Assembly (NCBI RefSeq): GCF_000311825.1
Contig: NZ_HE978567.1
Span: 127,392-191,391 of the forward strand
Reading direction: 5' to 3'
Source of the DNA: Peptoniphilus grossensis ph5
GTDB lineage: Bacteria > Bacillota > Clostridia > Tissierellales > Peptoniphilaceae
Length of the DNA stretch: 64,000 nt
Under the pieces are notes generated by a model. That model made no database searches and was not told the DNA's origin. It worked only from the letters and a program-made list of their open reading frames with translations. Of the stretch, positions 1 to 64,000 are shown piece after piece. The stretch's first letter is position 1. Each line of letters opens with the position of its first letter. The position numbers and the translations under genes are program-made.

Positions 1-29
1 AAATAAAAACGCCCATAACTGAGCGTTCT
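1..29 (-). terminator. Probable terminator after smpB
   Basis: On the minus strand a short GC stem (AACGC at 23-27 paired with GCGTT at 8-12) is followed by a T-rich tract (TTTTTATTT). It lies just past the smpB stop. The stem is only five base pairs, so confidence is moderate. The window ends here, so a downstream tmRNA gene cannot be seen. Confidence 0.5.
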
Positions 30-52
30 CTAATAAATTTTATTTTTATTTT

Positions 53-508
53 TTAATACATTGTAGCCTGGCGAAGTTTTTTGTCCACTTCTTTTTTCTT
101 CATTGTCTCCCTCTTGTCCCAAAGTTTTTTACCCCTTGCCTTGGCAATTAGGACCTTTACCTTTCCACGAGTTAGGTAAACCTTTAAGGGAATAATTGTG
201 TAGCCATCTTGGGTCTTAACTTTTTCCAAGCGGAGAATTTCATTTTTGTGCATCAAAAGTTTTCTCTTCCTCATGGGATCAACATTGTGTATATTTCCCT
301 GCTCATAGGGAGAGATGTGCATGCCGTAGACGAAGATCTCGCCCTTATTTATGTCGCAGTAGGAATCTTTTATATTTACCTGCCCTGCTCTAATTGATTT
401 AACTTCTGTGCCAAAAAGTTCTATGCCAGCTTCATAAGTGTCCTCGATAAAATAAAGATGGCTTGCCTTTTTGTTATTAGCTATTGCATTGTCTTTTTCT
501 TTACTCAT
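53..508 (-). CDS. smpB: SsrA-binding protein SmpB
   Basis: SmpB binds tmRNA and delivers it to stalled ribosomes for trans-translation. The protein is about 151 aa, the normal family length. It shows the family core: an N-terminal KKASHLYFIEDTYEAGI segment, GTEVKSIRAGQVNIKDSY, and a basic C-terminal tail (KKLWDKRETMKKKEVDKK) that enters the decoding centre. I chose the ATG at 508 because AGGTG sits six bases upstream; a GTG at 517 and an ATG at 514 are too close to that site. The start overlaps the rnr stop by 8 nt, so translation is probably coupled. smpB next to rnr is a classic Firmicutes pair, since RNase R and SmpB-tmRNA act together in degrading non-stop mRNA. Confidence 0.96.
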   Translation of the reverse strand: MSKEKDNAIANNKKASHLYFIEDTYEAGIELFGTEVKSIRAGQVNIKDSYCDINKGEIFVYGMHISPYEQGNIHNVDPMRKRKLLMHKNEILRLEKVKTQDGYTIIPLKVYLTRGKVKVLIAKARGKKLWDKRETMKKKEVDKKLRQATMY

Positions 509-2603
509 CTTCATCACCTACTAATTTAAAATCAATATTTCCCATATTTAAGTCCACGCTTACAACTTGGATCTCTACTTGGTCGCCTATGTGGAACTCA
601 TTTTTTGTCTCATAGTCTACAGCCTTGTAGTGGTCTACATCAAATTCGTAGTAGCCCTCCATGGACCTGTAGCTTACAAGGCCTTCTACTAAATTGTCTA
701 GTTCCACAAAAATTCCAAAGCTTGTAATGCTAGAGACCCTGCCAGTGTATCTTTCTCCAAGACGCTCTGACATGTACTCTGCCATTTTTATGTCTTGGAC
801 TTGTCTTTCTGCCTCTTGAGCAATTTTTTCTGTCCTTGAAACTTGCTCTGCTATCTCTGGCAAGATGACCTTTAAATTTTTAATTTCTCCACCAGAGAGT
901 TTGCCCTTTAGGTATTTCTTTATAATTCTGTGAATTGTCAAATCTGCATATCTTCTTATGGGAGATGTAAAGTGTGAATAATAATCAAAGGCTAGGCCAA
1001 AGTGAATGTCATTTATTTCAGAATACCTTGCCTTTGTCATGGAGCGAAGGGTCATAGTAGAGATAAACATCTCTTCCTTAGAGCCCTTTGCCTTTTCAAG
1101 AACTTTTTGCACATCTTTTGGCTGAACTTTTTCGTCAAAGTTAATCATGTAGCCAAGAGGCCTTAGGTAGGTATTAAGTTCAGAAATTTTTTCTTCCTTA
1201 GGTCTTTCGTGGATTCTATATAAGAAAGGAATATGCTTGAAAAAATATTCCCTTGCCACGCAGACATTGGCTGTAAGCATAAAGTCTTCGATGAGTTTGT
1301 TGGCTGATCTTCTGTCTCTCTTGTGAATATTTTGTGGCCAACCTCTATCGTCAACTTCAATTACAACTTCTGGTATGTCAAAGTCAATGGCGCCGCCCTC
1401 TTCTCTCTTCTTTTGCAAGATTTTTGAGAGCTCATACATCTTGTCCAGTGTTTTTTCCAGTCCCTTTATAGATTCGTGAAGGACTCCCTTTTCTAAGTAG
1501 TCAGATACATTTTCGTAAACCAGTCTTTTACTTGAATTTATAACAGATTCACAGATTTCATATTTTACAACATCGCCCTCTTTATTTATCTCTGCCATAA
1601 CTGATAGGGTAAGCCTATCTACGCCCTCATTAAGGGAGCATATGCCATTGGAAAGTTCAAGGGGTAGCATTGGTATTACCTTGTTTAACAAATAGACTGA
1701 GTTGCCCCTCTTGAAGGCCTCCTCGTCAAGGGCGCCAAACTCTTCTACATAGTGAGCCACATCTGCAATGTGAACGCCTAAGAGATAAGATCCCTTCTTT
1801 GTAATTTCAAGGGAGATAGCATCGTCAAAGTCCTTTGAGTCTGCCCCGTCAATGGTAAAAGTTAGTAGGTCTCTAAAGTCCCGCCTTCCCTTTATATCAT
1901 CAGCAGTTACTTCTTGTGGCAGGCTCTTTGCCTCAGCTAGGGCTGCCCTGTTAAATTCCATGGGTAGGTCAAGACCTGCTGCCACAGACATTATGTCTAC
2001 ATGGGGGTCTTCTGGATAGCCTAAAATTTCTAGAACCCGCCCTTCTGGTTTTTTATTTGCCTCTGGCCACTTCTCGATTTTTACAACTACCTTTTGACCA
2101 TTTCTTGCTCCATTAATTTTTTTCTTTGGAATGTAGATGTCCATTGCCATTTTGCTCTCGTCAGTGATTACAAAACCAAAGTCCCTCTTGTCTTGAAAGA
2201 TGCCAACAAATTTTGTGTTCACCCTCTTTACTATGGCAAGGACCTTTCCCTCTGGCTTGTCGCCAAAGGAATCTTTATACCTTCTCACAATGACTTCGTC
2301 GCCATTTAGTGCGAAGTTTAAATTATTTTTTGATATATAAATGTCTTCGTCAAGATTTTCAGTAATCAAAAATCCAAAACCCTTGGCATTTGTTTGAAGT
2401 TTCCCATAAAAGAATTTGTCATTATCTACAAATCTATATTTTTTTCTGCTGTCTTCAAAAATAAGTCCCTCATTTTCTAGTTCTTCAATTATTTTCAAAA
2501 ACTGCTTCTTCTCTTTATTTTTAATTTTAAATAATTTAAGGAGTTCCTCTTTTGACCTTGGTGTTGTCTTTTCGATAATTTCTAAAATCTTTTCTTTAAT
2601 CAT
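501..2603 (-). CDS. rnr: Ribonuclease R
   Basis: A 3'-to-5' hydrolytic exoribonuclease of 700 aa that degrades structured RNA. Order of domains: an N-terminal winged-helix-like segment (about 1-60), cold-shock/OB domains (about 65-220), the RNB catalytic domain (about 240-570) with the metal-binding stretch TIDGADSKDFDDAISL and HIADVAHYV, and a C-terminal S1 domain (about 620-695, GRVSSITSFGIFVELDN). The ATG at 2603 overlaps the ddl stop codon in a TAATG arrangement, and the Shine-Dalgarno is weak, so translational coupling is likely. The gene is the fifth in a minus-strand operon that starts near 6.6 kb. Confidence 0.96.
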   Translation of the reverse strand: MIKEKILEIIEKTTPRSKEELLKLFKIKNKEKKQFLKIIEELENEGLIFEDSRKKYRFVDNDKFFYGKLQTNAKGFGFLITENLDEDIYISKNNLNFALNGDEVIVRRYKDSFGDKPEGKVLAIVKRVNTKFVGIFQDKRDFGFVITDESKMAMDIYIPKKKINGARNGQKVVVKIEKWPEANKKPEGRVLEILGYPEDPHVDIMSVAAGLDLPMEFNRAALAEAKSLPQEVTADDIKGRRDFRDLLTFTIDGADSKDFDDAISLEITKKGSYLLGVHIADVAHYVEEFGALDEEAFKRGNSVYLLNKVIPMLPLELSNGICSLNEGVDRLTLSVMAEINKEGDVVKYEICESVINSSKRLVYENVSDYLEKGVLHESIKGLEKTLDKMYELSKILQKKREEGGAIDFDIPEVVIEVDDRGWPQNIHKRDRRSANKLIEDFMLTANVCVAREYFFKHIPFLYRIHERPKEEKISELNTYLRPLGYMINFDEKVQPKDVQKVLEKAKGSKEEMFISTMTLRSMTKARYSEINDIHFGLAFDYYSHFTSPIRRYADLTIHRIIKKYLKGKLSGGEIKNLKVILPEIAEQVSRTEKIAQEAERQVQDIKMAEYMSERLGERYTGRVSSITSFGIFVELDNLVEGLVSYRSMEGYYEFDVDHYKAVDYETKNEFHIGDQVEIQVVSVDLNMGNIDFKLVGDEDE

Positions 2604-3775
2604 TAAATCTTTGCTCCATAACTTGTCATATTAAATAAGTTTGAATCGATGGAATAGCTGTTTTCTGCCCTTTCATTGTATCTCTCATGACCAAGTTCAA
2701 TTAATCTTGTGATTAAATCCTTAATCTTTAAGCCCTCTACTTCATAGAGGTAAAAGGCAATGGACCCTGGAAGGGTGTTGATTTCATTTACATAAGCCAC
2801 ATCGCCATCAACTAAAAAGTCAATTCTTGCAACGCCTGCTCCGTCAATTGCCCTAAAACTTTTCTTGGCAAGGTCTTTAATTTCTTTTTCAAGTTCTGGT
2901 GTGAGGTCAGCTGGAAGCTTTTTGTTTTGATGCTTTTGTGAAGACTTTGCTCCCTTTGAGCCAGAAACATACTTGTCTTCGTACTTCAAAAGATCTTTAA
3001 AGCCAAGAGGTTCTTCTGCTGCAGAAACTTTTAGGTCATCTTCATAACCTAGGACTGCCACATTTATTTCTCTTGGGTTTACCACTGCTTCTTCCACGAT
3101 TATTTTTCTGTCGTAATGGGCAGCAACTTCAAGGGCCTTTGAAAGGTCAAGGGCATTTTCCACTCTTGAAATTCCAATAGAGGAACCTAAATTTGCTGGC
3201 TTTACAAATAGAGGATATTTCAAATCCTTGCACTTTTCAACAATATTTTGTAAATTTTTGAGTTCATCTTTGTAAAAATACTTGTATTTTGTCATGGGAA
3301 TATTTTCTGATTCAAAAACTTTTCTCATTACAACCTTGTCCATGCCCACAGCAGCAGACATTACGCCACAGCCAGTGTAAGGCATGCCCATAAGTTCAAA
3401 AAGTCCTTGGGTACATCCATCTTCACCAAAAGTTCCGTGAAGGGCAAAAAATATTGCGTCAATTTTTTGGTAAACTTCAACAGAATCATATTCTGCCTTA
3501 AATAATTTCTTTTCATTGTGTTTCACGCAGTAAAGATTTTTGTCGCCATAAATTGGTTTAAAGAAAACTTCAACTCCATCATGAAAGTCTTGGTTCTTGT
3601 AGGCCTTAAAGTTTTTTAAACTTTCGCCAGATAGAAATTTGCCGCTCTTTGTAATATAAATTGGAATAGGATTGTACTTAGTCTTATCCATATTTTCAAT
3701 AATTTGCATTCCTGTTATAACAGAAACTTCGTGTTCAACGGATCTTCCTCCGAAGATTACTCCTATATTTTCCAT
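2603..3775 (-). CDS. ddl: D-alanine--D-alanine ligase
   Basis: ATP-grasp enzyme that makes D-Ala-D-Ala for peptidoglycan precursors in the cytoplasm. Visible motifs: VIFGGRSVEHEVS at the N-terminus, LHGTFGEDG, the ATP-grasp segment PLFVKPANLGSSIGISRV, EINVAVLG, and the C-terminal VNEINTLPGS metal-binding motif. The open frame extends upstream to 3829, but the ATG at 3775 has a GAGGAG site seven bases away that overlaps the murF stop; this gives 390 aa, a little longer than the common 300-370. It lies directly after murF, which consumes its product. The pair is a coherent D-Ala-D-Ala synthesis and attachment unit. Confidence 0.95.
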   Translation of the reverse strand: MENIGVIFGGRSVEHEVSVITGMQIIENMDKTKYNPIPIYITKSGKFLSGESLKNFKAYKNQDFHDGVEVFFKPIYGDKNLYCVKHNEKKLFKAEYDSVEVYQKIDAIFFALHGTFGEDGCTQGLFELMGMPYTGCGVMSAAVGMDKVVMRKVFESENIPMTKYKYFYKDELKNLQNIVEKCKDLKYPLFVKPANLGSSIGISRVENALDLSKALEVAAHYDRKIIVEEAVVNPREINVAVLGYEDDLKVSAAEEPLGFKDLLKYEDKYVSGSKGAKSSQKHQNKKLPADLTPELEKEIKDLAKKSFRAIDGAGVARIDFLVDGDVAYVNEINTLPGSIAFYLYEVEGLKIKDLITRLIELGHERYNERAENSYSIDSNLFNMTSYGAKI

Positions 3776-3779
3776 TTTT

Positions 3780-5333
3780 TCACTCCTCATTGTAGTTGTC
3801 AGGTAGGTCATTTTCAAAGAGAACGACATCTCCCGGCAAGGAAATCTTTGCTAAGACTTCAGTAGCTTCTGCTAGTGAAGACACCCTATAAATATTATCT
3901 TCATTAAAATTTTTATTTTTTAAGCCTTGGTAAATTGGCATAGTTCTCTTTTTCCCAACTAAAATTGGAAAATCTATGACATCTGCCATGACTTCGCCTA
4001 TTTTTCTATTTTCTTCTTCTTCCATGTCGCCAAGTTCAACCATGCCCGGCGTAATTATAATCTTTCTATGGTCCTTAAATTCTCTTAGTACATCAAGAGC
4101 TGCCCTAAAGCCTACAGGATTGGAATTAAAGGCATCGTCAATTATTATTGTGCCATTAGTTGATGGAATAAGTGAAAGCCTGTGTTCCACTGGCTCAACT
4201 TTTTTCATGCCCCTTTGAATTTCTTCTAGGCTAAGTCCAAGGACATGGGCTGCAGTTGCCGCCGCAAGCAGGTTTGAAATATTGTGAAGACCAAGAAGCC
4301 TAGTTTCGCATTTAATTTCTCCCACATCTTTAATGTGTAGGGTAAATTCGGAGCCTTCCTCATTTACTTTTATTTCATCAGCATAGACATCTAGCTTGTC
4401 AAAATCTCTTGTGCCGTACCTATAAGTCTTCTTTTTAGTCTTGTCTGCAAGGGGTTTTACATAGTCGTTGTCGTAGTTAAAAATTGCAATTCCATCTTCA
4501 GGCAGATCTTCGATTAACTCGTACTTAGTCTTTTTAATGTTTTCGATAGTCTTAAAGAGGTGCATGTGAGTTGGTCCAATGGCTGTAATTATTCCAATGT
4601 CTGGTTGGACAAGCTGTGCTACTTCGTGAATTTCTCCTGGCACTTTGGCTCCAAGTTCTGCAATAAAAACTTCCCTGTCACTTTCAAGCTCGTTATTTAT
4701 AATTTTTGAAAGGCCCATAGGTGTGTTAAAGGAAGATGGCGTGTTCTTGACCCTTAGTCCCTCAGATAAAATTGTGTCAGATATAAATTTTACAGAAGTC
4801 TTGCCAAAGGAACCTGTTATGCCAAGGACCTTTAAGTCATTTTCTTTTTTGAATTTTTTTATTTTTTCTTGGGCAGAAGTGTAAAAGCCCATGTTTATCT
4901 TATCTTCAGTAGGCTTTGCCCACTTGTTAGAAAGTATCAAAAGTCTATATTGGTAGAAATATGTCAAAAAGGAAAGGACTAAAGTCGCAAGACCTGAAAT
5001 GACATAGGACTTTGTTATATCAAATAGGACCAGTGAAATAATAACTATAAGAATAAAAGTAAGGTCATTTACAAGCTTATGCTTCTTTAAAAGTCTCTTT
5101 GCCCTGTCAGTCCAAACTAGGGGAGTCTTTTGATTTTTCTCAGGCTTATAGACAAGCTTATTCATCTTTTCCCTGTTGTTTTTTAAAAATGTCTTGTATT
5201 CATCATTGTCGTAGCCCTCTAATTGAAGCATGTGAATGGGAAAATTGCTCCTAATTAGAGAATAATATAGGGCCAGGCAAATAACTACAAAATCTATTAA
5301 GTAAATTGGTAATCTCGCCAAAAAATATTCCAT
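3780..5333 (-). CDS. murF: Membrane-anchored MurF ligase (UDP-MurNAc-tripeptide--D-Ala-D-Ala ligase)
   Basis: Mur ligase family protein of 517 aa. The central P-loop GITGSFGKTS is at about 171-180, followed by FNTPMGLS, AELGAKVPGEI, GPTHMHLF and the C-terminal domain motifs NISNLLAAA and IIDDAFNSNP. MurF adds D-Ala-D-Ala to the UDP-MurNAc peptide. Position next to ddl supports MurF over other Mur ligases. Unusual: about 165 residues precede the P-loop, with one hydrophobic segment at 8-25 and a pair at about 90-135. The substrate-binding N-terminal domain of canonical MurF is replaced or reduced by this membrane module. RBS AGGAG precedes the ATG. Annotation as MurF is strong from context; the exact peptide substrate is inferred. 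Confidence 0.85.
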   Translation of the reverse strand: MEYFLARLPIYLIDFVVICLALYYSLIRSNFPIHMLQLEGYDNDEYKTFLKNNREKMNKLVYKPEKNQKTPLVWTDRAKRLLKKHKLVNDLTFILIVIISLVLFDITKSYVISGLATLVLSFLTYFYQYRLLILSNKWAKPTEDKINMGFYTSAQEKIKKFKKENDLKVLGITGSFGKTSVKFISDTILSEGLRVKNTPSSFNTPMGLSKIINNELESDREVFIAELGAKVPGEIHEVAQLVQPDIGIITAIGPTHMHLFKTIENIKKTKYELIEDLPEDGIAIFNYDNDYVKPLADKTKKKTYRYGTRDFDKLDVYADEIKVNEEGSEFTLHIKDVGEIKCETRLLGLHNISNLLAAATAAHVLGLSLEEIQRGMKKVEPVEHRLSLIPSTNGTIIIDDAFNSNPVGFRAALDVLREFKDHRKIIITPGMVELGDMEEEENRKIGEVMADVIDFPILVGKKRTMPIYQGLKNKNFNEDNIYRVSSLAEATEVLAKISLPGDVVLFENDLPDNYNEE

Positions 5334-5342
5334 GTAAATCTC

Positions 5343-6119
5343 CTAATCTAAAAATGAATTAATAACTGCGCTAAATTGCGAAAACTTGTCTAGGTAAGAA
5401 TAGTGACCTGCATCTTCTAAGACCACAAGTCCAGAATTTTTTATCTCTTCTTCAAAAATCTTACCCATGTAAAGGGGCGTTGCCTCGTCCCTATCTCCCC
5501 AAATGAGAAGGGTCTCTGCCTCAATGTTTTTAAACTCTTCTCTTGTAGATTCATTTACAACTTTTACGAAGCACTTGCGCATAATTCCATCTGCTGCCTG
5601 ATAGTCGTCAGAGCCGCGGTTTTTGTAAAACTTTTCCATGGCTTCTTCATTGTTACCATGAGTCAGCATATATAATTTTTTTGCCGCCTTAAAGGAGTAG
5701 ACCTTGGTGTAATAAGAAAGCTTTCTCTTGGGAAGAACTCCCGATGCATCAATTATTACAAGCTTGTCTATTAAGTCCTTATTTCTTGCCCCTAGAATGG
5801 TTAATGTCTTGCCACCAAAGGAGTGACCGATAAAGGTCGCCTTCTTTATATTAAAGATCTCTAAAAATTTTAAGAGAAATTCATAATAATCGTAGGTCCC
5901 CATGACTTCTTTTGGGTTATCAGAATCGCCAAAGCCTGGAGCATCGTAGGCATAGACTGTGTAGGATTCTGGAATGGCATTAAAAATCGGCATAATTGAT
6001 TCAATATATGCGCCCCATCCATGGAGAATTACAGCCACTTTGTCGCCGCCCTCTCTCTTAATATATGCAGTTTTAATTCCATCTATATCAATAAAATTTT
6101 TATCTACTTTCATCTTCAT
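5343..6119 (-). CDS. Alpha/beta-fold hydrolase
   Basis: A 258-aa serine hydrolase. The oxyanion motif HGWG lies near residue 33, the nucleophile elbow GHSFGG near 98, the acid in WGDRDEATP and the catalytic histidine in DAGHYSYLD near the C-terminus. No signal peptide is visible, so it is cytoplasmic. It starts 20 nt inside the preceding gene and ends 9 nt before murF, so it is cotranscribed with peptidoglycan precursor genes. The substrate cannot be read from the sequence. Two in-frame ATGs (6119, 6113) are possible; neither has a strong ribosome-binding site. Confidence 0.85.
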   Translation of the reverse strand: MKMKVDKNFIDIDGIKTAYIKREGGDKVAVILHGWGAYIESIMPIFNAIPESYTVYAYDAPGFGDSDNPKEVMGTYDYYEFLLKFLEIFNIKKATFIGHSFGGKTLTILGARNKDLIDKLVIIDASGVLPKRKLSYYTKVYSFKAAKKLYMLTHGNNEEAMEKFYKNRGSDDYQAADGIMRKCFVKVVNESTREEFKNIEAETLLIWGDRDEATPLYMGKIFEEEIKNSGLVVLEDAGHYSYLDKFSQFSAVINSFLD

Positions 6120-6564
6120 CTTCTTCTATAAAAATTATGGATCCTTCATCATTATTTGAATTATTTTCTTTTCCAAAATCTTTTTCAATATAAAGTCCAG
6201 AAAAGTCATCTTCGCCTAAATTTTTATCTAGCTTACTTTCAGAATCACTTGTAAAAATAAGACCAGAACTGTCTCTTACATCAAGACCCATTTTTAGGGA
6301 AGAGATCCTTGCACTGTGCCTTTCAATTTCTCTCAAGGTCTCATCAACATCAAGCTCTGATTGACTGCCCTTTAAAAGACTGTATTCATGGCGACCAAGG
6401 GCTTCAAAGAGTTCAGATAACTTTCTCTCTTCATTTAAAATTTCGTACTTTAGCCTTGCCGTCTTCTTAATTTCCTGTGATTCACTTACAATTTTTTTCT
6501 TCAAATAGTTTAAATTTTCCATAATTTCATCTACATTGCCATCGAGACTGTCAAAAAATCCCAC
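6100..6564 (-). CDS. Conserved-looking coiled-coil protein of unknown function
   Basis: A 154-aa soluble protein, first gene of the murF-ddl-rnr-smpB operon. Residues about 10-60 and 70-95 are charged heptad-like helices; the C-terminal third is very acidic and low in complexity (ends in EEDEDESR). No cysteines, membrane segments or enzyme motifs are visible. It begins with GTG preceded by GAGGTG, and overlaps the hydrolase gene by 20 nt. I do not recognise the family. The layout resembles small helical proteins that precede division or envelope genes, but no function is assigned. Confidence 0.75.
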   Translation of the reverse strand: MGFFDSLDGNVDEIMENLNYLKKKIVSESQEIKKTARLKYEILNEERKLSELFEALGRHEYSLLKGSQSELDVDETLREIERHSARISSLKMGLDVRDSSGLIFTSDSESKLDKNLGEDDFSGLYIEKDFGKENNSNNDEGSIIFIEEDEDESR

Positions 6565-6586
6565 AATATCACCTCGAATCTATGTT

Positions 6587-6615
6587 ATTATATCAAAAAA
6601 TGGCTGTTTTTTAAA
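6587..6615 (-). promoter_or_regulatory. Sigma-A-type promoter of the murF-ddl-rnr-smpB operon
   Basis: On the minus strand TTTAAA (6610-6615), a 17-base spacer and a perfect TATAAT (6587-6592). It stands about 22 bases before the GTG of the first gene. Confidence 0.65.
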
Positions 6616-6670
6616 TACTGCCCTTGTTTTCTTTGTCATTAATTGGGTAAATCTATTTTGGAGGGATATT

Positions 6671-6910
6671 ATGGAAAAATTAACACTTTATGTAGGAACA
6701 GTTTGTCCTTTCTGCAAAAAAGTTGAATCCTTTATGGCAGATAATGGCATTGACTCTGTAGAAATAAAAAATATCGACAAGGACAAAGAAGCTCGAGAGT
6801 ATTTGATTGAAAAGGGTGGCAAAAAACAAGTGCCATGTCTATTCATTGGTGAAGAGCCTCTTTATGAATCACTAGATATTATTAAATATTTAAAGGAAAA
6901 CCTAGCATAA
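6671..6910 (+). CDS. Glutaredoxin-like protein
   Basis: A 79-aa thioredoxin-fold protein with an N-terminal VGTVCPFCKKVE redox motif (CPFC at about residues 10-13), the cis-proline region KKQVPCLFIG and the C-terminal ESLDIIKYL helix typical of glutaredoxins. It probably reduces disulfides or glutathione/bacillithiol-type mixed disulfides in the cytoplasm. The reading frame is open from 6536, but the ATG at 6671 has GGAGGG six bases upstream, so I use that start. It stands alone, divergent from the murF operon and followed by a strong bidirectional terminator. An additional cysteine follows the cis-proline. Confidence 0.9.
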   Translation: MEKLTLYVGTVCPFCKKVESFMADNGIDSVEIKNIDKDKEAREYLIEKGGKKQVPCLFIGEEPLYESLDIIKYLKENLA

Positions 6911-6924
6911 AAATTTTTTTACGA

Positions 6925-6966
6925 AAAAAAGACAGGGATACTCTAAGAGTTTTCTCTGTCTTTTTT
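6925..6966. terminator. Bidirectional terminator
   Basis: A 14-bp stem (AAAAAAGACAGGGA with TCTCTGTCTTTTTT, one G-T pair) with A and T runs at both ends. It serves the glutaredoxin gene on the plus strand and overlaps the last codons of the minus-strand gene ending at 6943. Confidence 0.9.
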
Positions 6967-7848
6967 ATTTCTTCTCTTGTGCTTATTTTTCTTTCTCTTT
7001 TTTCGCGATAGCAAAATATTTTTGCTCTTAGAAATATTGTAAGTGTTTAAAATTAAATTAATCACACTCATTAGCATTATTACCTTTATGATAAATACCT
7101 TTGGGATAAAGTGATTCGTCATAATAATAAAACTGATGATTGTAAAAATATCTACAAAGTATTCCAGATACATTACCTTTGAGACGATTGTGTTTTCTGA
7201 AAGCTTTAAGTTGTCGCTAAGCACATTTATAAAAAATAAAAACATTATAAAGGTGTAAGTGACAATGGAAATATTTATGCTGGTAGTGATTATATAAGTC
7301 TGAAGCATAAAATACATTGAAAAAGTCACTAAGTGTAGTGCAATTTCATACTTTTCAATTTTAAAATCCTTAGTCTCGTAAAGATTATCTATGTCCCAAT
7401 CCTCTGTAAGTGCCTTTAAAATTTTTTTGGTCTTAATTTTTTCACAAATCCATGAAGGAAGTAGGCTCAAGATAAAAATGCTAATGACTAGACTCTTTAG
7501 TAGGTCAAATAAATTTGCGCTGACAAATCTGTTGAAGTAATTGAAAATAAATAAAATTATTCCAATTAGGGCTGAAACAGAAAGCATCTTCAAGAAGGCG
7601 ACAAAAATTTCATAATTCTTGCCACTTATAAGAAAGTTTCCCCCCTCAGTATAAGCACTGGCAAATTCGTAGGGATTACCCATTCTATTTAATTCTTTTT
7701 TTATGTCATCTTCCCTATAAATTTCGGGAAGTCTATCTTTTAAAATTTCTAAAAAATCATCCCTGGCATCCTTTTGCTTGTCATAGGGGATGTATCTTTG
7801 CAAATAATAAATATATCTATCGACGAGTTCATGTTCAATTAATTTCAT
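6943..7848 (-). CDS. HAAS-like N-terminal domain membrane protein
   Basis: A 301-aa integral membrane protein. Residues 1-70 (VDRYIYYLQRYIPYDKQKDARDD..., ending GNPYEFASAYTEG) resemble the HAAS/DUF1700 helical domain, which often pairs with PadR regulators; here no PadR gene is adjacent. About six or seven hydrophobic segments follow, and the C-terminus is a highly basic tail (RKKRKKNKHKRRNKK). Function unknown; membrane anchoring of a regulatory domain is inference. The RBS is GAGGATG and the promoter lies just upstream. It is monocistronic. Confidence 0.75.
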   Translation of the reverse strand: MKLIEHELVDRYIYYLQRYIPYDKQKDARDDFLEILKDRLPEIYREDDIKKELNRMGNPYEFASAYTEGGNFLISGKNYEIFVAFLKMLSVSALIGIILFIFNYFNRFVSANLFDLLKSLVISIFILSLLPSWICEKIKTKKILKALTEDWDIDNLYETKDFKIEKYEIALHLVTFSMYFMLQTYIITTSINISIVTYTFIMFLFFINVLSDNLKLSENTIVSKVMYLEYFVDIFTIISFIIMTNHFIPKVFIIKVIMLMSVINLILNTYNISKSKNILLSRKKRKKNKHKRRNKKDRENS

Positions 7849-7866
7849 AAAATCATCCTCATATAT

Positions 7867-7895
7867 ATTATAAAGTAAATAAAAGTTCTTTTAAA
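7867..7895 (-). promoter_or_regulatory. Promoter of the HAAS-like gene
   Basis: Minus strand TTTAAA (7890-7895), 17-base spacer, TATAAT (7867-7872), about 20 bases upstream of the ATG at 7848. The -35 is the same hexamer as the one at 6610. Confidence 0.6.
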
Positions 7896-8015
7896 TGGTG
7901 AAGCTTTATTTTTTAAAATTTTATTTTTTCTTAGCTTTTTAATTTCGGTGAAATTTTTTGTAAGTTTCTAAAGGAATCTCCCACAAACTATTAAAAATTC
8001 AAAAATTTTCCCAAT

Positions 8016-8041
8016 AAAAAAAGTCCTGTTGCCAGGACCTT
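8016..8041 (-). terminator. Terminator of the G5/3D protein gene
   Basis: Minus-strand stem GTCCTG/CAGGAC with a GCAA loop (8023-8038), followed by six T's. It begins immediately after the stop at 8044. Confidence 0.9.
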
Positions 8042-8043
8042 AA

Positions 8044-9030
8044 TTAGTCTAATACATAAACTTTTACATTTCTTCTGCCGAACCTATTTGCCTCAGCATT
8101 TGAGTTGTAATATAAATCAATTCTGTTGCCCTTAATTGCTCCACCAGTATCTTCTGCTGTTGCATATCCATAACTTGCGAAACCGTCCATTGATTCTATA
8201 TAAAGTTTTGAACCAAGTGGAATAACCTTAGGGTCAACGGCAACTGCGCCAACTCTTGCACGAGTTCCCATGGCTGTTTTTGAGCCAGCTGTTGGATCAT
8301 AAGCTGTAGCTTGCATTACTATTACTCTCTTTGCATCTTTTCCATTAGGAGCTACTGTTCCCTTTTTAGTTCCAACTTCTACAACTTCCTTAACTGGATC
8401 CTTTGTAATTTCACTTTTTAAAACTTCAGTAGTTTCAAGAACGCCATTTACATAAGTGTTCTTTAGGCTTTCAGTCTTTTGTCCAACTTCACCCTTAGTG
8501 ATTACCTTCTTTTCTCCTTCAAACATGTCTTTGTTTTCGCGACTTTCTGTTTCAAAAGGAATTTCTATTTTATTTTCAAGGTTTTCAACTACAACTCTAT
8601 CGATTTTAATTTCCATGCCCTCTTTTGCAATTTCGTCAAGAGGAAGAGAAACTCTGTCAAGTTTGTTTAACTTAATGTCTAGGTTGTCAAGAACATCGGC
8701 AACTGTGTAACCACTTGCTTCAGCTATAAGAGTCTTTTTGCCGTCTTTAATATGATAAGATTTTGGAGAAGAAATAACAATCTTCATATCCTTATCAATT
8801 GCTTTATCAAGGCTTGGACTAACTAGGTCCTTATTTTTAAGTACAATGCCTTCCTTTTCTAAGAAGTCACCTACAGTTTTTTCATATGTAAAAACTGTCT
8901 TTGTCTTTCCATCAATATTTAATTCTACATCATTTCCTAGAGCTGTGCTAAAACCCATTGTAAGTACAGACACAAGAGCTAGGACAATCAAAATAAATTT
9001 CGCATTTCGAAAAATGTTTTTTCTATTCAA
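8044..9030 (-). CDS. YabE-like cell-wall protein (DUF348, G5, 3D domains)
   Basis: A 328-aa exported protein. Residues 1-32 form a signal peptide or N-terminal anchor; two ubiquitin-like DUF348 repeats follow (about 33-85 and 90-140), then a G5 domain (about 145-220) and a C-terminal 3D domain (about 240-328) with the conserved aspartates in ATAYDPT, VDPKVIPLG and AEDTGGAIKGNRIDLY. This is the architecture of B. subtilis YabE and clostridial resuscitation-factor-like proteins; the 3D domain is an MltA-like lytic transglycosylase fold, so a peptidoglycan-cleaving role is likely. The start codon is TTG, with GGAGG nine bases upstream. Regulated probably by WalR (see 9068-9153). Confidence 0.92.
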   Translation of the reverse strand: MNRKNIFRNAKFILIVLALVSVLTMGFSTALGNDVELNIDGKTKTVFTYEKTVGDFLEKEGIVLKNKDLVSPSLDKAIDKDMKIVISSPKSYHIKDGKKTLIAEASGYTVADVLDNLDIKLNKLDRVSLPLDEIAKEGMEIKIDRVVVENLENKIEIPFETESRENKDMFEGEKKVITKGEVGQKTESLKNTYVNGVLETTEVLKSEITKDPVKEVVEVGTKKGTVAPNGKDAKRVIVMQATAYDPTAGSKTAMGTRARVGAVAVDPKVIPLGSKLYIESMDGFASYGYATAEDTGGAIKGNRIDLYYNSNAEANRFGRRNVKVYVLD

Positions 9031-9067
9031 CTATATTACCTCCATAACGTTACAAAGTTGTAAATAT

Positions 9068-9084
9068 TGTTACGATTTTGTAAC
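9068..9084 (+). promoter_or_regulatory. WalR-like box in the 5' UTR of the YabE-like gene
   Basis: TGTTAC-GATTT-TGTAAC matches the published WalR/YycF consensus TGTWAH-N5-TGTWAH exactly. It lies downstream of the predicted transcription start and upstream of the RBS. Confidence 0.5.
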
Positions 9085-9102
9085 CTCTTCTAACCTCATA
9101 AA

Positions 9103-9131
9103 AGTATAATAGAAAAAACTTGATTTGTCAA
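9103..9131 (-). promoter_or_regulatory. Promoter of the YabE-like gene
   Basis: Minus strand consensus TTGACA (9126-9131), 17-base spacer, TATACT (9103-9108). The predicted leader is about 65 nt long. Confidence 0.8.
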
Positions 9132-9136
9132 TTTTT

Positions 9137-9153
9137 TGTAACCAATTTGTAAT
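9137..9153 (+). promoter_or_regulatory. WalR-like box just upstream of the -35
   Basis: TGTAAC-CAATT-TGTAAT is an exact match to TGTWAH-N5-TGTWAH. It ends five bases before the -35 hexamer at 9126-9131, a place typical of activators. Confidence 0.55.
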
Positions 9154-9221
9154 TCTTGTCACAAGTCCTAATATTTAGCCATTTCTGAATTTGTATTATT
9201 TGTATATATTTTCCAACAAAA

Positions 9222-9256
9222 ATAAAAAAAGCTCTAAAGCTTGAAATTTAGAGCTT
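9222..9256 (-). terminator. Terminator of the RNase H-NUDIX operon
   Basis: A 10-bp stem (AAGCTCTAAA at 9229-9238 with TTTAGAGCTT at 9247-9256), loop of 8, followed on the minus strand by TTTTTTTATT. It lies about 155 bases after the NUDIX stop. Confidence 0.85.
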
Positions 9257-9267
9257 GAAAAAGAAAT

Positions 9268-9284
9268 ATTACATTTATGTTACA
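9268..9284 (-). promoter_or_regulatory. Third WalR-like box, in the NUDIX 3' UTR
   Basis: On the minus strand TGTAAC-ATAAA-TGTAAT matches TGTWAH-N5-TGTWAH. It is separated from the YabE-like promoter by a terminator, so its role is unclear. Confidence 0.35.
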
Positions 9285-9370
9285 AATTAATTTTACTTTT
9301 TTATCCTTTTTTATAAAAAATCCCTTAAATTTTTCATTTTTTGCAAAAATTTTTTTCTTTTGTTGTGCTT

Positions 9371-9408
9371 AATAAAATTTTTGAACATTATATGTACAAA
9401 ATTTTATT
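9371..9408. repeat. AT-only inverted repeat after the NUDIX gene
   Basis: AATAAAATTTT (9371-9381) and AAAATTTTATT (9398-9408) form an 11-bp perfect stem with a 16-base loop, five bases past the NUDIX stop. It has no GC and is not a convincing intrinsic terminator; it may protect mRNA ends. The remainder of 9285-9370 is A/T-rich with nothing recognisable. Confidence 0.5.
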
Positions 9409-9412
9409 GAGT

Positions 9413-10042
9413 CTAAAGGCTTATCCTTTCCACAAACCTTCTCGCCATTTTTGCAGTAAAGCCCCAGATGATTTGACCCTTATAATCATAGAAAAGTACC
9501 TCTTCCCTTCCCCTTTTAAATTTATAATTTTCGCCATTGGGGATCAAGTGGTAGGGGAAGTCCTCACTCCTATTGACCTTTAAATTTATGGTGTAGGTTT
9601 TTGGCTCAGTCTCCATAAAAAACTTTAGTGGCACTGTAAAAATACTTTCCACTTCTGCCCTTGATGGATTGATTTCGAAAAAATCTTTTTTAATTTCGCC
9701 TATGAAGGTGTAGATAATTGCAGCATAGGGATTGACCAAAAAGTCGCCCTCTGCATAGATTTCTAGGTCTTTTTCTTCTATTAAGAGTTCCTCGCAAGTT
9801 TCTCTAAGGGCTGCCTCCCAGGGACTCTCATTTTTTTCTATACGACCTCCTGGAAAGGAAATTTCTCCAGGCTGATTTCTAAGAGTTAAGGCTCTCTTCT
9901 CAAACAAGAGGTGAATCTCTCCCTTTCTCTTTATTAGAGGAATCATGACAGCAAATCTATTTTTCACATCTACAGGCATGGGACTTTTCTTCTGAAGTTT
10001 AGCTTTAATTTTCATCAAGTCAAAATCAGCATTAAAATCCAT
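9413..10042 (-). CDS. NUDIX hydrolase, CoA-pyrophosphatase type
   Basis: A 209-aa hydrolase. The CoA-specific UPF0035 signature LLFEKRALTLRNQPGEISF runs directly into the Nudix box GGRIEKNESPWEAALRETCEE (about 63-85). That combination is the mark of NudL/YeaB-type enzymes that split CoA into phosphopantetheine and 3',5'-ADP. The position normally occupied by glycine in the Nudix box (REUXEEXGU) is leucine (CEELLI). The gene overlaps the patatin gene by 11 nt and is last in a five-gene minus operon. The RBS AGGGA precedes the ATG. Confidence 0.88.
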   Translation of the reverse strand: MDFNADFDLMKIKAKLQKKSPMPVDVKNRFAVMIPLIKRKGEIHLLFEKRALTLRNQPGEISFPGGRIEKNESPWEAALRETCEELLIEEKDLEIYAEGDFLVNPYAAIIYTFIGEIKKDFFEINPSRAEVESIFTVPLKFFMETEPKTYTINLKVNRSEDFPYHLIPNGENYKFKRGREEVLFYDYKGQIIWGFTAKMARRFVERISL

Positions 10043-11072
10043 TTTCTATTTCCCTCATTAGTTCATCAACAGTATAAATTTTAAATCTGTCCACTTTCTT
10101 CTTTTCTGCCTCATCTTCCAGAAGCTTATAGAGAAGTTCGTCATATTTAAAAGTTTCTGGCAAGTCCAATTCCTCTGCAAGCTTTGGAACATGTTCCTCA
10201 AATACTTTTCTCACAAGTTCATTTTCAGAATTTTCAAACTTGTCTTTTAAAATTCTGTAAATATATTTTAAACTTTCCTCTTCCTCCACTGGATGTATAT
10301 AATAATCTTCTCCCCTTAATCCCTTGACTTCTCTAAAGGCATCAAAGTAGCCAGTTTTTATGAGCTCGTCAGCCTTTTCTTTGTTAAAATCCATGCTTGA
10401 ACCAAGTTTTTTATTTGGCTTTATTATATACTTTGCCTTTATTTCAGTTTTAGGCGGAGTATTGTGAAGTCTTATAACTACAGCGTCCCTGCCTGTCTGG
10501 TCAACCATGTCCACTGGCAATTGTGATGCAAAGCCACCATCTAAATAATACTTTCCGTGAAGAGGTTTCATTTTAAATACTGGCAAGTAACAAGATGCGA
10601 TTATATAATCCTTCAAAAGTCCCTCTTCAATGTCATTCTTAAATAATTTTTCAACCTTAAAATCAGAGATGTTGACAGTGCAGAGGCCAAAATCAATATC
10701 AGACTTCCTTATTTTTTCTTCATCAATATATTCATCAACTAACCTAAATAGTGGGTCGGGGGATTTTTTTATCTCAGGAATTTTTATATCGCGATCCCTT
10801 AACAATTGACTTATCTTGTCCAACAAGTCATCATCTTCATTATTATCAATTTCTTCCATTTCATTTTCAAAGGAAGATAAATCTAAACTTTTCCAAGCTT
10901 TAAAACACTCATAGGCATCACCTTGGCAGAACATAGCACCGTTAATAGCGCCAATGCTTGTGCCAACGATTTTTGAAAAATTAAATCCCATTTCCATGAG
11001 GGCGAAATAGGCACCAACTTGGTAAGCACCCTTAGCTCCGCCGCCTTCAAGGACTAAATCCCACTTTTTCAT
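10032..11072 (-). CDS. Patatin-like phospholipase (RssA/YjjU-like)
   Basis: A 346-aa serine lipase. The oxyanion loop GGGAKGAYQVG (about 9-19), the nucleophile elbow GTSIGAING (about 38-46) and the catalytic aspartate in LDGGFASQLP (about 178) are intact. It has no signal peptide or membrane segment. The C-terminal 90 residues are charged and helical. The ATG overlaps the mscL TGA, so translation is coupled. Patatin next to a mechanosensitive channel suggests membrane-lipid or turgor biology, which is inference. The natural lipid substrate is unknown. Confidence 0.9.
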   Translation of the reverse strand: MKKWDLVLEGGGAKGAYQVGAYFALMEMGFNFSKIVGTSIGAINGAMFCQGDAYECFKAWKSLDLSSFENEMEEIDNNEDDDLLDKISQLLRDRDIKIPEIKKSPDPLFRLVDEYIDEEKIRKSDIDFGLCTVNISDFKVEKLFKNDIEEGLLKDYIIASCYLPVFKMKPLHGKYYLDGGFASQLPVDMVDQTGRDAVVIRLHNTPPKTEIKAKYIIKPNKKLGSSMDFNKEKADELIKTGYFDAFREVKGLRGEDYYIHPVEEEESLKYIYRILKDKFENSENELVRKVFEEHVPKLAEELDLPETFKYDELLYKLLEDEAEKKKVDRFKIYTVDELMREIENGF

Positions 11073-11488
11073 TTTACACTTCCTAGTTCAGATGTGCAGT
11101 GTGGACATCTAGTAGCATCAATGGCAATAGTTGACTTGCAGAAAGGACACACCTTTTCTGTAGGCGCAGCTTCTTCTTCCTCTTTTTTAAATTTGTCAGT
11201 AACCTTTGAGATTTGTTTGATCATAATAAAAATAACAAGTGCGATAATCAAAAAATCAAAAACGGATTGCAAAAATATACCGTATTTAACTTCAGCATTT
11301 CCAACCGTTGCGCTCAAATCAGAAAAATTAACGCCTCCAAGTAAAATTCCAATAAGTGGCATCAAAATATTTTCCACAAGACTTGACACGATTTTGCCAA
11401 AGGCACCACCTATAATGACACCCACAGCCATGTCCATGACATTGCCCTTGGAAATAAAGTCCTTAAACTCTTCCATAAATCCTTTCAT
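11069..11488 (-). CDS. mscL: Large-conductance mechanosensitive channel MscL with C-terminal zinc ribbon
   Basis: A 139-aa channel subunit that opens on hypo-osmotic shock. The N-terminal helix MEEFKDFISKGNVMDMAVGVIIGGAFGKIV, TM1 (about 17-45), a short periplasmic loop and TM2 (about 72-95) are typical. The cytoplasmic end, normally a helical bundle, carries a rubredoxin-like zinc ribbon: CPFC at 114-117 and CPHC at 128-131, joined to TM2 by an acidic linker. The extra domain suggests metal- or redox-dependent gating or partner binding, which is inference. It lies between the dCMP deaminase and patatin genes. Confidence 0.95.
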   Translation of the reverse strand: MKGFMEEFKDFISKGNVMDMAVGVIIGGAFGKIVSSLVENILMPLIGILLGGVNFSDLSATVGNAEVKYGIFLQSVFDFLIIALVIFIMIKQISKVTDKFKKEEEEAAPTEKVCPFCKSTIAIDATRCPHCTSELGSVK

Positions 11489-11498
11489 CTTTAACCTC

Positions 11499-11918
11499 CT
11501 ATATTTGTTTTAATCTTATATTGTTTTTTTCGATTAACTCCATTGCATAATCGTCAACTCTATAGGCTTCGTGGTAGTAAATTGCACAGATTCCTGCTTG
11601 TATAAGTGCCTTTGTGCAGTTTAGGCAAGGAAAATGTGTCACATAAGCCTTGGCGCCCTTGACAGAAATTCCTTCCTTTGCACAGTAAAGGAGGGCATTC
11701 ATCTCTGCGTGAATAGTTGCTATGCAGTGGCCGTCACGCATAGTGTGACCAACTTCGTCGCAGTGAGGGTTTCCTGTCACTGAACCGTTGTAGCCAGTGG
11801 AAATTATTCTGTTGTCAGAATTTACCAGGACGCAGCCCACAAAGGCGCGGTCGCAAGTAGATCTCGTCGCTACCATTTCAGTTATTTCCATAAAATATTC
11901 ATCCCAAGATTTTCTCAT
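11499..11918 (-). CDS. dCMP deaminase (ComEB family)
   Basis: A 139-aa zinc deaminase that converts dCMP to dUMP for thymidylate synthesis. The catalytic motif HAEMNAL (about 71) and the zinc-binding PCLNCTKAL (about 94-102) are intact, as are the upstream CDRAFVGCVLV and TGYNGS segments typical of ComEB/dCMP deaminases. Its ATG overlaps the RNase H TGA (ATGA). There are no competence genes nearby, so it is a nucleotide-pool enzyme here. It has the expected family length. Confidence 0.93.
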   Translation of the reverse strand: MRKSWDEYFMEITEMVATRSTCDRAFVGCVLVNSDNRIISTGYNGSVTGNPHCDEVGHTMRDGHCIATIHAEMNALLYCAKEGISVKGAKAYVTHFPCLNCTKALIQAGICAIYYHEAYRVDDYAMELIEKNNIRLKQI

Positions 11919-12493
11919 TTTGCCTCCTTTGCAAGCTTGTCCACAAGTTCGTTGTACTTGACACCAGTATGGGCCTCTACCTTTATAAACTTCACTTGAA
12001 GCCTATCCTTAATGTCATCATAAAACTTTTTATAGGCTATGGTTCCCTCTTTATTTGTCTTCCAAAAGCCAAGAGCCCATGACCTTATGCCTTCGTAATC
12101 ATAATGAAGATAAATTTTTCTCTTCCCAAGGGCAAGTGCCTCTTCCATGGCACACATGGCGCCCTTTATTTCTCCAGATACATTTCTCATGTCTGAATCT
12201 TCAAAAAATCTTTTGGAAAAGGAATATTCCTCCTCATCATTGTACATATATACCCCATAGGAATGACTCTTATCAGAATTTCTATAAGAACCGTCTACAT
12301 AAACTATGAGTTCGTCCCTTTCTGCCTGGTCTTTTTTTTCTTCCTCAACTTCATTAATAAAGGCCTTGGCATCTTCTAATGTAGAAAATTTTTTAAAGCT
12401 TGCTCCCTTAAAGCCCATGGTCTCTTTTTTGCACTCGTCCCAAGTTTTATATATGCCGGGATTTCTCCCAACTCTAACTGCGTAATAATTCAT
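11915..12493 (-). CDS. Ribonuclease HI with N-terminal viroplasmin (RHBD) domain
   Basis: A 192-aa enzyme that cleaves RNA in RNA-DNA hybrids. Residues 1-45 (YYAVRVGRNPGIYKTWDECKK...) are the caulimovirus viroplasmin/hybrid-binding domain. The RNase H fold follows with DEDD residues in IVYVDGSY, SGEIKGAM, and VEAHTGVKYNELVDKLAKEA. I start at the ATG 12493, which follows GAGGTG; the ATG 21 nt upstream lacks a site. It is first of an operon (rnh-dCMP deaminase-mscL-patatin-NUDIX). Confidence 0.93.
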   Translation of the reverse strand: MNYYAVRVGRNPGIYKTWDECKKETMGFKGASFKKFSTLEDAKAFINEVEEEKKDQAERDELIVYVDGSYRNSDKSHSYGVYMYNDEEEYSFSKRFFEDSDMRNVSGEIKGAMCAMEEALALGKRKIYLHYDYEGIRSWALGFWKTNKEGTIAYKKFYDDIKDRLQVKFIKVEAHTGVKYNELVDKLAKEAK

Positions 12494-12514
12494 ATTCACC
12501 TCAAAATTTGTCAT

Positions 12515-12543
12515 TTGTCAACTATGTCTACTTATTATATAAT
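12515..12543 (+). promoter_or_regulatory. Promoter of the aldolase gene
   Basis: TTGTCA (12515-12520), 17-base spacer, TATAAT (12538-12543). A TATAAT on the other strand (12534-12539) overlaps it and may serve the divergent RNase H operon, whose -35 is poor. Confidence 0.75.
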
Positions 12544-12579
12544 TAGAAGTAATTAGAAGTCTAGACTTTGGAGGTAAAA

Positions 12580-13470
12580 ATGAATAGAGAACAATTTGAT
12601 AGAATGAAAAATGGCAAAGGCTTTATAGCTGCCCTTGACCAATCAGGTGGCTCAACACCTAAGGCACTTTTAAATTATGGGGTTACAGAAGACAAGTATT
12701 CCAACGATGAAGAAATGTTTAAGCTAGTTCACGAAATGAGAAAGAGAATTATAACAAACGAAGCTTTCACATCTGACAGAATTTTGGCTGCAATTTTATT
12801 TAAGGTTACAATGAATTCAAAAGTTGGCGACAAGTATACTGGCGACTACCTTTGGGAAGAAAAGGGCATAGTTCCAATCCTAAAAATTGACGAAGGTCTT
12901 GATGAAGAAAAAGATGGGGCTCAACTTATGAAACCTTTCAAACACCTTGACGAACTTCTTAAAAATGCCAAAGAAAGAAATATTTTAGGCACAAAGATGC
13001 GTTCTGTTGTAAAGGAACTTAACGAAGAATCCATTAAAAAAGTTGTAGACCAACAATTTGACTACGCTGTGAAAATTTCTAATGCTGGCTTCGTTCCTAT
13101 TATCGAGCCAGAAGTTGACATCCACGCTAAGGACAAGGCTGAAATCGAAGAAGTCCTTAAAAAATATTTAATCGAAGGACTAAAAAAACTTGGCAAGGAA
13201 AATTATGTTATGTTTAAGTTGACTCTTCCTGAAAAAGAAAATCTTTACGAAGATCTATATGACTTTGACCAAACAGTTAGAGTTGTTGCTCTTTCTGGCG
13301 GCTACTCAAGAGAAGAAGCCAACGAAAAGCTTAGAAAAAATAGGGGCGTAATTGCATCTTATTCAAGAGCCTTAACTGAAGGACTTAATGTAAATCAAAG
13401 TGACGAAGAATTTACAAAGATGCTTGACGACTCTATAGAAAAAAATTATTCAGCATCAGTTGAAAAATAA
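12580..13470 (+). CDS. fda: Class I fructose-bisphosphate aldolase
   Basis: A 296-aa glycolytic/gluconeogenic enzyme that splits fructose-1,6-bisphosphate into DHAP and glyceraldehyde-3-phosphate by a Schiff-base mechanism. The N-terminus [38 protein letters not shown] (probable Schiff-base lysine) and [14 protein letters not shown] match the staphylococcal FbaB/Fda type, also 296 aa. I start at the ATG 12580 with GGAGG upstream; a TTG in the RBS itself is not a credible start. It is monocistronic with its own promoter and terminator. Confidence 0.95.
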
Positions 13471-13483
13471 ACATAAGAAAGCG

Positions 13484-13512
13484 AAAAACCTCTGAATTCA
13501 GAGGTTTTTCTT
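13484..13512. terminator. Terminator after the aldolase gene
   Basis: Perfect palindrome AAAAACCTCTGAATTCAGAGGTTTTT (written in two halves: 13 bases per arm) followed by CTTT. Symmetric, so it also faces the minus-strand gene at 13547. Confidence 0.9.
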
Positions 13513-13546
13513 TGTCTATATTATTAAAATCATTGATTTTAAATCA

Positions 13547-13879
13547 TCAAACTAAGTCTTTTTTTATAAAATAAGTTAATATAAATACACTGATAAATGC
13601 CACAACATAACTAAATAAAATATATAAAATAAATAAAACTCTTCCCTTATTATCACCAAACTTTTGTATAGTCAAAAGTGTTGGAAGAAAACATAAAAAA
13701 CTAATATAGGTATATAAAAGAAGTATCTCCTTTGTGAGAGTATTAAATAAATCAATATCTAAAATAATATATCCCCAACATAATGTTAAAAAAATTATAA
13801 AAATATGAATTAAAATCCTGTATATTATGTTTGATTTATCCGTAGACTGCCAAAAAAGTAATTGAAAAAACTTTTTCAC
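13547..13879 (-). CDS. Small three-helix membrane protein of unknown function
   Basis: A 110-aa hydrophobic protein with three predicted membrane helices (about 20-42, 52-72 and 82-104) and a basic end. A good RBS (GAGGAG) precedes the ATG, and a terminator shared with the aldolase gene lies downstream. No family motif is visible. Base composition is more A/T-rich than the flanking metabolic genes, so it may be a recent or fast-evolving gene. Confidence 0.6.
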   Translation of the reverse strand: MKKFFQLLFWQSTDKSNIIYRILIHIFIIFLTLCWGYIILDIDLFNTLTKEILLLYTYISFLCFLPTLLTIQKFGDNKGRVLFILYILFSYVVAFISVFILTYFIKKDLV

Positions 13880-14007
13880 ATATATTCTCCTCTTAAAAGA
13901 TTTACAAAAATTTTGTCCAAATTTCTCTTAGTTATTTTAACTTTTTTAATTTAATATTTCAAATTATTAGCGTCCTTAAAAATTTATTTACCACTAAACT
14001 TCTATTA

Positions 14008-14036
14008 TTGACTTTGATAAATCGGTAATGTAAACT
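14008..14036 (+). promoter_or_regulatory. Promoter of the lyase-transporter operon
   Basis: TTGACT (14008-14013), 17-base spacer, TAAACT (14031-14036). The transcript would carry a leader of about 160 nt. The leader begins with a hairpin (AGATAAT/ATTATCT, about 14044-14061) and a second stem (CTTGGAG with CTC-AT-CAAG, about 14060-14083). The 13880-14007 stretch holds nothing else recognisable. Confidence 0.75.
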
Positions 14037-14120
14037 ATTTCTTAGATAATACATATTATCTTGGAGTTCTGACCGCTCATCAAGAAAGAAAACTTAAAAT
14101 TTTGATAACGGGGGTTCTCT

Positions 14121-14156
14121 ATGGGATACTGTCCGCTAGTCGACATTTGTCGATGA
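14121..14156 (+). CDS. Leader-peptide uORF upstream of the lyase gene
   Basis: An 11-codon ORF, MGYCPLVDICR then TGA, inside the leader. A GGGGG run six bases before the ATG could act as its ribosome-binding site. Its coding part contains a short stem (TCGAC/GTCGA). The stop codon lies nine bases before a CCTCTATA segment that can pair with the Shine-Dalgarno of the next gene. In E. coli tnaC plays such a leader role, but this peptide has no tryptophan, so it is not a TnaC homologue by sequence. Translation is not proven. Confidence 0.5.
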   Translation: MGYCPLVDICR

Positions 14157-14164
14157 CCGGGGTT

Positions 14165-14196
14165 CCTCTATAACTTTTTTTATTTTTATATGGAGG
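14165..14196 (+). promoter_or_regulatory. Possible Shine-Dalgarno-sequestering hairpin
   Basis: CCTCTATA (14165-14172) can pair over eight positions (one G-T) with TATGGAGG (14189-14196), which contains the lyase RBS. The loop is a 16-base A/T run. A ribosome paused at the end of the uORF would cover the first arm and expose the RBS; this is inference. Confidence 0.45.
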
Positions 14197-14202
14197 TTTT
14201 TT

Positions 14203-15846
14203 ATGAAAAAGTATCAATTAGATGTACCTACACCACATTCCTACACTTATGTTACAAAGAATATTCCAAATGTAACTGTGGAACAAAGAGAAAGAGCTCT
14301 TAAGGCTACTCACTACAATGAATTTGCCTTCCCTGCAGGAATGTTAACTATCGATATGTTATCTGACTCAGGAACTACTGCCATGACAGATGTTCAATGG
14401 TCTGCAATGTTTTTGGGTGATGAATCTTATGGAAGAAACAAGGGCTACTATGTTCTCTTAGATACCTTTAGAGATGTCTTCGAAAGAGGCGACGATCAAA
14501 AGAGAATTATTGACCTTGTAAGAACTGACTGCGACGATGTTGAAAAAATGATGAACGAAGTTTACCTTTGTGAATATGAAGGTGGACTATTTAACGGTGG
14601 ATCTGCTCAAATGGAAAGACCTAATACTTTTATCATCCAACAAGGTCGTGCAGCTGAATCTGTTTTATTTGAACTTGTTAGAAATATTTTAAATGCAAGA
14701 GAACCTGGAAAGACTTACACAATTCCTTCTAATGGACACTTTGACACTACTGAAGGAAACATCAAGCAAATGGGCTCTATCCCAAGAAACTTATACAATA
14801 AAGAACTTTTATGGGAAGTTCCTGAAAATGGTCACTATGAAAAGAATCCATTTAAGGGCAACATGGACACAGAAAAGTTGGAAGAATTAATTGAAAAATT
14901 AGGACCAGAAAATGTTCCTCTAATTTATACAACTATTACTAACAACACAGTATGTGGTCAACCAGTTTCCATGGCAAACATGAGAGAATGTTCAAGAATC
15001 GCTCACAAATACGAAATTCCTTATATGTTTGATGCTGCAAGATGGGCAGAAAATGCTTACTTCATAAAAGTTAATGAAGATGGCTATGCTGACAAATCAA
15101 TTCCAGAAATCGCTAAGGAAATGTTCTCTTATTGCGACGGCTTTACTGCCTCTCTTAAAAAAGACGGACACGCAAACATGGGTGGCGTTCTTGCCTTTAG
15201 AGACAAGGGCTTATTCTGGAAGAAGTTCTCTGACTTTAACGAAGACGGTTCAGTTAAAACTGATGTAGGAATTCTTTTAAAGGTTAAACAAATTTCTTCC
15301 TACGGCAACGACTCCTACGGTGGAATGAGTGGTAGAGATATTATGGCACTTGCTGCTGGTCTTTATGAAGCAGCTAAGTTTGATTATCTTGATGCCCGTG
15401 TTAAACAATGCGAATACCTTGCACAAGGTTTCTACAAGGCTGGCGTAAAGGGCGTTGTACTTCCTGCTGGTGGTCACGGTGTTTACATCAACATGGACGA
15501 ATTTTTTGACAACAAGAGAGGACCAGAAACTTTTGCTGGTCAAGGTTTCTCTGTTGAATTAATTAGACGCTATGGAATTAGAACTGCAGAACTAGGCAAC
15601 TACTCAATGGAATATGACCTAAAGACTCCAGAACAACAAGCTGAAGTAGCCAATGTAGTTCGTTTCGCAGTAAACAGAAGTCAACTTTCAAAGGAACACA
15701 TGGATTATGTAATTGCAGCTGTAAAGGCTCTTTACGAAGACCGTGCTACTATTCCTAATATTAGAATAGTCAAGGGCAAGAACCTTCCAATGCGTCACTT
15801 CCACGCTTTCCTTGAAACTTATGAACCTTCTGAAGATGAAAAATAA
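14203..15846 (+). CDS. Tryptophanase/tyrosine phenol-lyase family beta-eliminating lyase, extended form
   Basis: A PLP enzyme of 547 aa. Family landmarks: LTDSGT-like MLSDSGTTAMTDVQW (about 52-66), QPVSMANMRE (about 253-262), FDAARWAENAYFI (276-288) and the PLP lysine in ASLKKDGHANMGG (about K320). DAAR.AENAYFI resembles tryptophanase, and the tyrosine phenol-lyase SMERG motif is TAELG here, which disfavours TPL. Classical members are about 455-475 aa; this one carries an insertion of about 45 residues near 92-138, so the substrate is not certain. The products would be pyruvate, ammonia and indole if tryptophan is used. The next gene is an NSS transporter, as in other tryptophanase loci. RBS GGAGG, six bases. 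Confidence 0.85.
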   Translation: MKKYQLDVPTPHSYTYVTKNIPNVTVEQRERALKATHYNEFAFPAGMLTIDMLSDSGTTAMTDVQWSAMFLGDESYGRNKGYYVLLDTFRDVFERGDDQKRIIDLVRTDCDDVEKMMNEVYLCEYEGGLFNGGSAQMERPNTFIIQQGRAAESVLFELVRNILNAREPGKTYTIPSNGHFDTTEGNIKQMGSIPRNLYNKELLWEVPENGHYEKNPFKGNMDTEKLEELIEKLGPENVPLIYTTITNNTVCGQPVSMANMRECSRIAHKYEIPYMFDAARWAENAYFIKVNEDGYADKSIPEIAKEMFSYCDGFTASLKKDGHANMGGVLAFRDKGLFWKKFSDFNEDGSVKTDVGILLKVKQISSYGNDSYGGMSGRDIMALAAGLYEAAKFDYLDARVKQCEYLAQGFYKAGVKGVVLPAGGHGVYINMDEFFDNKRGPETFAGQGFSVELIRRYGIRTAELGNYSMEYDLKTPEQQAEVANVVRFAVNRSQLSKEHMDYVIAAVKALYEDRATIPNIRIVKGKNLPMRHFHAFLETYEPSEDEK

Positions 15847-15876
15847 GTTTTAATTTTTTAATTTAATATTAAGAAA

Positions 15877-15896
15877 AGCCCCTTGCAAGAGGGGCT
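15877..15896 (+). other. Intercistronic hairpin between lyase and transporter
   Basis: AGCCCCT and AGGGGCT form a GC-rich 7-bp stem with a 6-base loop. No T-run follows, so it is not a standard terminator. It may stabilise or process the bicistronic mRNA and lower the transporter dose. Confidence 0.65.
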
Positions 15897-15917
15897 ACCC
15901 TATTAAGGAGAATGACT

Positions 15918-17258
15918 ATGGATAATAACTTAAAAGCTCGTGATGGTTTTAAAAGTAAATGGGGTTTTATACTTGCTTGTATAGGCTCAGCAGTTGGTAT
16001 GGGTAATATTTGGAGATTCCCTATAATGGTTTCTACCTATGGTGGAATGACTTTTTTAATCCCATATATAATATTTGTAATTCTTATAGGTTCAACTGGA
16101 GTAATTTCTGAAATGGCACTGGGAAGATCTGCTGAAGCTGGTCCCGTTGGTGCCTTTGGAAAATGCACTGAATTAAGATGGAATAATAGAAAACTTGGCG
16201 AAATAATTGGACTTATACCAGTAGTAGGCTCCCTTGCTCTAGCCATAGGTTACACTTGTGTAATGGGTTGGATTTTTAAGTACACTTTCCTTTCATTATC
16301 AGGCGGACTTTATGCTATGGGTCAAGACATGGATGTAATTGGCGGAACTTTTGGACAAACAGCCTCTGCCTTTGGCGCAAATATTTGGGTTGTTATAGCA
16401 ATTATTGCAAGCTTTGCCATTATGGTAATGGGAGTATCTGGCGGAATCGAAAAGGCAAACAAAATTATGATGCCTGTCCTCTTTGTTTTATTTGTAGGAC
16501 TTGCGATTTACATCTTCACCCTTCCAGGTGCAAGCAATGGATATAAATACATCTTTACAGTAAACCCTGAAGGCTTAAAGGATCCAAAAGTTTGGATTTT
16601 TGCCTTTGGACAAGCCTTCTTCTCCCTATCCGTTGCCGGAAATGGAACAGTAATTTACGGCTCCTATTTACCTAAAAACGAAAGCATTCCATCCTCTGCA
16701 AGAAATGTTGCAGTCTTTGATACTCTTGCAGCTCTACTTGCAGCCTTTGTAATTATCCCTGCCATGGCAACAGCAAATGCACCTCTTGATACTGGTGGTC
16801 CTGGACTAATGTTTATTTACCTAGTAAATGTATTTAATGGCATGGCTGTAGGAAGAGTCATTGGTATTATTTTCTACATCTGTGTGCTCTTCGCAGGCGT
16901 ATCTTCCATAATAAATCTTTACGAAGCACCAGTTGCTTATTTGCAAGAACAATTTAATTTTTCAAGACCAATTGCAACAACAACTATTCATGTAATTGGT
17001 TGTATCGTAGCTATATTTATTCAAGCTATAGTCGGCGGTTGGATGGATGTAGTTTCCATTTACATCTGCCCACTTGGAGCAGCCCTTGCTGGCATAATGT
17101 TCCTATGGGTTGCAGGAAAAGATTATGTAATCCCTGCAGTTAGTCAAGGTCATGAAAAAGAAATTGGCGGATGGTATTATCCACTTGCAAAATATGTATA
17201 TGTAACAGCAGCCATAATTGCCCTAATAGCAGGCGCAAAATTTGGCGGTATCGGTTGA
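15918..17258 (+). CDS. Sodium-dependent amino-acid transporter (NSS/SNF family)
   Basis: A 446-aa symporter with about 11-12 membrane helices. The NSS signature WGFILACIGSAVGMGNIWRFP in TM1 binds Na+ and substrate; GNGTVIYGSYLPK marks the TM6 region. The eleven-helix bacterial form is expected (LeuT/TnaT). The ATG at 15918 has AAGGAG seven bases upstream; the ATG at 15912 is only one base from it, so I reject that one. Cotranscription with the lyase suggests it imports the lyase substrate, probably an aromatic amino acid. Family assignment is firm; substrate is inference. Confidence 0.93.
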   Translation: MDNNLKARDGFKSKWGFILACIGSAVGMGNIWRFPIMVSTYGGMTFLIPYIIFVILIGSTGVISEMALGRSAEAGPVGAFGKCTELRWNNRKLGEIIGLIPVVGSLALAIGYTCVMGWIFKYTFLSLSGGLYAMGQDMDVIGGTFGQTASAFGANIWVVIAIIASFAIMVMGVSGGIEKANKIMMPVLFVLFVGLAIYIFTLPGASNGYKYIFTVNPEGLKDPKVWIFAFGQAFFSLSVAGNGTVIYGSYLPKNESIPSSARNVAVFDTLAALLAAFVIIPAMATANAPLDTGGPGLMFIYLVNVFNGMAVGRVIGIIFYICVLFAGVSSIINLYEAPVAYLQEQFNFSRPIATTTIHVIGCIVAIFIQAIVGGWMDVVSIYICPLGAALAGIMFLWVAGKDYVIPAVSQGHEKEIGGWYYPLAKYVYVTAAIIALIAGAKFGGIG

Positions 17259-17272
17259 TAAATATAAAAAAT

Positions 17273-17301
17273 AAAGCGTTGGTGCAAAACCAACGCTTTT
17301 A
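17273..17301. terminator. Bidirectional terminator
   Basis: AAGCGTTGG (17274-17282) and CCAACGCTT (17290-17298) with a 7-base loop; T's follow on the plus strand and TTTATTTTTT on the minus strand. It serves both the transporter and the minus-strand gene at 17318. Confidence 0.92.
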
Positions 17302-17317
17302 TCAAAATTTTTATTTA

Positions 17318-17680
17318 TCACCTTGCGTGTCCATAATAATATAAAGTCCCTACATAAGCTCCCCTATAATGCCCATTATCTTCCTCAAGAACCAGACCTA
17401 TAAATTTTAAATTTCCAGTATATAAAAGTCCATTTCTTGTTTCAGTTCTATAAATACTTGGTTCAAAATATTTTGAATACTGTACTTTCCAAAAAGGTGA
17501 ATTACGAGTATAGTATATAGCATCATCGTCATAGCCTAAAGGCCTCATTTCCGAAGTGATTTCTATTAAGCTGTCTGTATCATCTTGTGCAATAACTAGT
17601 CCCTTACTTGCAAAAACTGAAATGTTAATACTAAAAACGATAAATCCCACAACAATAAAAGTTAAAATTTTCTTCTTCAT
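17318..17680 (-). CDS. Small secreted protein of unknown function
   Basis: A 120-aa protein with a clear signal peptide (KKKILTFIVVGFIVFSINISVFA, cleavage after about residue 24). The mature part of about 95 residues is rich in tyrosine, with no cysteines and no wall anchor. It looks like a small beta-rich exoprotein. The RBS AAAGGAGG is strong and the gene is monocistronic. Not recognised. Confidence 0.7.
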   Translation of the reverse strand: MKKKILTFIVVGFIVFSINISVFASKGLVIAQDDTDSLIEITSEMRPLGYDDDAIYYTRNSPFWKVQYSKYFEPSIYRTETRNGLLYTGNLKFIGLVLEEDNGHYRGAYVGTLYYYGHAR

Positions 17681-17807
17681 AAAAAATCCTCCTTTATAAA
17701 TACACTCTTTACTTTATTACAATAATATGTAACCATTAAATCATGAATAAGTAAAGCTTTATTTTATTTATTCAACCAAAAATTTTATATTATTAGGAGG
17801 TAACTAA

Positions 17808-18383
17808 ATGAAAAAGAAATATCTCATTATTTTATTGACACTTCCCTTAATTTTTAGTGGTTGTAAAAAAACAAATAGCGAAAGTGCAAATTCTAGTGAG
17901 GAAGCATCAAAAAATTCTATTCAAAGTGAAAAAGCCCAAGCAGAAGAGTCTTCAGCAAAGGAAGATCAAGATAAGCAAATTGAGGAAAAGTATAATATTG
18001 TGGCATTAACTAAAAATATTTCTCTTATTTTAAAGGAAATTGGCTATGAAAATGTTGGTGGAACAGTAGAGGAAGCAAAGGATCTTTATCCTCATGCAAA
18101 AATTATTGGAAGCGAAAAAAACCCAGATACAGATGTAATTTTTGAAGTCTATCCAGACTTAATTATTACAGATTCCAATAACCAAGGTTATATTTTATCA
18201 AAAATGCATGACTATAACTTTAAGAAACAATGTCTCTCTATGACTAACCCTCTTTCTTCTGCACCTAGTTTAGAAGAATATATTTACGCTTTCTGCAAGG
18301 ACATAGATTATCCTAAGTATAGTGAAGAAAACCCTATACCAGAAGATTTGCTAAATAAAATAGAAAAAGAATTAAATCAATAA
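17808..18383 (+). CDS. Lipoprotein resembling half of a metal/cobalamin-binding protein
   Basis: A 191-aa lipoprotein: signal peptide with lipobox LIFSGC (Cys19), then a low-complexity Ser/Glu linker (about 20-58). Residues about 62-135 (IVALTKNISLILKEIGYENVGGT, then PHAKIIGSEKNPDTDVIFEVYPDLIIT) resemble the first lobe of TroA/BtuF-type binding proteins, in which an LKPDLVI-like strand ends the lobe. The second lobe is missing, so ligand transport is unlikely in the usual way. No transporter genes are near. RBS AGGAGG. Family inference is moderate. Confidence 0.65.
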   Translation: MKKKYLIILLTLPLIFSGCKKTNSESANSSEEASKNSIQSEKAQAEESSAKEDQDKQIEEKYNIVALTKNISLILKEIGYENVGGTVEEAKDLYPHAKIIGSEKNPDTDVIFEVYPDLIITDSNNQGYILSKMHDYNFKKQCLSMTNPLSSAPSLEEYIYAFCKDIDYPKYSEENPIPEDLLNKIEKELNQ

Positions 18384-18389
18384 AAAATT

Positions 18390-18427
18390 AAGCTCTGGAT
18401 CAGCTTATGACCCAGAGCTTTCTCTTT
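18390..18427. terminator. Bidirectional terminator
   Basis: AAGCTCTGG (18390-18398) pairs with CCAGAGCTT (18412-18420), a 9-bp stem with a 13-base loop and T/A runs on both sides. Serves the lipoprotein and glyoxalase genes. Confidence 0.88.
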
Positions 18428-19115
18428 AAAAATTATCCTTTTTATTTCTAAATTGTATAAATTCATCTAAGTCCCTTGCCAAGAAGAAGAGATTTATTTT
18501 TTTCTCCTTTTCTATTGTTGATGGAAGGGTGATTTTATCTTCTTCACGCAGTTTTTTTACTCTCTCATATTCTCTGTTTAAGTCCTCATTAGAAATGACA
18601 GACCTTGCAAATTCTAGGTTTGCAAGAGAATATTCGTGAGCGGGGTAAACTAAAGTGTCTTCATCTAAATTTTTTAGTTTCAAAAGACCCTCATAGGATT
18701 TATTGTAGTCCTTAGTGAAGACTCTGCCGCAGCCTGCAAGGAAAAGGGCATCGCCGCAGAATAATTTATCTCCCATTAGATAAGAGATGTGATCATCTGT
18801 GTGTCCTGCAGTTAAAATAACTATAAAGTTTTCACCCATGACTTCAAACTCATCGCCATCACTTAAAGTAAAGTCGTTATATTCTTTTGTTTCAAGTGGT
18901 CCGTAGACTTTCGCACCATATTTATTTTTAAGTTCTTTAACGCCGCCTACATGATCCATGTGCTTGTGAGTTAAAAGAATGTAGTCAAGATTTTTATCCT
19001 TCAAATAATCTATGACAGGGTCAGCATCGCCAGGATCCACAACAAGAGTCTTGCCATCCTTTTCTATTGTCCAAATATAATTGTCATTAAAAGCCTTAAT
19101 ATAATTAATAAACAT
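18426..19115 (-). CDS. MBL-fold hydrolase, glyoxalase II type
   Basis: A 229-aa metallo-beta-lactamase fold enzyme. Metal-binding motif THKHMDHVGG (about 50-59), AGHTDDHISY, FCGDALFLAGCGR and PAHEYSLANLEFA are those of hydroxyacylglutathione hydrolases. The C-terminal HAGH domain is short. It hydrolyses a thioester, for example lactoyl-thiol derived from methylglyoxal; a glutathione-type partner is not known in this organism. The ATG at 19115 has AGAGGTG seven bases upstream; the frame is open to 19187 but with no RBS there. Confidence 0.88.
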   Translation of the reverse strand: MFINYIKAFNDNYIWTIEKDGKTLVVDPGDADPVIDYLKDKNLDYILLTHKHMDHVGGVKELKNKYGAKVYGPLETKEYNDFTLSDGDEFEVMGENFIVILTAGHTDDHISYLMGDKLFCGDALFLAGCGRVFTKDYNKSYEGLLKLKNLDEDTLVYPAHEYSLANLEFARSVISNEDLNREYERVKKLREEDKITLPSTIEKEKKINLFFLARDLDEFIQFRNKKDNF

Positions 19116-19176
19116 AAAACACCTCTTAATATACTTACTCTTGTTGCTGGGATTTAAACAAGTATATATTTTTAAA

Positions 19177-19205
19177 TTTATATCCATTTAAAGCTGTGCT
19201 ATAAT
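19177..19205 (+). promoter_or_regulatory. Candidate promoter of the 19.2 kb gene
   Basis: TTTATA (19177-19182), 17-base spacer, TATAAT (19200-19205), with the ATG 30 bases later. The -35 is weak. Confidence 0.5.
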
Positions 19206-19234
19206 AAAATTAATAAAAATATTAGGAGGTCACT

Positions 19235-19768
19235 ATGAAAAAAGTTTTAATAGTTTTTATTTCAATATTTTTAATTGGCGGGCTAATATATTTTTCACAA
19301 AGTCACAAGTCTAAAGAAAATTCAACAAGTCCGAGAAAACTAAGTGCCGACACGAGAATATATAAAAGAGATAACCAGGGCGACTTTAAAATATACAAGG
19401 AAAAAACTTACCAAGATGGTCACTACTTATTGAAAAAAAGAATATTTTCTGAGAGTAAGTCTAATGATTTTGATTTGTGTCTAATTTTTGGTATAAAAAG
19501 CCAGAAAATAATTTCTGTGAAAGATGTCTCCTTAGAAACTGAAGGTAAGGGCTTCCAGGGAACTGTTTATGTAGAAATCGTCAGTGATGGAAAAAGTTTG
19601 GTCTACGATATTTTTGGCGACTTAAATAAGGGGCATTTGGAAAGGCCAACTTTGGATATAAAGGATATGGGAAGAAAGATTTATGCATCTTTTTCCTCTT
19701 TAAGTGAATCTAAATCCCTTGATCATGTGGCCGAAACTGGGGCTATATTTTTACCTTGGATGTTTTAA
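19235..19768 (+). CDS. Secreted or membrane-anchored protein of unknown function
   Basis: A 177-aa protein with an N-terminal hydrophobic segment (VLIVFISIFLIGGLIYFS) that is a signal anchor or uncleaved signal. The remainder is a soluble mixed domain without known motifs; a segment near 75-120 (DLCLIFGIKSQKIISVKDVSLETEGKGF, split here) looks beta-rich. RBS AGGAGG. It is monocistronic with a terminator after it. Not recognised. Confidence 0.65.
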   Translation: MKKVLIVFISIFLIGGLIYFSQSHKSKENSTSPRKLSADTRIYKRDNQGDFKIYKEKTYQDGHYLLKKRIFSESKSNDFDLCLIFGIKSQKIISVKDVSLETEGKGFQGTVYVEIVSDGKSLVYDIFGDLNKGHLERPTLDIKDMGRKIYASFSSLSESKSLDHVAETGAIFLPWMF

Positions 19769-19784
19769 AATTTATATGAAAGAT

Positions 19785-19827
19785 AAAGAAAGTAGTCTTG
19801 TGGTTTTAAGGCTACTTTCTTTTTTTA
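19785..19827 (+). terminator. Terminator of the 19.2 kb gene
   Basis: AAAGAAAGTAGTCTT pairs with AAGGCTACTTTCTTT (one G-T) around an 8-base loop, then a long T-run. A very similar GTAGTCT...AAGGCTAC hairpin occurs at 44517-44550. Confidence 0.9.
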
Positions 19828-19830
19828 TTT

Positions 19831-19856
19831 AATTTGTTTCAAGATATCCGACTAGC
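19831..19856 (-). repeat. Fragment (D) of the dispersed repeat
   Basis: The 26 bases match the end of copy C (44551-44720) in reverse orientation, including TTTCAAGATATCCGACT. It lies between two terminators. Confidence 0.6.
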
Positions 19857-19876
19857 TTGGTTTCAGTGTGAAGACA

Positions 19877-19908
19877 TTTAAAAAGACAGCCTTTTTTTAG
19901 CTGTCTTT
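19877..19908 (-). terminator. Terminator of groESL
   Basis: On the minus strand AAAGACAGC pairs with GCTGTCTTT around an A-rich loop and is followed by TTTTT. It is about 170 bases after the groL stop, beyond a repeat element and a second hairpin. Confidence 0.8.
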
Positions 19909-19914
19909 AATGAG

Positions 19915-20030
19915 TTTGTTTTAAGATTTACAATCCGACTCCTTTGAAAAAACTCCCTATTCGGTCGTTTTTTCTGCAGTCGCTGGATAAGGTTCTTCAT
20001 AGCTTCAGGCTCCTTTCAGTCGCCTTCAGC
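19915..20030 (-). repeat. Dispersed repeat, copy A
   Basis: About 115 bases similar, in reverse orientation, to copy B at 44381-44500: shared blocks include AATCCGACTC, CTCCCTATTCGGTCG and TCGCTGGATAAG. It is in the groL 3' region and has no ORF of note. It is more diverged than copies B and C are from each other. Confidence 0.7.
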
Positions 20031-20039
20031 TTGAAGACC

Positions 20040-20069
20040 GTCTCAATCGTGACTCGTCACGATTGAGAC
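20040..20069. other. Perfect 13-bp hairpin just after groL
   Basis: GTCTCAATCGTGA and TCACGATTGAGAC form an uninterrupted 13-bp stem with a CTCG loop, nine bases past the groL stop. No T-run follows on either side. It could be a 3' end-protecting element, or an inserted palindrome tied to the repeat beside it. Confidence 0.75.
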
Positions 20070-20078
20070 TACCATTAA

Positions 20079-21994
<1,916 letters not shown>

Positions 21995-22014
21995 CTATAT
22001 TAACCTCCTTAAAT

Positions 22015-22041
22015 TTAGCACTCACTAATGTCTTCTGCTAA
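22015..22041 (-). promoter_or_regulatory. Degenerate CIRCE operator
   Basis: TTAGCACTC, nine bases, then TTCTGCTAA. The consensus second half is GAGTGCTAA, so three positions differ; the outer TTAGCA...TGCTAA palindrome is kept. It lies between the promoter and groS, the normal HrcA site. hrcA is not in the window. Confidence 0.7.
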
Positions 22042-22048
22042 TACTTAT

Positions 22049-22077
22049 ATGATAATACATTAGAAAAATTTTTTCAA
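22049..22077 (-). promoter_or_regulatory. Promoter of groESL
   Basis: Minus strand TTGAAA (22072-22077), 17-base spacer, TATCAT (22049-22054). It is immediately upstream of the CIRCE. Confidence 0.6.
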
Positions 22078-22167
22078 GCTTAAAAGTAACAAAATATTGT
22101 AAAATTTTCTTGAAGTAATTTGCCGAGAGAATTTTTTAAAATTCTCCTTAAAATTTTTGAATAAAAA

Positions 22168-22791
22168 TTATTTGTGATTTTTTGGCATGAAAAATTTATT
22201 TACATCTACGCCTTCAAGCTCTAGGAGCCTCACCTTTCTAGCAAGCCCTCCTGCATAGGCAGTAAGAGACCCACTTGTCCCCACCACCCTGTGGCAAGGG
22301 ATGATTATAGAAAATGGATTGTGCCCTACTGCACCGCCCACTGCTTGTGCAGACATTCTCTCGTACTTGCCACTGGCGACGAGTTTTTCTGCTATGTCCT
22401 TATAGGTAAGAGTCTCTCCATAGGGGATCTTCAACAAAATTTTCCACACTTCTCTTCTAAATTCTGTGCCTTCAAGTTTTAACTTAGGTGTAAAATTTGG
22501 CTCTTCTCCAGAAAAATATAGGTCTAACCATTTTTTAGTTTCTCCTAAAATTTTATCGTCACAAATTTTTTCTCCAGACACTTTATTTTTTTCATGACCA
22601 AGACTTTTACCACTAAGATTTTTATCTTTTATATCAGAATCCTTCCCATCATCAAAATTTTTTACCTCTTCATTCTTTATAAGCACATTAAATTCTTCTT
22701 GCCCTTCAAAATAAAGTCCAAGAAGAGTGCCCTCATGGAAAAGGATTAAAATTTTCCCCAGGGGAGAACTATAAATACTTCTATAAAGCAT
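22168..22791 (-). CDS. ogt: Methylated-DNA--protein-cysteine methyltransferase
   Basis: A 207-aa suicide enzyme that transfers methyl groups from O6-methylguanine to its own cysteine. The active-site motif IIPCHRVVG and the DNA-binding ATL-fold segment (GGAVGHNP, AYAGGLARKVRLLELEG) are intact. Between the N-terminal domain and the catalytic domain there is a charged Lys/Asp/Ser-rich insertion (about residues 36-75) that makes it longer than usual. The ATG at 22791 has GGAGG; the frame upstream lies within the rplQ terminator, so the longer start is rejected. Confidence 0.93.
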   Translation of the reverse strand: MLYRSIYSSPLGKILILFHEGTLLGLYFEGQEEFNVLIKNEEVKNFDDGKDSDIKDKNLSGKSLGHEKNKVSGEKICDDKILGETKKWLDLYFSGEEPNFTPKLKLEGTEFRREVWKILLKIPYGETLTYKDIAEKLVASGKYERMSAQAVGGAVGHNPFSIIIPCHRVVGTSGSLTAYAGGLARKVRLLELEGVDVNKFFMPKNHK

Positions 22792-22806
22792 AGAACCTCC
22801 AAAAGT

Positions 22807-22838
22807 ATAAAAAAAAGGAAACCCCATTGGATTTCCTT
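22807..22838 (-). terminator. Terminator of the ribosomal superoperon
   Basis: AAGGAAATCC/GGGTTTCCTT stem with an AATG loop on the minus strand, then eight T's. It begins inside the rplQ stop region and ends the S10-spc-alpha transcript. Confidence 0.92.
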
Positions 22839-23178
22839 ATACTAATTCTATAATTGAAATTTCTGCACCGTCTCCACGTCTTGGACCCATCTTCAATACT
22901 CTAGTGTATCCACCATTTCTATCTGCATACTTTTCAGCGTATTCGTCAAATAATTTTGTAACAACATCTTCTGAATAAATATATGCTAAAGCTTGTCTTC
23001 TTGCGTGAAGGTCGCCTCTTTTTCCAAGTGTAATCATACGATCAGCAATCTTTTGAACTTCCTTAGCTCTTGTGTGAGTAGTTTGAATTCTACCTTCACG
23101 CAAAAGAGAAGTAACAAGGTTTCTAAGCATTGCCTTTCTATGACTTGAATTACGGCCAAGTTTTCTGTTTTTTGCCAT
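22837..23178 (-). CDS. rplQ: 50S ribosomal protein L17
   Basis: A 113-aa large-subunit protein near the exit tunnel. The start [24 protein letters not shown] and the end [22 protein letters not shown] are diagnostic. The ATG at 23178 follows AAGGAGG; the 12-codon upstream extension has no support. It is the last gene of the superoperon, 10 bases after rpoA. Confidence 0.98.
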
Positions 23179-23188
23179 AATGTCCTCC

Positions 23189-24136
23189 TTAATCTTCTTC
23201 AGCTTTGAGGCCAAGTCCTAATTCTTCAAGTTTTTCAGTTACTTCTAGTAGGGATTTTCTACCAAGATTTCTAACCTTCATCATTTCACTTTCAGTCTTA
23301 TTAGTAAGTTCCTCAACGCTGTTTATTCCAGCTCTCTTTAGGCAGTTAAAAGACCTAACAGATAGATCTAATTCTTCAACTGTCATTTCGAGAACTTTTT
23401 CTTTTTGATCCTCTTCTTTTTCAACCATCAAATTTATTTCACTGACATGTTCTTTAAGGCCAATGAAGAGTTCAAGATGTTCTGTCAAGATTTTTGCTGC
23501 AAGAGATGTAGCTTCATCAGCTTTCATAGAGCCATCTGTTGTAACTTCAAGGATTAATCTATCATAATCAGTTCTTTGACCCACTCTTGTGTTTTCAACT
23601 TTCCAGTTTACTTTTTCCACAGGAGTGAAGTTAGAATCCATTGGAATAATTCCAATTTCAGTTATTTCATCCTTTTTAAGTTCAGAAGGTTCGTAGCCTC
23701 TTCCCTTTTCAACCATCATTTCAAGATAAAAATCAGCATCTTCATTTAGAGTCGCTATATGTTGATCTGGATTTATAATAGTTACATGAGGTTGAAGTTC
23801 AATGTCAGAGGCTTTAATTTCTCCCTTGCCCTTCTTTTCTATAATAAGTTTTACAGGTTCATCTTCAGTCATCTTTAAAACTATAGATTTAATATTTAAA
23901 ACTATTTCAGGTACATCTTCCAATACTCCTGGAATTGTATCAAATTCATGTTCAACGCCGCGTATATTGATGAAAGATACAGCTGCGCCTGGTAGAGAGG
24001 AAAGTAGCACTCTTCTTAAGGAATTTCCAATAGTGATACCAAATCCAGCTTCTAGAGGTTCAACGACAAATTTGCCATATAAACCTGACTCATCTAATTC
24101 TTCAATACTAATCCTAGGTTTTTCAATTTCAATCAT
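23189..24136 (-). CDS. rpoA: RNA polymerase alpha subunit
   Basis: A 315-aa subunit that nucleates RNA polymerase assembly and contacts UP elements. The N-terminal domain contains [23 protein letters not shown] (in part), and the C-terminal domain ends [28 protein letters not shown] (in part). Normally rpsD lies between rpsK and rpoA in Clostridia-like genomes; here rpoA follows rpsK directly. RBS AGGAGG. Confidence 0.99.
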
Positions 24137-24162
24137 GGGTACCCTCCTTCTCGATAAATAGC

Positions 24163-24558
24163 TTAGACTCTTCTACGTTTTGGTGGCCTACATCCATTGT
24201 GAGGAATTGGAGTAACATCTTTAATCATAGTTACTTCAAGACCTGATGCTTGAAGAGATCTAATTGCAGCTTCTCTTCCTGAACCTGGACCCTTTACATA
24301 TACATCAACGCTTTTTAATCCATGTTCTTTAGCCTTTTCAGCTGCTTCTTGTGCTGCTTCTTGTGCTGCAAAAGGAGTTGACTTTCTTGAACCTCTAAAT
24401 CCAAGTTGTCCAGCACTTGCCCAAGATATAACATTACCGTTAATATCAGTAAGAGTAACCATAGTGTTGTTAAATGTTGAAGCTATGTGAGCTTCACCCT
24501 TTTCAATATTTTTACGAACACGTCTTCTTGAACGTGTAACTTTTTGTTTTTTAGCCAT
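24163..24558 (-). CDS. rpsK: 30S ribosomal protein S11
   Basis: A 131-aa small-subunit platform protein. [18 protein letters not shown] and the C-terminal [15 protein letters not shown] are the family landmarks. It is 12 bases after rpsM and 26 bases before rpoA; rpsD is missing between them. Confidence 0.98.
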
Positions 24559-24570
24559 TAAAGTCCCCCC

Positions 24571-24933
24571 TTACTTACTTTTACTAACAAGTTTCTTAGG
24601 ACCTTTTCTTGTCCTAGCATTAGTCTTAGTTTTTTGTCCTCTTACAGGAAGACCCATTTTATGCCTTCTTCCACGATAACAGTTGATTTCACGAAGTCTC
24701 TTGATGCTCATTGCAACATCACGACGCAAATCACCTTCTACGTGGTATTTATCTATTTCATCTCTAATTTTAGCAAGTTCAGCTTCAGTCAAATCTTTAA
24801 CTCTTGTATCAAAATCAACGCCTGCAGCAGTTAAAATTGCTTGAGATCTAGGTTTTCCAATACCATAAATATAAGTGAGTCCGATTTCAACTCTCTTTTC
24901 TCTAGGTAAATCTACACCGGAAATTCTAGCCAT
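24571..24933 (-). CDS. rpsM: 30S ribosomal protein S13
   Basis: A 120-aa head protein that contacts the P-site tRNA and 5S side of L5. [21 protein letters not shown] and the basic C-terminal tail [14 protein letters not shown] are typical. It follows rpmJ with a small gap. Confidence 0.98.
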
Positions 24934-24944
24934 AATTACCTCCC

Positions 24945-25058
24945 TTATCCCTGTCTTTGTTTATGTTTCGGATTTTCACAGATTACCATTACTTTTCCGT
25001 TTCTCTTAATAATTTTGCACTTTTCGCACATCTTTTTTACAGATGGTCTTACTTTCAT
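24945..25058 (-). CDS. rpmJ: 50S ribosomal protein L36, zinc type
   Basis: A 37-aa protein: start [16 protein letters not shown] and end [13 protein letters not shown] and C..NPKH provide the zinc ligands, so this is the C+ form. The usual infA-rpmJ-rpsM order is kept, and the gene stands 11 bases before rpsM. RBS AGGAGG. Confidence 0.97.
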
Positions 25059-25081
25059 TTAAATGCCTCCTAACCTTAGGA

Positions 25082-25300
25082 TTATTTCTTTCTCCAAGTT
25101 ATTCTTCCTCTTGTAAGATCATAAGGTGAAAGCTCAACTGTCACCTTATCACCAGGAAGAATTCTAATATAATTCATTCTCAATTTACCTGAAATATGAG
25201 CAAGTATGATATGTCCGTTTTCAAGTTCTACCTTGAAATGAGTGTTTGGAAGAGCGTCTACAACAACGCCTTCAACTTCGATTACATCTTCTTTAGCCAT
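25082..25300 (-). CDS. infA: Translation initiation factor IF-1
   Basis: A 72-aa OB-fold factor that binds the A site during initiation. [41 protein letters not shown] (in part) and [15 protein letters not shown] match the family. It lies between the KOW protein gene and rpmJ. Confidence 0.98.
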
Positions 25301-25318
25301 ATTATTAAGGATCCTCCT

Positions 25319-25573
25319 TTAGCTATAAGGTAATAGTTTCTTCCTAATATAAGAATCGCTTAGATCTTTAAGGTCAAGATCAATAATGTCCTTATAAATA
25401 TAAAGATGTTTTACCTTTTTTTTCTTTGGTCGATCTAGCTTTCTCAGTTTTCCATCAACAAGATAAAGGTAGTCTTTGTCGATAATATCAACTACCACAA
25501 AAACTTTTCCCTCATCTCTACCTTTTTTGGATCTTACAACTTGTCCCTTAAAAAGACTAAATGTATTATCCAT
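25319..25573 (-). CDS. KOW-domain RNA-binding protein (L14e-like)
   Basis: An 84-aa basic protein. FKGQVVRSKKGRDEGKVFVVVDI is the KOW segment; the remainder is basic and beta-rich. In many Firmicutes a protein of this type sits between map and infA. It likely binds rRNA or ribosomes, but the function is not known. Here it directly follows adk, since map is missing. Confidence 0.85.
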   Translation of the reverse strand: MDNTFSLFKGQVVRSKKGRDEGKVFVVVDIIDKDYLYLVDGKLRKLDRPKKKKVKHLYIYKDIIDLDLKDLSDSYIRKKLLPYS

Positions 25574-25576
25574 GAA

Positions 25577-26218
25577 CTATTCGAGACCATTAACTATATC
25601 TTCAAATACCTTGTCAATATCCTTAGCACCATCAATATCTACAAGAAGATTTTGTGCCCTGTAGTAATCAATAAGAGGTGCAGTTTGATCAAAGTAAACT
25701 GAAATTCTAGTTTTTACAGTTTCTTCAGTATCGTCATCTCTTTGAATAAGCTTAGTGCCATCCTTATCACAAATTCCTTCTTCCTTTGGAGGATTGAATT
25801 TAACATGATAAGTCATTCCACAAGTTTTACAAACTCGTCTTCCAACAGCTCTTTCTATTAAAATTTCAGGATCAACTGAAATATTAATAACCTTAGTTAA
25901 TTTGTCATTGTTCTTGTCTAAAATAGAGTCAAGACTAACAGCTTGAGCCACAGTTCTTGGAAAACCATCTAATAGAAATCCTTCTTTAGCATCAGCCTTG
26001 TTAAGTCTGTCTTCAACAAGGGCGATTACAAGATCATCAGGAACTAAAAGACCCTTGTCCATATAAGACTTAGCTTCTTTACCAAGTTCTGTATTGTTCT
26101 TAATATTTTCTCTAAAGATATCTCCAGTTGAAATGTGTGGAATATTGTATCTTTCAACAATATATTCAGCTTGTGTGCCTTTGCCGGCCCCTGGAGGTCC
26201 CAATATAACTAATTTCAT
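25577..26218 (-). CDS. adk: Adenylate kinase, zinc-lid form
   Basis: A 213-aa enzyme (ATP + AMP to 2 ADP). The P-loop GPPGAGKGTQ is at 7-16, the AMP motif is IPHISTGDIFRE, and DGFPRT is intact. The lid carries CKTCG and, after a gap, CDKDG, giving three cysteines and an aspartate as zinc ligands. It follows secY by 9 bases; the next gene in the usual order (map) is missing. Confidence 0.98.
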   Translation of the reverse strand: MKLVILGPPGAGKGTQAEYIVERYNIPHISTGDIFRENIKNNTELGKEAKSYMDKGLLVPDDLVIALVEDRLNKADAKEGFLLDGFPRTVAQAVSLDSILDKNNDKLTKVINISVDPEILIERAVGRRVCKTCGMTYHVKFNPPKEEGICDKDGTKLIQRDDDTEETVKTRISVYFDQTAPLIDYYRAQNLLVDIDGAKDIDKVFEDIVNGLE

Positions 26219-26227
26219 AAATGCCTC

Positions 26228-27508
26228 CTATTTATTCTTTAAGAAACCACGATAATTTCTCATGATTAATTGTTGTTCTAATACTCTATGAATTTCAAGT
26301 ACAACACCAACTACGATGATAATTGATGTACCACCATAATTAAATTGTAGGCCTGAAATAAGTGTTAGTATAGTTGGAAGAACTGCAAGTATAGAAAGTG
26401 CAATTGCTCCCGGCATAACCAATCTATTTAAAGTTCTGCCTAAATAATCGCTTGTAGGTTTTCCTGGTCTAATACCACTAATAAAACCACCATTAGCTTG
26501 AAGGTTTTTAGAGTATTCAACAGTGTTGAATTGGATTGTAGTGTAGAAGAATGTGAAGAATACAATAAGAATAACAGTAAATATTATATAAATCACAGCT
26601 CCAGGTCCTCCAGCAGGAGTTAACCATTTTTGAATCCAATTTCTAGTTGATTCACTTGTAAACATAGCAATAGTTGCTGGAATAGCAAGAAGTGAGTTGG
26701 CAAAGATAATTGGCATAACACCAGTCATCAAAACCTTAATAGGAATATGAGTAGCTTGTCCGCCATACATCTTTCTTCCTACAACTCTCTTTGCATATTG
26801 CACAGGGATTCTTCTCTCACCTTCCGTAAGTGTTACTACAAATACAACAATTGCAATAGCAATTATTACAAATAGCACTAAGAAGATTGGGCTAGATTTG
26901 CCTGCCTTTACAAGAGCAATAGATTGAGCTATATCAATTGGAAATCTTGAAACAATACCTGCAAAAATTAAAATTGAAATACCATTTCCGATTCCATGTT
27001 CAGTTATTTGTTCACCTATCCAAACAAGTATAGAAGTACCTGCTACTATTGATAGGATTATAGTTGTGTATTCAAGAGCACTTGTAGCATCGATTGCTTT
27101 TCTAAAGAAACCAAAAGTATAACCAATTGCTTGAACAAGAGCTATAGCAGTAGAAAGATATCTAGTATATTTAGCTATTGCCTTTCTACCAGTTTCCCCT
27201 TCCTTTGCAAGAGATTCCAATGAAGGAATGGCAATTGTCAAAAGTTGAAGAATAATTGATGCAGTAACATATGGATAAATGTTAGCAGCAAAAATTGTAA
27301 ATCGTCTAAAGTTACCTCCTGCCATTAAATCTAGGAAGGAGAAAATTGATCCGCCTGCTCCACTCATAAGTTGTGAAATAACTTGTGAGTTCATATAAGG
27401 AACGGCAATATGTGATCCAAGTCTATAAAGTAGAAGCATGAATAAAGTGAAAAGCATCTTCTTACGAAGAGATTCAATCTTCCATGCACTCTTAAAAGTG
27501 GATAGCAT
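26228..27508 (-). CDS. secY: Protein translocase channel SecY
   Basis: A 426-aa ten-helix membrane protein, the pore of the Sec translocon. SHIAVPYMN and the GIGNGISILIFAGIV segment near TM5 and the QFNTVEYSKNLQANGGFI (in part) are typical. The ATG at 27508 overlaps the rplO stop (TAATG) with GAGGTGA upstream; an ORF of nine extra codons is rejected. It is within the spc operon. Confidence 0.97.
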   Translation of the reverse strand: MLSTFKSAWKIESLRKKMLFTLFMLLLYRLGSHIAVPYMNSQVISQLMSGAGGSIFSFLDLMAGGNFRRFTIFAANIYPYVTASIILQLLTIAIPSLESLAKEGETGRKAIAKYTRYLSTAIALVQAIGYTFGFFRKAIDATSALEYTTIILSIVAGTSILVWIGEQITEHGIGNGISILIFAGIVSRFPIDIAQSIALVKAGKSSPIFLVLFVIIAIAIVVFVVTLTEGERRIPVQYAKRVVGRKMYGGQATHIPIKVLMTGVMPIIFANSLLAIPATIAMFTSESTRNWIQKWLTPAGGPGAVIYIIFTVILIVFFTFFYTTIQFNTVEYSKNLQANGGFISGIRPGKPTSDYLGRTLNRLVMPGAIALSILAVLPTILTLISGLQFNYGGTSIIIVVGVVLEIHRVLEQQLIMRNYRGFLKNK

Positions 27509-27957
27509 TAAATCACCTCGGCCTTTCCTCCGCAAGCCTCAATTTTTTCTTTAGCAGATTTTGAGAAATGCTGAGCTTTTACAGTAAGTTTTACATTTAA
27601 TTCACCATCTCCCAAAATTCTAATTCCGTCTTTAGCTTTACCAGCTTTGATAAATTTGTTTTCTATTAAGAATTCAGGAGTGATTTCAGTTCCTTCTTCA
27701 AATACATTAAGATCTGCTACGTTAATAACTGCATATTCTTTCTTGAAGATGTTAGTAAATCCTCTCTTTGGAAGACGTCTAAATAGTGGCATTTGTCCAC
27801 CTTCAAATCCAGGTCTTACTCCTCCGCCACTTCTAGCATTTTGTCCCTTGTGACCCTTGCCAGATGTTTTGCCAGTACCGGAACCTATTCCACGACCTAC
27901 TCTTTTTCTAGCTTTAACTCCGCCGCCTTCATTAGGTCTTAAGTCATGTAACTTCAT
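27508..27957 (-). CDS. rplO: 50S ribosomal protein L15
   Basis: A 149-aa protein: [22 protein letters not shown] at the start and the glycine-rich [19 protein letters not shown] stretch. The ATG at 27957 has GGAGGTG; three additional codons are rejected. Precedes secY, one-base overlap. Confidence 0.98.
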
Positions 27958-27970
27958 TAGGTACACCTCC

Positions 27971-28147
27971 TTATTCTACTACTTCGATCATATAATCGAC
28001 TTGCTTTAACATACCCCTGATTTGAGGTGTATCATTTTTTTCAATAACTTGATTTAACTTAGTAAATCCAAGTGCTTTTATTGTTTTTCTGTGTTTAGGT
28101 ACTTTGCCGATAGGACTTTTAACAAGTTTAATTTTAATTGTACTCAT
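27971..28147 (-). CDS. rpmD: 50S ribosomal protein L30
   Basis: A 58-aa protein ([19 protein letters not shown], ending with [10 protein letters not shown]), too short for the ORF scan. AGGAGG lies before the ATG. The position between rpsE and rplO is standard. Confidence 0.97.
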
Positions 28148-28157
28148 GATTTTCCTC

Positions 28158-28664
28158 CTATCCTAAAATTTCATCCGCTGATTTATTTCTAAGTCTTGCA
28201 ACAGATTCAACAGTTTTAAGTTGTTTTAAACCTTCAATAGTTGCATTAACTGTGTTTCTTGGATTGTTTGTACCAATATTTTTAGTACGAATATCTGAAA
28301 TACCTGCAAGTTCACATACAGCACGAACTGCACCGCCTGCGATAACTCCTGTACCTTCTCTTGCTGGTTTTAAGAAAACTCTACCTGCACCATAAATTCC
28401 AGTAACTTGATGAGGAATAGAAGTGTTTAGTAGGTTTACTTTAATAAGATGTTTTTTAGCATCTTGTGTTGCTTTTCTAATAGCTTCAGGAACTTCAAGA
28501 GCCTTACCTGTACCTACACCAACGTGTCCGTTTCTGTCGCCAACTACTACAAGAGCTGAGAATCTAAAGTTTCTACCACCCTTAACTACTTTGGCAACTC
28601 TGTTTATAGATACAACTCTTTCTTCAAGATCAAGTTCTGCCGCATTTATTAATGAACGCTCCAT
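28158..28664 (-). CDS. rpsE: 30S ribosomal protein S5
   Basis: A 168-aa protein important for decoding fidelity. [20 protein letters not shown] and [20 protein letters not shown] match the family's RNA-binding and S5 C-terminal domains. Adjacent genes are rplR and rpmD. Confidence 0.98.
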
Positions 28665-28677
28665 TACTTCCTCCTTC

Positions 28678-29040
28678 TTAGAATTTTAGTCCGGCTTCTC
28701 TAGCTGCGTCAGCAAGTGCTTTGACTTTTCCGTGATAAACATAACCACTTCTATCAAAAACAACTTCTTCGATACCCTTTTCTTTTGCCTTATTAGCAAT
28801 AGAAGTACCAACAGCCTTTGCCGCTTCAATATTTCCAGTGTTTTCTAAATTCAATGACTTATCAAGAGTTGATGCACTTAATAAAGTGTTACCAGCCTCA
28901 TCATCAATAAGTTGAGCATAGATGTGCTTTGATGATCTGTAAACTGAAAGTCTTGGTCTCATAGCAGTACCGGAGATATGATTTCTAAGTCTTTTGTGTC
29001 TTTTTATTCTGTTTTCATTTTTATTAATCTTTTTTAACAC
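28678..29040 (-). CDS. rplR: 50S ribosomal protein L18
   Basis: A 120-aa 5S rRNA-binding protein. [20 protein letters not shown] and the end [20 protein letters not shown] are landmark segments. The N-terminal 20 residues are basic as expected. Confidence 0.98.
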
Positions 29041-29055
29041 TTAAATTCTCCTCTC

Positions 29056-29592
29056 TTACTTACCAGTCTTACCAACTTTACGTCTTACATGTTCATCAGT
29101 GTATCTGATACCCTTCCCCTTATATGGTTCAGGTTCTCTGAAGCTTCTAATGAAAGCAGCATAAGCGCCAACTTGTTGTTTGTCATTGCCTCTTACGATA
29201 ATTGAGTTTGGAGCAGGAACTTCAACTTCAATACCTTCTGGATCTTCAAGATCTAGAGGATGTGAGAAACCTAAGTTAAGAGAAAGAACCTTTCCCTTCT
29301 TAGCAGCTCTGTATCCAGTTCCTATTATTTCAAGAGATTTTGTATAACCTTCTGTAACGCCAATTATCATATTGTAGATTAGAGTTCTAGTTAAACCGTG
29401 AAGTGCCTTAATTCTTTTAATTTCATTTGGTCTTTCTACAGTGAGAACTCCGTCATTTAATTCTATTTTTAAATCTTTATCGAAAGATTGTGTTAGTTCA
29501 CCCTTTGGTCCCTTAACAGTAACTGTTTGACCGTCAACTTTAACATCAACGCCCTTTGGGATTTCAATAGGTTTTTTGCCAATTCTTGACAT
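29056..29592 (-). CDS. rplF: 50S ribosomal protein L6
   Basis: A 178-aa protein of two similar domains, near the factor-binding site. [16 protein letters not shown] and the C-terminal [21 protein letters not shown] are diagnostic. RBS GGAGG. Confidence 0.98.
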
Positions 29593-29606
29593 TTTTCACC
29601 TCCAAA

Positions 29607-30002
29607 TTACCAAACGTAGCAGATTACCTCTCCGCCAACTTTATCTTGTCTTGCTTTTTTATCTGTAATTATTCCCTTAGATGTAGAGATAATTGCAATT
29701 CCTAGTCCTCCAAGAACTTTAGGAACATCTTCGCACTTAACATAAACTCTAAGTCCCGGTTTAGATATTCTCTTTAAGCCAGAGATAACTTTTTCTCCGT
29801 CCTCTGAATACTTAAGATCAATCTTGATCATTCCTTGTTTGTCGTCTTCAACAACATCGAATCCTTTAATATAGCCTTCATCAAGAAGAATTTGAGCTAT
29901 TTCTCTTTTAATTTTAGAGCAAGGAATATCAACAGATTTGTGTCTTGCATTATTTGCATTTCTAATTCTTGATAGCATATCTGCAATTGGGTCTGTCATC
30001 AT
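29607..30002 (-). CDS. rpsH: 30S ribosomal protein S8
   Basis: A 131-aa central-domain rRNA-binding protein. [19 protein letters not shown] at the start and [20 protein letters not shown] near the end are typical. Two adjacent ATGs are available; the first is nine bases from AGGAGG and is used. Confidence 0.98.
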
Positions 30003-30031
30003 ATCAGTTTGCCTCCTTTCATCTAAGGCTT

Positions 30032-30217
30032 TTACCAGCTAGCTTTTCTTACGCCAGGAATTTGTCCCTTGTACGCAAGTTCTCTAAAGCATATTCTACA
30101 TATTCCATATTTTTGTAAAACAGCATGTGGTCTTCCACAGATTTTACATCTAGTATATTCACGAGAAGAATACTTTTGTTTCCTCTTTTGTTTTGCAATC
30201 ATTGATTTTTTTGCCAC
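30032..30217 (-). CDS. rpsZ: 30S ribosomal protein S14, zinc type
   Basis: A 61-aa protein with CKIC and CRIC zinc knuckle cysteines, the short zinc-binding form common in Firmicutes. It lies between rplE and rpsH. Confidence 0.97.
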
Positions 30218-30228
30218 AATGTACCTCC

Positions 30229-30774
30229 TTAAGCCTTAGCAAAAGGCATTCCCATTTTGTCTAGGAATTCTTTAGCTTCTTCATCAGTATTAGCAGTAGT
30301 TACAATAACAATGTCCATTCCTCTAATAGCGTCAACCTTATCATATTCAATTTCAGGGAAGATAAGTTGTTCTTTAAGACCAAGGGCATAGTTTCCTCTA
30401 CCATCAAAAGCAGTAGGCTTAACACCTCTAAAGTCTCTAACTCTTGGAAGTGCAACATTCATTAATTTGTCTAAGAATTCATACATTCTTTGTCCTCTTA
30501 GAGTAACCTTAACACCAACATTTTGTCCTGCACGAAGTTTAAAGTTGGCAATTGATTTTCTTGCTTTAGTAACAACAGCCTTTTGACCAGCTATAGTAGT
30601 AAGTTCTTCTACTGCTGATTCAAGAGCCTTGTGGTTATCCTTAGCTTCACCAATACCTATGTTAATAGTGATTTTTTCAAGTTTCGGTACTTCCATAACA
30701 TTTCTATAGTTGAAATGTTCCATTAGGTGGCCCACAACTTCTGTCTTATATTTTTCTTGTAATCTTGAAGTCAT
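30229..30774 (-). CDS. rplE: 50S ribosomal protein L5
   Basis: A 181-aa 5S rRNA-binding protein. [35 protein letters not shown] and [20 protein letters not shown] are standard. It has the normal length. Confidence 0.98.
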
Positions 30775-30785
30775 TATTCTACCCC

Positions 30786-31094
30786 CTATTTAATGTTCTT
30801 TCCGCTAGACTTTGCATATCTAACTTTTTTTCCGTCTTCAAATTTATAGCCAATTCTTGTAGCCTTTCCTGATGCACTGTCAAAGTACATAACATTAGAT
30901 ACATGAATTGGAGCTTCCATTTTTTCTATTCCACCTGGGTTTTGAGGTCCTCTAGGTTTAATGTGTTTAGTAACAATATTTACCTTTTCAACAACTACTA
31001 AATCTTTTTTAGGAATTGTTCTTAGGACTTTACCAGTTTTGCCTTTATCTTTTCCGGCTATAACTTTTACGATGTCATCTTTTTTAATTTTCAT
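30786..31094 (-). CDS. rplX: 50S ribosomal protein L24
   Basis: A 102-aa assembly-initiating protein with the KOW segment [20 protein letters not shown] and [20 protein letters not shown]. Order rplN-rplX-rplE is standard. Confidence 0.98.
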
Positions 31095-31108
31095 ATTACA
31101 CCTCCAAA

Positions 31109-31477
31109 TTATAGTACTTCCGGAGCTAGAGAAATAATCTTCATAAAGTTTCCAGCTCTTAGTTCTCTAGTTACAGGTCCAAAAATACGAGTGCCAACAG
31201 GGCTTCTATCATCTTTAATTACAACAGCAGCATTATCATCGAAGCTAATGTAAGATCCATCTTTTCTGCTGATACCCTTGTTTGTTCTAACAATAACTGC
31301 TTTTACAACAGCACCTTTTTTGACAACGCCACCGGGTGTTGCATTCTTCACAGAACACACTACAATATCTCCGATAGAAGCTGTCTTTCTATTAGTTCCA
31401 CCAAGGACTTTAATTACAGATAGTTCTCTTGCACCTGAATTGTCAGCAACACGCAATCTTGTTTCTTGTTGAATCAT
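31109..31477 (-). CDS. rplN: 50S ribosomal protein L14
   Basis: A 122-aa protein at the subunit interface: [20 protein letters not shown] and [20 protein letters not shown] are invariant landmarks. Follows rpsQ. Confidence 0.98.
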
Positions 31478-31500
31478 GTTATTCTCCTTTCAAGTTAAAA

Positions 31501-31755
31501 TTATTGAGCCTTTTCAATAATTTCTACAAGTCTCCATCTTTTATCTTTACTTAGTGGTCTAGTTTCCATAAGTTTTACGCGATCACCAATACCACATTCA
31601 TTATTTTCATCATGAGCCTTGAATTTAGTAGTCTTCTTAAATCTCTTTTTGTAAATTGGATGAGTTTTTAAAGTTTCAGTTTGAACTACAATAGTCTTAT
31701 CCATTTTATCACTTACTACAATTCCTGTTATAGTTTTTCTTGAATTTCTTTCCAT
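31501..31755 (-). CDS. rpsQ: 30S ribosomal protein S17
   Basis: An 84-aa protein ([40 protein letters not shown]). The ATG at 31755 follows the rpmC stop and has AGGAGG upstream; 11 extra codons are rejected. Confidence 0.97.
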
Positions 31756-31759
31756 GAGA

Positions 31760-31966
31760 TTAAGCCTCCTTTCCAACTTCAAGTTCACGTTCTCTAATGA
31801 TCGTTTTAACTCTTGCTATATCTCTTTTAACACTTTTAATACTTGATGGATTGTCAAGTTGACCAGTGGCCAATCTGAATCTCAAATTAAAAAGTTCATT
31901 TTTAAGTTCAATAACTTTCTTATTTAAATCTTCGCTTGACATCTTGCGAATTTCATTAGCCTTCAT
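31760..31966 (-). CDS. rpmC: 50S ribosomal protein L29
   Basis: A 68-aa protein at the exit tunnel, docking site of SRP and trigger factor: [20 protein letters not shown] and [20 protein letters not shown]. The ATG at 31966 is preferred; it overlaps rplP by 11 nt. Confidence 0.96.
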
Positions 31967-32387
31967 TTGAGTCACCATCCTTATCTTTCATAACGAATTT
32001 AGTTCTCACAGGGAGTTTCATAGATGCAAGTCTCATAGCTTCTCTTGCAACATCTTCAGAAACACCGCCCATTTCAAATAAAATTCTTCCTGGTTTAACT
32101 ACTGCAACCCAATACTCTGGAGCACCTTTACCGGAACCCATACGAGTTTCAGCAGGTTTTTCAGTAACAGGTTTGTCTGGGAAAATCTTAATCCAGATAT
32201 TTCCACCTCTACGAATATATCTTGTCATAGCACGACGTGCTGCTTCTATTTGATTTGAAGTTATCCAACAAGGTTCTAAAGCTTTTATACCATATTCGCC
32301 GTATGCAAGCTCATTACCACGCATAGCCTTGCCCTTCATTCTGCCTCTGTGAACTTTACGATATTTTACTCTCTTAGGCATCAACAT
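31956..32387 (-). CDS. rplP: 50S ribosomal protein L16
   Basis: A 143-aa protein near the A-site: [20 protein letters not shown] and [20 protein letters not shown] are landmarks. The last 11 nt overlap the rpmC start. Confidence 0.98.
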
Positions 32388-32404
32388 GACTATTCCTCCC
32401 TTCT

Positions 32405-33169
32405 TTAAGACTCTTTATTTTTATTGTCTCTTCTATTATTTCTATTAAAATTATTGTTTCTATTATCGCGTCTCTTGCGGTTTCTGTTATCTCTATTGTC
32501 TCTATTGTCTCTAGGTTTTCTTCTTGAATCTTCTCTTAGTTCAGGAAGAACTTCGCCCTTATAAAGCCAAACTTTAACGCCAAGCTTACCATAAGTAGTA
32601 TCAGCTTCAGCGAAACCGTAGTCGATATCAGCTCTTAATGTTTGAAGAGGAATAGTTCCTTCAGAATAACCTTCAGTTCTTGCCATATCTGCACCGCCAA
32701 CACGGCCTGATACAGAAGTCTTAATACCAAGAGCTCCTTGACGCATAGTTCTTTGGATAGCTTGTTTCATTGCACGTCTAAATGCAACTCTTCTTTCAAG
32801 AGATTCAGCAATAGCTTCAGCAACGATTTGTGCGTCTAAATCTTGGTTCTTAATTTCTTCAACATTTATTACAACAGATTTATTTGTTAGCTTTTCAATT
32901 TCAGCTCTAAGTTCTTCAACTCCAGCGCCACCACGGCCAATAACCATACCTGGTTTAGCTGTGTGAATTGAAACTTTAACTCTGTTAGCAGCTCTTTCGA
33001 TTTCAATTTTAGAAATACCTGCAGTATAGAGTTTTTTCTTAACATATTTTCTAATATTGTTGTCTTCAACTAAAAGATCGGCAAAATTTTTCTTGTCTGC
33101 ATACCATTTTGAATCCCAATCTTTGATTACTCCAACACGAAGTCCATGTGGGTTTACTTTTTGGCCCAT
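32405..33169 (-). CDS. rpsC: 30S ribosomal protein S3 with Asn/Arg-rich C-terminal tail
   Basis: A 254-aa mRNA-entry protein. The start [20 protein letters not shown], the KH domain ([17 protein letters not shown]) and the C-terminal [20 protein letters not shown] are typical. The last 40 residues are an added low-complexity tail built from repeated DNR units ([15 protein letters not shown]...). This tail is encoded by short tandem repeats and extends beyond most family members; it probably makes extra rRNA or mRNA contacts. Confidence 0.97.
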
Positions 33170-33180
33170 TCTCTACCTCC

Positions 33181-33516
33181 TTACTCTCTTTCTGCTACTA
33201 CAACGCCAATGTGACTTGATCTTTTAAGGATTGGATAAGCCATACCCTTAGCCTTAGGACGAAATCTCTTCATAGTAGGTCCGTCATTAGCGTATGCTTT
33301 CTTCACATAAAGATCGCTTCTGTCTAAATTAAGGTTGTTTTCAGCATTAGCTACAGCTGATTTTAATACCTTATAGAGTTCATGAGCTCCCCTCTTATTA
33401 GTAAACTTTAAAATAGAGAGGGCCTCATCAACGCTTTTGCCGCGTATTTCAGCGCAAATATAATTCACCTTAAGAGGTGATATTCTTACATATTTTGCAA
33501 TTGCTTGTGCTTGCAT
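33181..33516 (-). CDS. rplV: 50S ribosomal protein L22
   Basis: A 111-aa protein of the exit tunnel: [20 protein letters not shown] and [20 protein letters not shown]. Start is at the ATG with AGGAGG upstream. Confidence 0.98.
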
Positions 33517-33527
33517 TTTAACCCTCC

Positions 33528-33812
33528 TTATTTAACTGTTGTGCTCTTTTCGCTCTTGCCGCCGTGGCCTCTATATGTTCTTGTTGGAACAAATTCACCT
33601 AATTTATGTCCTACCATGTCTTCAGTAATATATACTGGCACATGTTTTCTGCCGTCATGAACAGCAATTGTGTGTGAAACAAATTCAGGGAAAATAGTTG
33701 AGCGACGAGACCAAGTTTTAATTACTTTCTTTTCATTTTTTTCATTAAGCTCGTCAACCTTCTTTAGAAGGTGTTCATCAGCAAATGGTCCTTTTTTTAT
33801 TGATCTACTCAT
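33528..33812 (-). CDS. rpsS: 30S ribosomal protein S19
   Basis: A 94-aa head protein: [20 protein letters not shown] and [20 protein letters not shown] are landmarks. It precedes rplV by 11 bases. Confidence 0.98.
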
Positions 33813-33824
33813 TATACCCTCCGA

Positions 33825-34655
33825 TTACTTAGTTCTTCTTCTTACTATATACATATCAGATTTTTTAGATTTCTTTCTAGTCTTAAGTCCTAGAGCTTTC
33901 TTGCCCCAAGGAGTCATAGGTGAAGGTCTACCTACTGGAGTTCTACCTTCTCCACCACCATGAGGGTGATCAACAGGGTTCATTGCAGATCCTCTAACAT
34001 GAGGTCTGTTTCCAAGATATCTGCTCTTACCTGCTTTACCTAAAGTGATAAGTTCATGAGAAATATTTCCAACTTGTCCAATAGTTGCCTTACATCTTTG
34101 GTTAACTAATCTAAATTCACCTGAAGGAAGTCTAAGTTGAGCATATTTTCCTTCTTTTGCCATAAGTTGAGCTGATGATCCAGCACTTCTTGCAATTTGA
34201 CCGCCCTTTCCAGGAGTCATTTCGATGTTGTGAACAGTAGTACCAACAGGGATATCAGCAAGCATTAGTGCATTACCAACTTTGATATCTGCATCTGATC
34301 CTGATTCTACAATATCGCCAACCTTAAGTCCGTTAGGTTGAATGATGTATCTCTTTTCACCATCAGCATAAGATAAAAGTGCAATGTAAGCAGTTCTATA
34401 TGGATCATATTCAATAGCTTGTACTTTTGCAGGAATATTGTCTTTATCTCTTTTTAAATCTATAATTCTATATTTTCTCTTAACTCCGCCGCCTCTATGT
34501 CTACTAGTAATTCTACCTTGAGAATTTCTACCGGCAGTTTTACTGAAGCTAACTAGAAGAGATTTTTCAGGTGTAGTCTTAGTAATCTCATCGAAAGTAG
34601 CAACAGTCATCTTTCTACGGGCAGGAGTTGTAGGTTTAAATCCTCTAATCGCCAT
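33825..34655 (-). CDS. rplB: 50S ribosomal protein L2
   Basis: A 276-aa protein essential for peptidyl-transferase. [40 protein letters not shown] and [20 protein letters not shown] (key histidine) are conserved. Confidence 0.99.
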
Positions 34656-34673
34656 TTTAATACCTCCTACTTA

Positions 34674-34961
34674 TCAAATAGAATCAAAAAATTCTATTGG
34701 TTCTGAGTCATCAGTAAGTTTAACTATAGCCTTTTTCCATGAAGGACGTCTTCCTTGATGAACTCCTTGTCTCTTTAATTTTCCACGCATATTCATTGTA
34801 TATACTTTTTCAACCTTAACGCCGAAGATTTCTTCAACAGCTGCTCTGATTTCAGGCTTAGTGGCATCCTTTGGCACTTCAAAAGTGTACTTATTTTCTG
34901 CCATCATGTCCATACTTTGTTCAGTAACTAAAGGTCTTTTAATAATGTCAAATTTATTCAT
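34674..34961 (-). CDS. rplW: 50S ribosomal protein L23
   Basis: A 95-aa exit-tunnel protein, a trigger-factor docking site: [20 protein letters not shown] and [20 protein letters not shown]. Its ATG overlaps the rplD stop. Confidence 0.98.
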
Positions 34962-35584
34962 CAGTTAAAAACCTCCTCAACAACATCAAGTGCAGCCTTA
35001 GTGATAATTAAGTTATCGTATTTTAATAAATCATAAACATTAATATCAGTAGCTCTTGATGTCTTTACACCAGCGATATTTCTTGCAGCTCTTTGAACAT
35101 CTTTTTCGTCGTCATTAACAACTACAAGAGCCTTTCCTCCTGCCTTAATATCCTTTAAGATGTTGGCGAAAATCTTTGTCTTTGGTTCTTCCATAGTTAA
35201 TTTGTCAACAAGGATTATTTCACCATCTTGTAATTTTGTAGTAAGAACTGATCTAAGAGCAGCTCTTCTAGTTTTCTTAGGAGTTGTGTAAGAGTAATCT
35301 CTAGGTTTCTTAGCGAAAACAACTCCGCCGCCTCTCCATTGAGGTGATCTAATGGAACCTTGTCTTGCACGACCAGTTCCCTTTTGTCTCCAAGGTTTTC
35401 TTCCGCCGCCACGCACTTCAGCACGAGTCTTAGCAGAGTGAGTACCTTGTCTATTATTAGCCAAAATATTTTTAACAACTAAATAAACAGCATGAGTGCT
35501 TACAGGAGCATCAAATAGCCCTTCACTTAGTTCGACTTCTTCAACAGGATTTCCCTTAATGTCAATCATTTGAATTTTAGGCAT
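34961..35584 (-). CDS. rplD: 50S ribosomal protein L4
   Basis: A 207-aa protein. [20 protein letters not shown] and [20 protein letters not shown] make the extended loop. In E. coli L4 represses its own S10 operon by binding its leader; whether it does so here is not known. Confidence 0.98.
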
Positions 35585-35601
35585 TTCTTTACCTCCCTAT
35601 C

Positions 35602-36234
35602 TTATTTAGTCATTTTAGTAGTGCTTTTAATTCTAACAGTTCCCTTCTTAGGTCCTGGAATAGCACCCTTAACTAAAATTAAATTTTTATCTGTATCTAT
35701 TCTAACAATTTCAAGGTTTTGAACAGTAACTCTTTCGTTACCCATTTTTCCAGCCATTCTGTGGTTTTTGAATACTTTTCCTGGATAAGAAGCAGCACCC
35801 ATACCACCTGGCATTCTGTGGAACTTAGAACCGTGAGTTTCTCTACCACGACCGAAGTTGTGGCGTTTAATAATACCAGCAGTTCCTTTACCCTTTGAAG
35901 TACCGATAACATCAACATGTTCTCCAACTTCAAATAAATCTACCTTTATTTCATCGCCAAGATTGTAAGACTCAACATCATCAGTTCTAAATTCAGAAAG
36001 ATGTTTTCTATATCCTACGCCTGCCTTGTCGAAATGTCCCTTCTCAGGTTTGTTAAGTTTCTTTTCCTTAACTTCATGTGTTGCAACTTGGATAGCATTG
36101 TAACCATCGCTTTCAATAGTTTTCTTTTGCACAACAACATTTGGTTCTACTTCAATAACTGAGACAGGAGTGACAATACCCTCTTCATCAAAAATTTGGG
36201 TCATGCCAATTTTTTTACCTACTAAATATTTCAT
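35602..36234 (-). CDS. rplC: 50S ribosomal protein L3
   Basis: A 210-aa early-assembly protein: [18 protein letters not shown] and [20 protein letters not shown] are landmark segments. Good RBS (GGAGG). Confidence 0.99.
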
Positions 36235-36292
36235 GTTGCACCTCCTAATATTTACAGCGGACTTCTATTTAGAAGTCATATAAAGCAAAGTT

Positions 36293-36610
36293 TTAAAGTT
36301 TAATTTCTATATCTACACCAGCTGGTAGATTTAACTTCATAAGTGAATCTACAGTCTTTTGTGTAGGATTAAGTATATCAATTAGACGCTTGTGAGTTCT
36401 TTGCTCAAATTGTTCTCTTGAATCCTTATACTTGTGTACAGCTCTTATAATTGTGATGATTTCCTTTTCTGTTGGAAGAGGAATTGGTCCAGAAACTTCT
36501 GCACCGCTCTTTTTAGCAGCATCAACAATTCTTAGTGCTGAATTATCAAGTAATTCGTGATCATAAGCTTTAAGTTTAATTCTGATTTTTTGTTTGCCTT
36601 TGTTAGACAT
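36293..36610 (-). CDS. rpsJ: 30S ribosomal protein S10
   Basis: A 105-aa protein (NusE), first gene of the S10 operon. [18 protein letters not shown] and [20 protein letters not shown] are typical. The C-terminal [16 protein letters not shown] is conserved. It also acts in antitermination with NusB. It follows a leader of about 200 nt. Confidence 0.99.
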
Positions 36611-36813
36611 ATTTACCTCCTATTCGCTAAAGCCTTACTTGCGAATGGGGTTATCGATAAACGCACCCTTGTGTATCAAGTGGCCCGTCTGAAAAAAATA
36701 ACCCGCGCCCAAGTCCAGCTTGGACTTCTCTGTCATAATTACCTCGAAACTCCTTTTTTTCAACAAAATCTCAAGCAACTTATGACTTCATCGCAACTTT
36801 CTTTTTTAAACGC
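36611..36813 (-). promoter_or_regulatory. Structured S10-operon leader
   Basis: Several stems are visible: AAGTCCA/TGGACTT (36711-36727, loop of 3), GGGTTAT/ATAACCC (36648-36654 with 36698-36704) and ATTCGC/GCGAAT (36622-36646) close to the rpsJ ribosome-binding site (36616-36620). It is GC-rich compared with its surroundings. The layout fits an autoregulatory leader, though no known family is assigned. Confidence 0.55.
36635..36736 (-). CDS. 33-codon ORF in the S10 leader
   Basis: ATG at 36736 with GAGGT four bases away, TAA at 36635-36637, 33 aa. The start is MTEKSKLDLGAGYFF and the end FIDNPIRK. It might be translated, but the sequence also contributes to long stems, and codon use (GCG, GGG, CTG) is unlike neighbouring genes, so it may be RNA structure that happens to be open. 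Confidence 0.35.
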   Translation of the reverse strand: MTEKSKLDLGAGYFFQTGHLIHKGAFIDNPIRK

Positions 36814-36819
36814 TCTGGT

Positions 36820-36848
36820 ATTATATAACAAATAAAGCCACTTGTAAA
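36820..36848 (-). promoter_or_regulatory. Promoter of the S10 superoperon
   Basis: TTTACA (36843-36848), 17-base spacer, TATAAT (36820-36825) on the minus strand. The predicted 5' UTR is about 200 nt. Confidence 0.85.
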
Positions 36849-37056
36849 GGAAATTTACACATTTTTTTAAAATTTTTTTAAAAAATTTTATTTTTCTCTT
36901 AGACAAATTTTTTCTTCAAAAAAATAAATTATTTTGCTAGAAAAATTTCCTTAGACAAAAATTTTTACAAATTTTTATTTTTTTCTATTATATATAAATA
37001 AAGAGCCTTAAAAATTTTCCCATAAAAAATATACACTTTCAAAAATCCAAGACATC
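36849..37056. other. A/T-rich spacer between the S10 promoter and ahpF
   Basis: About 208 bases almost entirely A/T. It contains runs of A and T and a twice-repeated TTAGACAAA (about 36899 and 36951), possibly UP-element-like DNA for the strong S10 promoter. No ORF or RNA is visible. Confidence 0.5.
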
Positions 37057-37088
37057 AAAAAAGAAGTAGGTCGCCCCTACTTCTTTTT
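37057..37088. terminator. Bidirectional terminator after ahpF
   Basis: AAAAAGAAGTAGG and CCTACTTCTTTTT form a 13-bp stem with a five-base loop. T-runs on both strands. It starts right after the ahpF stop. Confidence 0.92.
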
Positions 37089-37098
37089 AATAGAAACT

Positions 37099-38622
37099 TC
37101 AATTTCCCTTAGTCATTAAATAATTGTAGGCACCAAGGGCTGCTGTCGCACCTGATCCCTCTGCAATTACAATTTGTTTGAAGGCTGAGTTAGTGCAGTC
37201 CCCTGCCCCATAAATTCCTTCAAGATTTGTTGCTCCAAATTCATTTACAATTATTTCACCGCGAGGATTCTTTTTAACATTGTCAAGCCATTCTGTCATT
37301 GGCACAAGTCCAACTTGAATAAAGCATCCGTCAGTGGCTTCTTCTATAACTTGTCCAGAGACCCTGTCCTTGTAGGTGATTTTTTCAAGAAACTTTTCCC
37401 CACTTAAGGCTTGAGTTTCTGCATTAGTAACTATTTTTACATTTTTAAATCCCCTAAGCTTGTCTTGGAGAAGCTTATCTGCCTTTAATTCAGGCAAAAA
37501 TTCTAGGACTAGGACTTCTCTTGCTATGCTGGCAAGGTCTATGGCTGCTTCTATGCCAGAGTTTCCTCCACCAATTACTGTAACCTTCTTGCCTCTAAAT
37601 AGTGGTCCATCACAGTGAGTACAGTAGGCGACGCCCTTGTTCCTAAATTCAATTTCTCCAGGAATGCCAATGAGCCTCCACTTAGCACCTGTAGCTATAA
37701 CAATAGTCCTTGCGAAGAGATTTCCCTTATCTGTTAGGATCTTTAACTTCTCGTCTCTCTCTATGCCTGTAACTGATAGTCCTTCAATGACTTCTACCTT
37801 GTACTTGTCAAGATGTGCCTTGACATCCTCCATATACTTGGGACCCTCTGTGTAGGCTATGCCCGTAATATTTTCTATGGCAAGAGTTTCCTTTACTTGA
37901 CCGCCAAATTCCTCGGCTACAAGGGCAGTTGTTATCCCTTTTCTCGCTGCATAGATGGCTGCTGTCGCCCCACCAGGGCCTCCACCTATTACCAGACAGT
38001 CATAAATAGGTTTTTCTTCAAGCCTTAGGTCAACTTCTTCCTTCTTTATCTTATTTAAGATTTCATTTAAGGAAATTTTTCCTCTGTTAAAGATTTCTCC
38101 ATTTACATAAGTTGTTGGCACTGCAAGTACACCAAGGTCTTCAACATAGTCAGTGAAGACAGACCCGTCCACCATTGTGTGGGAGATCTTTGGGTTTATG
38201 ACTGCCATAATATTTAGGGACTGAACTACTTCAGGGCAGTTGTGGCAAGATAGGCTGACCATGGTTTCGAAATTCATTTCATCCTCTATTGCCATAATCC
38301 TTTCCCTAGTCTTGTCATCAATCTTGGGTGGGCGACCCCCAACTTGTAGGATGGCAAGTATAAAGGACTCAAACTCGTGTCCAAGGGGTATGCCTGCAAA
38401 ATTGATTCCACTACTACTATCTGATGAAAGGCTAAAGCTTGGCTTAAACTTTAGTTCCTCCTCCTTTATTTTTATTTTGTCAGAAAGTCCCCCTAGCTCA
38501 TCTAAGAACTTTTTTAAGTCCCTTGAATTTTCTGTATCATCAAGGTCTACTGAAATTACAACTTCCTTTTCAAGAAGCTTAAAATATTCAGCAACCTGAT
38601 TTTTTAAACTTTGATCTAACAT
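37099..38622 (-). CDS. ahpF: Alkyl hydroperoxide reductase subunit F (NADH-peroxiredoxin reductase)
   Basis: A 507-aa flavoprotein that passes electrons from NADH to AhpC. The N-terminal double thioredoxin fold has CHNC at 126-129; the FAD motif VIGGGPGGATAA starts near 211; the TrxR-type disulfide CTHC is at 334-337 and the second nucleotide motif VIGGGNSG follows. The ATG at 38622 overlaps the ahpC stop in TAATG, so translation is coupled; an upstream start inside ahpC is rejected. Confidence 0.95.
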   Translation of the reverse strand: MLDQSLKNQVAEYFKLLEKEVVISVDLDDTENSRDLKKFLDELGGLSDKIKIKEEELKFKPSFSLSSDSSSGINFAGIPLGHEFESFILAILQVGGRPPKIDDKTRERIMAIEDEMNFETMVSLSCHNCPEVVQSLNIMAVINPKISHTMVDGSVFTDYVEDLGVLAVPTTYVNGEIFNRGKISLNEILNKIKKEEVDLRLEEKPIYDCLVIGGGPGGATAAIYAARKGITTALVAEEFGGQVKETLAIENITGIAYTEGPKYMEDVKAHLDKYKVEVIEGLSVTGIERDEKLKILTDKGNLFARTIVIATGAKWRLIGIPGEIEFRNKGVAYCTHCDGPLFRGKKVTVIGGGNSGIEAAIDLASIAREVLVLEFLPELKADKLLQDKLRGFKNVKIVTNAETQALSGEKFLEKITYKDRVSGQVIEEATDGCFIQVGLVPMTEWLDNVKKNPRGEIIVNEFGATNLEGIYGAGDCTNSAFKQIVIAEGSGATAALGAYNYLMTKGN

Positions 38623-39191
38623 TAGATCTTGCCAACTAGGTCTAGTCCTGGAGTTAAAGTCTTGCCAGATTGCTTCCATTTTGCTGGACATACTTGGCCA
38701 GGATTGTTTCTTACAAATTGTCCTGCGCGAATCTTGTCAATAACTTGACTTGCATCACGGCCAATGCCATCTGCATTGATTTCCAAAGTTTGGATCACTC
38801 CATCTGGATCAATTATAAAAGTAGCCCTTTGTGCAAGGCCTGCTTCTTCATCAAGGACATCAAAGTCCCTTGCAATTGACTTGTGGGGGTCAGCCAGCAT
38901 TGTGAACTCAAGCTTACTAATAGCTTCAGAGTGGTCATGCCATGCCTTGTGAACGAAGTGAGTGTCAGTTGACATAGAGTAAACTTCAGCTCCAAGTTCC
39001 TTTAACTTTCCATATTGTTCTTGCATGTCTTCAAGTTCAGTTGGACATACAAAAGTAAAATCAGCAGGGTAGAACATTAAAACTGTCCACTTGCCTTCAA
39101 GGTCCTTGTTAGAAACCTCTACAAACTCTTCCTTGCTAGGGGCATAGCCCATAGTTTTAAACTCAGGTATTTTCTTTCCAATTTGTGACAT
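38622..39191 (-). CDS. ahpC: Peroxiredoxin AhpC
   Basis: A 189-aa typical 2-Cys peroxiredoxin that reduces H2O2 and organic peroxides. Peroxidatic cysteine in FTFVCPTEL (about C50) and resolving cysteine in GQVCPAKWK near the C-terminus. It forms a two-gene operon with ahpF. A palindrome 30 bases upstream could be an operator. RBS AAGGAGG. Confidence 0.96.
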
Positions 39192-39220
39192 ATTGTCCTC
39201 CTTATATTTTTAAAGTTTAT

Positions 39221-39237
39221 TTGATATTCTCTATCAA
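39221..39237. promoter_or_regulatory. Palindrome upstream of ahpC
   Basis: TTGATA-N5-TATCAA, a perfect 6-bp inverted repeat, 30 bases upstream of ahpC. It differs from the PerR box (TTATAATNATTATAA) and from the Fur box. A nearby CCCGGG and T-rich stretch adds structure. Candidate redox operator. Confidence 0.35.
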
Positions 39238-39306
39238 TTTATCTATACCCGCAAAAACCCGGGATTTTTAAATATATAATCTTTTTAATCTTAAATCCCC
39301 CTGTAT

Positions 39307-39339
39307 AATAAAAAAAAGAAGTATGACCTCCATACTTCT
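39307..39339 (-). terminator. Terminator of the ABC transporter operon
   Basis: AGAAGTATG/CATACTTCT, five-base loop, seven T's on the minus strand. It is 16 bases after the ATPase stop. Confidence 0.9.
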
Positions 39340-39354
39340 CTTCCACTATATTTT

Positions 39355-40155
39355 CTACTTTAAATTTTCATCTTCTATGCCAAGAGGAATTATACTCTCG
39401 TAAGCTTTGCCAGCCACAGAAATTTTTTCTATCTTCACCTCAACAGAAAAAGATTTTTTCAAGTTCTCTCCATTTAAAACTTCTCTCGACTCTCCAAACT
39501 TATAAGTTTTGTCGTAACTTAATAGAAGACATTTGTTAGAAATTTTTAGGGCGTGGTCTGGATAGTGGGTGTTCATGACAATAATCACCCCACTTGCGGA
39601 AAGTTTTTTTATCAAATCTAAAATAATAATTTGGTTTTTGTAGTCAAGGCCACTTTCTGGCTCGTCTAAAATAATTATTTTTGGCTCCTTGACAAGGCTT
39701 CTGGCTATTAAAAGCATTTGCAGCTCTCCACCACTCATTTCATTGGCAAGCTTGTCTGCAAGATGGTCTATCCCTATCATCTTCATGACTTCCCTCGCCC
39801 TCTCAATTTCTCTTTGACTAGGCCTTTCAAAAATATTTAAGGATGAAGTTGAGCCAAAGAGGACCATTTCAAGTCCAGTGTAGGAAAAGGAAAAATTCCT
39901 CTTTTGTGGAATGTAGGAAATTTTTGACCAGACTTCTCTTTCCTTCATGGCAGAAATATTTTTGCCATCAATAAAAGTCTCGCCCCTAGTCCAAGGAAGA
40001 AGTCCCGTCAAACACTTTATGAGAGTTGTCTTTCCCACTCCATTGGGTCCAAGAATTGAAAGGACATCACCATCACCTAGAGAAAAATTTATGTCCCTTA
40101 AAATATAGTCTGTCTTTTTAAATTTAAAAAATCCCTTGGAAACTTCTAATTTCAT
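39355..40155 (-). CDS. FecE/FhuC-type ABC transporter ATPase
   Basis: A 266-aa ATPase that powers uptake of an iron complex or cobalamin. Walker A GPNGVGKTT (about 35-43), signature MSGGELQMLLIARSLV, Walker B IIILDEPESGLD and the H-loop histidine (NTHYPDH) are intact. It overlaps the permease gene by 4 nt (ATGA), so translation is coupled. Confidence 0.92.
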   Translation of the reverse strand: MKLEVSKGFFKFKKTDYILRDINFSLGDGDVLSILGPNGVGKTTLIKCLTGLLPWTRGETFIDGKNISAMKEREVWSKISYIPQKRNFSFSYTGLEMVLFGSTSSLNIFERPSQREIERAREVMKMIGIDHLADKLANEMSGGELQMLLIARSLVKEPKIIILDEPESGLDYKNQIIILDLIKKLSASGVIIVMNTHYPDHALKISNKCLLLSYDKTYKFGESREVLNGENLKKSFSVEVKIEKISVAGKAYESIIPLGIEDENLK

Positions 40156-41180
40156 TTGAATATTCCTCCAGACCTTCTCATGAGCATTATAAAAATTGGC
40201 GCCCCAATAATTGCAGTGAGAACTGAAATTGGAAGCTCAATTACAGAAACTGTCCTTGATAGGGCTTCAATTAAGACCATAAAGCCTGCACCAAAGCTTA
40301 TGCCAAAGGGCAGAGTGTAAAGATTATTTGCCCCAATGAGCATCCTAACGAGATGGGGAATGATAAGGCCAATCCAACCAATTTGCCCGCAAATGGAGAC
40401 GCTAGATGCAGTGATTATTGTTGAGGCCAGTATAAAAATAAATCTTGTCCTCTTAACATTTACGCCCAGAGACCTTGCCTCTTCCTCTGATAGGGAAAGG
40501 AGATTTAAACTCCAGCTCATCTTATAAATTACAAAAATAGAAATTATAATGAGAGGCCCTGCCAAGACTAGGTTCTTGTAAGAAGTCCTGCCAAAGGAAC
40601 CCATTAGCCAATAAGTAATTTGTGGCAGCTTGTCCATGGGGTCAGCTGTGTATTTTAATAGGGAGCTAAAGGCATTGGCAAGAGAGGATACAATAATCCC
40701 AGCCAAGACTAGCATGACAATGGAAGACTCATCTCTCCTCACGAGATTTATGGTGATAAAAATTGAAATGAGACCAGTAACAAGGGCAATGATTTGAATG
40801 CCCATAGTGTCAAGAGAAAGTAAAATCCCAATAATTGCCCCAAGGCTTGAGGCACTTGTCACTCCTAAAATATCTGGTGTTGCCAGTGGATTTGAAAAGA
40901 TAGCTTGAAAGGCAATGCCTGCCACAGTAAGACCTGCACCCACTATTAGGGCAGTGAGAATCCTTGGCAACCTTATCTTAAAAATTAAGGACTCCATCAT
41001 AGGGTCCAAATCTCTTCTTAATATGTAATTTTTAAATAAATTTATTATTTCAGAAATATTTACCTTCATCCTGCCCATAGAAAGTGCAAGAAGTGCACAG
41101 ACTAGGGGAAGAATGAATAAAATAAGATACACAGAGAGACGGAGTTTCCCGTCATCTCTAGTGCAATATTTTTTTATCAT
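40152..41180 (-). CDS. FecCD/BtuC-type ABC permease
   Basis: A 342-aa permease with about 8-10 membrane helices, including KIRLPRILTALIVGAGLTVAG and the RSLGVNVKR cytoplasmic loop, the FecCD landmarks. GWIGLIIPHLVRMLIG is also typical. Overlaps both neighbours by 4 nt. Iron-chelate or cobalamin substrate; not resolved by sequence. Confidence 0.93.
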   Translation of the reverse strand: MIKKYCTRDDGKLRLSVYLILFILPLVCALLALSMGRMKVNISEIINLFKNYILRRDLDPMMESLIFKIRLPRILTALIVGAGLTVAGIAFQAIFSNPLATPDILGVTSASSLGAIIGILLSLDTMGIQIIALVTGLISIFITINLVRRDESSIVMLVLAGIIVSSLANAFSSLLKYTADPMDKLPQITYWLMGSFGRTSYKNLVLAGPLIIISIFVIYKMSWSLNLLSLSEEEARSLGVNVKRTRFIFILASTIITASSVSICGQIGWIGLIIPHLVRMLIGANNLYTLPFGISFGAGFMVLIEALSRTVSVIELPISVLTAIIGAPIFIMLMRRSGGIFK

Positions 41181-42340
41181 ATATTAAACATATCCTCGAT
41201 TTGTTCATCAGTAAGTTCATAATTGTACCATTTTTGATAGTAGTCTTTAATAACTTTCTTTAAGTCGTAGTCCTTAAAGGCATCTGGATAAGTTTCGCTA
41301 GCTAGCCATGCAAGAACAAGTGGAGCGTCTGGGTTTGGTGTTAGCCAGTTCCACATGCCAAGCTTTGAGTTGTAAACTCTCTTGTCCATAACAGATTTTA
41401 AGTTAGAAAAATCAAAACCCTCTACAGAATTGTTGTAGACATCTTCAGTCTTAATATTTAAAAGGCCAGGTCCATCAAGATAAAATACATCTGGGTTCCA
41501 AGAATAAATTTGTTCAACATTTACCTTGGCATAGCCCTTTGCTTCTTCAGCCACATTTTTTACCTTTAGTCTCTTTAGCCAGAAGTCGCCAAAAGTTCCC
41601 TTGCCGGCAACAATTGGAGTGCCCTCTTGATACTTCCAAAGGATCATGCCGCTAGGTCTTTTTTCATCAGGGACTTTCGCAATTCTTTCTTCAACATCCT
41701 TAACAATATCATCGCCAGCTGCTAAAAAATTATCCATCTTTCCCTTTTCGCCAAAGACATCTTCAAGAAGCTTTAGCCACTCTCCATACCTATTTATTGG
41801 GTCAGCAGGAGTGTCTGCTCCCATAGTTGCAAAGCCAATACATGGTACTCCAGTCTTAGATAGCTTTTCGTATCTATCTTGGTTTTTTGCATTGTAGAAA
41901 ATTACATCTGGCTTTAACTTCATAATTTCTTCCACATTGATGTCTGATTGACCTTGAACAGTGTTAGTGGCATCTAAAAGTTCTGGTGCCATGTCCTTTA
42001 AAACTGTTTCAGAAATAACTTGCTTTAAGGATCCAGCATAGCCCACAATGTAAGGAGCCTTGCCTTCATTGTATGCCATGTAAGTTGAAAGAATTGGCAC
42101 TTGGTCAATTACAATCTTTTCAATTTTATTTGGCACCTCAACTTCGTGACCTGCGTGGTCGGTTACTATGTGACTTCCAGCCTCATCTTTTGTAGCAACT
42201 TTTTCCTCGCTAGAAACATTATTTGTTCCTGCATTTTTTTCTTCGCTATCTTCTTTTTTACCGCATCCGCCTAAAATTCCTGCCATCATAATAAAAACTA
42301 AGAGCAGGCTTAGGATCTTTTTAAACTTTAAATTTTTCAT
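41177..42340 (-). CDS. Iron-complex/cobalamin-type substrate-binding lipoprotein
   Basis: A 387-aa lipoprotein. Signal peptide with lipobox GILGGC (Cys26), Ser/Asn/Glu linker, then a helical-backbone binding protein with two lobes: VTDHAGHEVEVPNKIEKIV starts lobe 1; EIMKLKPDVIFYNA and WNPDVFYLDG mark the paired lobe ends. DHAGHEVEVP-type starts are common in Fe3+ siderophore/haem or metal-binding proteins. First gene of a three-gene operon; a TATAAT is visible at about 42401 on the minus strand, -35 unclear. Confidence 0.9.
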   Translation of the reverse strand: MKNLKFKKILSLLLVFIMMAGILGGCGKKEDSEEKNAGTNNVSSEEKVATKDEAGSHIVTDHAGHEVEVPNKIEKIVIDQVPILSTYMAYNEGKAPYIVGYAGSLKQVISETVLKDMAPELLDATNTVQGQSDINVEEIMKLKPDVIFYNAKNQDRYEKLSKTGVPCIGFATMGADTPADPINRYGEWLKLLEDVFGEKGKMDNFLAAGDDIVKDVEERIAKVPDEKRPSGMILWKYQEGTPIVAGKGTFGDFWLKRLKVKNVAEEAKGYAKVNVEQIYSWNPDVFYLDGPGLLNIKTEDVYNNSVEGFDFSNLKSVMDKRVYNSKLGMWNWLTPNPDAPLVLAWLASETYPDAFKDYDLKKVIKDYYQKWYNYELTDEQIEDMFNI

Positions 42341-42490
42341 TTTTTCTTCCTTTCTTTATAAAATTAATTATTTTAAAACAAATAACCCTCTATATATTAT
42401 AATACAGATAGAAAATTTTTTAAGTAATTTATGAAATAAAATAATTTCATTAAATCTAGGACTGTTAAATACTTTAATCATTTTGGGGTA

Positions 42491-42499
42491 TGATATAAT
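42491..42499 (+). promoter_or_regulatory. Extended -10 promoter of the etfBA pair
   Basis: TGATATAAT, an extended -10 with TG-N-TATAAT, 35 bases upstream of etfB. The -35 (ACTTTA-like) is weak. Confidence 0.55.
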
Positions 42500-42533
42500 T
42501 ATGATGAATAATTAATAAATTTTAGGAGGAACT

Positions 42534-43331
42534 ATGAAAATATTATTATTGATGAAAACTGTTCCTGACACAACTAATGCGAGAATCGATCCAGAAACTA
42601 ATAACTTAATTAGAGATGGAATTAAAACTATAATAAATCCATCTGACCTATGCGGATTGAAATTTGCATTAAATATATCAGAACAAGTAGAAGAAGATGT
42701 TGAGATTGATGTCCTAACTATGGGCCCACCATCTGCAGAAAAATATTTGCGTGAATGTATCCAAATGGGTGCAGAAGAAGCCTATCTATTGGCAGGACTT
42801 GAATTTAAGGGTTCTGACACAATAGCAACTTCCTACGCCCTAGCTGAAGCAGCAAAATCCATTGGAGACTACGACATAATCTTTACTGGCGATCAAACTA
42901 TGGACGGCGACACTGGACAAGTTGGCCCACAAGTTGCAGAAAGACTTGGCATGAACCAAGTGACTTATGTCTCAGACATTAACTATGTAGACGGCGAATT
43001 TGAAGTTAAGAGAAATATTGGCACAGGCATTGAAACTATAAAACTTTCCACACCTTTTGTGGCATCTGCACTTAAGGGCTCTGTAAATAAACCTTCAAAA
43101 TTTGCCCTAAAAAGAAGCGCCATTGCAAAAGAAAAAGAAATTCACGAAATGACTCCATCATCTCTTGGACTTGACCTTGAAAAACTTGGACAAAAGGGAT
43201 CTCTTACAATTGTAAAAGATTTGTCTGCTCCAAGAAAATCCGAAGCAGGAAACCTTATTGACAAGGGCTCTGCCAAAGAAAATATAGAAGAAGTCATAAA
43301 GATCTTAGAAGATAAGAAAATATTAGTGTAG
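42534..43331 (+). CDS. etfB: Electron transfer flavoprotein beta subunit (pair 1)
   Basis: A 265-aa subunit that binds AMP or FAD. KTVPDTTNARIDPETNNLIR, GMNQVTYVSD and the ANKPSKF-like VNKPSKFALKRS segment are typical. It begins right after a promoter and is followed by etfA with 8 bases between. No dehydrogenase gene is attached, so it may serve dehydrogenases elsewhere. RBS AGGAGG. Confidence 0.95.
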   Translation: MKILLLMKTVPDTTNARIDPETNNLIRDGIKTIINPSDLCGLKFALNISEQVEEDVEIDVLTMGPPSAEKYLRECIQMGAEEAYLLAGLEFKGSDTIATSYALAEAAKSIGDYDIIFTGDQTMDGDTGQVGPQVAERLGMNQVTYVSDINYVDGEFEVKRNIGTGIETIKLSTPFVASALKGSVNKPSKFALKRSAIAKEKEIHEMTPSSLGLDLEKLGQKGSLTIVKDLSAPRKSEAGNLIDKGSAKENIEEVIKILEDKKILV

Positions 43332-43339
43332 GTGATAAA

Positions 43340-44335
43340 ATGAAAAAAGGAAATATTTGGGTAGTAAACGAAGCTTCAGAAGGTTCACTTTCACTTATTA
43401 CTAAAGAAACTATGTCAAAGGCAAGAGAACTTTCTGATGAATTAAATAAAGAACTTGTAGCTATTGAAATTGGCTACAAAAATGAAGAGCTTGCAAAGGA
43501 ATCAGGCTACTACGGTGCCGACAAGGTAATCAAAGTAGATGACGAACTTTTAGAAAATTACAATACCTTAGCCTATGCAAAAGTTTTGGAAGCCCTAATG
43601 GAAAAATACGATCCAGCAATAGTCATGCTGCCAGCCAGCCACAATGGTCGTGACTTGGCAGGTAGAGTTTCAGCAAGAAGACATGTTGGCCTTGTTGCCG
43701 ATTGTTCATCAGTTGAACTAACAGAAGATAAGGCCGACATCAAATGGATAAGACCATCCTTTGACGGAAAATTATTCTGCGATGTAAGAATTTTATCTGA
43801 AACAATGATGGCAACTATTGGAAGAGGCTCTTTCGTAGAAGCTCCTCGCGACGAAAAAAGAGAAGTTGAAATAATAAAAGAAGAAGCTGGACTAAGTGAA
43901 GAAGATGTTAAGACAAAATTCATTGATTTTGAAAAAGCTGACATCAATCCACTTCTCGATAAACTTCTTAATTCAAAGGTAGTTGTATCTGGCGGCAGAG
44001 GACTTGGCGGCCCAGAAAACTGGCACCTAGTAGAAGAACTTGCAGACGCCCTTGGCGGTGCTGTTGGAGCAACTAAAGCTGTAACAGACCTTGGCTGGTG
44101 CGACAAAGACCTACAAGTTGGTGTAACTGGTGTCCAAGTAAAACCAGACCTATACATTGCCCTTGGCATCTCTGGAGCCATCCAACACACAAAGGGCATG
44201 GAAAATTCTGCAACAATTATTGCCATCAACAATGACCCAGATGCAACAATCTTTAACACAGCATCCTACGGAATAGTTGACGATTTATTTAACATAGTTC
44301 CAGACTTAATAGAAGAAATAAAAAATAGAAAATAA
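43340..44335 (+). CDS. etfA: Electron transfer flavoprotein alpha subunit (pair 1)
   Basis: A 331-aa subunit. The FAD-binding C-terminal domain includes VVSGGRGLGGPENWHLVEEL, GATKAVTDLGW and the ALGISGAIQHTKGMENSATI signature. It passes electrons from acyl-CoA or 2-hydroxyacid dehydrogenases. It is cotranscribed with etfB, and a strong terminator follows. Confidence 0.95.
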   Translation: MKKGNIWVVNEASEGSLSLITKETMSKARELSDELNKELVAIEIGYKNEELAKESGYYGADKVIKVDDELLENYNTLAYAKVLEALMEKYDPAIVMLPASHNGRDLAGRVSARRHVGLVADCSSVELTEDKADIKWIRPSFDGKLFCDVRILSETMMATIGRGSFVEAPRDEKREVEIIKEEAGLSEEDVKTKFIDFEKADINPLLDKLLNSKVVVSGGRGLGGPENWHLVEELADALGGAVGATKAVTDLGWCDKDLQVGVTGVQVKPDLYIALGISGAIQHTKGMENSATIIAINNDPDATIFNTASYGIVDDLFNIVPDLIEEIKNRK

Positions 44336-44352
44336 AATAATTTAATGATAAG

Positions 44353-44380
44353 AAAAACCGAGACGAGTCTCGGTTTTTTT
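44353..44380 (+). terminator. Terminator of etfBA pair 1
   Basis: AAAAACCGAGAC/GTCTCGGTTTTT with a long T-run. 18 bases after the etfA stop. Confidence 0.93.
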
Positions 44381-44500
44381 GGTTTTCACAGCAAATGCGA
44401 GCGTTAGCGAAGCATGAGCTGATGAAAAATCTTATCCAGCGAAGGAAGACGATGCGACCGAATAGGGAGCATTGTCGAGTGAGTCGGATTTCTTGAAATA
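44381..44500 (+). repeat. Dispersed repeat, copy B
   Basis: About 120 bases beginning GGTTTTCACAGCAAATG and ending GTCGGATTTCTTGAAATA. Its first 63 bases match copy C at about nine positions in ten. It follows a terminator and holds no convincing ORF. Confidence 0.75.
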
Positions 44501-44516
44501 AATTAAATAAAAAAAC

Positions 44517-44550
44517 AAAAAGTAGTCTAAAACCATAAGGCTACTTTTTT
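44517..44550. terminator. Terminator-like hairpin between repeat copies
   Basis: AAAAAGTAGTCT/AGGCTACTTTTT (one G-T), 9-base loop, T-runs on both strands. Similar to the terminator at 19785-19827. Confidence 0.8.
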
Positions 44551-44720
44551 GGTTTCCACAGCAAATGAGAGAGCTAGCGAAGCATGAGCTGATGAAAAAT
44601 CTTATCCATCGAAAATTAAGGAACACAGATTTATCGAAATTTCTTGCAGAAATTTGATCAAGTCTCATCCGTGCAAGCGAATAGAGACCATTGTCGACTA
44701 AGTCGGATATCTTGAAATAA
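44551..44720 (+). repeat. Dispersed repeat, copy C (with insertion)
   Basis: About 170 bases; starts GGTTTCCACAGCAAATG, shares CGAAGCATGAGCTGATG with copy B, then carries about 50 additional bases before rejoining at GCGAATAG...GTCGGATATCTTGAAATA. Faces the lrgB gene. Confidence 0.75.
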
Positions 44721-44724
44721 GTAA

Positions 44725-44751
44725 AGACCTATTGAGGGAGACAATAGGTCT
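44725..44751 (-). terminator. Terminator of the lactate/ETF/lrgAB operon
   Basis: AGACCTATTG/CAATAGGTCT, 7-base loop; short T-tract (TTTACTTATTT) on the minus strand. It is 34 bases after the lrgB stop. Confidence 0.8.
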
Positions 44752-44784
44752 AATAAATTTATTTAGTTCAAAACAACATTCGCC

Positions 44785-45477
44785 TTAAAATAAGCTTTCT
44801 ATAACTTTCATTGCAAGAGGCATTAGGATTACAGTCACAAGACCTGCCACAGCAATTGAAAGTCCACTCATGGCACCTTGGATCTCGCCAAGCTTTCTCG
44901 CTTCAGATGTTCCAACTGCGTGAGAAGATGTACCAATGGCAACACCTTGTGCTGTTGGGTCCTTTATCCTAAAGAGCTTTATGATCATTGGGGCAATAAC
45001 TGCACCAGTTACCCCTCTTATTACTACAAGGACTGCAGTAATGGCAGAGGCGCCACCATACTCTTCAGATAGAGAAATTGCAATTGCAGTTGTAATTGAT
45101 TGTGGAGTTGCAGACACAACTATGTTTTTGTCAAAGCCAGCCATGTGGAAGACAAAGACCACAAATAACATTGCAATTACAGAGCCAAGTACCGTTCCTG
45201 AAAGAATTGGGATTAAATTTTTCTTTAATTCGGGCAAATTTTCGTACAAATCAACAACCATTGCTACTGTGGCAGGAGCGATGAAGAACATTATAAAGTC
45301 TCCACCCTGCTTATAATCTTCGTAGGGTATTCCTGTCACCTTTAAAAACAAGATACATAGGGCAATGGATATTAGTAGAGGATTAGCCAAAGGAGTTTTT
45401 AATTTTTTGTTTATCATCTTTCCTATTTCAAAAGTTGCAAAGGTCAAGATGATGCCAAAGTATTTGTTACTAAACAT
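44785..45477 (-). CDS. lrgB: LrgB/CidB-family membrane protein
   Basis: A 230-aa protein with about six membrane helices, containing AIGTSSHAVGTSEARKLGEI-like (IGTSSHAVGTSEA) and PQSITTAIAISLSEEYGG, the LrgB landmarks. LrgA/LrgB form pairs once thought to be antiholins; in B. subtilis and S. mutans related pairs transport pyruvate. It overlaps lrgA by 8 nt and lies downstream of etfBA/acd/lactate-type dehydrogenase genes, which favours organic-acid transport. Confidence 0.92.
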   Translation of the reverse strand: MFSNKYFGIILTFATFEIGKMINKKLKTPLANPLLISIALCILFLKVTGIPYEDYKQGGDFIMFFIAPATVAMVVDLYENLPELKKNLIPILSGTVLGSVIAMLFVVFVFHMAGFDKNIVVSATPQSITTAIAISLSEEYGGASAITAVLVVIRGVTGAVIAPMIIKLFRIKDPTAQGVAIGTSSHAVGTSEARKLGEIQGAMSGLSIAVAGLVTVILMPLAMKVIESLF

Positions 45478-45820
45478 CTTTCCTCCTTTGTAAAATTTCT
45501 ATAATTTTACCAGTGAGTCCCATTGTTATAGCTGTGCCAAGGACTACTAAAACCACGAGTAGGCCAGCCTTTCCCCTTATCTCGTCATAGGAATTTATAA
45601 TGCCAACGCCTGCTGGCACAAACAAAATCGCCAAATTTTGTAAAATTCCGTTGGAAGTCTTTTTAACATCGTCGGGTTTTATTATTCCAACTGCAAAGGC
45701 TATGAAGAGATAAATCATACCATATACAGCTTCAGGTATTGGGAAATTTATAAGGTGTCTAGTCACTACTCCAAGCATTAAGCAGACACATAATATTACA
45801 AATTCCTTTAAATAGTTCAT
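45470..45820 (-). CDS. lrgA: LrgA/CidA-family membrane protein
   Basis: A 116-aa protein with four membrane helices: LGVVTRHLINFPIPEAVYGM and LAILFVPAGVGIINSYDEI are LrgA/CidA landmarks. It starts 8 bases after etfA in the same operon. Function as a holin-like or pyruvate/lactate transporter subunit; context favours transport. Confidence 0.92.
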   Translation of the reverse strand: MNYLKEFVILCVCLMLGVVTRHLINFPIPEAVYGMIYLFIAFAVGIIKPDDVKKTSNGILQNLAILFVPAGVGIINSYDEIRGKAGLLVVLVVLGTAITMGLTGKIIEILQRRKDV

Positions 45821-45827
45821 AAGTCAC

Positions 45828-46799
45828 CTATGCGTTTTCTTTAATTTTTTTCACTTCTTCAATAAGTAGTGGAAGAATAACTTTACAGTCTCCAACTATT
45901 CCCACATCAGCAAGATTAAATATAGGAGCGTCTTCGTCCTTATTTATTGCTAGGATAAAGCCAGAGTTTTCCATGCCAGAAATGTGTTGCACTGCGCCAG
46001 AAACTCCACAGCCAATGTATAGGGCTGGAGAAACAATTTTACCAGATTGACCAATTTGTGAAGCCTTAGGTAGAACTCCATCGTCAATTACTGGTCTTGT
46101 GCCAGAGATTGGAGCGCCGAAAGCATCAGCAAGTTCCTTAACAAGTGGGAAGATTTCATCAGATGATGCCCCTCTACCACAAGTTACGATTACTGGAGCA
46201 TCTTCAAGGTTAATTTCAGCACCTGCTGCCATTACCACATCTCTTATGATTGATTTTATGTCCTTAACTTCATCAATATTTTCTTCTACAAGATTTCCTG
46301 CTCCATTTAGGTCCTCTCTCTTGTCAAAGGATCCTGCTCTCACTGTGATAATTCTTGGAGCCTTGTTTAGCTTTGATTCAGTTAAAACAGTTGCCCCATA
46401 AGAAGGACTTACATAAAGGACTTCTTCTCCTTCAAATTTAATTTCCATTACATTTGTAAGAGAAACTGTGTCAAGTGTAGCAGCAACATTTGGAGCCAAG
46501 TCCTTGCCGTCAAGTGTACCTGGGATAAAGATGTCTTCACATTCATATTTTTTAGCCACTTCAACAATAATATTTGAGAAGTCTTCCATATTGTAAGCAT
46601 CTCTTTTTACAAGTACAATATCACTTGCTCCTGCTCCCCTTAATTTATTTAATTCATCATCTTTTAAATCTTCTGTAATTAAGGCAAGGGATTTATTTCC
46701 TTTTTCAACTGCAATTTCACTTGCCTTAGATAGAGCTTCTAAAGAAAGTTTAATAGGAGCACCCTCTTTAATTTCTATATAAGTTAATATATTTTTCAT
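45828..46799 (-). CDS. etfA: Electron transfer flavoprotein alpha subunit (pair 2)
   Basis: A 323-aa subunit: VTCGRGASSDEIFPLVKELA, GTRPVIDDGVLPKASQIGQS and GCGVSGAVQHISGMENSGFI. No N-terminal ferredoxin domain, unlike LctC of Acetobacterium. It works with etfB just upstream. Its partners are probably the acyl-CoA dehydrogenase and FAD-linked dehydrogenase in the same operon. Confidence 0.95.
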   Translation of the reverse strand: MKNILTYIEIKEGAPIKLSLEALSKASEIAVEKGNKSLALITEDLKDDELNKLRGAGASDIVLVKRDAYNMEDFSNIIVEVAKKYECEDIFIPGTLDGKDLAPNVAATLDTVSLTNVMEIKFEGEEVLYVSPSYGATVLTESKLNKAPRIITVRAGSFDKREDLNGAGNLVEENIDEVKDIKSIIRDVVMAAGAEINLEDAPVIVTCGRGASSDEIFPLVKELADAFGAPISGTRPVIDDGVLPKASQIGQSGKIVSPALYIGCGVSGAVQHISGMENSGFILAINKDEDAPIFNLADVGIVGDCKVILPLLIEEVKKIKENA

Positions 46800-46808
46800 C
46801 TTTTCCTC

Positions 46809-47576
46809 CTATAAAACCTTTTGTTCCTTCATGATTGCAATAGCCTTTGCTACGCTATCTTCTGGCTCTTCTTCTTGAATCTTAACTCCAGCTTCCCTCT
46901 TCTTAGGTTCAAAGTCCTTAATCTCTTCAAGAGTTAGACTAGAGTCACAAGTAACTTCAAAGTCTTCAATCTTTTGTCTTCTTGCAGCCATCTTTGACTT
47001 TATAGTAGGGTATCTTGGTTCATAATCTGGCTTAGCAATAGTTACAACGCATGGAGTTTTTGTTTCAACTTCTCTATAGCCACCGTCGATTTCTTGCTTA
47101 GTGATAAGCTTGTCCCCATCTAATTTCATTTCGATAACAGATGTAACAACACCAAGATCAGATTTATTGGCAAAGTAAACTCCAACTTGTGAGCCTTCAG
47201 CATCAGTAGTTTCCTTGCCAAAGCATACAAGGTCAAATTTGCCAAGTTCTTCTTCCAATTTCGCCTTTGCGCCCATAAGTATTTCTGTAATCATTTTTGC
47301 GTCAAGATTTCTATAATCATCACGCTTTACTAAGTATGCCTTGTCAGCTCCAACAGCTAGACAATTTTTAAGTGAATTTTTAACATCTTCACCGCCAATA
47401 GAAAGAACAGTTACTTGTCCTTCCACTGCTTCCTTTAATCTTACAGCCATTTCTAGGGAGTAAGTGTCAAAGGCATTTACAACAGGTGTGATGGAATCTA
47501 TTGTAGCTCTGTCATCAACGACAGAAACTGCAACTGAATCATCAGGCACTTCTTTTATACAAACTAAAATATTCAT
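46809..47576 (-). CDS. etfB: Electron transfer flavoprotein beta subunit (pair 2)
   Basis: A 255-aa subunit beginning NILVCIKEVPDDSVAVSVVD, with FGKETTDAEGSQVGVYFANK and AKPDYEPRYPTIKSKMAARR. It belongs to the form found with anaerobic acyl-CoA dehydrogenases. One-to-ten-base spacing on each side shows cotranscription with acd and etfA. Confidence 0.95.
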   Translation of the reverse strand: MNILVCIKEVPDDSVAVSVVDDRATIDSITPVVNAFDTYSLEMAVRLKEAVEGQVTVLSIGGEDVKNSLKNCLAVGADKAYLVKRDDYRNLDAKMITEILMGAKAKLEEELGKFDLVCFGKETTDAEGSQVGVYFANKSDLGVVTSVIEMKLDGDKLITKQEIDGGYREVETKTPCVVTIAKPDYEPRYPTIKSKMAARRQKIEDFEVTCDSSLTLEEIKDFEPKKREAGVKIQEEEPEDSVAKAIAIMKEQKVL

Positions 47577-47578
47577 TC

Positions 47579-48715
47579 TTAACCTCTCAATAAATTATTA
47601 GCAACAACAATTCTCAAAATTTCGTTAGTACCTTCAAAAATTTGGAAGATCTTTGCATCTCTTAAAAGTTTTTCTACAGGATATTCTCTGCTGTAGCCAT
47701 AACCGCCAAATAGTTGGATGGCATCTTCAGCCACTCTCATAGCTATATCAGAAGCATAACATTTTGCAATTGCAGATTCTCTATTGTAGCTTAGGCCCAT
47801 GTCCATTCTTGTAAGTGCATTGGCAACCATTTGTCTTGCAACTTCTGTTTGAATGTCCATATCAGCAAGCTTAAATTGAATAGCTTGGTTTGCATTAATA
47901 GCTTTGCCAAATTGGATTCTTTCTGTAGTATATTTTTTAGCTTCGTCAATACCTCTTTGTGCAATACCAACAGCTATACAACCCATCCAAGCCCTAGCTT
48001 GGTCAAGAGTCTTCATGGCAATAGAAAAGCCCTTGCCTTCTTCGCCAATAAGATTTGATGCAGGAATTCTACAATCTTCAAGGACAACATCAGTTGTGTT
48101 AGAAGTTCTAATTCCCATCTTGTCTTCTTCCTTGCCTGAGCTTAGTCCAGGAGTTCCTGCTGGCACTAAGAACATAGAAAGTCCCTTTACTCCCTTAGAT
48201 TTATCAGTTGATGCAGTAATACAATAATAAGATGCAACAGCACCATTAGTGATGAAGCACTTTCTTCCGTTTAGCACATATTCGTCGCCATCTTTTACAG
48301 CAGTAGTAGTTCCTGAACTTGCATCAGAACCAGCCCCTGGTTCAGTAAGACAGAAGGCACCAAGTCCACCTTCCATAGCCACATCAGCAACATAATTTTT
48401 TTGTTCTTCGCTACCTGCAATAAGAACTGGCTTCATGCCAAGTCCTGATGCAGAAATAGTAGTTGCAAAACCAGCGTCAGCCTTTGCCATTTCTTCAAAT
48501 AGAGCAGCAATATCTACTCTTGAAAGACCAGGTCCGCCTAATTCTTCTGGCACTTCAAGGGCAAAGTATCCTTGTTCCTTTGCCATTTCGTATAAATCTT
48601 CTGGCCATTCTCCACTTCTGTCTGCTTCCTTACAAACTTCAACAACTTCTTTCTCACAGAAGTTTCTAACATCTAAAAGCAAATCCTTTGCTTCTTCAGA
48701 AATTAAATATGACAT
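47579..48715 (-). CDS. Acyl-CoA dehydrogenase (short-chain/butyryl-CoA type)
   Basis: A 378-aa flavoenzyme. AFCLTEPGAGSDASSGTT, the FAD site CFITNGAVASYYCIT, and the C-terminal catalytic glutamate in IFEGTNEILRI are intact. It oxidises acyl-CoA or, with bifurcating ETF, reduces enoyl-CoA (crotonyl-CoA or acryloyl-CoA). The neighbours suggest it takes part in lactate/acyl-CoA redox steps; chain length is not certain. Confidence 0.94.
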   Translation of the reverse strand: MSYLISEEAKDLLLDVRNFCEKEVVEVCKEADRSGEWPEDLYEMAKEQGYFALEVPEELGGPGLSRVDIAALFEEMAKADAGFATTISASGLGMKPVLIAGSEEQKNYVADVAMEGGLGAFCLTEPGAGSDASSGTTTAVKDGDEYVLNGRKCFITNGAVASYYCITASTDKSKGVKGLSMFLVPAGTPGLSSGKEEDKMGIRTSNTTDVVLEDCRIPASNLIGEEGKGFSIAMKTLDQARAWMGCIAVGIAQRGIDEAKKYTTERIQFGKAINANQAIQFKLADMDIQTEVARQMVANALTRMDMGLSYNRESAIAKCYASDIAMRVAEDAIQLFGGYGYSREYPVEKLLRDAKIFQIFEGTNEILRIVVANNLLRG

Positions 48716-48746
48716 CTTTATCCCCTTTTTCTTATTAAATAAATTA

Positions 48747-50159
48747 TTAAATGACTTTATTTGGATTTAAAATCATGTTAGGGTCAAATACCTTTTTAAT
48801 GCCTCTCATTAATTCAGTATTAACATCCCCTTCAAACATCTTTAAGAATTCCTTCTTACCAAAGCCAATTCCGTGTTCACCAGAAATTTGTCCGCCCATT
48901 TCATAAGCCTTTCCATAAATGTCCTTCATGAAAACTTCAACTTCTTTGACAAACTCTTCTTTTTCCATGTCATTTGAGCAAGTGTAAATGTGTAAGTTGC
49001 CATCGCCTGCGTGGCCAAAGGACTTAACTTCAAATGGGAAGTCCTTAGCTCTTTCGTTTACATAGTGAACGTACTTAGCAATCATGTTAATTGGCACAAC
49101 AACGTCACATTCGTCAAGAAGTTTAGTTTGTGATTCAATTGCTTCAAGGAAGGAAGATCTTGCAGCCCAAGCTTCCTTGATCTTATTTGGAGTGTCAGCA
49201 ACTAAGATATCAATTGCTCCAGCTTCCATTAGAACTTCAGCAGCTTCTTCGATAATGTCGTTAAGTTCATCTTCATCATTTCCGTCAAAAGTGATAAGAA
49301 GATAAGCACCAATGTCAATTCCTTCTAATTCCTTAGGGAAAGTAGATTTTCCAATATAAATTTCAGACATATTAACAATTTCTTTTTCCATAAATTCAAT
49401 AGCTTGTGGATTTAAGTGAGCCTTGAAAAGTTGTGGAACAGTTGAAATACAAGTATCAAGGTCTTCGTAAGGAACGATTAGAGAAATAGTTTCCCTTGGA
49501 GCAGGAATAATCTTTAAAGTAAGCTCAGTGATAATTCCTAGAGTTCCTTCAGAGCCAATGATTAAGTCCTTTAGAGAATAACCAGTTGATGTCTTAGAAA
49601 CAGTTGCACCAAATTGAGTGATTTCTCCAGTAGGAAGGACAACTTCCATTGAACGCACATAGTTTCTTGTAGTGCCATACTTAACAGCTCTCATGCCACC
49701 AGCGTTAGTAGCAACATTTCCCCCAAGAGTTGCAAACTTTTCGCCTGGATCAGGTGGGTACATATATCCCCTAGTTAAACAGTCTTCAGCAAGATCGTTT
49801 AATAATACACCTGGTTCAACTTTAACAACCATGTTTTCTTCATCATAAGCAAGAATTTTATTCATAGATTGCATGTTAAGCATTACGCCGCCAAATCTTG
49901 AAACGCCAGCGCCAGTAAGACCAGTGCCAGCACCTCTTGCAAGTACAGGAATTTTATTTTCGTTACAAATTTTTACGATCTTTGAAACTTCTTCTGCAGA
50001 AGTAACATCAACAACAAGATCCGGTTGTCCTTCGCCATAAATTGGCATTTCATCGTGGAAGAAGTCAATATTGATTTCTTCGCCAACATATACTTTGCCG
50101 CTAACAGCAGCCTTAATGTCCTCAATAACTTTATCAGTTACAGAATTATAATTTCCCAT
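48747..50159 (-). CDS. FAD-linked 2-hydroxyacid dehydrogenase (GlcD/LctD type)
   Basis: A 470-aa flavoprotein. The PCMH-type FAD domain includes VLARGAGTGLTGAGVSRFGG and DPGEKFATLGGNVATNAGG; the C-terminal domain has SFGHAGDGNLHIYT and QISGEHGIGFGKK, metal and substrate sites of D-lactate/glycolate oxidases. Acetobacterium LctD is of this family and uses ETF as acceptor; here etfBA lies in the same operon. Start at the ATG 50159 with GGAGGG; a TTG 12 bases earlier is rejected. A TATAAT at 50200-50205 is the probable -10. Confidence 0.92.
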   Translation of the reverse strand: MGNYNSVTDKVIEDIKAAVSGKVYVGEEINIDFFHDEMPIYGEGQPDLVVDVTSAEEVSKIVKICNENKIPVLARGAGTGLTGAGVSRFGGVMLNMQSMNKILAYDEENMVVKVEPGVLLNDLAEDCLTRGYMYPPDPGEKFATLGGNVATNAGGMRAVKYGTTRNYVRSMEVVLPTGEITQFGATVSKTSTGYSLKDLIIGSEGTLGIITELTLKIIPAPRETISLIVPYEDLDTCISTVPQLFKAHLNPQAIEFMEKEIVNMSEIYIGKSTFPKELEGIDIGAYLLITFDGNDEDELNDIIEEAAEVLMEAGAIDILVADTPNKIKEAWAARSSFLEAIESQTKLLDECDVVVPINMIAKYVHYVNERAKDFPFEVKSFGHAGDGNLHIYTCSNDMEKEEFVKEVEVFMKDIYGKAYEMGGQISGEHGIGFGKKEFLKMFEGDVNTELMRGIKKVFDPNMILNPNKVI

Positions 50160-50199
50160 GTTTCCCTCCAAATTTTTTAAAAATATTCTTCTTGCTTTT

Positions 50200-50205
50200 A
50201 TTATA
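50200..50205 (-). promoter_or_regulatory. Probable -10 of the lactate/ETF operon
   Basis: TATAAT on the minus strand 41 bases upstream of the dehydrogenase ATG. No clear -35, so an activator may be needed. Confidence 0.45.
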
Positions 50206-50268
50206 TAACCTTATTGTAAAAAAACGGTTTATTGGCACTTGCAAGAACTTGAATCATTGTGACATTAT

Positions 50269-50297
50269 TTGACTTTTATTCAACAAATTAATATAAT
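50269..50297 (+). promoter_or_regulatory. Promoter of the divergent regulator gene
   Basis: TTGACT (50269-50274), 17-base spacer, TATAAT (50292-50297); the ATG lies 34 bases downstream. Confidence 0.8.
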
Positions 50298-50330
50298 TTA
50301 TATATAAATTTTTACGGAAGGAGAAAAAAT

Positions 50331-51767
50331 ATGTGGCACTACAGACAAGTTTTTAAAATTTTGACAGACATGACAAATACCAAGCTCTCCACCCTTGCCT
50401 ATGCCTTGGACTACGACATATCCTACATAAGCAAGTGGAACTCTGGCAAAAAAATTCCATCATCAAAAAATATTTACACCATAAATAGAAAACTTGCGCC
50501 CCTATTTGCAAGGGCCCTCATAGAAGAGGACAAGACCAAGGACTTTCTCCTTAGCTTTGAATTAAAAAATTCAGAAATCTTAAAAAAAGAACCGGAAAAA
50601 GGCCTGGAAGTCTTAATCTATAAGCTCCTAAACGAGTCCTACGCCTACACAAATTCTGATGCAATAGAAGAAAGACCACAAGGCACAAATTTCATCTTCA
50701 AAACATCTAGCGTGGAAAGCGACTTAAAAGAAATTCTAGAAAAATTAATTTTGGAGAACATAGACCTTGACATCTGGGCAACCTTTGACATCACAAGTCC
50801 CTATGCAGACATACTCATTCAGACCATAAAAAAAGTGTCAAGAGATGTAGAAGTAAACCTCCACCTCCTTTGCAAAAAAGATGACATAGAAAAAATAGAT
50901 CTCTTAAAAATTATCACAGATAACTCATCCATAAACTTAGAATTCTATGAGCGCAGCTACACTCACTGCGACTTCATACTCATAAAGGGCGAGATGTATA
51001 TAATCATAGCCGAAAGAGAGGACTACTCAACCCTAACTTCAGGCAGAGAACTTGACACCCTCTTTGAAATTACATCCTTTATGGACCACTTCTTTGACGG
51101 GCTAAACAAAATAATTGTCACAGCCTCTCCCAAAGAGATGGCAGAGACAAATTACAGAAAATATTTTTACTCCGACAACGAATTTTTATTCTTGTCAAAT
51201 TACGGCTTCGAATTTTTGCTGCCCAACAAAATTATTGACAGAATAGAAGCTTCCCTTGACCAGGACCAAGAAATAAACAAAAAAGAAATTGCCGGCATAA
51301 AACTTTTGTGGGAGGAACTTTTTGTTGATGCCAAGATAAATTTCTTGACCACAAGGACCAGCCTCTTAAACTACTTAGAAACTGGCAATATCCTCTACTG
51401 CTCCACTAGGGCAAAACTAAGTCCAAAAGAAATTGAAGACCACCTAAAAAACATAATTGAAATCATGAAGAATAACGAGAACATAAACTTTTACATCATT
51501 AATGACAACAGATACCTAAAGTCCATGGGACTGGACAAATTTAATTTCTTCATCAACGAAAATAATATGTTCTTCAAAAAAATTGAAGGGGACAAGCTAA
51601 GCACAAAGACATCCATAGTTACAGACATAAAGATCCACAACAAGATTCAAGCTGTCCTTAAGGACATAATGAATAGCTCCTACAGCAAAAAATATAACAT
51701 CAAGGAATTAGAAAAGCTCTTCGCAAAATACTCTGAAGTCTTCAAAAAAATTTCCGAGAAAAGATAA
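50331..51767 (+). CDS. HTH regulator of unknown family, divergent from the lactate/ETF operon
   Basis: A 478-aa cytoplasmic protein. Residues about 15-50 (TKLSTLAYALDYDISYISKWNSGKKIPSSKNI, in part) look like a Cro/XRE-type helix-turn-helix; the remaining 400 residues are alpha/beta with no family motif I recognise. A middle region (about 118-275) and a C-terminal region (about 330-470) seem to be separate domains. It stands divergent from the dehydrogenase/ETF operon with 171 bases between the starts, which suggests it senses a metabolite and regulates that operon. Codon use is unusually rich in C-ending codons compared with neighbours. Confidence 0.7.
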   Translation: MWHYRQVFKILTDMTNTKLSTLAYALDYDISYISKWNSGKKIPSSKNIYTINRKLAPLFARALIEEDKTKDFLLSFELKNSEILKKEPEKGLEVLIYKLLNESYAYTNSDAIEERPQGTNFIFKTSSVESDLKEILEKLILENIDLDIWATFDITSPYADILIQTIKKVSRDVEVNLHLLCKKDDIEKIDLLKIITDNSSINLEFYERSYTHCDFILIKGEMYIIIAEREDYSTLTSGRELDTLFEITSFMDHFFDGLNKIIVTASPKEMAETNYRKYFYSDNEFLFLSNYGFEFLLPNKIIDRIEASLDQDQEINKKEIAGIKLLWEELFVDAKINFLTTRTSLLNYLETGNILYCSTRAKLSPKEIEDHLKNIIEIMKNNENINFYIINDNRYLKSMGLDKFNFFINENNMFFKKIEGDKLSTKTSIVTDIKIHNKIQAVLKDIMNSSYSKKYNIKELEKLFAKYSEVFKKISEKR

Positions 51768-51790
51768 ATTTTATAAAAATAATATTTTCT

Positions 51791-51827
51791 AAAAAGGATG
51801 CAGCCTAAAAAGCTGGCATCTTTTTTT
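51791..51827 (+). terminator. Terminator of the regulator gene
   Basis: AAAAAGGATGC/GCATCTTTTTT with an inner AGC/GCT pair and a T-run. The rest of 51828-52079 is A/T-rich with no ORF or structure I recognise. Confidence 0.85.
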
Positions 51828-52079
51828 AATAATAAGATCTTTCCAAAAAATTTTCTCCTTATAAGGACTTTGCTCCTACAAAATGAAAACCTTTTGATAT
51901 ATACTAACTAATAGAGATATATTATTTGAAGCGTGAATTTTTTATAAACATTTTTTTAATTAAGCTCTAATAAATATGTCTCTAAATATCCATAACACCT
52001 AAAGTATTGCAAATTTAAAAGTTATTCCAAGATCCCCAAACTTATAAAATTTTAAATTTTTAGCTTACTTTAAGATGGC

Positions 52080-52108
52080 TTTAAATTTATTTTTCGTCTT
52101 TATATTAT
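52080..52108 (+). promoter_or_regulatory. Candidate promoter of the yfcC-iadA operon
   Basis: TTTAAA (52080-52085), 17-base spacer, TATTAT (52103-52108). The resulting 5' UTR is about 60 nt. Confidence 0.5.
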
Positions 52109-52177
52109 CTTAATTAAATAAAATTTACTGCCTCTTAAAATAATATGGATAAAATATAAACTCGAAAGGAGAAAATT

Positions 52178-53890
52178 ATGAGAAAAAAAGATTTAACAAA
52201 ATTTAAAACGCCACACACCTATGCAATTATTTTTGTTGTCGTTCTTATTTGCTGGGGCTTAACATTTTTAATTCCAGCAGGTAAATTCTCAACTCACGAA
52301 GTTGAATACCAAAATGCCGCTGGAGAAACTGACACAAGGACTGTATTGCAAACTGAAACCTTTAGGTACATGCACCCTCTCAACAAGGACTTCTTGGCTC
52401 AAAATCTTGACAAATTATACCAAGATAAAGAAGCTATGGAAGAAAAGGAAATTGACGAGGAGGCCTTTGCTGAACTTCTAAAAACTCCAGCTGACACTTG
52501 GGACCAAGGAGCTCTCGATGAGGTTGGCTTGACAGATGACACTTTATACGGACTTTATGGGGATAATTTTTATGATAAATCTGTCAACTTAAATAAGACA
52601 GCAAAAATTTGGGGTACAGATGACTTCAATGGCTTTGGTTTTTTAAACTACTTGTTCGAAGGTCTAGTATCTGGTGATAAATACGGCTCTGCTGTTGGTA
52701 TTGTTGCCCTACTTTTAGTTGTAGGTGGAGCCTTTGGCATCATCATGGCTACTGGTGCCATTGACGCTGGTATCTACGCTGTAATCGACAAGACTAAGGG
52801 CCTTGAAAGATTTGCCATTCCAATTTTATTTTACCTATTTTCATTAGGTGGAGCTACCTTTGGCATGAGTGAAGAGGTTATTCCCTTCTCCATGGTCATG
52901 GTTCCCTTTGTCATTGCCCTTGGCTACGACTCCATTGTCGCCGTCACTGTAACCTTTGTTGCATCACAACTTGGCAATGCCGTTTCTTGGATGAGTCCCT
53001 TCTCCGTTGCCATAGCTCAAGGTATAGCTGGCATTCCAGTTTTATCTGGTGCAGGCTTTAGACTTGTATGTTGGGTTGTAGTTACAGGTCTTGGTGCAGC
53101 TTACACTATGATCTATGCAGAAAGAATTAGAAAGACTCCAACTCTTTCCGTTGTCTATGAAACAGACAACAAGTTTAGGGCAAAACTTGCAGAAGATAAT
53201 TCCGCACAAGAATTTAAGCTTGGCCATAAAATTATTTTACTTGAAATGTTAGTAGTTTTAATTTGGATTGTTTGGGGAGTTATGAAAAAGGGCTACTACA
53301 TTCCTGAAATAGCCTCACAATTCTTTGTAATGGGTCTTGCTGCAGGTCTTACAGCAGTAATCTTTAAATTAAATAATATGACAATTAACGACATGGCTTC
53401 CTGCTTCCAATCAGGTGCAGCAGATCTTGCTGGCACAGCCGTTGTTGTAGGTATGGCTAAGGGCATTTTAATTGTACTTGGTGGCAGCGATGCAAATTCC
53501 TTCTCTGCTCTAAATACTATTCTTTACTCCATGGGCAATGCCTTCGCTGGCGTTCCAAAAACAATTGCAGCAATTGGCATGTATTTATTCCAATCACTAT
53601 TTAACCTGGTTGTAACATCAAACTCAGGACAAGCAGCCCTAACTATGCCAATTATGGCACCTCTTGCTGACTTAGTTGGTCTTTCAAGACAAATTGCAGT
53701 CCTTGCTTACCAAATGGGCGCAGGCTTTATGGATGCCTTTACACCTGTTTCTGCAAGTTTAATTGGTGTCCTCGGCGTTGCTGGTATAGATTGGTCTAAG
53801 TGGGCAAAATTCCAAATCAAGATGCAAGCCTTCTTCTTCCTACTTGGCTCAATAATACTAGTTATTGCAGTCCTCATTAATTTCCAATAG
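52178..53890 (+). CDS. YfcC-family (C4-dicarboxylate/peptide-type) transporter
   Basis: A 570-aa permease with about 12 helices. The start TPHTYAIIFVVVLICWGLTF, GGATFGMSEEVIPFSMVMVP, and NSGQAALTMPIMAPLADLVG are YfcC landmarks. An extracytoplasmic hydrophilic insert (about 40-150) follows the first helix. It is cotranscribed with the isoaspartyl dipeptidase gene 11 bases later, which suggests import of isoaspartyl or acidic dipeptides. YfcC members are otherwise assigned to arginine/ornithine or dicarboxylates. Confidence 0.9.
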   Translation: MRKKDLTKFKTPHTYAIIFVVVLICWGLTFLIPAGKFSTHEVEYQNAAGETDTRTVLQTETFRYMHPLNKDFLAQNLDKLYQDKEAMEEKEIDEEAFAELLKTPADTWDQGALDEVGLTDDTLYGLYGDNFYDKSVNLNKTAKIWGTDDFNGFGFLNYLFEGLVSGDKYGSAVGIVALLLVVGGAFGIIMATGAIDAGIYAVIDKTKGLERFAIPILFYLFSLGGATFGMSEEVIPFSMVMVPFVIALGYDSIVAVTVTFVASQLGNAVSWMSPFSVAIAQGIAGIPVLSGAGFRLVCWVVVTGLGAAYTMIYAERIRKTPTLSVVYETDNKFRAKLAEDNSAQEFKLGHKIILLEMLVVLIWIVWGVMKKGYYIPEIASQFFVMGLAAGLTAVIFKLNNMTINDMASCFQSGAADLAGTAVVVGMAKGILIVLGGSDANSFSALNTILYSMGNAFAGVPKTIAAIGMYLFQSLFNLVVTSNSGQAALTMPIMAPLADLVGLSRQIAVLAYQMGAGFMDAFTPVSASLIGVLGVAGIDWSKWAKFQIKMQAFFFLLGSIILVIAVLINFQ

Positions 53891-53901
53891 GAAGTGAAGA
53901 T

Positions 53902-55095
53902 ATGGATAAAATAATTAAAGTTATTAGGCAGGCAAAAGTTTATGGTCCAGAATTTTTAGGCACAAAAGACCTCTTAATTCTCGGTGACAAAATTGCAGCC
54001 ATAGAAGATGAAATTAAAATTGACATTCCTTCTTTAGAAGTAGAAGAAATCGACGGTACAGGAAAAATTTTAACACCTGGCTTTATTGACTGCCATGTTC
54101 ACATCCTTGGCGGCGGTGGAGAAGGGGGTTTTAAAACAAGAACTCCAGAAATTACCCTATCCACATTAACAAAAGCCGGCGTCACAACAGTTGTTGGTAC
54201 TCTTGGCACAGATGGAGTGGCAAGAGATATATCTGCCCTACTTGCCAAGGCAAGAGGCCTTGAGGAAGAAGGAATCACAACATATATCTACACAGGAGCC
54301 TATCAAATACCAACTCCTACCCTCACAGGCGATGTCATGAAGGATATAATGTCAATTGACAAGATTATTGGCGCAGGTGAAATCGCCCTATCTGACCATA
54401 GGTCATCTCAGCCTACTTTTGAGGAATTTATTAGACTTGCAGCAAATGTAAGAGTTGCAGGAATGCTTTCTGGCAAGGCTGGTATAATTAACATCCACAT
54501 GGGCGACGGAAAGTCTAATTTAGATTATCTAAATCGTGCAGTAGACGAGACAGAAATTCCTATTTCACAATTTTTGCCAACTCACTGTGGCAGAAATCCA
54601 GAACTTTTTGAAGAAAGCATTAAATATTTAAAGCGTGGCGGCTATTGTGACTTCACTGGTGCAGACGACCCCGACCTTTGGGAAAGAGAATATGGCGAAG
54701 TTCGAATATCCAAGGCATTAAAACGCATAATTGATGAAAAAATATGTCTCGATAACTTTACTTTCACATCAGACGGACAGGGAAGCTTCCCAATGTTCAA
54801 CGAAAAAAATGAATATGTAGGACTAGGCATTGGCAAATCATCTTGTCTGCTTGAAGCAATAAAAGAATGTGTCTTTAAAGAAGACATCCCACTTGAAATT
54901 GCCCTAAGAGGTCTCACTACAAACCCAGCAAAAATATTATCCCTAAAGAATAAGGGAAGTATTAAAGTAGGCTTTGATGCAGATATAAATTTGCTAGACG
55001 AAAAAACACTTGATATAGATACAGTCCTAGCTTTGGGAAAAGTTATGATAAGAGATAAAAAAGTAGAAGTCCTTGGAACTTTTGAAAATAATTAA
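53902..55095 (+). CDS. iadA: Isoaspartyl dipeptidase (IadA)
   Basis: A 397-aa binuclear zinc amidohydrolase that splits L-isoaspartyl dipeptides derived from damaged proteins. The metal motif CHVH (H65, H67), the segment NIHMGDG, LPTHCGRNP and TSDGQGS supply metal and catalytic residues. It uses peptides brought in by the adjacent YfcC-type transporter, by inference. RBS GGAAGTG is weak. Confidence 0.93.
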   Translation: MDKIIKVIRQAKVYGPEFLGTKDLLILGDKIAAIEDEIKIDIPSLEVEEIDGTGKILTPGFIDCHVHILGGGGEGGFKTRTPEITLSTLTKAGVTTVVGTLGTDGVARDISALLAKARGLEEEGITTYIYTGAYQIPTPTLTGDVMKDIMSIDKIIGAGEIALSDHRSSQPTFEEFIRLAANVRVAGMLSGKAGIINIHMGDGKSNLDYLNRAVDETEIPISQFLPTHCGRNPELFEESIKYLKRGGYCDFTGADDPDLWEREYGEVRISKALKRIIDEKICLDNFTFTSDGQGSFPMFNEKNEYVGLGIGKSSCLLEAIKECVFKEDIPLEIALRGLTTNPAKILSLKNKGSIKVGFDADINLLDEKTLDIDTVLALGKVMIRDKKVEVLGTFENN

Positions 55096-55143
55096 AAATT
55101 TAAGTTATTATGACTTTTTGAAATATTTAAAAAATAACACCAA

Positions 55144-55184
55144 GCAAAAAAGGATGCAGGCACAAAACCTCGCATCCTTTTCTT
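55144..55184. terminator. Bidirectional terminator
   Basis: AAAAGGATGC-AGG and CCT-C-GCATCCTTTT form a long stem with one bulge. T-runs on both strands; serves iadA and the XRE gene. Confidence 0.88.
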
Positions 55185-55218
55185 CTTATTATGTTAATAT
55201 AATCTACTTAAACTCATC

Positions 55219-55566
55219 TTACTTTGCATCTTGGCTCTTCCTTGCAATCCTATCCATTTCAAATTGATTAAGTACAAGCTTGTTAATTAAAGACAAAGCT
55301 TCTAAGTCCTCTCTTGTTATTGAATCAGACTTATAATCTACCCTGCAAGTTAAATCTTCATTTCCATACAAAATGGAAGAAAGAGGACAGCAAAACAAAT
55401 TAGCCAACCTATCAGCTAAGCTTGCAGAAATATTTCTTTCGCCTTTTTCAATTTTCGAAATCACGCTTTGGTCCAAGTCTAAAAACTCAGCAACTTGCCT
55501 TTGATTTAGTCCAGATTTCTCTCTTAAACTTTTTATATTTCTTCCAACATTTATTAAATCAACCAT
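55219..55566 (-). CDS. XRE-family transcriptional regulator
   Basis: A 115-aa protein. Residues about 8-60 (IKSLREKSGLNQRQVAEFLD, QSVISKIEKGERNIS) are a Cro/C1 HTH; the C-terminal 45 residues (LTCRVDYKSDSITREDLEAL) form a short helical extension typical of ImmA-linked or HigA/ antitoxin-like regulators. It lies between the RelB/DinJ-like gene and iadA. RBS GGAGG. Confidence 0.88.
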   Translation of the reverse strand: MVDLINVGRNIKSLREKSGLNQRQVAEFLDLDQSVISKIEKGERNISASLADRLANLFCCPLSSILYGNEDLTCRVDYKSDSITREDLEALSLINKLVLNQFEMDRIARKSQDAK

Positions 55567-55679
55567 AAGCTTCCTCCTTCCTTCTTTCTCTTCCCTTTTA
55601 TAAGAAATATTTTATCATAAGTTAAACGATTTGAATTTGGACATTTTAATATATCACAAATTATTAAAAATAAATAATT

Positions 55680-55937
55680 CTAATCCTCATCATCAATAAC
55701 TTCATCAATAATATTTGATTTCCTATCTTTATATTCCTTATATTTCTTTTCAAGATAATCCATGTTTTCTTTGCTATAAAAAGGATCTGCTGTTAATTCA
55801 AAGGGGATTTTATTTTCTCTTGCTATTTTTTTCAAGTAAACATTTATTGCAGAAGACATAGAAATTCCAATTTCTTGGCAGACTCTCTCTGCTCCTCTTT
55901 TAACATCTTCATCTACCCTAACATTAATTTGTACCAT
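55680..55937 (-). CDS. RelB/DinJ-family antitoxin
   Basis: An 85-aa protein with an N-terminal ribbon-helix-helix (VQINVRVDEDVKRGAERVCQ, ISMSSAINVYLKKIA) and an acidic C-terminal toxin-binding region. No RelE/YafQ toxin gene is seen immediately downstream (55567-55679), so it is an orphan or the toxin was lost. RBS AAGGAG. Confidence 0.88.
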   Translation of the reverse strand: MVQINVRVDEDVKRGAERVCQEIGISMSSAINVYLKKIARENKIPFELTADPFYSKENMDYLEKKYKEYKDRKSNIIDEVIDDED

Positions 55938-56052
55938 AACATCATCTCCTTAATTTAATTTTATCATAATTATATAATTTGTAAATACATATACTATGAT
56001 TTTTATAACAAACTCCACGATTTTCTTGTAAAGAACCAAAAATTTTTGCCAA

Positions 56053-56091
56053 ATCAAAAAGAGTCTGGCTTTTGTAAGTCAACCAGACTCT
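56053..56091 (-). terminator. Terminator of the pilus operon
   Basis: AGAGTCTGG/CCAGACTCT with a 14-base loop, T-run (TTTTTGATTT) on the minus strand. It is 20 bases after the sortase stop. Confidence 0.9.
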
Positions 56092-56110
56092 AAAATTTAT
56101 ATCGCTAAAA

Positions 56111-56947
56111 CTATCTATTAACTTTTCTTCTCTTGCTTTGTCTTGCATATCCAATCATCTTAAAGAAGGTGATAATAAAAGCAAGCCAACCTATAAGAGT
56201 CACGCCATAGATTCCGTACTTCAAATAAGAAACTTGTCTTTCTTCCCTGACTTTTTCCACAGGCGCATCTTTCTTCGCCACCTCCACGACTCTCTCTGCG
56301 TTAATGAGCAGTCTCTTTGGTCTCGGCGGTCTCTTTGGGTGACAAGTTAAAAGTGTAACCATGTCCCTGCCCTCTATAGGCAGAACTTTTTCCCAATCGC
56401 TAGGGTCTATTATCTCTTGTCCCGTAACCTTGTACTTCAAAAGACCAGACCGACCATCAATAAAAATATCGTCGCCTGCTTCAAGCTTCTCCACATTGTA
56501 AAACATGAGGTCTCCCCACCAGCCTCTGTGGCCAGCTATGACAGATCTCGTGGACTTGCCACCAAGAGGAAGACTTGTCCCCTCAACTTGCGCCACACCA
56601 AGATCCAAGTGCTTGTAAGTAGCATCAAGATAAATCGGCTTTTTCATGTCAAGCTTGGGGATAATGAGATAGGCGAAGACCTCCTCCTTGTCTATGCCCT
56701 TGATGTCATAATAACCCTTGTAGTCCTCGTTAGAGAAGGGGTCGATAATATTGGCATCGCCCTTAGTCACATCTTCATTGTACTTTTTAAGGTCATCAGT
56801 TAAACTTTCATCCTTTTCCCTAAAAGCCTCATACCTTTTGTTCGCCACAATTTCCCTATAAGACATGGAAGTAAAGGCAAGTAGGGGCATAAAAATTCCC
56901 AAGAGAATAAATAAATATCCAATTAAAACCCTAGTCCTTACTTTCAT
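56111..56947 (-). CDS. srtC: Class C sortase (pilus polymerase) 1
   Basis: A 278-aa membrane-anchored transpeptidase that links pilins. N-terminal helix (about 6-26), a lid with DPF (69-71), catalytic His140 (AGHRG), Cys202 (TLLTC) and Arg212 (PKRLL), and a C-terminal helix (about 245-267). The lid and two anchors define class C. Overlaps srtC2 by 4 nt. It differs from the other two in the TLLTCHPKRPPRP loop, which may reflect a different pilin substrate. Confidence 0.95.
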   Translation of the reverse strand: MKVRTRVLIGYLFILLGIFMPLLAFTSMSYREIVANKRYEAFREKDESLTDDLKKYNEDVTKGDANIIDPFSNEDYKGYYDIKGIDKEEVFAYLIIPKLDMKKPIYLDATYKHLDLGVAQVEGTSLPLGGKSTRSVIAGHRGWWGDLMFYNVEKLEAGDDIFIDGRSGLLKYKVTGQEIIDPSDWEKVLPIEGRDMVTLLTCHPKRPPRPKRLLINAERVVEVAKKDAPVEKVREERQVSYLKYGIYGVTLIGWLAFIITFFKMIGYARQSKRRKVNR

Positions 56948-57759
56948 CTTCTCCTCCTATGTCTGATATATAAGAATATAATGAGCATAACTACAGCAAG
57001 AACGATTCCCGGCACAATTAGAGACTTGTAATTGAACTTAGCTCTTTCGATTTCCTCTTTCACCTCTGGCACATAAGGCACCCTGTGACCACGCACAAGC
57101 AGTCTGTGAGAATTTATCATGTAAGGCGTACAAGTAAGTAGGGTCATGAGGTCCTTGCCTTCCACAACAAGGACTGGCTCGAAGTCCCAAGGTTCCACAA
57201 CGAGAATTTGGTCCACCTTGTAGGCTAGAGTCTCCTTAACATTTGTGAAGAAGAATAAATCTCCCACTTCCATCTTGTCTAGGTCCCTAAAGAGTTTAAC
57301 TTGTGGCAGTCCCCTATGGGCTGTAATAACAGCGTGAGTGTCCTTGCCGCCAATAGGAAGAGATGTCCCCTCCAAGTGACCACAAGCGTGTTGCAGTACG
57401 TCTTCAGAAGTACCAGCGTAGACTGGAATTTGTTGGCCTATCTTTGGCACATCAATGTAACCAATTTTTTCCCTTACTTCAAGCATACGAGCGTAGTTTT
57501 CCACGCCCTTCTTTTCCCTTTCAGTGTAGGGGTCAGCCAGCCTTGAAGGATCAAGAGTGTCATTGTAAGCCTTGGCAAGATCAATCCTCTCCAAAACTTC
57601 CTTATCTGGCATTTCAGAAACAGCCTCTTGGAAGTCCTTAACCTGATTGTTGTTCTCCACAGTGTAATAATAATTGGAAATAATTGGGTAAATGGCAATC
57701 ATTAGCCCAAGCACAAAAACAAGAATAATTTTCCAATTTTTTTTAAACTTTTCCACCAT
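56944..57759 (-). CDS. srtC: Class C sortase 2
   Basis: A 271-aa sortase. Anchor helix (11-29), lid with DPY (76-78), His148 (TAHRG), Cys210 (TLLTC), Arg219 (SHRLL) and C-terminal helix (about 245-263). The ATG at 57759 has AAGGG upstream; the ATG at 57765 and GTG at 57768 are too near that site. Overlaps srtC3 by 17 nt. Confidence 0.94.
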   Translation of the reverse strand: MVEKFKKNWKIILVFVLGLMIAIYPIISNYYYTVENNNQVKDFQEAVSEMPDKEVLERIDLAKAYNDTLDPSRLADPYTEREKKGVENYARMLEVREKIGYIDVPKIGQQIPVYAGTSEDVLQHACGHLEGTSLPIGGKDTHAVITAHRGLPQVKLFRDLDKMEVGDLFFFTNVKETLAYKVDQILVVEPWDFEPVLVVEGKDLMTLLTCTPYMINSHRLLVRGHRVPYVPEVKEEIERAKFNYKSLIVPGIVLAVVMLIIFLYIRHRRRR

Positions 57760-58723
57760 TGCCATCACCCTTACTCATATCATCATTTCCACTATTGCCG
57801 TCGCCCTTAATATTATCTTCACTATTATTATTGGCGGTCATATTCATCTTAGCAAGCTCAATATTTCTTGCCCTTTCCAATTCTCTCTTCCTTGCCAATT
57901 TTTTCTTTCGCCTTGGCAACAAATATCTAACTAAGATAATTATAGCAAAAATTAGGAGAATAATAAGCCTTTTATCAATGCCAAGATTTCCACCCTTGTC
58001 TTCCATAACTTTTTCGTCAACCTCTGGCACATAAGGCACCCTGTGACCACGGACAATGAGCCTGTGAGTGTTGATCATAATAGGAGTACAAGTAAGTAGG
58101 GTTGCATAGTCCTTTTCTGGCACCACAAGAAGCTGAGAAAAGTCACTTGGGTCAATGACATCAATGTGGTCAACCTCATAAGCCAGTGTGCCCCCAATAT
58201 TTTCGATGTAAAACTTCTCGCCCATCTTCACCTTTTGCAGGTCCGTAAAAAGCCTTGCAGAAGGAAGACCAGAGTGAGCAGTGATAACAGTGTGAGTGGA
58301 CTCACCACCAATAGGAAGAGATGTGCCTTCCAAGTGACCAGCACCCTTTTGGAGGATTTCCTCGTTAGTACCAGCATAAATAGGCAGCTCTACATCAATA
58401 GAAGGAATAGTGACAACGCCTATCTTAGTCCTTAGCTCTAGCATCTGAGCATAATTTTCGATTGCCTTGTGCTTTTCCTCTTCACTGTAAGGGTCCTTTG
58501 GAGTCACATTGCCTAGATTGTCGTTGTAAATCTTGGCAAGCCTCATCCTCCTCTGGATCTCTTCGTCACTTAAGAGGTTTCTCGCTTCCTTGTAGTCGGC
58601 AACTTGATTGTTGGACTCAATCCTATAATACCAGTTGGATATCATGGGATAGGACAAAATACCAAGCCCCAGTATGAAAATAAAAATAAATAAAAAATTA
58701 GATTTTTTCTTTTTCTTGCTCAT
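57743..58723 (-). CDS. srtC: Class C sortase 3 with polar C-terminal tail
   Basis: A 326-aa sortase. Anchor helix (about 9-29), lid DPY (77-79), His150 (TAHSG), Cys212 (TLLTC), Arg221 (THRLI), TM near 255-272. After it comes a long charged tail rich in Asn, Gly and Asp (about 290-326). The ATG at 58723 is 11 bases after a terminator T-run and has a weak RBS. Confidence 0.93.
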   Translation of the reverse strand: MSKKKKKSNFLFIFIFILGLGILSYPMISNWYYRIESNNQVADYKEARNLLSDEEIQRRMRLAKIYNDNLGNVTPKDPYSEEEKHKAIENYAQMLELRTKIGVVTIPSIDVELPIYAGTNEEILQKGAGHLEGTSLPIGGESTHTVITAHSGLPSARLFTDLQKVKMGEKFYIENIGGTLAYEVDHIDVIDPSDFSQLLVVPEKDYATLLTCTPIMINTHRLIVRGHRVPYVPEVDEKVMEDKGGNLGIDKRLIILLIFAIIILVRYLLPRRKKKLARKRELERARNIELAKMNMTANNNSEDNIKGDGNSGNDDMSKGDGNGGKV

Positions 58724-58733
58724 ATAACACCAT

Positions 58734-58758
58734 AAAAAAGAGGCTCGCAAGGAGCCTC
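58734..58758 (-). terminator. Terminator between pilin and sortase genes
   Basis: GAGGCTC/GAGCCTC with a five-base loop, then six T's on the minus strand, ending just before the sortase 3 start. It may limit read-through from the pilin genes. Confidence 0.85.
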
Positions 58759-58761
58759 ATT

Positions 58762-59979
58762 CTATCTCTTGTCCTTGATTAAATACTTACCTAGCCCAAT
58801 CATCACAGCACCAGCAACAACTAGCACAATGAGAGTTATGTCACCAGTTTTAGGAATAGGTGGCTTTTTACTGTTTTCAATAATTAGGACTTTCTCAAAA
58901 GAATTGTCGTCAATCTCAAATTTTAAAGAACCCTGTAAGAGAGTGTAGCCATCGGGAGCCTTAGTCTCCCAAATATAGTAAGTGCCATAGGGAAGATCGT
59001 AGACAGAAAACTTGCCATCATCGCCAGAATTTAATACAAGGTCTTTGCCATCCCTTTGTACCCTTTGGTCCATATTGTCCTTGTCTCGAGTGATTACAAA
59101 CTCAGCCCCAGGAAGACCAAGCTCCCTAGCCTCATCAGTCTTGTAGAAATTATAAGAACCTAACTTCTTCTCGTTTATCACCTTGACAGTGGCACTTTCA
59201 CCTTCAAAAATAGCAAAGTCGCTTTCACTTTCCACAATCTTGTAGCCCTTTGGAGCCTCAATTTCCTTGAAGACATAGGCACCAGGTTTCACATTCTTAA
59301 TAAGAATCCTACCACCATTATCAGTGACAAAAATCTCAGCAGAACCCTTATCGTCCACAGACCCATCCTTGGTCAAAAGAGGATCGCCATTGGCATAGTG
59401 AATAGTGAACTTAGCCCCAGCAAGAGCCTTGCCCTCTCCATCAGTCTTCAAAAGAAGAACAGAATTAGGAGGAGGTGGTGGAGTCTCTCCAGGAGGTTCG
59501 TGAGGTGGCTTTTCAGGTGGAGGTGGTGGAGTAGGATTAATCTTTAACCCCCATTTTAACTTAGTAATATTAGTCTCTACCGTACTAAAAACAGCAGACT
59601 CAATAAACCTTTCCTTGCTATTTCCAAGCTCCCTAATATAATAAGTGCCAGGCTCAAGACTTAAAGTCACCTTATAATCATCCTTAGCCTCAGGCCTTAT
59701 AATCCACTTGTCAGCCTTATTTTCAAGTTGCTTATCAAGGTCAGCCTCGCTTAACTTGTCGAGGATAGCCACAAGCCTCGTCTTATCCATAGAAGTGTCA
59801 ATAAACTTATCATTTAACTTCCATATACCAAGAGTCCTGCCCTCTAAATCATTTTTACTTAAACTTTCCTTTGTCTTTATGTCGATGGTAACAGATGATG
59901 CTCCCAAAACACTAAGAGGTAGGAAGACCGTAGTTACCATCGCAAATAAAATTATTAAACTGTATATTCTCTTCTTCAT
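58762..59979 (-). CDS. Ancillary SpaA-type pilin with IPKTG sorting signal
   Basis: A 405-aa secreted protein. Signal peptide (1-27), then a beta-rich N-terminal domain, a proline-rich linker (PPPPPEKPPHEPPGETPPPPP, in part), two Cna-B/SpaA-type domains (EIEAPKGYKI and ETKAPDGYTLL), and the wall signal IPKTGD, hydrophobic helix and RKR-like tail. It is probably the base or minor pilin, anchoring the fibre to the wall. ATG at 59979 has GAGG upstream. Confidence 0.93.
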   Translation of the reverse strand: MKKRIYSLIILFAMVTTVFLPLSVLGASSVTIDIKTKESLSKNDLEGRTLGIWKLNDKFIDTSMDKTRLVAILDKLSEADLDKQLENKADKWIIRPEAKDDYKVTLSLEPGTYYIRELGNSKERFIESAVFSTVETNITKLKWGLKINPTPPPPPEKPPHEPPGETPPPPPNSVLLLKTDGEGKALAGAKFTIHYANGDPLLTKDGSVDDKGSAEIFVTDNGGRILIKNVKPGAYVFKEIEAPKGYKIVESESDFAIFEGESATVKVINEKKLGSYNFYKTDEARELGLPGAEFVITRDKDNMDQRVQRDGKDLVLNSGDDGKFSVYDLPYGTYYIWETKAPDGYTLLQGSLKFEIDDNSFEKVLIIENSKKPPIPKTGDITLIVLVVAGAVMIGLGKYLIKDKR

Positions 59980-60011
59980 CTCTACCTCACTTACATAATA
60001 TGTAGGGGAAA

Positions 60012-60028
60012 GGGAAGGTCCCCTTCCC
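60012..60028. other. Intercistronic hairpin between the pilin genes
   Basis: GGGAAGG/CCTTCCC, three-base loop, no T-run. It may process or stabilise the pilin mRNA, lowering minor pilin relative to major pilin. Confidence 0.6.
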
Positions 60029-60114
60029 AATTTAATAATTATAAAGCTATTAGCCTAAATAACTTAAAACTATTTTAAACTTAAATAGCAAGAATTAAAA
60101 GACTTAAATACCTC

Positions 60115-62319
60115 TTAAGCTTCTTCTCTATTCTTCTTCATTGCCATAACAGCGCCAGCCATTAGACCAACACCAACAACAGTGAATAGAACAGTACCAA
60201 TACCACCAGTTTGTGGGATAGTAACTTTCTTGTTGACTAATCTTTGAGCTTTAGTTGTATCAGTTTCTGATGAATCAATTTTATCATCTTTGCCTAGATT
60301 TACACTTTCAGCTAAATTGCTATAAGAATCCTTATCAACAGTAAACGGAAATTTTTGACCATCAGCTGGAATAGCATATCCTTTTGGTGCTTCAATTTCG
60401 ACTAAAGTGTAATCTCCAAAATCAAGTCCTGTTATTTCCATATAACCTTGGCTGTTTGGAGTTAAAACTACTAGATTTTCAGATAATTTATCTTTTGTTC
60501 CAAATCCATCTTTCCAAGTATATTGAATAGATGCTTTTTTCTTTAATCCTGCGATTTCAGTTGCTTTGTCATCAATTGCTTTTTTCTTAGCTGTTCCTTC
60601 AGATCCATTTTGTTGATCTGCTGTCATTGCATTATATTGATCTACAAGAGTTTTTAATTCTCCTTCTGCAGTTTTTAAAGCTGTTTGTTCATCTGTTAAT
60701 TGTGTAGCTGTTTTGTAGTATAAATATTTACCTTCTTGGTTAGTAATTATAAACTTACCACCAATTAGACGAAGTGGATTTGCATTATTATCATCAGTTT
60801 TTACAAATCTGATACCGCCAGATGTTACAGTTACTTCTGGAGGTGTAATTGGATTAGGGTTAGGATTTTCCTTATTCTTGATTACAACACCGCCTTGAGC
60901 ATCGTGAGAATAATTAGCTACCCAACCATTGATTTCAACTTCCACTACTCTATACTTTGCTTTTGCATCTAGACCTGTAAATTTATCAGAAGTCTTATTT
61001 GCATCTAAAGTTAAAGTTTTGCCTGTTTCATCTTCCCATTTGTTTGTTGCTGGGTCCCATTTTTGTAACTTAACAGTAACACTTAAATCTGCTGGCCAAT
61101 CTTTTGCTGTAGCGCCATCTCCACCAACAAAGGATTTGCTTACAGGAATTTCAGTTTTATTTGTTTCTGGCATTGGGTTTTTATCTCCTGGTTGTGGAGT
61201 GTATCCTGGTTTATTTCCATAGAAGAAAGAAACTGTATTTGTTTCTGGGTCTACTGGACCAGTAAGTCCGTTAAGAGTTGCTGAATATTTTAGTGTTATT
61301 ACAACTTTTTGAGCAGCTTCATCGGCTTGTTTGTTGTATATTGTTCCATCAATAAGTTTTACGCCGTCACCTTTATTAAGAGTTTTTTCTAATACTTTCT
61401 TGATACCTGCATCAGTGAATTTTAATACAAAACCATTGCCTTCATTTGTAATAGTATAATCTGCTGCTTCTAAAGCTAACTCAGTTTCTGTTTTACCATA
61501 AGTTGCACTTACAACTAAATCATTGTTATAAGTTAAACCTGAGCTCATTCTATCTGACCAAGCTAGTATAATTTCTTTTGAACCAGCTGGAATTGGAGTA
61601 GTTACAACATAAGGAACTTTTGCACCCTTATCTAATGTAAGAATTCTATTTCCATTATCATCAGTAACTGTTACATTGTGAGTTTCTGTTGTCTTGTTTG
61701 CTTTATTTGCTTCTGTGTCTAAATCCTTAGTAGTAGTTTTGTCTGTTAATTTGTTCTTTGGATAGATGTGTACATTCTCCATTGCCTTACCTTGATCATC
61801 ATAAATTGGTAATGTGATTTTAAAAGGTACTGCTAATGCACCAGTATGGTTTGCTGGTGTTTCAGATTCTACAAAGTAATAAGTTCCTTCGGATAAGTTT
61901 GGAACTGTAACTAAACCATTACCACTTGTAGCTTCTGTTTCTACTCCATCTCCATCAACTCCGTTAAATAAGTTAGGATTTTGGTCAATTATAGCTTTTA
62001 CTTGTTCTTTTGTTTGAGGATTAGTTTCTTCAAGCTTAGCTAATTGTTCAGTAGTTACATGGTAAAAAGTAAATTTAACTCCATTTAGCCATTGTGGGTT
62101 TTTACCTTTGAAATAATTTTCGCCCTCAAGGTCTTCAAGTGTCAATTCTTGACCTTTGTGGTCTTTAGCTGTTACTCCGTCAAAATCGTCTAACTTAATC
62201 TTGTGAATATTAAGATTAGTTGTGGGACCTGCTATATTAGCTAATGCTGTTAGTGGAGAAAATACTCCCACGATCATCACTAATGCCATGATTAGTGATA
62301 GAATTTTTTTCTTGTTCAT
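60115..62319 (-). CDS. Major (backbone) pilin, SpaA/FimA type
   Basis: A 734-aa fibre subunit. Signal peptide (1-28), an N-terminal domain, the pilin motif VHIYPKN (Lys188 is the probable cross-link lysine), an Ig-like domain, a Cna-B domain (SVTVKLQKWDPATNKWEDET), a coiled insertion (TDEQTALKTAEGELKTLVDQ, then about 40 residues), a SpaA domain ending VEIEAPKGYAI and the sorting signal IPQTGG followed by a hydrophobic helix and NREEA. Sortases join the threonine of IPQTG to Lys188 of the next subunit. RBS AAGGAG. Confidence 0.95.
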   Translation of the reverse strand: MNKKKILSLIMALVMIVGVFSPLTALANIAGPTTNLNIHKIKLDDFDGVTAKDHKGQELTLEDLEGENYFKGKNPQWLNGVKFTFYHVTTEQLAKLEETNPQTKEQVKAIIDQNPNLFNGVDGDGVETEATSGNGLVTVPNLSEGTYYFVESETPANHTGALAVPFKITLPIYDDQGKAMENVHIYPKNKLTDKTTTKDLDTEANKANKTTETHNVTVTDDNGNRILTLDKGAKVPYVVTTPIPAGSKEIILAWSDRMSSGLTYNNDLVVSATYGKTETELALEAADYTITNEGNGFVLKFTDAGIKKVLEKTLNKGDGVKLIDGTIYNKQADEAAQKVVITLKYSATLNGLTGPVDPETNTVSFFYGNKPGYTPQPGDKNPMPETNKTEIPVSKSFVGGDGATAKDWPADLSVTVKLQKWDPATNKWEDETGKTLTLDANKTSDKFTGLDAKAKYRVVEVEINGWVANYSHDAQGGVVIKNKENPNPNPITPPEVTVTSGGIRFVKTDDNNANPLRLIGGKFIITNQEGKYLYYKTATQLTDEQTALKTAEGELKTLVDQYNAMTADQQNGSEGTAKKKAIDDKATEIAGLKKKASIQYTWKDGFGTKDKLSENLVVLTPNSQGYMEITGLDFGDYTLVEIEAPKGYAIPADGQKFPFTVDKDSYSNLAESVNLGKDDKIDSSETDTTKAQRLVNKKVTIPQTGGIGTVLFTVVGVGLMAGAVMAMKKNREEA

Positions 62320-62354
62320 AATATAACTCCTTCTTTTATAAATTTTTATAATTA

Positions 62355-62378
62355 TTTACTGTGTTTACCAACAGTAAA
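62355..62378. promoter_or_regulatory. Inverted repeat upstream of the backbone pilin
   Basis: TTTACTGT-N8-ACAGTAAA, a perfect 8-bp palindrome in the 79-base spacer between the pilin and the gene at 62399. No T-run is adjacent. Could be an operator or a weak terminator; a TTGGTA/TATAAA promoter overlaps it. Confidence 0.4.
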
Positions 62379-62398
62379 TTATTACCTTTGTTTTGTGG

Positions 62399-63694
62399 TT
62401 AATTTCCACTTTTTACTTTTTCCTCGTCCTTTGTGGACTTGGTTTTTATTTCTTTGTCTCTTTTATCCATTTCTTCTTTAATAACTTCTAACGTGTAAAT
62501 AGAATTATTAATAATGATTAGTTTTTGAATTTCTGATTCTTTTTCTTTCTTATTAAAATAATCTCTTATAGAAGATATTATGAAAATAATTATTGAGGCA
62601 ATAAAGATCCAAAATATAAAGTTTGTCATTATTTCTAAATCTTCTAAGCTATCCATTGCTTTTTTTATAAGCCCCTCATTAGCTTCTGGATTTTCTATAA
62701 AACTACTTTTATAATCCATAAATGTAGCAAATACTTGTGAAATGTAAGCTAGTATAATGACTACAACAATATTTAATATCGAAATAATCCTGTCGAATAC
62801 ATTGTTATAATAAGATTTGTTGTTTATTTTATGTTCAGATTTATCACGATAGGATTTTAACACTATCAAATCTTTTAAAAGTTTGTCTTTTTCTGTATCT
62901 GTGTTCTTTGGATAATTAGTGTCTACATATTTTATAAAATCATTAATTTCAAACTCTTCAAGTTTTTTATCTGTTGTATAAGATAGTTCAAATATATTTT
63001 TACTTTTATCTTTTTTTATATCTTCTGTTGCTATAGAATTTTCATCTATAGTAGAATCTTTTGAAACCTCTTTTTCTAATTCTTGATTTTCTGTTACCAT
63101 AACTTTGCCTTTATCATTTTGATTATAAACATTTAACTTAATGCTTTTTTGGGTGTATGTCTTATATTTATCTATTTTAGTTTTGATCGATGGTTTTTGT
63201 TCACTATTTGTCACTATTAATTCTTTGTACGTATTTTCATATGAATAATTTTTTTCTATATTCTCTAATTTATAAATAAGCTTGTTAATAGTTAATATTT
63301 TATAGGTTTTAGACCTTTTACTTCCTCTGTATACTTTAAAAAAATACACTACAATAAATAAAATAAGAATACAAATGAAATATGGAATATACGCTTTAAT
63401 ATCTGATGCTATTACACCTAGGCAAAAACTTATAGAAAAAGTTAAGAATTCTAGAAAACTGTCAAAGCTATCTTGAATATACTCTAAATAATCTCGATAA
63501 CTTTTAAATATTATTATGTCTTCTTCTAAATCTTCTTTTAAATCTTCTTTATTAATATTGTCATTTCTAAAATATTTTGAGTCTAAGTGATTTAATATTA
63601 TCTCGTTATTATTTTTTCTTTTTAAAGAAATATCACTATTCGCTAAAATAAAGTCATTACTGAAATAGTTGTCAATATTATCTTTATTATCCAT
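62399..63694 (-). CDS. Two-module membrane protein of unknown function
   Basis: A 431-aa protein with an internal duplication. Module 1 (about 58-155): DIIIFKSYRDYLEYI, two membrane helices (about 85-118), then YKILTINKLIYKLENIE. Module 2 (about 268-415): DLIVLKSYRDKSEH, two helices (about 300-380), then IQKLIIINNSIYTLEVIKEE. A charged, low-complexity linker (about 165-250) joins them. The N- and C-terminal tails are hydrophilic. No known family is recognised. It is upstream of the pilus genes in the same direction, with a separate RBS (AAGGTGA). Confidence 0.7.
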   Translation of the reverse strand: MDNKDNIDNYFSNDFILANSDISLKRKNNNEIILNHLDSKYFRNDNINKEDLKEDLEEDIIIFKSYRDYLEYIQDSFDSFLEFLTFSISFCLGVIASDIKAYIPYFICILILFIVVYFFKVYRGSKRSKTYKILTINKLIYKLENIEKNYSYENTYKELIVTNSEQKPSIKTKIDKYKTYTQKSIKLNVYNQNDKGKVMVTENQELEKEVSKDSTIDENSIATEDIKKDKSKNIFELSYTTDKKLEEFEINDFIKYVDTNYPKNTDTEKDKLLKDLIVLKSYRDKSEHKINNKSYYNNVFDRIISILNIVVVIILAYISQVFATFMDYKSSFIENPEANEGLIKKAMDSLEDLEIMTNFIFWIFIASIIIFIISSIRDYFNKKEKESEIQKLIIINNSIYTLEVIKEEMDKRDKEIKTKSTKDEEKVKSGN

Positions 63695-63851
63695 ATATCA
63701 CCTTTTTCTTCTAAAAACTATTTTGAAATTGAATAGAATCATTTTCAGCAGGGGAACATACTAACACAGAGTAATGCCCCCTGACTTTATTTTAATTATT
63801 GATTTTGATTTTTCCAACTAAGGAGGGTGCCTCTTCTTGTCTTTAATAGAA

Positions 63852-63998
63852 TTAATCATAAGAGCAACACCTTCTCTCACTTGCCTCTGATGGGTTTTTC
63901 ATAAGAGCCTTGCCCTCATAGATTTTAAAATCATTTAAGATAAGATGATTTACATTATCTCTATAGCTATTAACTGAAAGAGAATTACTTTTGACCTT
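63852..63998 (-). pseudogene. Truncated ORF at the window edge
   Basis: An open frame enters from beyond the window and ends at TAA (63852-63854). The visible end reads ...NDFKIYEGKALMKNPSEAS..., weakly reminiscent of SpoVG-type proteins, but the similarity is slight. It could be the 3' end of a gene or a fragment. The stretch 63695-63851 holds no other feature I recognise. Confidence 0.3.
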
Positions 63999-64000
63999 AT

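Follow-up and report, generated by a model that had tools for sequence, protein, structure and literature searches.

A candidate natural L-tryptophan riboswitch upstream of tryptophanase genes in Peptoniphilus and other Bacillota

Introduction

The tryptophanase leader tnaC of Escherichia coli exerts its control through arrest and Rho. Glycine cleavage genes are induced by their own substrate through the glycine riboswitch, which is described as an ON switch with tandem aptamers (PMC11207198). For tryptophan, the trpB motif (SRC-39-1) is described in PMC11109978 as a riboswitch candidate near tryptophan genes, composed of two hairpins of which the second is terminator-like; the gene that follows is usually one for an ABC transporter and in some cases trpB. 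Synthetic tryptophan riboswitches are also on record, among them Blc3, whose description in PMC11126579 cites Majerfeld & Yarus 2005 and Yang 2013. In the open-access literature, represented mostly by titles and the beginnings of abstracts and with bioRxiv and most subscription journals outside its scope, we found no natural tryptophan riboswitch, and the main text of PMC11109978 has no word beginning with tna, Peptoniphilus, Anaerococcus or Agathobaculum.

We analysed a window of 64,000 nucleotides, the whole stretch of DNA under study, from the 2.1 Mb genome of Peptoniphilus grossensis ph5. The leader of its tryptophanase-family gene, tnaA, most probably contains tandem candidate aptamers of a new natural class of L-tryptophan riboswitch, which would act as a translational ON switch. 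This proposal builds on the conservation of the element, covariation in its P2 helix, its linkage to tnaA, the identity of its loop and fold with a selected tryptophan aptamer, and the predicted occlusion and release of the Shine-Dalgarno (SD) sequence. Like the glycine riboswitch upstream of gcvT as described, the tnaA element is proposed to be an amino-acid ON switch on a degradation gene, with two tandem aptamers. However, it differs in sequence and ligand, the window leader has no Rfam match to the glycine class, and most genera with the tnaA element carry a single copy. It shares with tnaC the position in a tryptophanase leader and the expected induction by tryptophan, whereas it has no conserved peptide, its open reading frame (ORF) lacks a Trp codon, and control would take place at the SD. 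The trpB motif, going by its description, is set apart by its two-hairpin design and its other neighbour genes. The proposed natural element would work in the same manner as the synthetic tryptophan switches.

Results

A conserved RNA element goes with tnaA

Conservation at this locus lies in a structured RNA, some 50 nt long and immediately upstream of tnaA; it is tandem in the window and mostly single elsewhere in Bacillota (Table 1). The earlier note had placed the downstream gene in the tryptophanase family, and this assignment was borne out by NCBIfam and by the closest solved chain to its product, PDB 8sl7 ('Tryptophanase'). The transporter gene that follows probably forms one operon with tnaA, judging from the gene order. 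By eye, same-genus leaders have a promoter-like site similar to that of the window. A scan for intrinsic terminators found no terminator-like site within window positions 13880-14260, and intrinsic terminator control was set aside. Rfam gave no credible match for the window leader or the Agathobaculum leader L113 (searched to E 5; E at least 0.66, far below the gathering scores), and the T-box covariance model did not match the window leader.

Table 1. Features of the tnaA leader and downstream genes in the window
Feature	Position	Strand	Basis
Promoter-like site, sigma-70 type, TTGACT-17-TAAACT, upstream of leader	14008..14036	+	Consensus match only, 9/12 positions
5' hairpin AGATAAT-ACAT-ATTATCT, leader start, outside aptamer	14044..14061	+	MFE fold
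Candidate aptamer copy 1, divergent: loop CUC/AAC, long P2, CGGGGG variant	14062..14121	+	Covariance model R3, 34.1 bits, E 3.1e-7
Candidate aptamer copy 2, canonical	14122..14171	+	Covariance model R3, 62.3 bits, E 2.2e-15
Copy 2 P1	14124-14129/14162-14166, U14127 bulged	+	Predicted pairs
Copy 2 3/1 loop	UGU 14130-14132 / G14161	+	Predicted pairs
Copy 2 3-bp helix	CCG 14133-14135 / CGG 14158-14160	+	Predicted pairs
Copy 2 3x3 loop	CUA 14136-14138 / GAC 14155-14157	+	Predicted pairs
Copy 2 P2	14139-14144 / 14149-14154	+	Predicted pairs
Anti-Shine-Dalgarno CCUCUAUA (= CCTCTATA)	14165..14172	+	Partner of SD in free ensemble
Shine-Dalgarno region of tnaA, UAUGGAGG (= TATGGAGG)	14189..14196	+	Sequence and predicted pairing
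uORF MGYCPLVDICR and stop, overlaps aptamer copy 2	14121..14156	+	Unconserved start codon
tnaA, tryptophanase-family, 547 aa, long form	14203..15846	+	NCBIfam PRK13238, E 1.2e-183
Sodium-dependent (SNF/NSS) transporter	15912..17258	+	NCBIfam NF037979

Orthologues were sought by protein in 101 genomes, which yielded 19 long-form tnaA genes (at least 74% identity). The element precedes 15 of these genes and is absent at four. All ten same-genus leaders contain two adjacent copies, copy 1 being present in each of them, and five other long-form loci contain one copy. None of the 11 short-form tnaA loci fetched in the relatives search has the element, and a phylum-wide draw of 398 genomes added two elements before short-form tnaA (L163 and L164). 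Covariance model searches detected the element in 25 of 130 genomes of the family (E ≤0.01) and in 27 of 249 order-wide, and in every case (25/25 and 27/27) the next gene was tnaA. Within the genus, all ten genomes with tnaA carry the element and none of the four without tnaA does. Weak matches at the phylum level (L067-L071) lack tnaA in the ~3 kb retrieved at each and were treated as chance.

We also scanned 85k bacterial and archaeal genomes with a sequence pattern, obtaining 91 stretches, of which 80 were examined; about four chance matches were expected by a hand estimate. The next gene is tnaA at 75 of the 80 loci, as judged by phmmer for 70 (E ≤3.9e-13) and by eye from the first codons for five. 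One locus is followed by a sodium-dependent transporter (L085), one ends too soon, and three (L090, L129 and L147) look like chance and were set aside. The matches belong mainly to Oscillospiraceae, Lachnospiraceae, Agathobaculum, Anaerotruncus, Peptoniphilus and Anaerococcus, and also to Acidaminococcus and a Solobacterium MAG. Among 40 whole genomes drawn from those of the pattern-scan loci, 38 have a single element locus when tandem copies are counted once. Agathobaculum massiliense has two loci, both with tnaA, and the L085 genome has the transporter locus and a second locus preceding tnaA. The neighbours in the wide scan and the locus counts in the 40 genomes indicate that the element goes with tryptophanase.

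Several loci deserve individual mention. In Pseudoflavonifractor sp. Marseille-P3106 (L085, motif 1892-1960, minus strand), a short stretch without tnaA separates the motif from the transporter gene, and the tnaA-linked copy is elsewhere in the genome (L195). An Oscillibacter MAG (L073) has tandem copies at 1680-1741 and 1757-1815 on the minus strand, outside Peptoniphilus and Anaerococcus, and its upstream copy has an unusual CCU/GAC loop. By eye, the gene that ends just before the motif or tnaA at L101, L102, L125 and L021 looks like a RidA family member, a neighbour that fits because tryptophanase releases 2-aminoacrylate. About 60 bases past the motif, L140 has an adapter-like stretch at the expected start of tnaA, presumably an Illumina P5 adapter by its resemblance, and this insert is probably an assembly artefact in the MAG.

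Fold and covariation of the element

From the outside inwards, the fold comprises P1, a 3/1 loop with Y-G-N facing G, a CCG/CGG helix, a 3x3 loop C-Y-A/R-A-C, and P2 of variable length. Alignment A3 was built from 84 source sequences, two partial copies included. Over 90 distinct, model-aligned rows, 93.4% of 1133 cells were paired, compared with 31-48% in partner-slid controls, and 96 cells showed double-sided changes as against 32.3 in shuffles. Because a model alignment leans to structure, the pair count was repeated on a structure-free anchoring of 63 ungapped rows, anchored on conserved letters only, with 2000 shuffles. In P2, pair 20-28 was formed in 63/63 rows (57.9 shuffled), pair 21-27 in 59/63 (47.0 shuffled) and pair 22-26 in 43/63 (22.7 shuffled), and for each of the three no shuffle out of 2000 was as high. 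In P1, pair 4-42 was formed in 47 rows (40.3 shuffled; 1/2000 shuffles) and pair 3-43 was marginal (116/2000 shuffles). This 63-row anchored test gave no covariation support for P1 pairs 5-41 and 6-40 or for P2 pairs 18-30 and 23-25. Covariation is strong in P2 and weak in P1. As would be expected of a riboswitch, the 5' UTRs of these metabolically linked genes share a conserved, structured candidate aptamer that shows compensatory changes.

All 90 distinct rows keep the 3/1-loop G, in the pattern-scan part by construction; the same applies to any letter invariance in that set, because the pattern fixed or limited many bases. The protein-first set, which was chosen without the pattern, shows the same conserved letters. 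The 3x3 loop reads CCA/GAC in 46 of the 90 distinct rows, CUA/GAC in 19, CUC/AAC in 14, CUA/AAC in 9 and otherwise in 2, so that AAC replaces GAC in 23 rows, 14 of them with CUC. As CUC was found only opposite A, these sequences suggest a coupled non-canonical pair. The CUC/AAC variant may form an isosteric pocket or may have another specificity. It recurs in distant genera (L066, L076, L094, L095 and window copy 1), also as the sole aptamer.

Position 14110, in copy 1 of the window, is a G, whereas the other nine leaders of the genus carry C there (CGGGGG for CCGGGG). Since G14110 breaks one CCG/CGG core pair of copy 1, the tandem is possibly partly inactive in the window strain; copy 1 may be weakened there, or it may tune the response.

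The commonest internal loop equals that of a selected tryptophan aptamer

The core of Blc3 is given in PMC11126579 as CGACG-GGG-ACG-CCA-CUGG...CCAG-GAC-CGU-A-CGUCG. The MFE fold of this 44-nt core has 5 bp, a 3/1 loop, 3 bp, a 3x3 loop CCA/GAC and P2; in a 58-nt context, the RNAfold MFE takes another register. In Blc4, the second synthetic tryptophan riboswitch described in PMC11126579, the natural loop was not seen by eye. PMC5492135 describes a loop-flanking G as a requirement of the tryptophan site and states that tryptophan sites concentrate anticodons. As far as these descriptions go, the natural element and the selected L-tryptophan aptamer have in common P1, a 3/1 loop with an unpaired G, a 3-bp helix, the CCA (CYA)/GAC loop with C-G and G-C flanks, and P2. 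In contrast to the selected RNA, the natural one is genomic with compensatory changes, has other helix sequences and its own expression platform, and carries UGU/G instead of GGG/A in the 3/1 loop. The loop variants CUA and CUC/AAC, and the tandem copies of some genera, are found only on the natural side. The published consensus of the tryptophan aptamer selected by Majerfeld and Yarus is reportedly written CYA.

A CYA/GAC loop with the C-G and G-C flanks of the selected aptamer occurs in 65 of the 90 distinct rows, including window copy 2, and is lacking in window copy 1 (CUC/AAC); an extra unpaired G near the loop is found in 90/90 rows. The selected-aptamer loop is therefore not universal among natural copies. 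A 3x3 loop would match CYA/GAC by chance at ~1/2000, or ~1/70000 with the two flanking pairs, figures that presume the architecture and count a single aptamer, one considered because tryptophanase adjoined the motif.

The same RNA might instead be a riboswitch for another molecule tied to tryptophanase, such as indole, tyrosine or another aromatic, PLP, or 2-aminoacrylate/pyruvate. Gene linkage alone would fit any signal of tryptophanase activity, the CUC/AAC loops (14/90 rows) could differ in specificity, and the substrate of the enzyme is assigned by sequence only. We nevertheless consider another ligand unlikely, because an RNA selected to bind tryptophan has the same core loop and fold, a match improbable by chance at the levels given above, and because the enzymes themselves resemble tryptophanase. 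The tryptophanase score exceeds the tyrosine phenol-lyase score in 4/4 proteins tested (358 vs 287 bits for the window protein), and RHF stands near the C-terminus of 57/57 full-length downstream products. The NCBI tryptophanase subfamily cut-off was passed, and the equivalog cut-off for tryptophanase or tyrosine phenol-lyase was reached by none of the four. By alignment, RHF is near the C-terminus of both the window tnaA product and E. coli tryptophanase, and we take its His to mark tryptophanase.

Proteins, too, can recognise short conserved hairpins whose internal loops are conserved, and the element could then be bound by a tryptophan-activated RNA-binding protein instead of being a self-contained riboswitch. 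Such a protein site is quite improbable. With one locus per genome in 38/40 genomes, spread over several orders, it would need a dedicated and widely shared regulator, and its likeness to an aptamer that binds a ligand would have to be accidental. A self-contained riboswitch for tryptophan is the reading that we follow below.

Predicted masking and release of the Shine-Dalgarno sequence

In the predicted free ensemble of the window leader, positions 14165-14170 are the partner of the SD core (14191-14196), with a pairing probability of 0.97-0.98. The first two bases of the anti-SD also belong to the 3' arm of P1, so that its pairing in P1 and its pairing with the SD are alternatives. Forcing aptamer 2 to form costs 3.3 kcal/mol and is predicted to raise the unpaired probability of the SD core from 0.01 to 0.45.

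The same calculation was applied to 74 leaders, with the start codon picked automatically by the best SD match and not individually curated. Dropped before the test were the chance matches L090, L129 and L147, as well as L085 with its other gene, L140 with the adapter-like insert, and L102, where the contig ends. Across these leaders, which are mutually related so that counts over them are not independent, the mean unpaired probability of the SD is 0.14 in the free state and 0.37 with the aptamer forced. Exposure increases by >0.1 in 57 of the 74, decreases by >0.1 in one and changes little in 16. The earlier note had suggested checking the SD stem in related leaders, and its occurrence there is beyond chance: in 73 leaders, one without enough linker being omitted, the unpaired SD averages 0.141 as observed and 0.314 with shuffled linkers. 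Exposure lies below the leader's own shuffle mean in 63 of the 73, and for 37 of them at most 2 of 40 linker shuffles are as low.

The main predicted partner of the SD is the 3' arm of P1 with the following bases in 50 of the 74 leaders. It lies in the 5' half of the aptamer in 11 and in the linker in 2, and is mixed or weak in 11. In the P1-3'-arm and 5'-half arrangements the modelled SD is freed when the aptamer forms, so a ligand stabilising the aptamer would release it. An expression platform exclusive with the aptamer fold is thus predicted in most, though not all, leaders. On these models, the leader very likely controls the translation of tryptophanase through an SD-hiding helix.

Upstream open reading frames

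The earlier note had proposed that a ribosome stalled on an 11-codon ORF, MGYCPLVDICR, frees the ribosome-binding site of tnaA. The ORF is indeed present at 14121-14153 with the stop TGA at 14154-14156, and the helix that was invoked can form, with 8 bp, one of them U-G, between CCTCTATA (14165-14172) and TATGGAGG (14189-14196). The GGGGG noted with the ORF also exists (14110-14114); it belongs to the ACCGGGG element of aptamer copy 1, which reads ACGGGGG in the window genome only among the ten same-genus leaders. The note had named loss of the ORF in close relatives as speaking against the proposal, and the start triplet is lost in eight of the ten same-genus leaders: it is ATG in two (L003, L007), ATA in five (L004, L005, L006, L009, L011) and TTT in three (L008, L010, L012), and the length of the frame varies. 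Among 70 distinct motif copies of the wide scan, an in-frame upstream start is ATG in 5, TTG in 7, GTG in 3 and missing in 55, and motif lengths fall into all three classes modulo 3 (31, 21 and 18 copies).

Stalling on this ORF as the trigger was therefore rejected and we give it almost no credence, despite the presence of the ORF in the window genome and one relative and the strongly predicted anti-SD/SD helix: start codon and frame are lost among relatives, and the conserved changes are compensatory RNA changes. From its sequence, the ORF appears to overlap aptamer 2 incidentally, with no sign of selection. What survives of the leader control originally suggested is the SD-hiding helix that would limit tryptophanase translation. 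The view that a tnaC-like system is not at work here is upheld, as the ORF has no Trp codon and neither the window leader nor its relatives show the conserved peptide, essential residues and Trp of such an arrest leader. Because an RNA structure with compensatory changes is kept around a loop identical to that of the selected aptamer, the likely trigger is direct ligand binding.

A shorter frame, AUGACCGGGG... (MTGV...), starting in the 3' half of the aptamer (window 14153-14155 onward), is hardly credible as a functional uORF and probably a by-product of RNA conservation, because its start site, ATG in 56 of 70 distinct copies, is ATA, ACG or ACA in the other 14, the peptides past MTGV vary in length and sequence with some running into tnaA, and the pair that closes P2, together with the GAC loop, accounts for its bases.

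Discussion

As tryptophanase degrades tryptophan, induction by the substrate would be expected, and a translational ON switch for tryptophan would be the simplest account of the predicted structures. Without tryptophan, the aptamer 3'-end sequence CCUCUAUA would pair with the Shine-Dalgarno UAUGGAGG and tryptophanase would not be made. Tryptophan would bind in the CYA/GAC loop, which lies between the 3-bp helix and P2, with help from the unpaired G that is conserved in the nearby 3/1 loop. The bound tryptophan would stabilise P1, whose 3' arm overlaps the anti-SD, thereby releasing the SD and allowing the cell to degrade surplus tryptophan. We infer that the natural RNA binds tryptophan and that switching in cells runs in this direction; the tandem copies may also act cooperatively.

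We consider it likely that this is a natural L-tryptophan riboswitch with the same CYA/GAC pocket as that obtained by test-tube selection. Cellular and in vitro evolution would then have converged on one solution. The commonest form of the proposed natural pocket holds CCA. This is the anticodon triplet of tryptophan, a point of relevance to the stereochemical theory of the genetic code. We know of no earlier natural riboswitch whose binding site equals an aptamer previously selected for the same ligand. If the proposal is true, this would be the first such match between a natural and a selected RNA, and the idea that amino acids have preferred RNA sites could be put directly to the test. It would also mean that a regulator of the indole-producing tryptophanase has been found in many gut and human-associated anaerobes, including Peptoniphilus, Anaerococcus, Anaerotruncus, Agathobaculum, Lachnoanaerobaculum and others.
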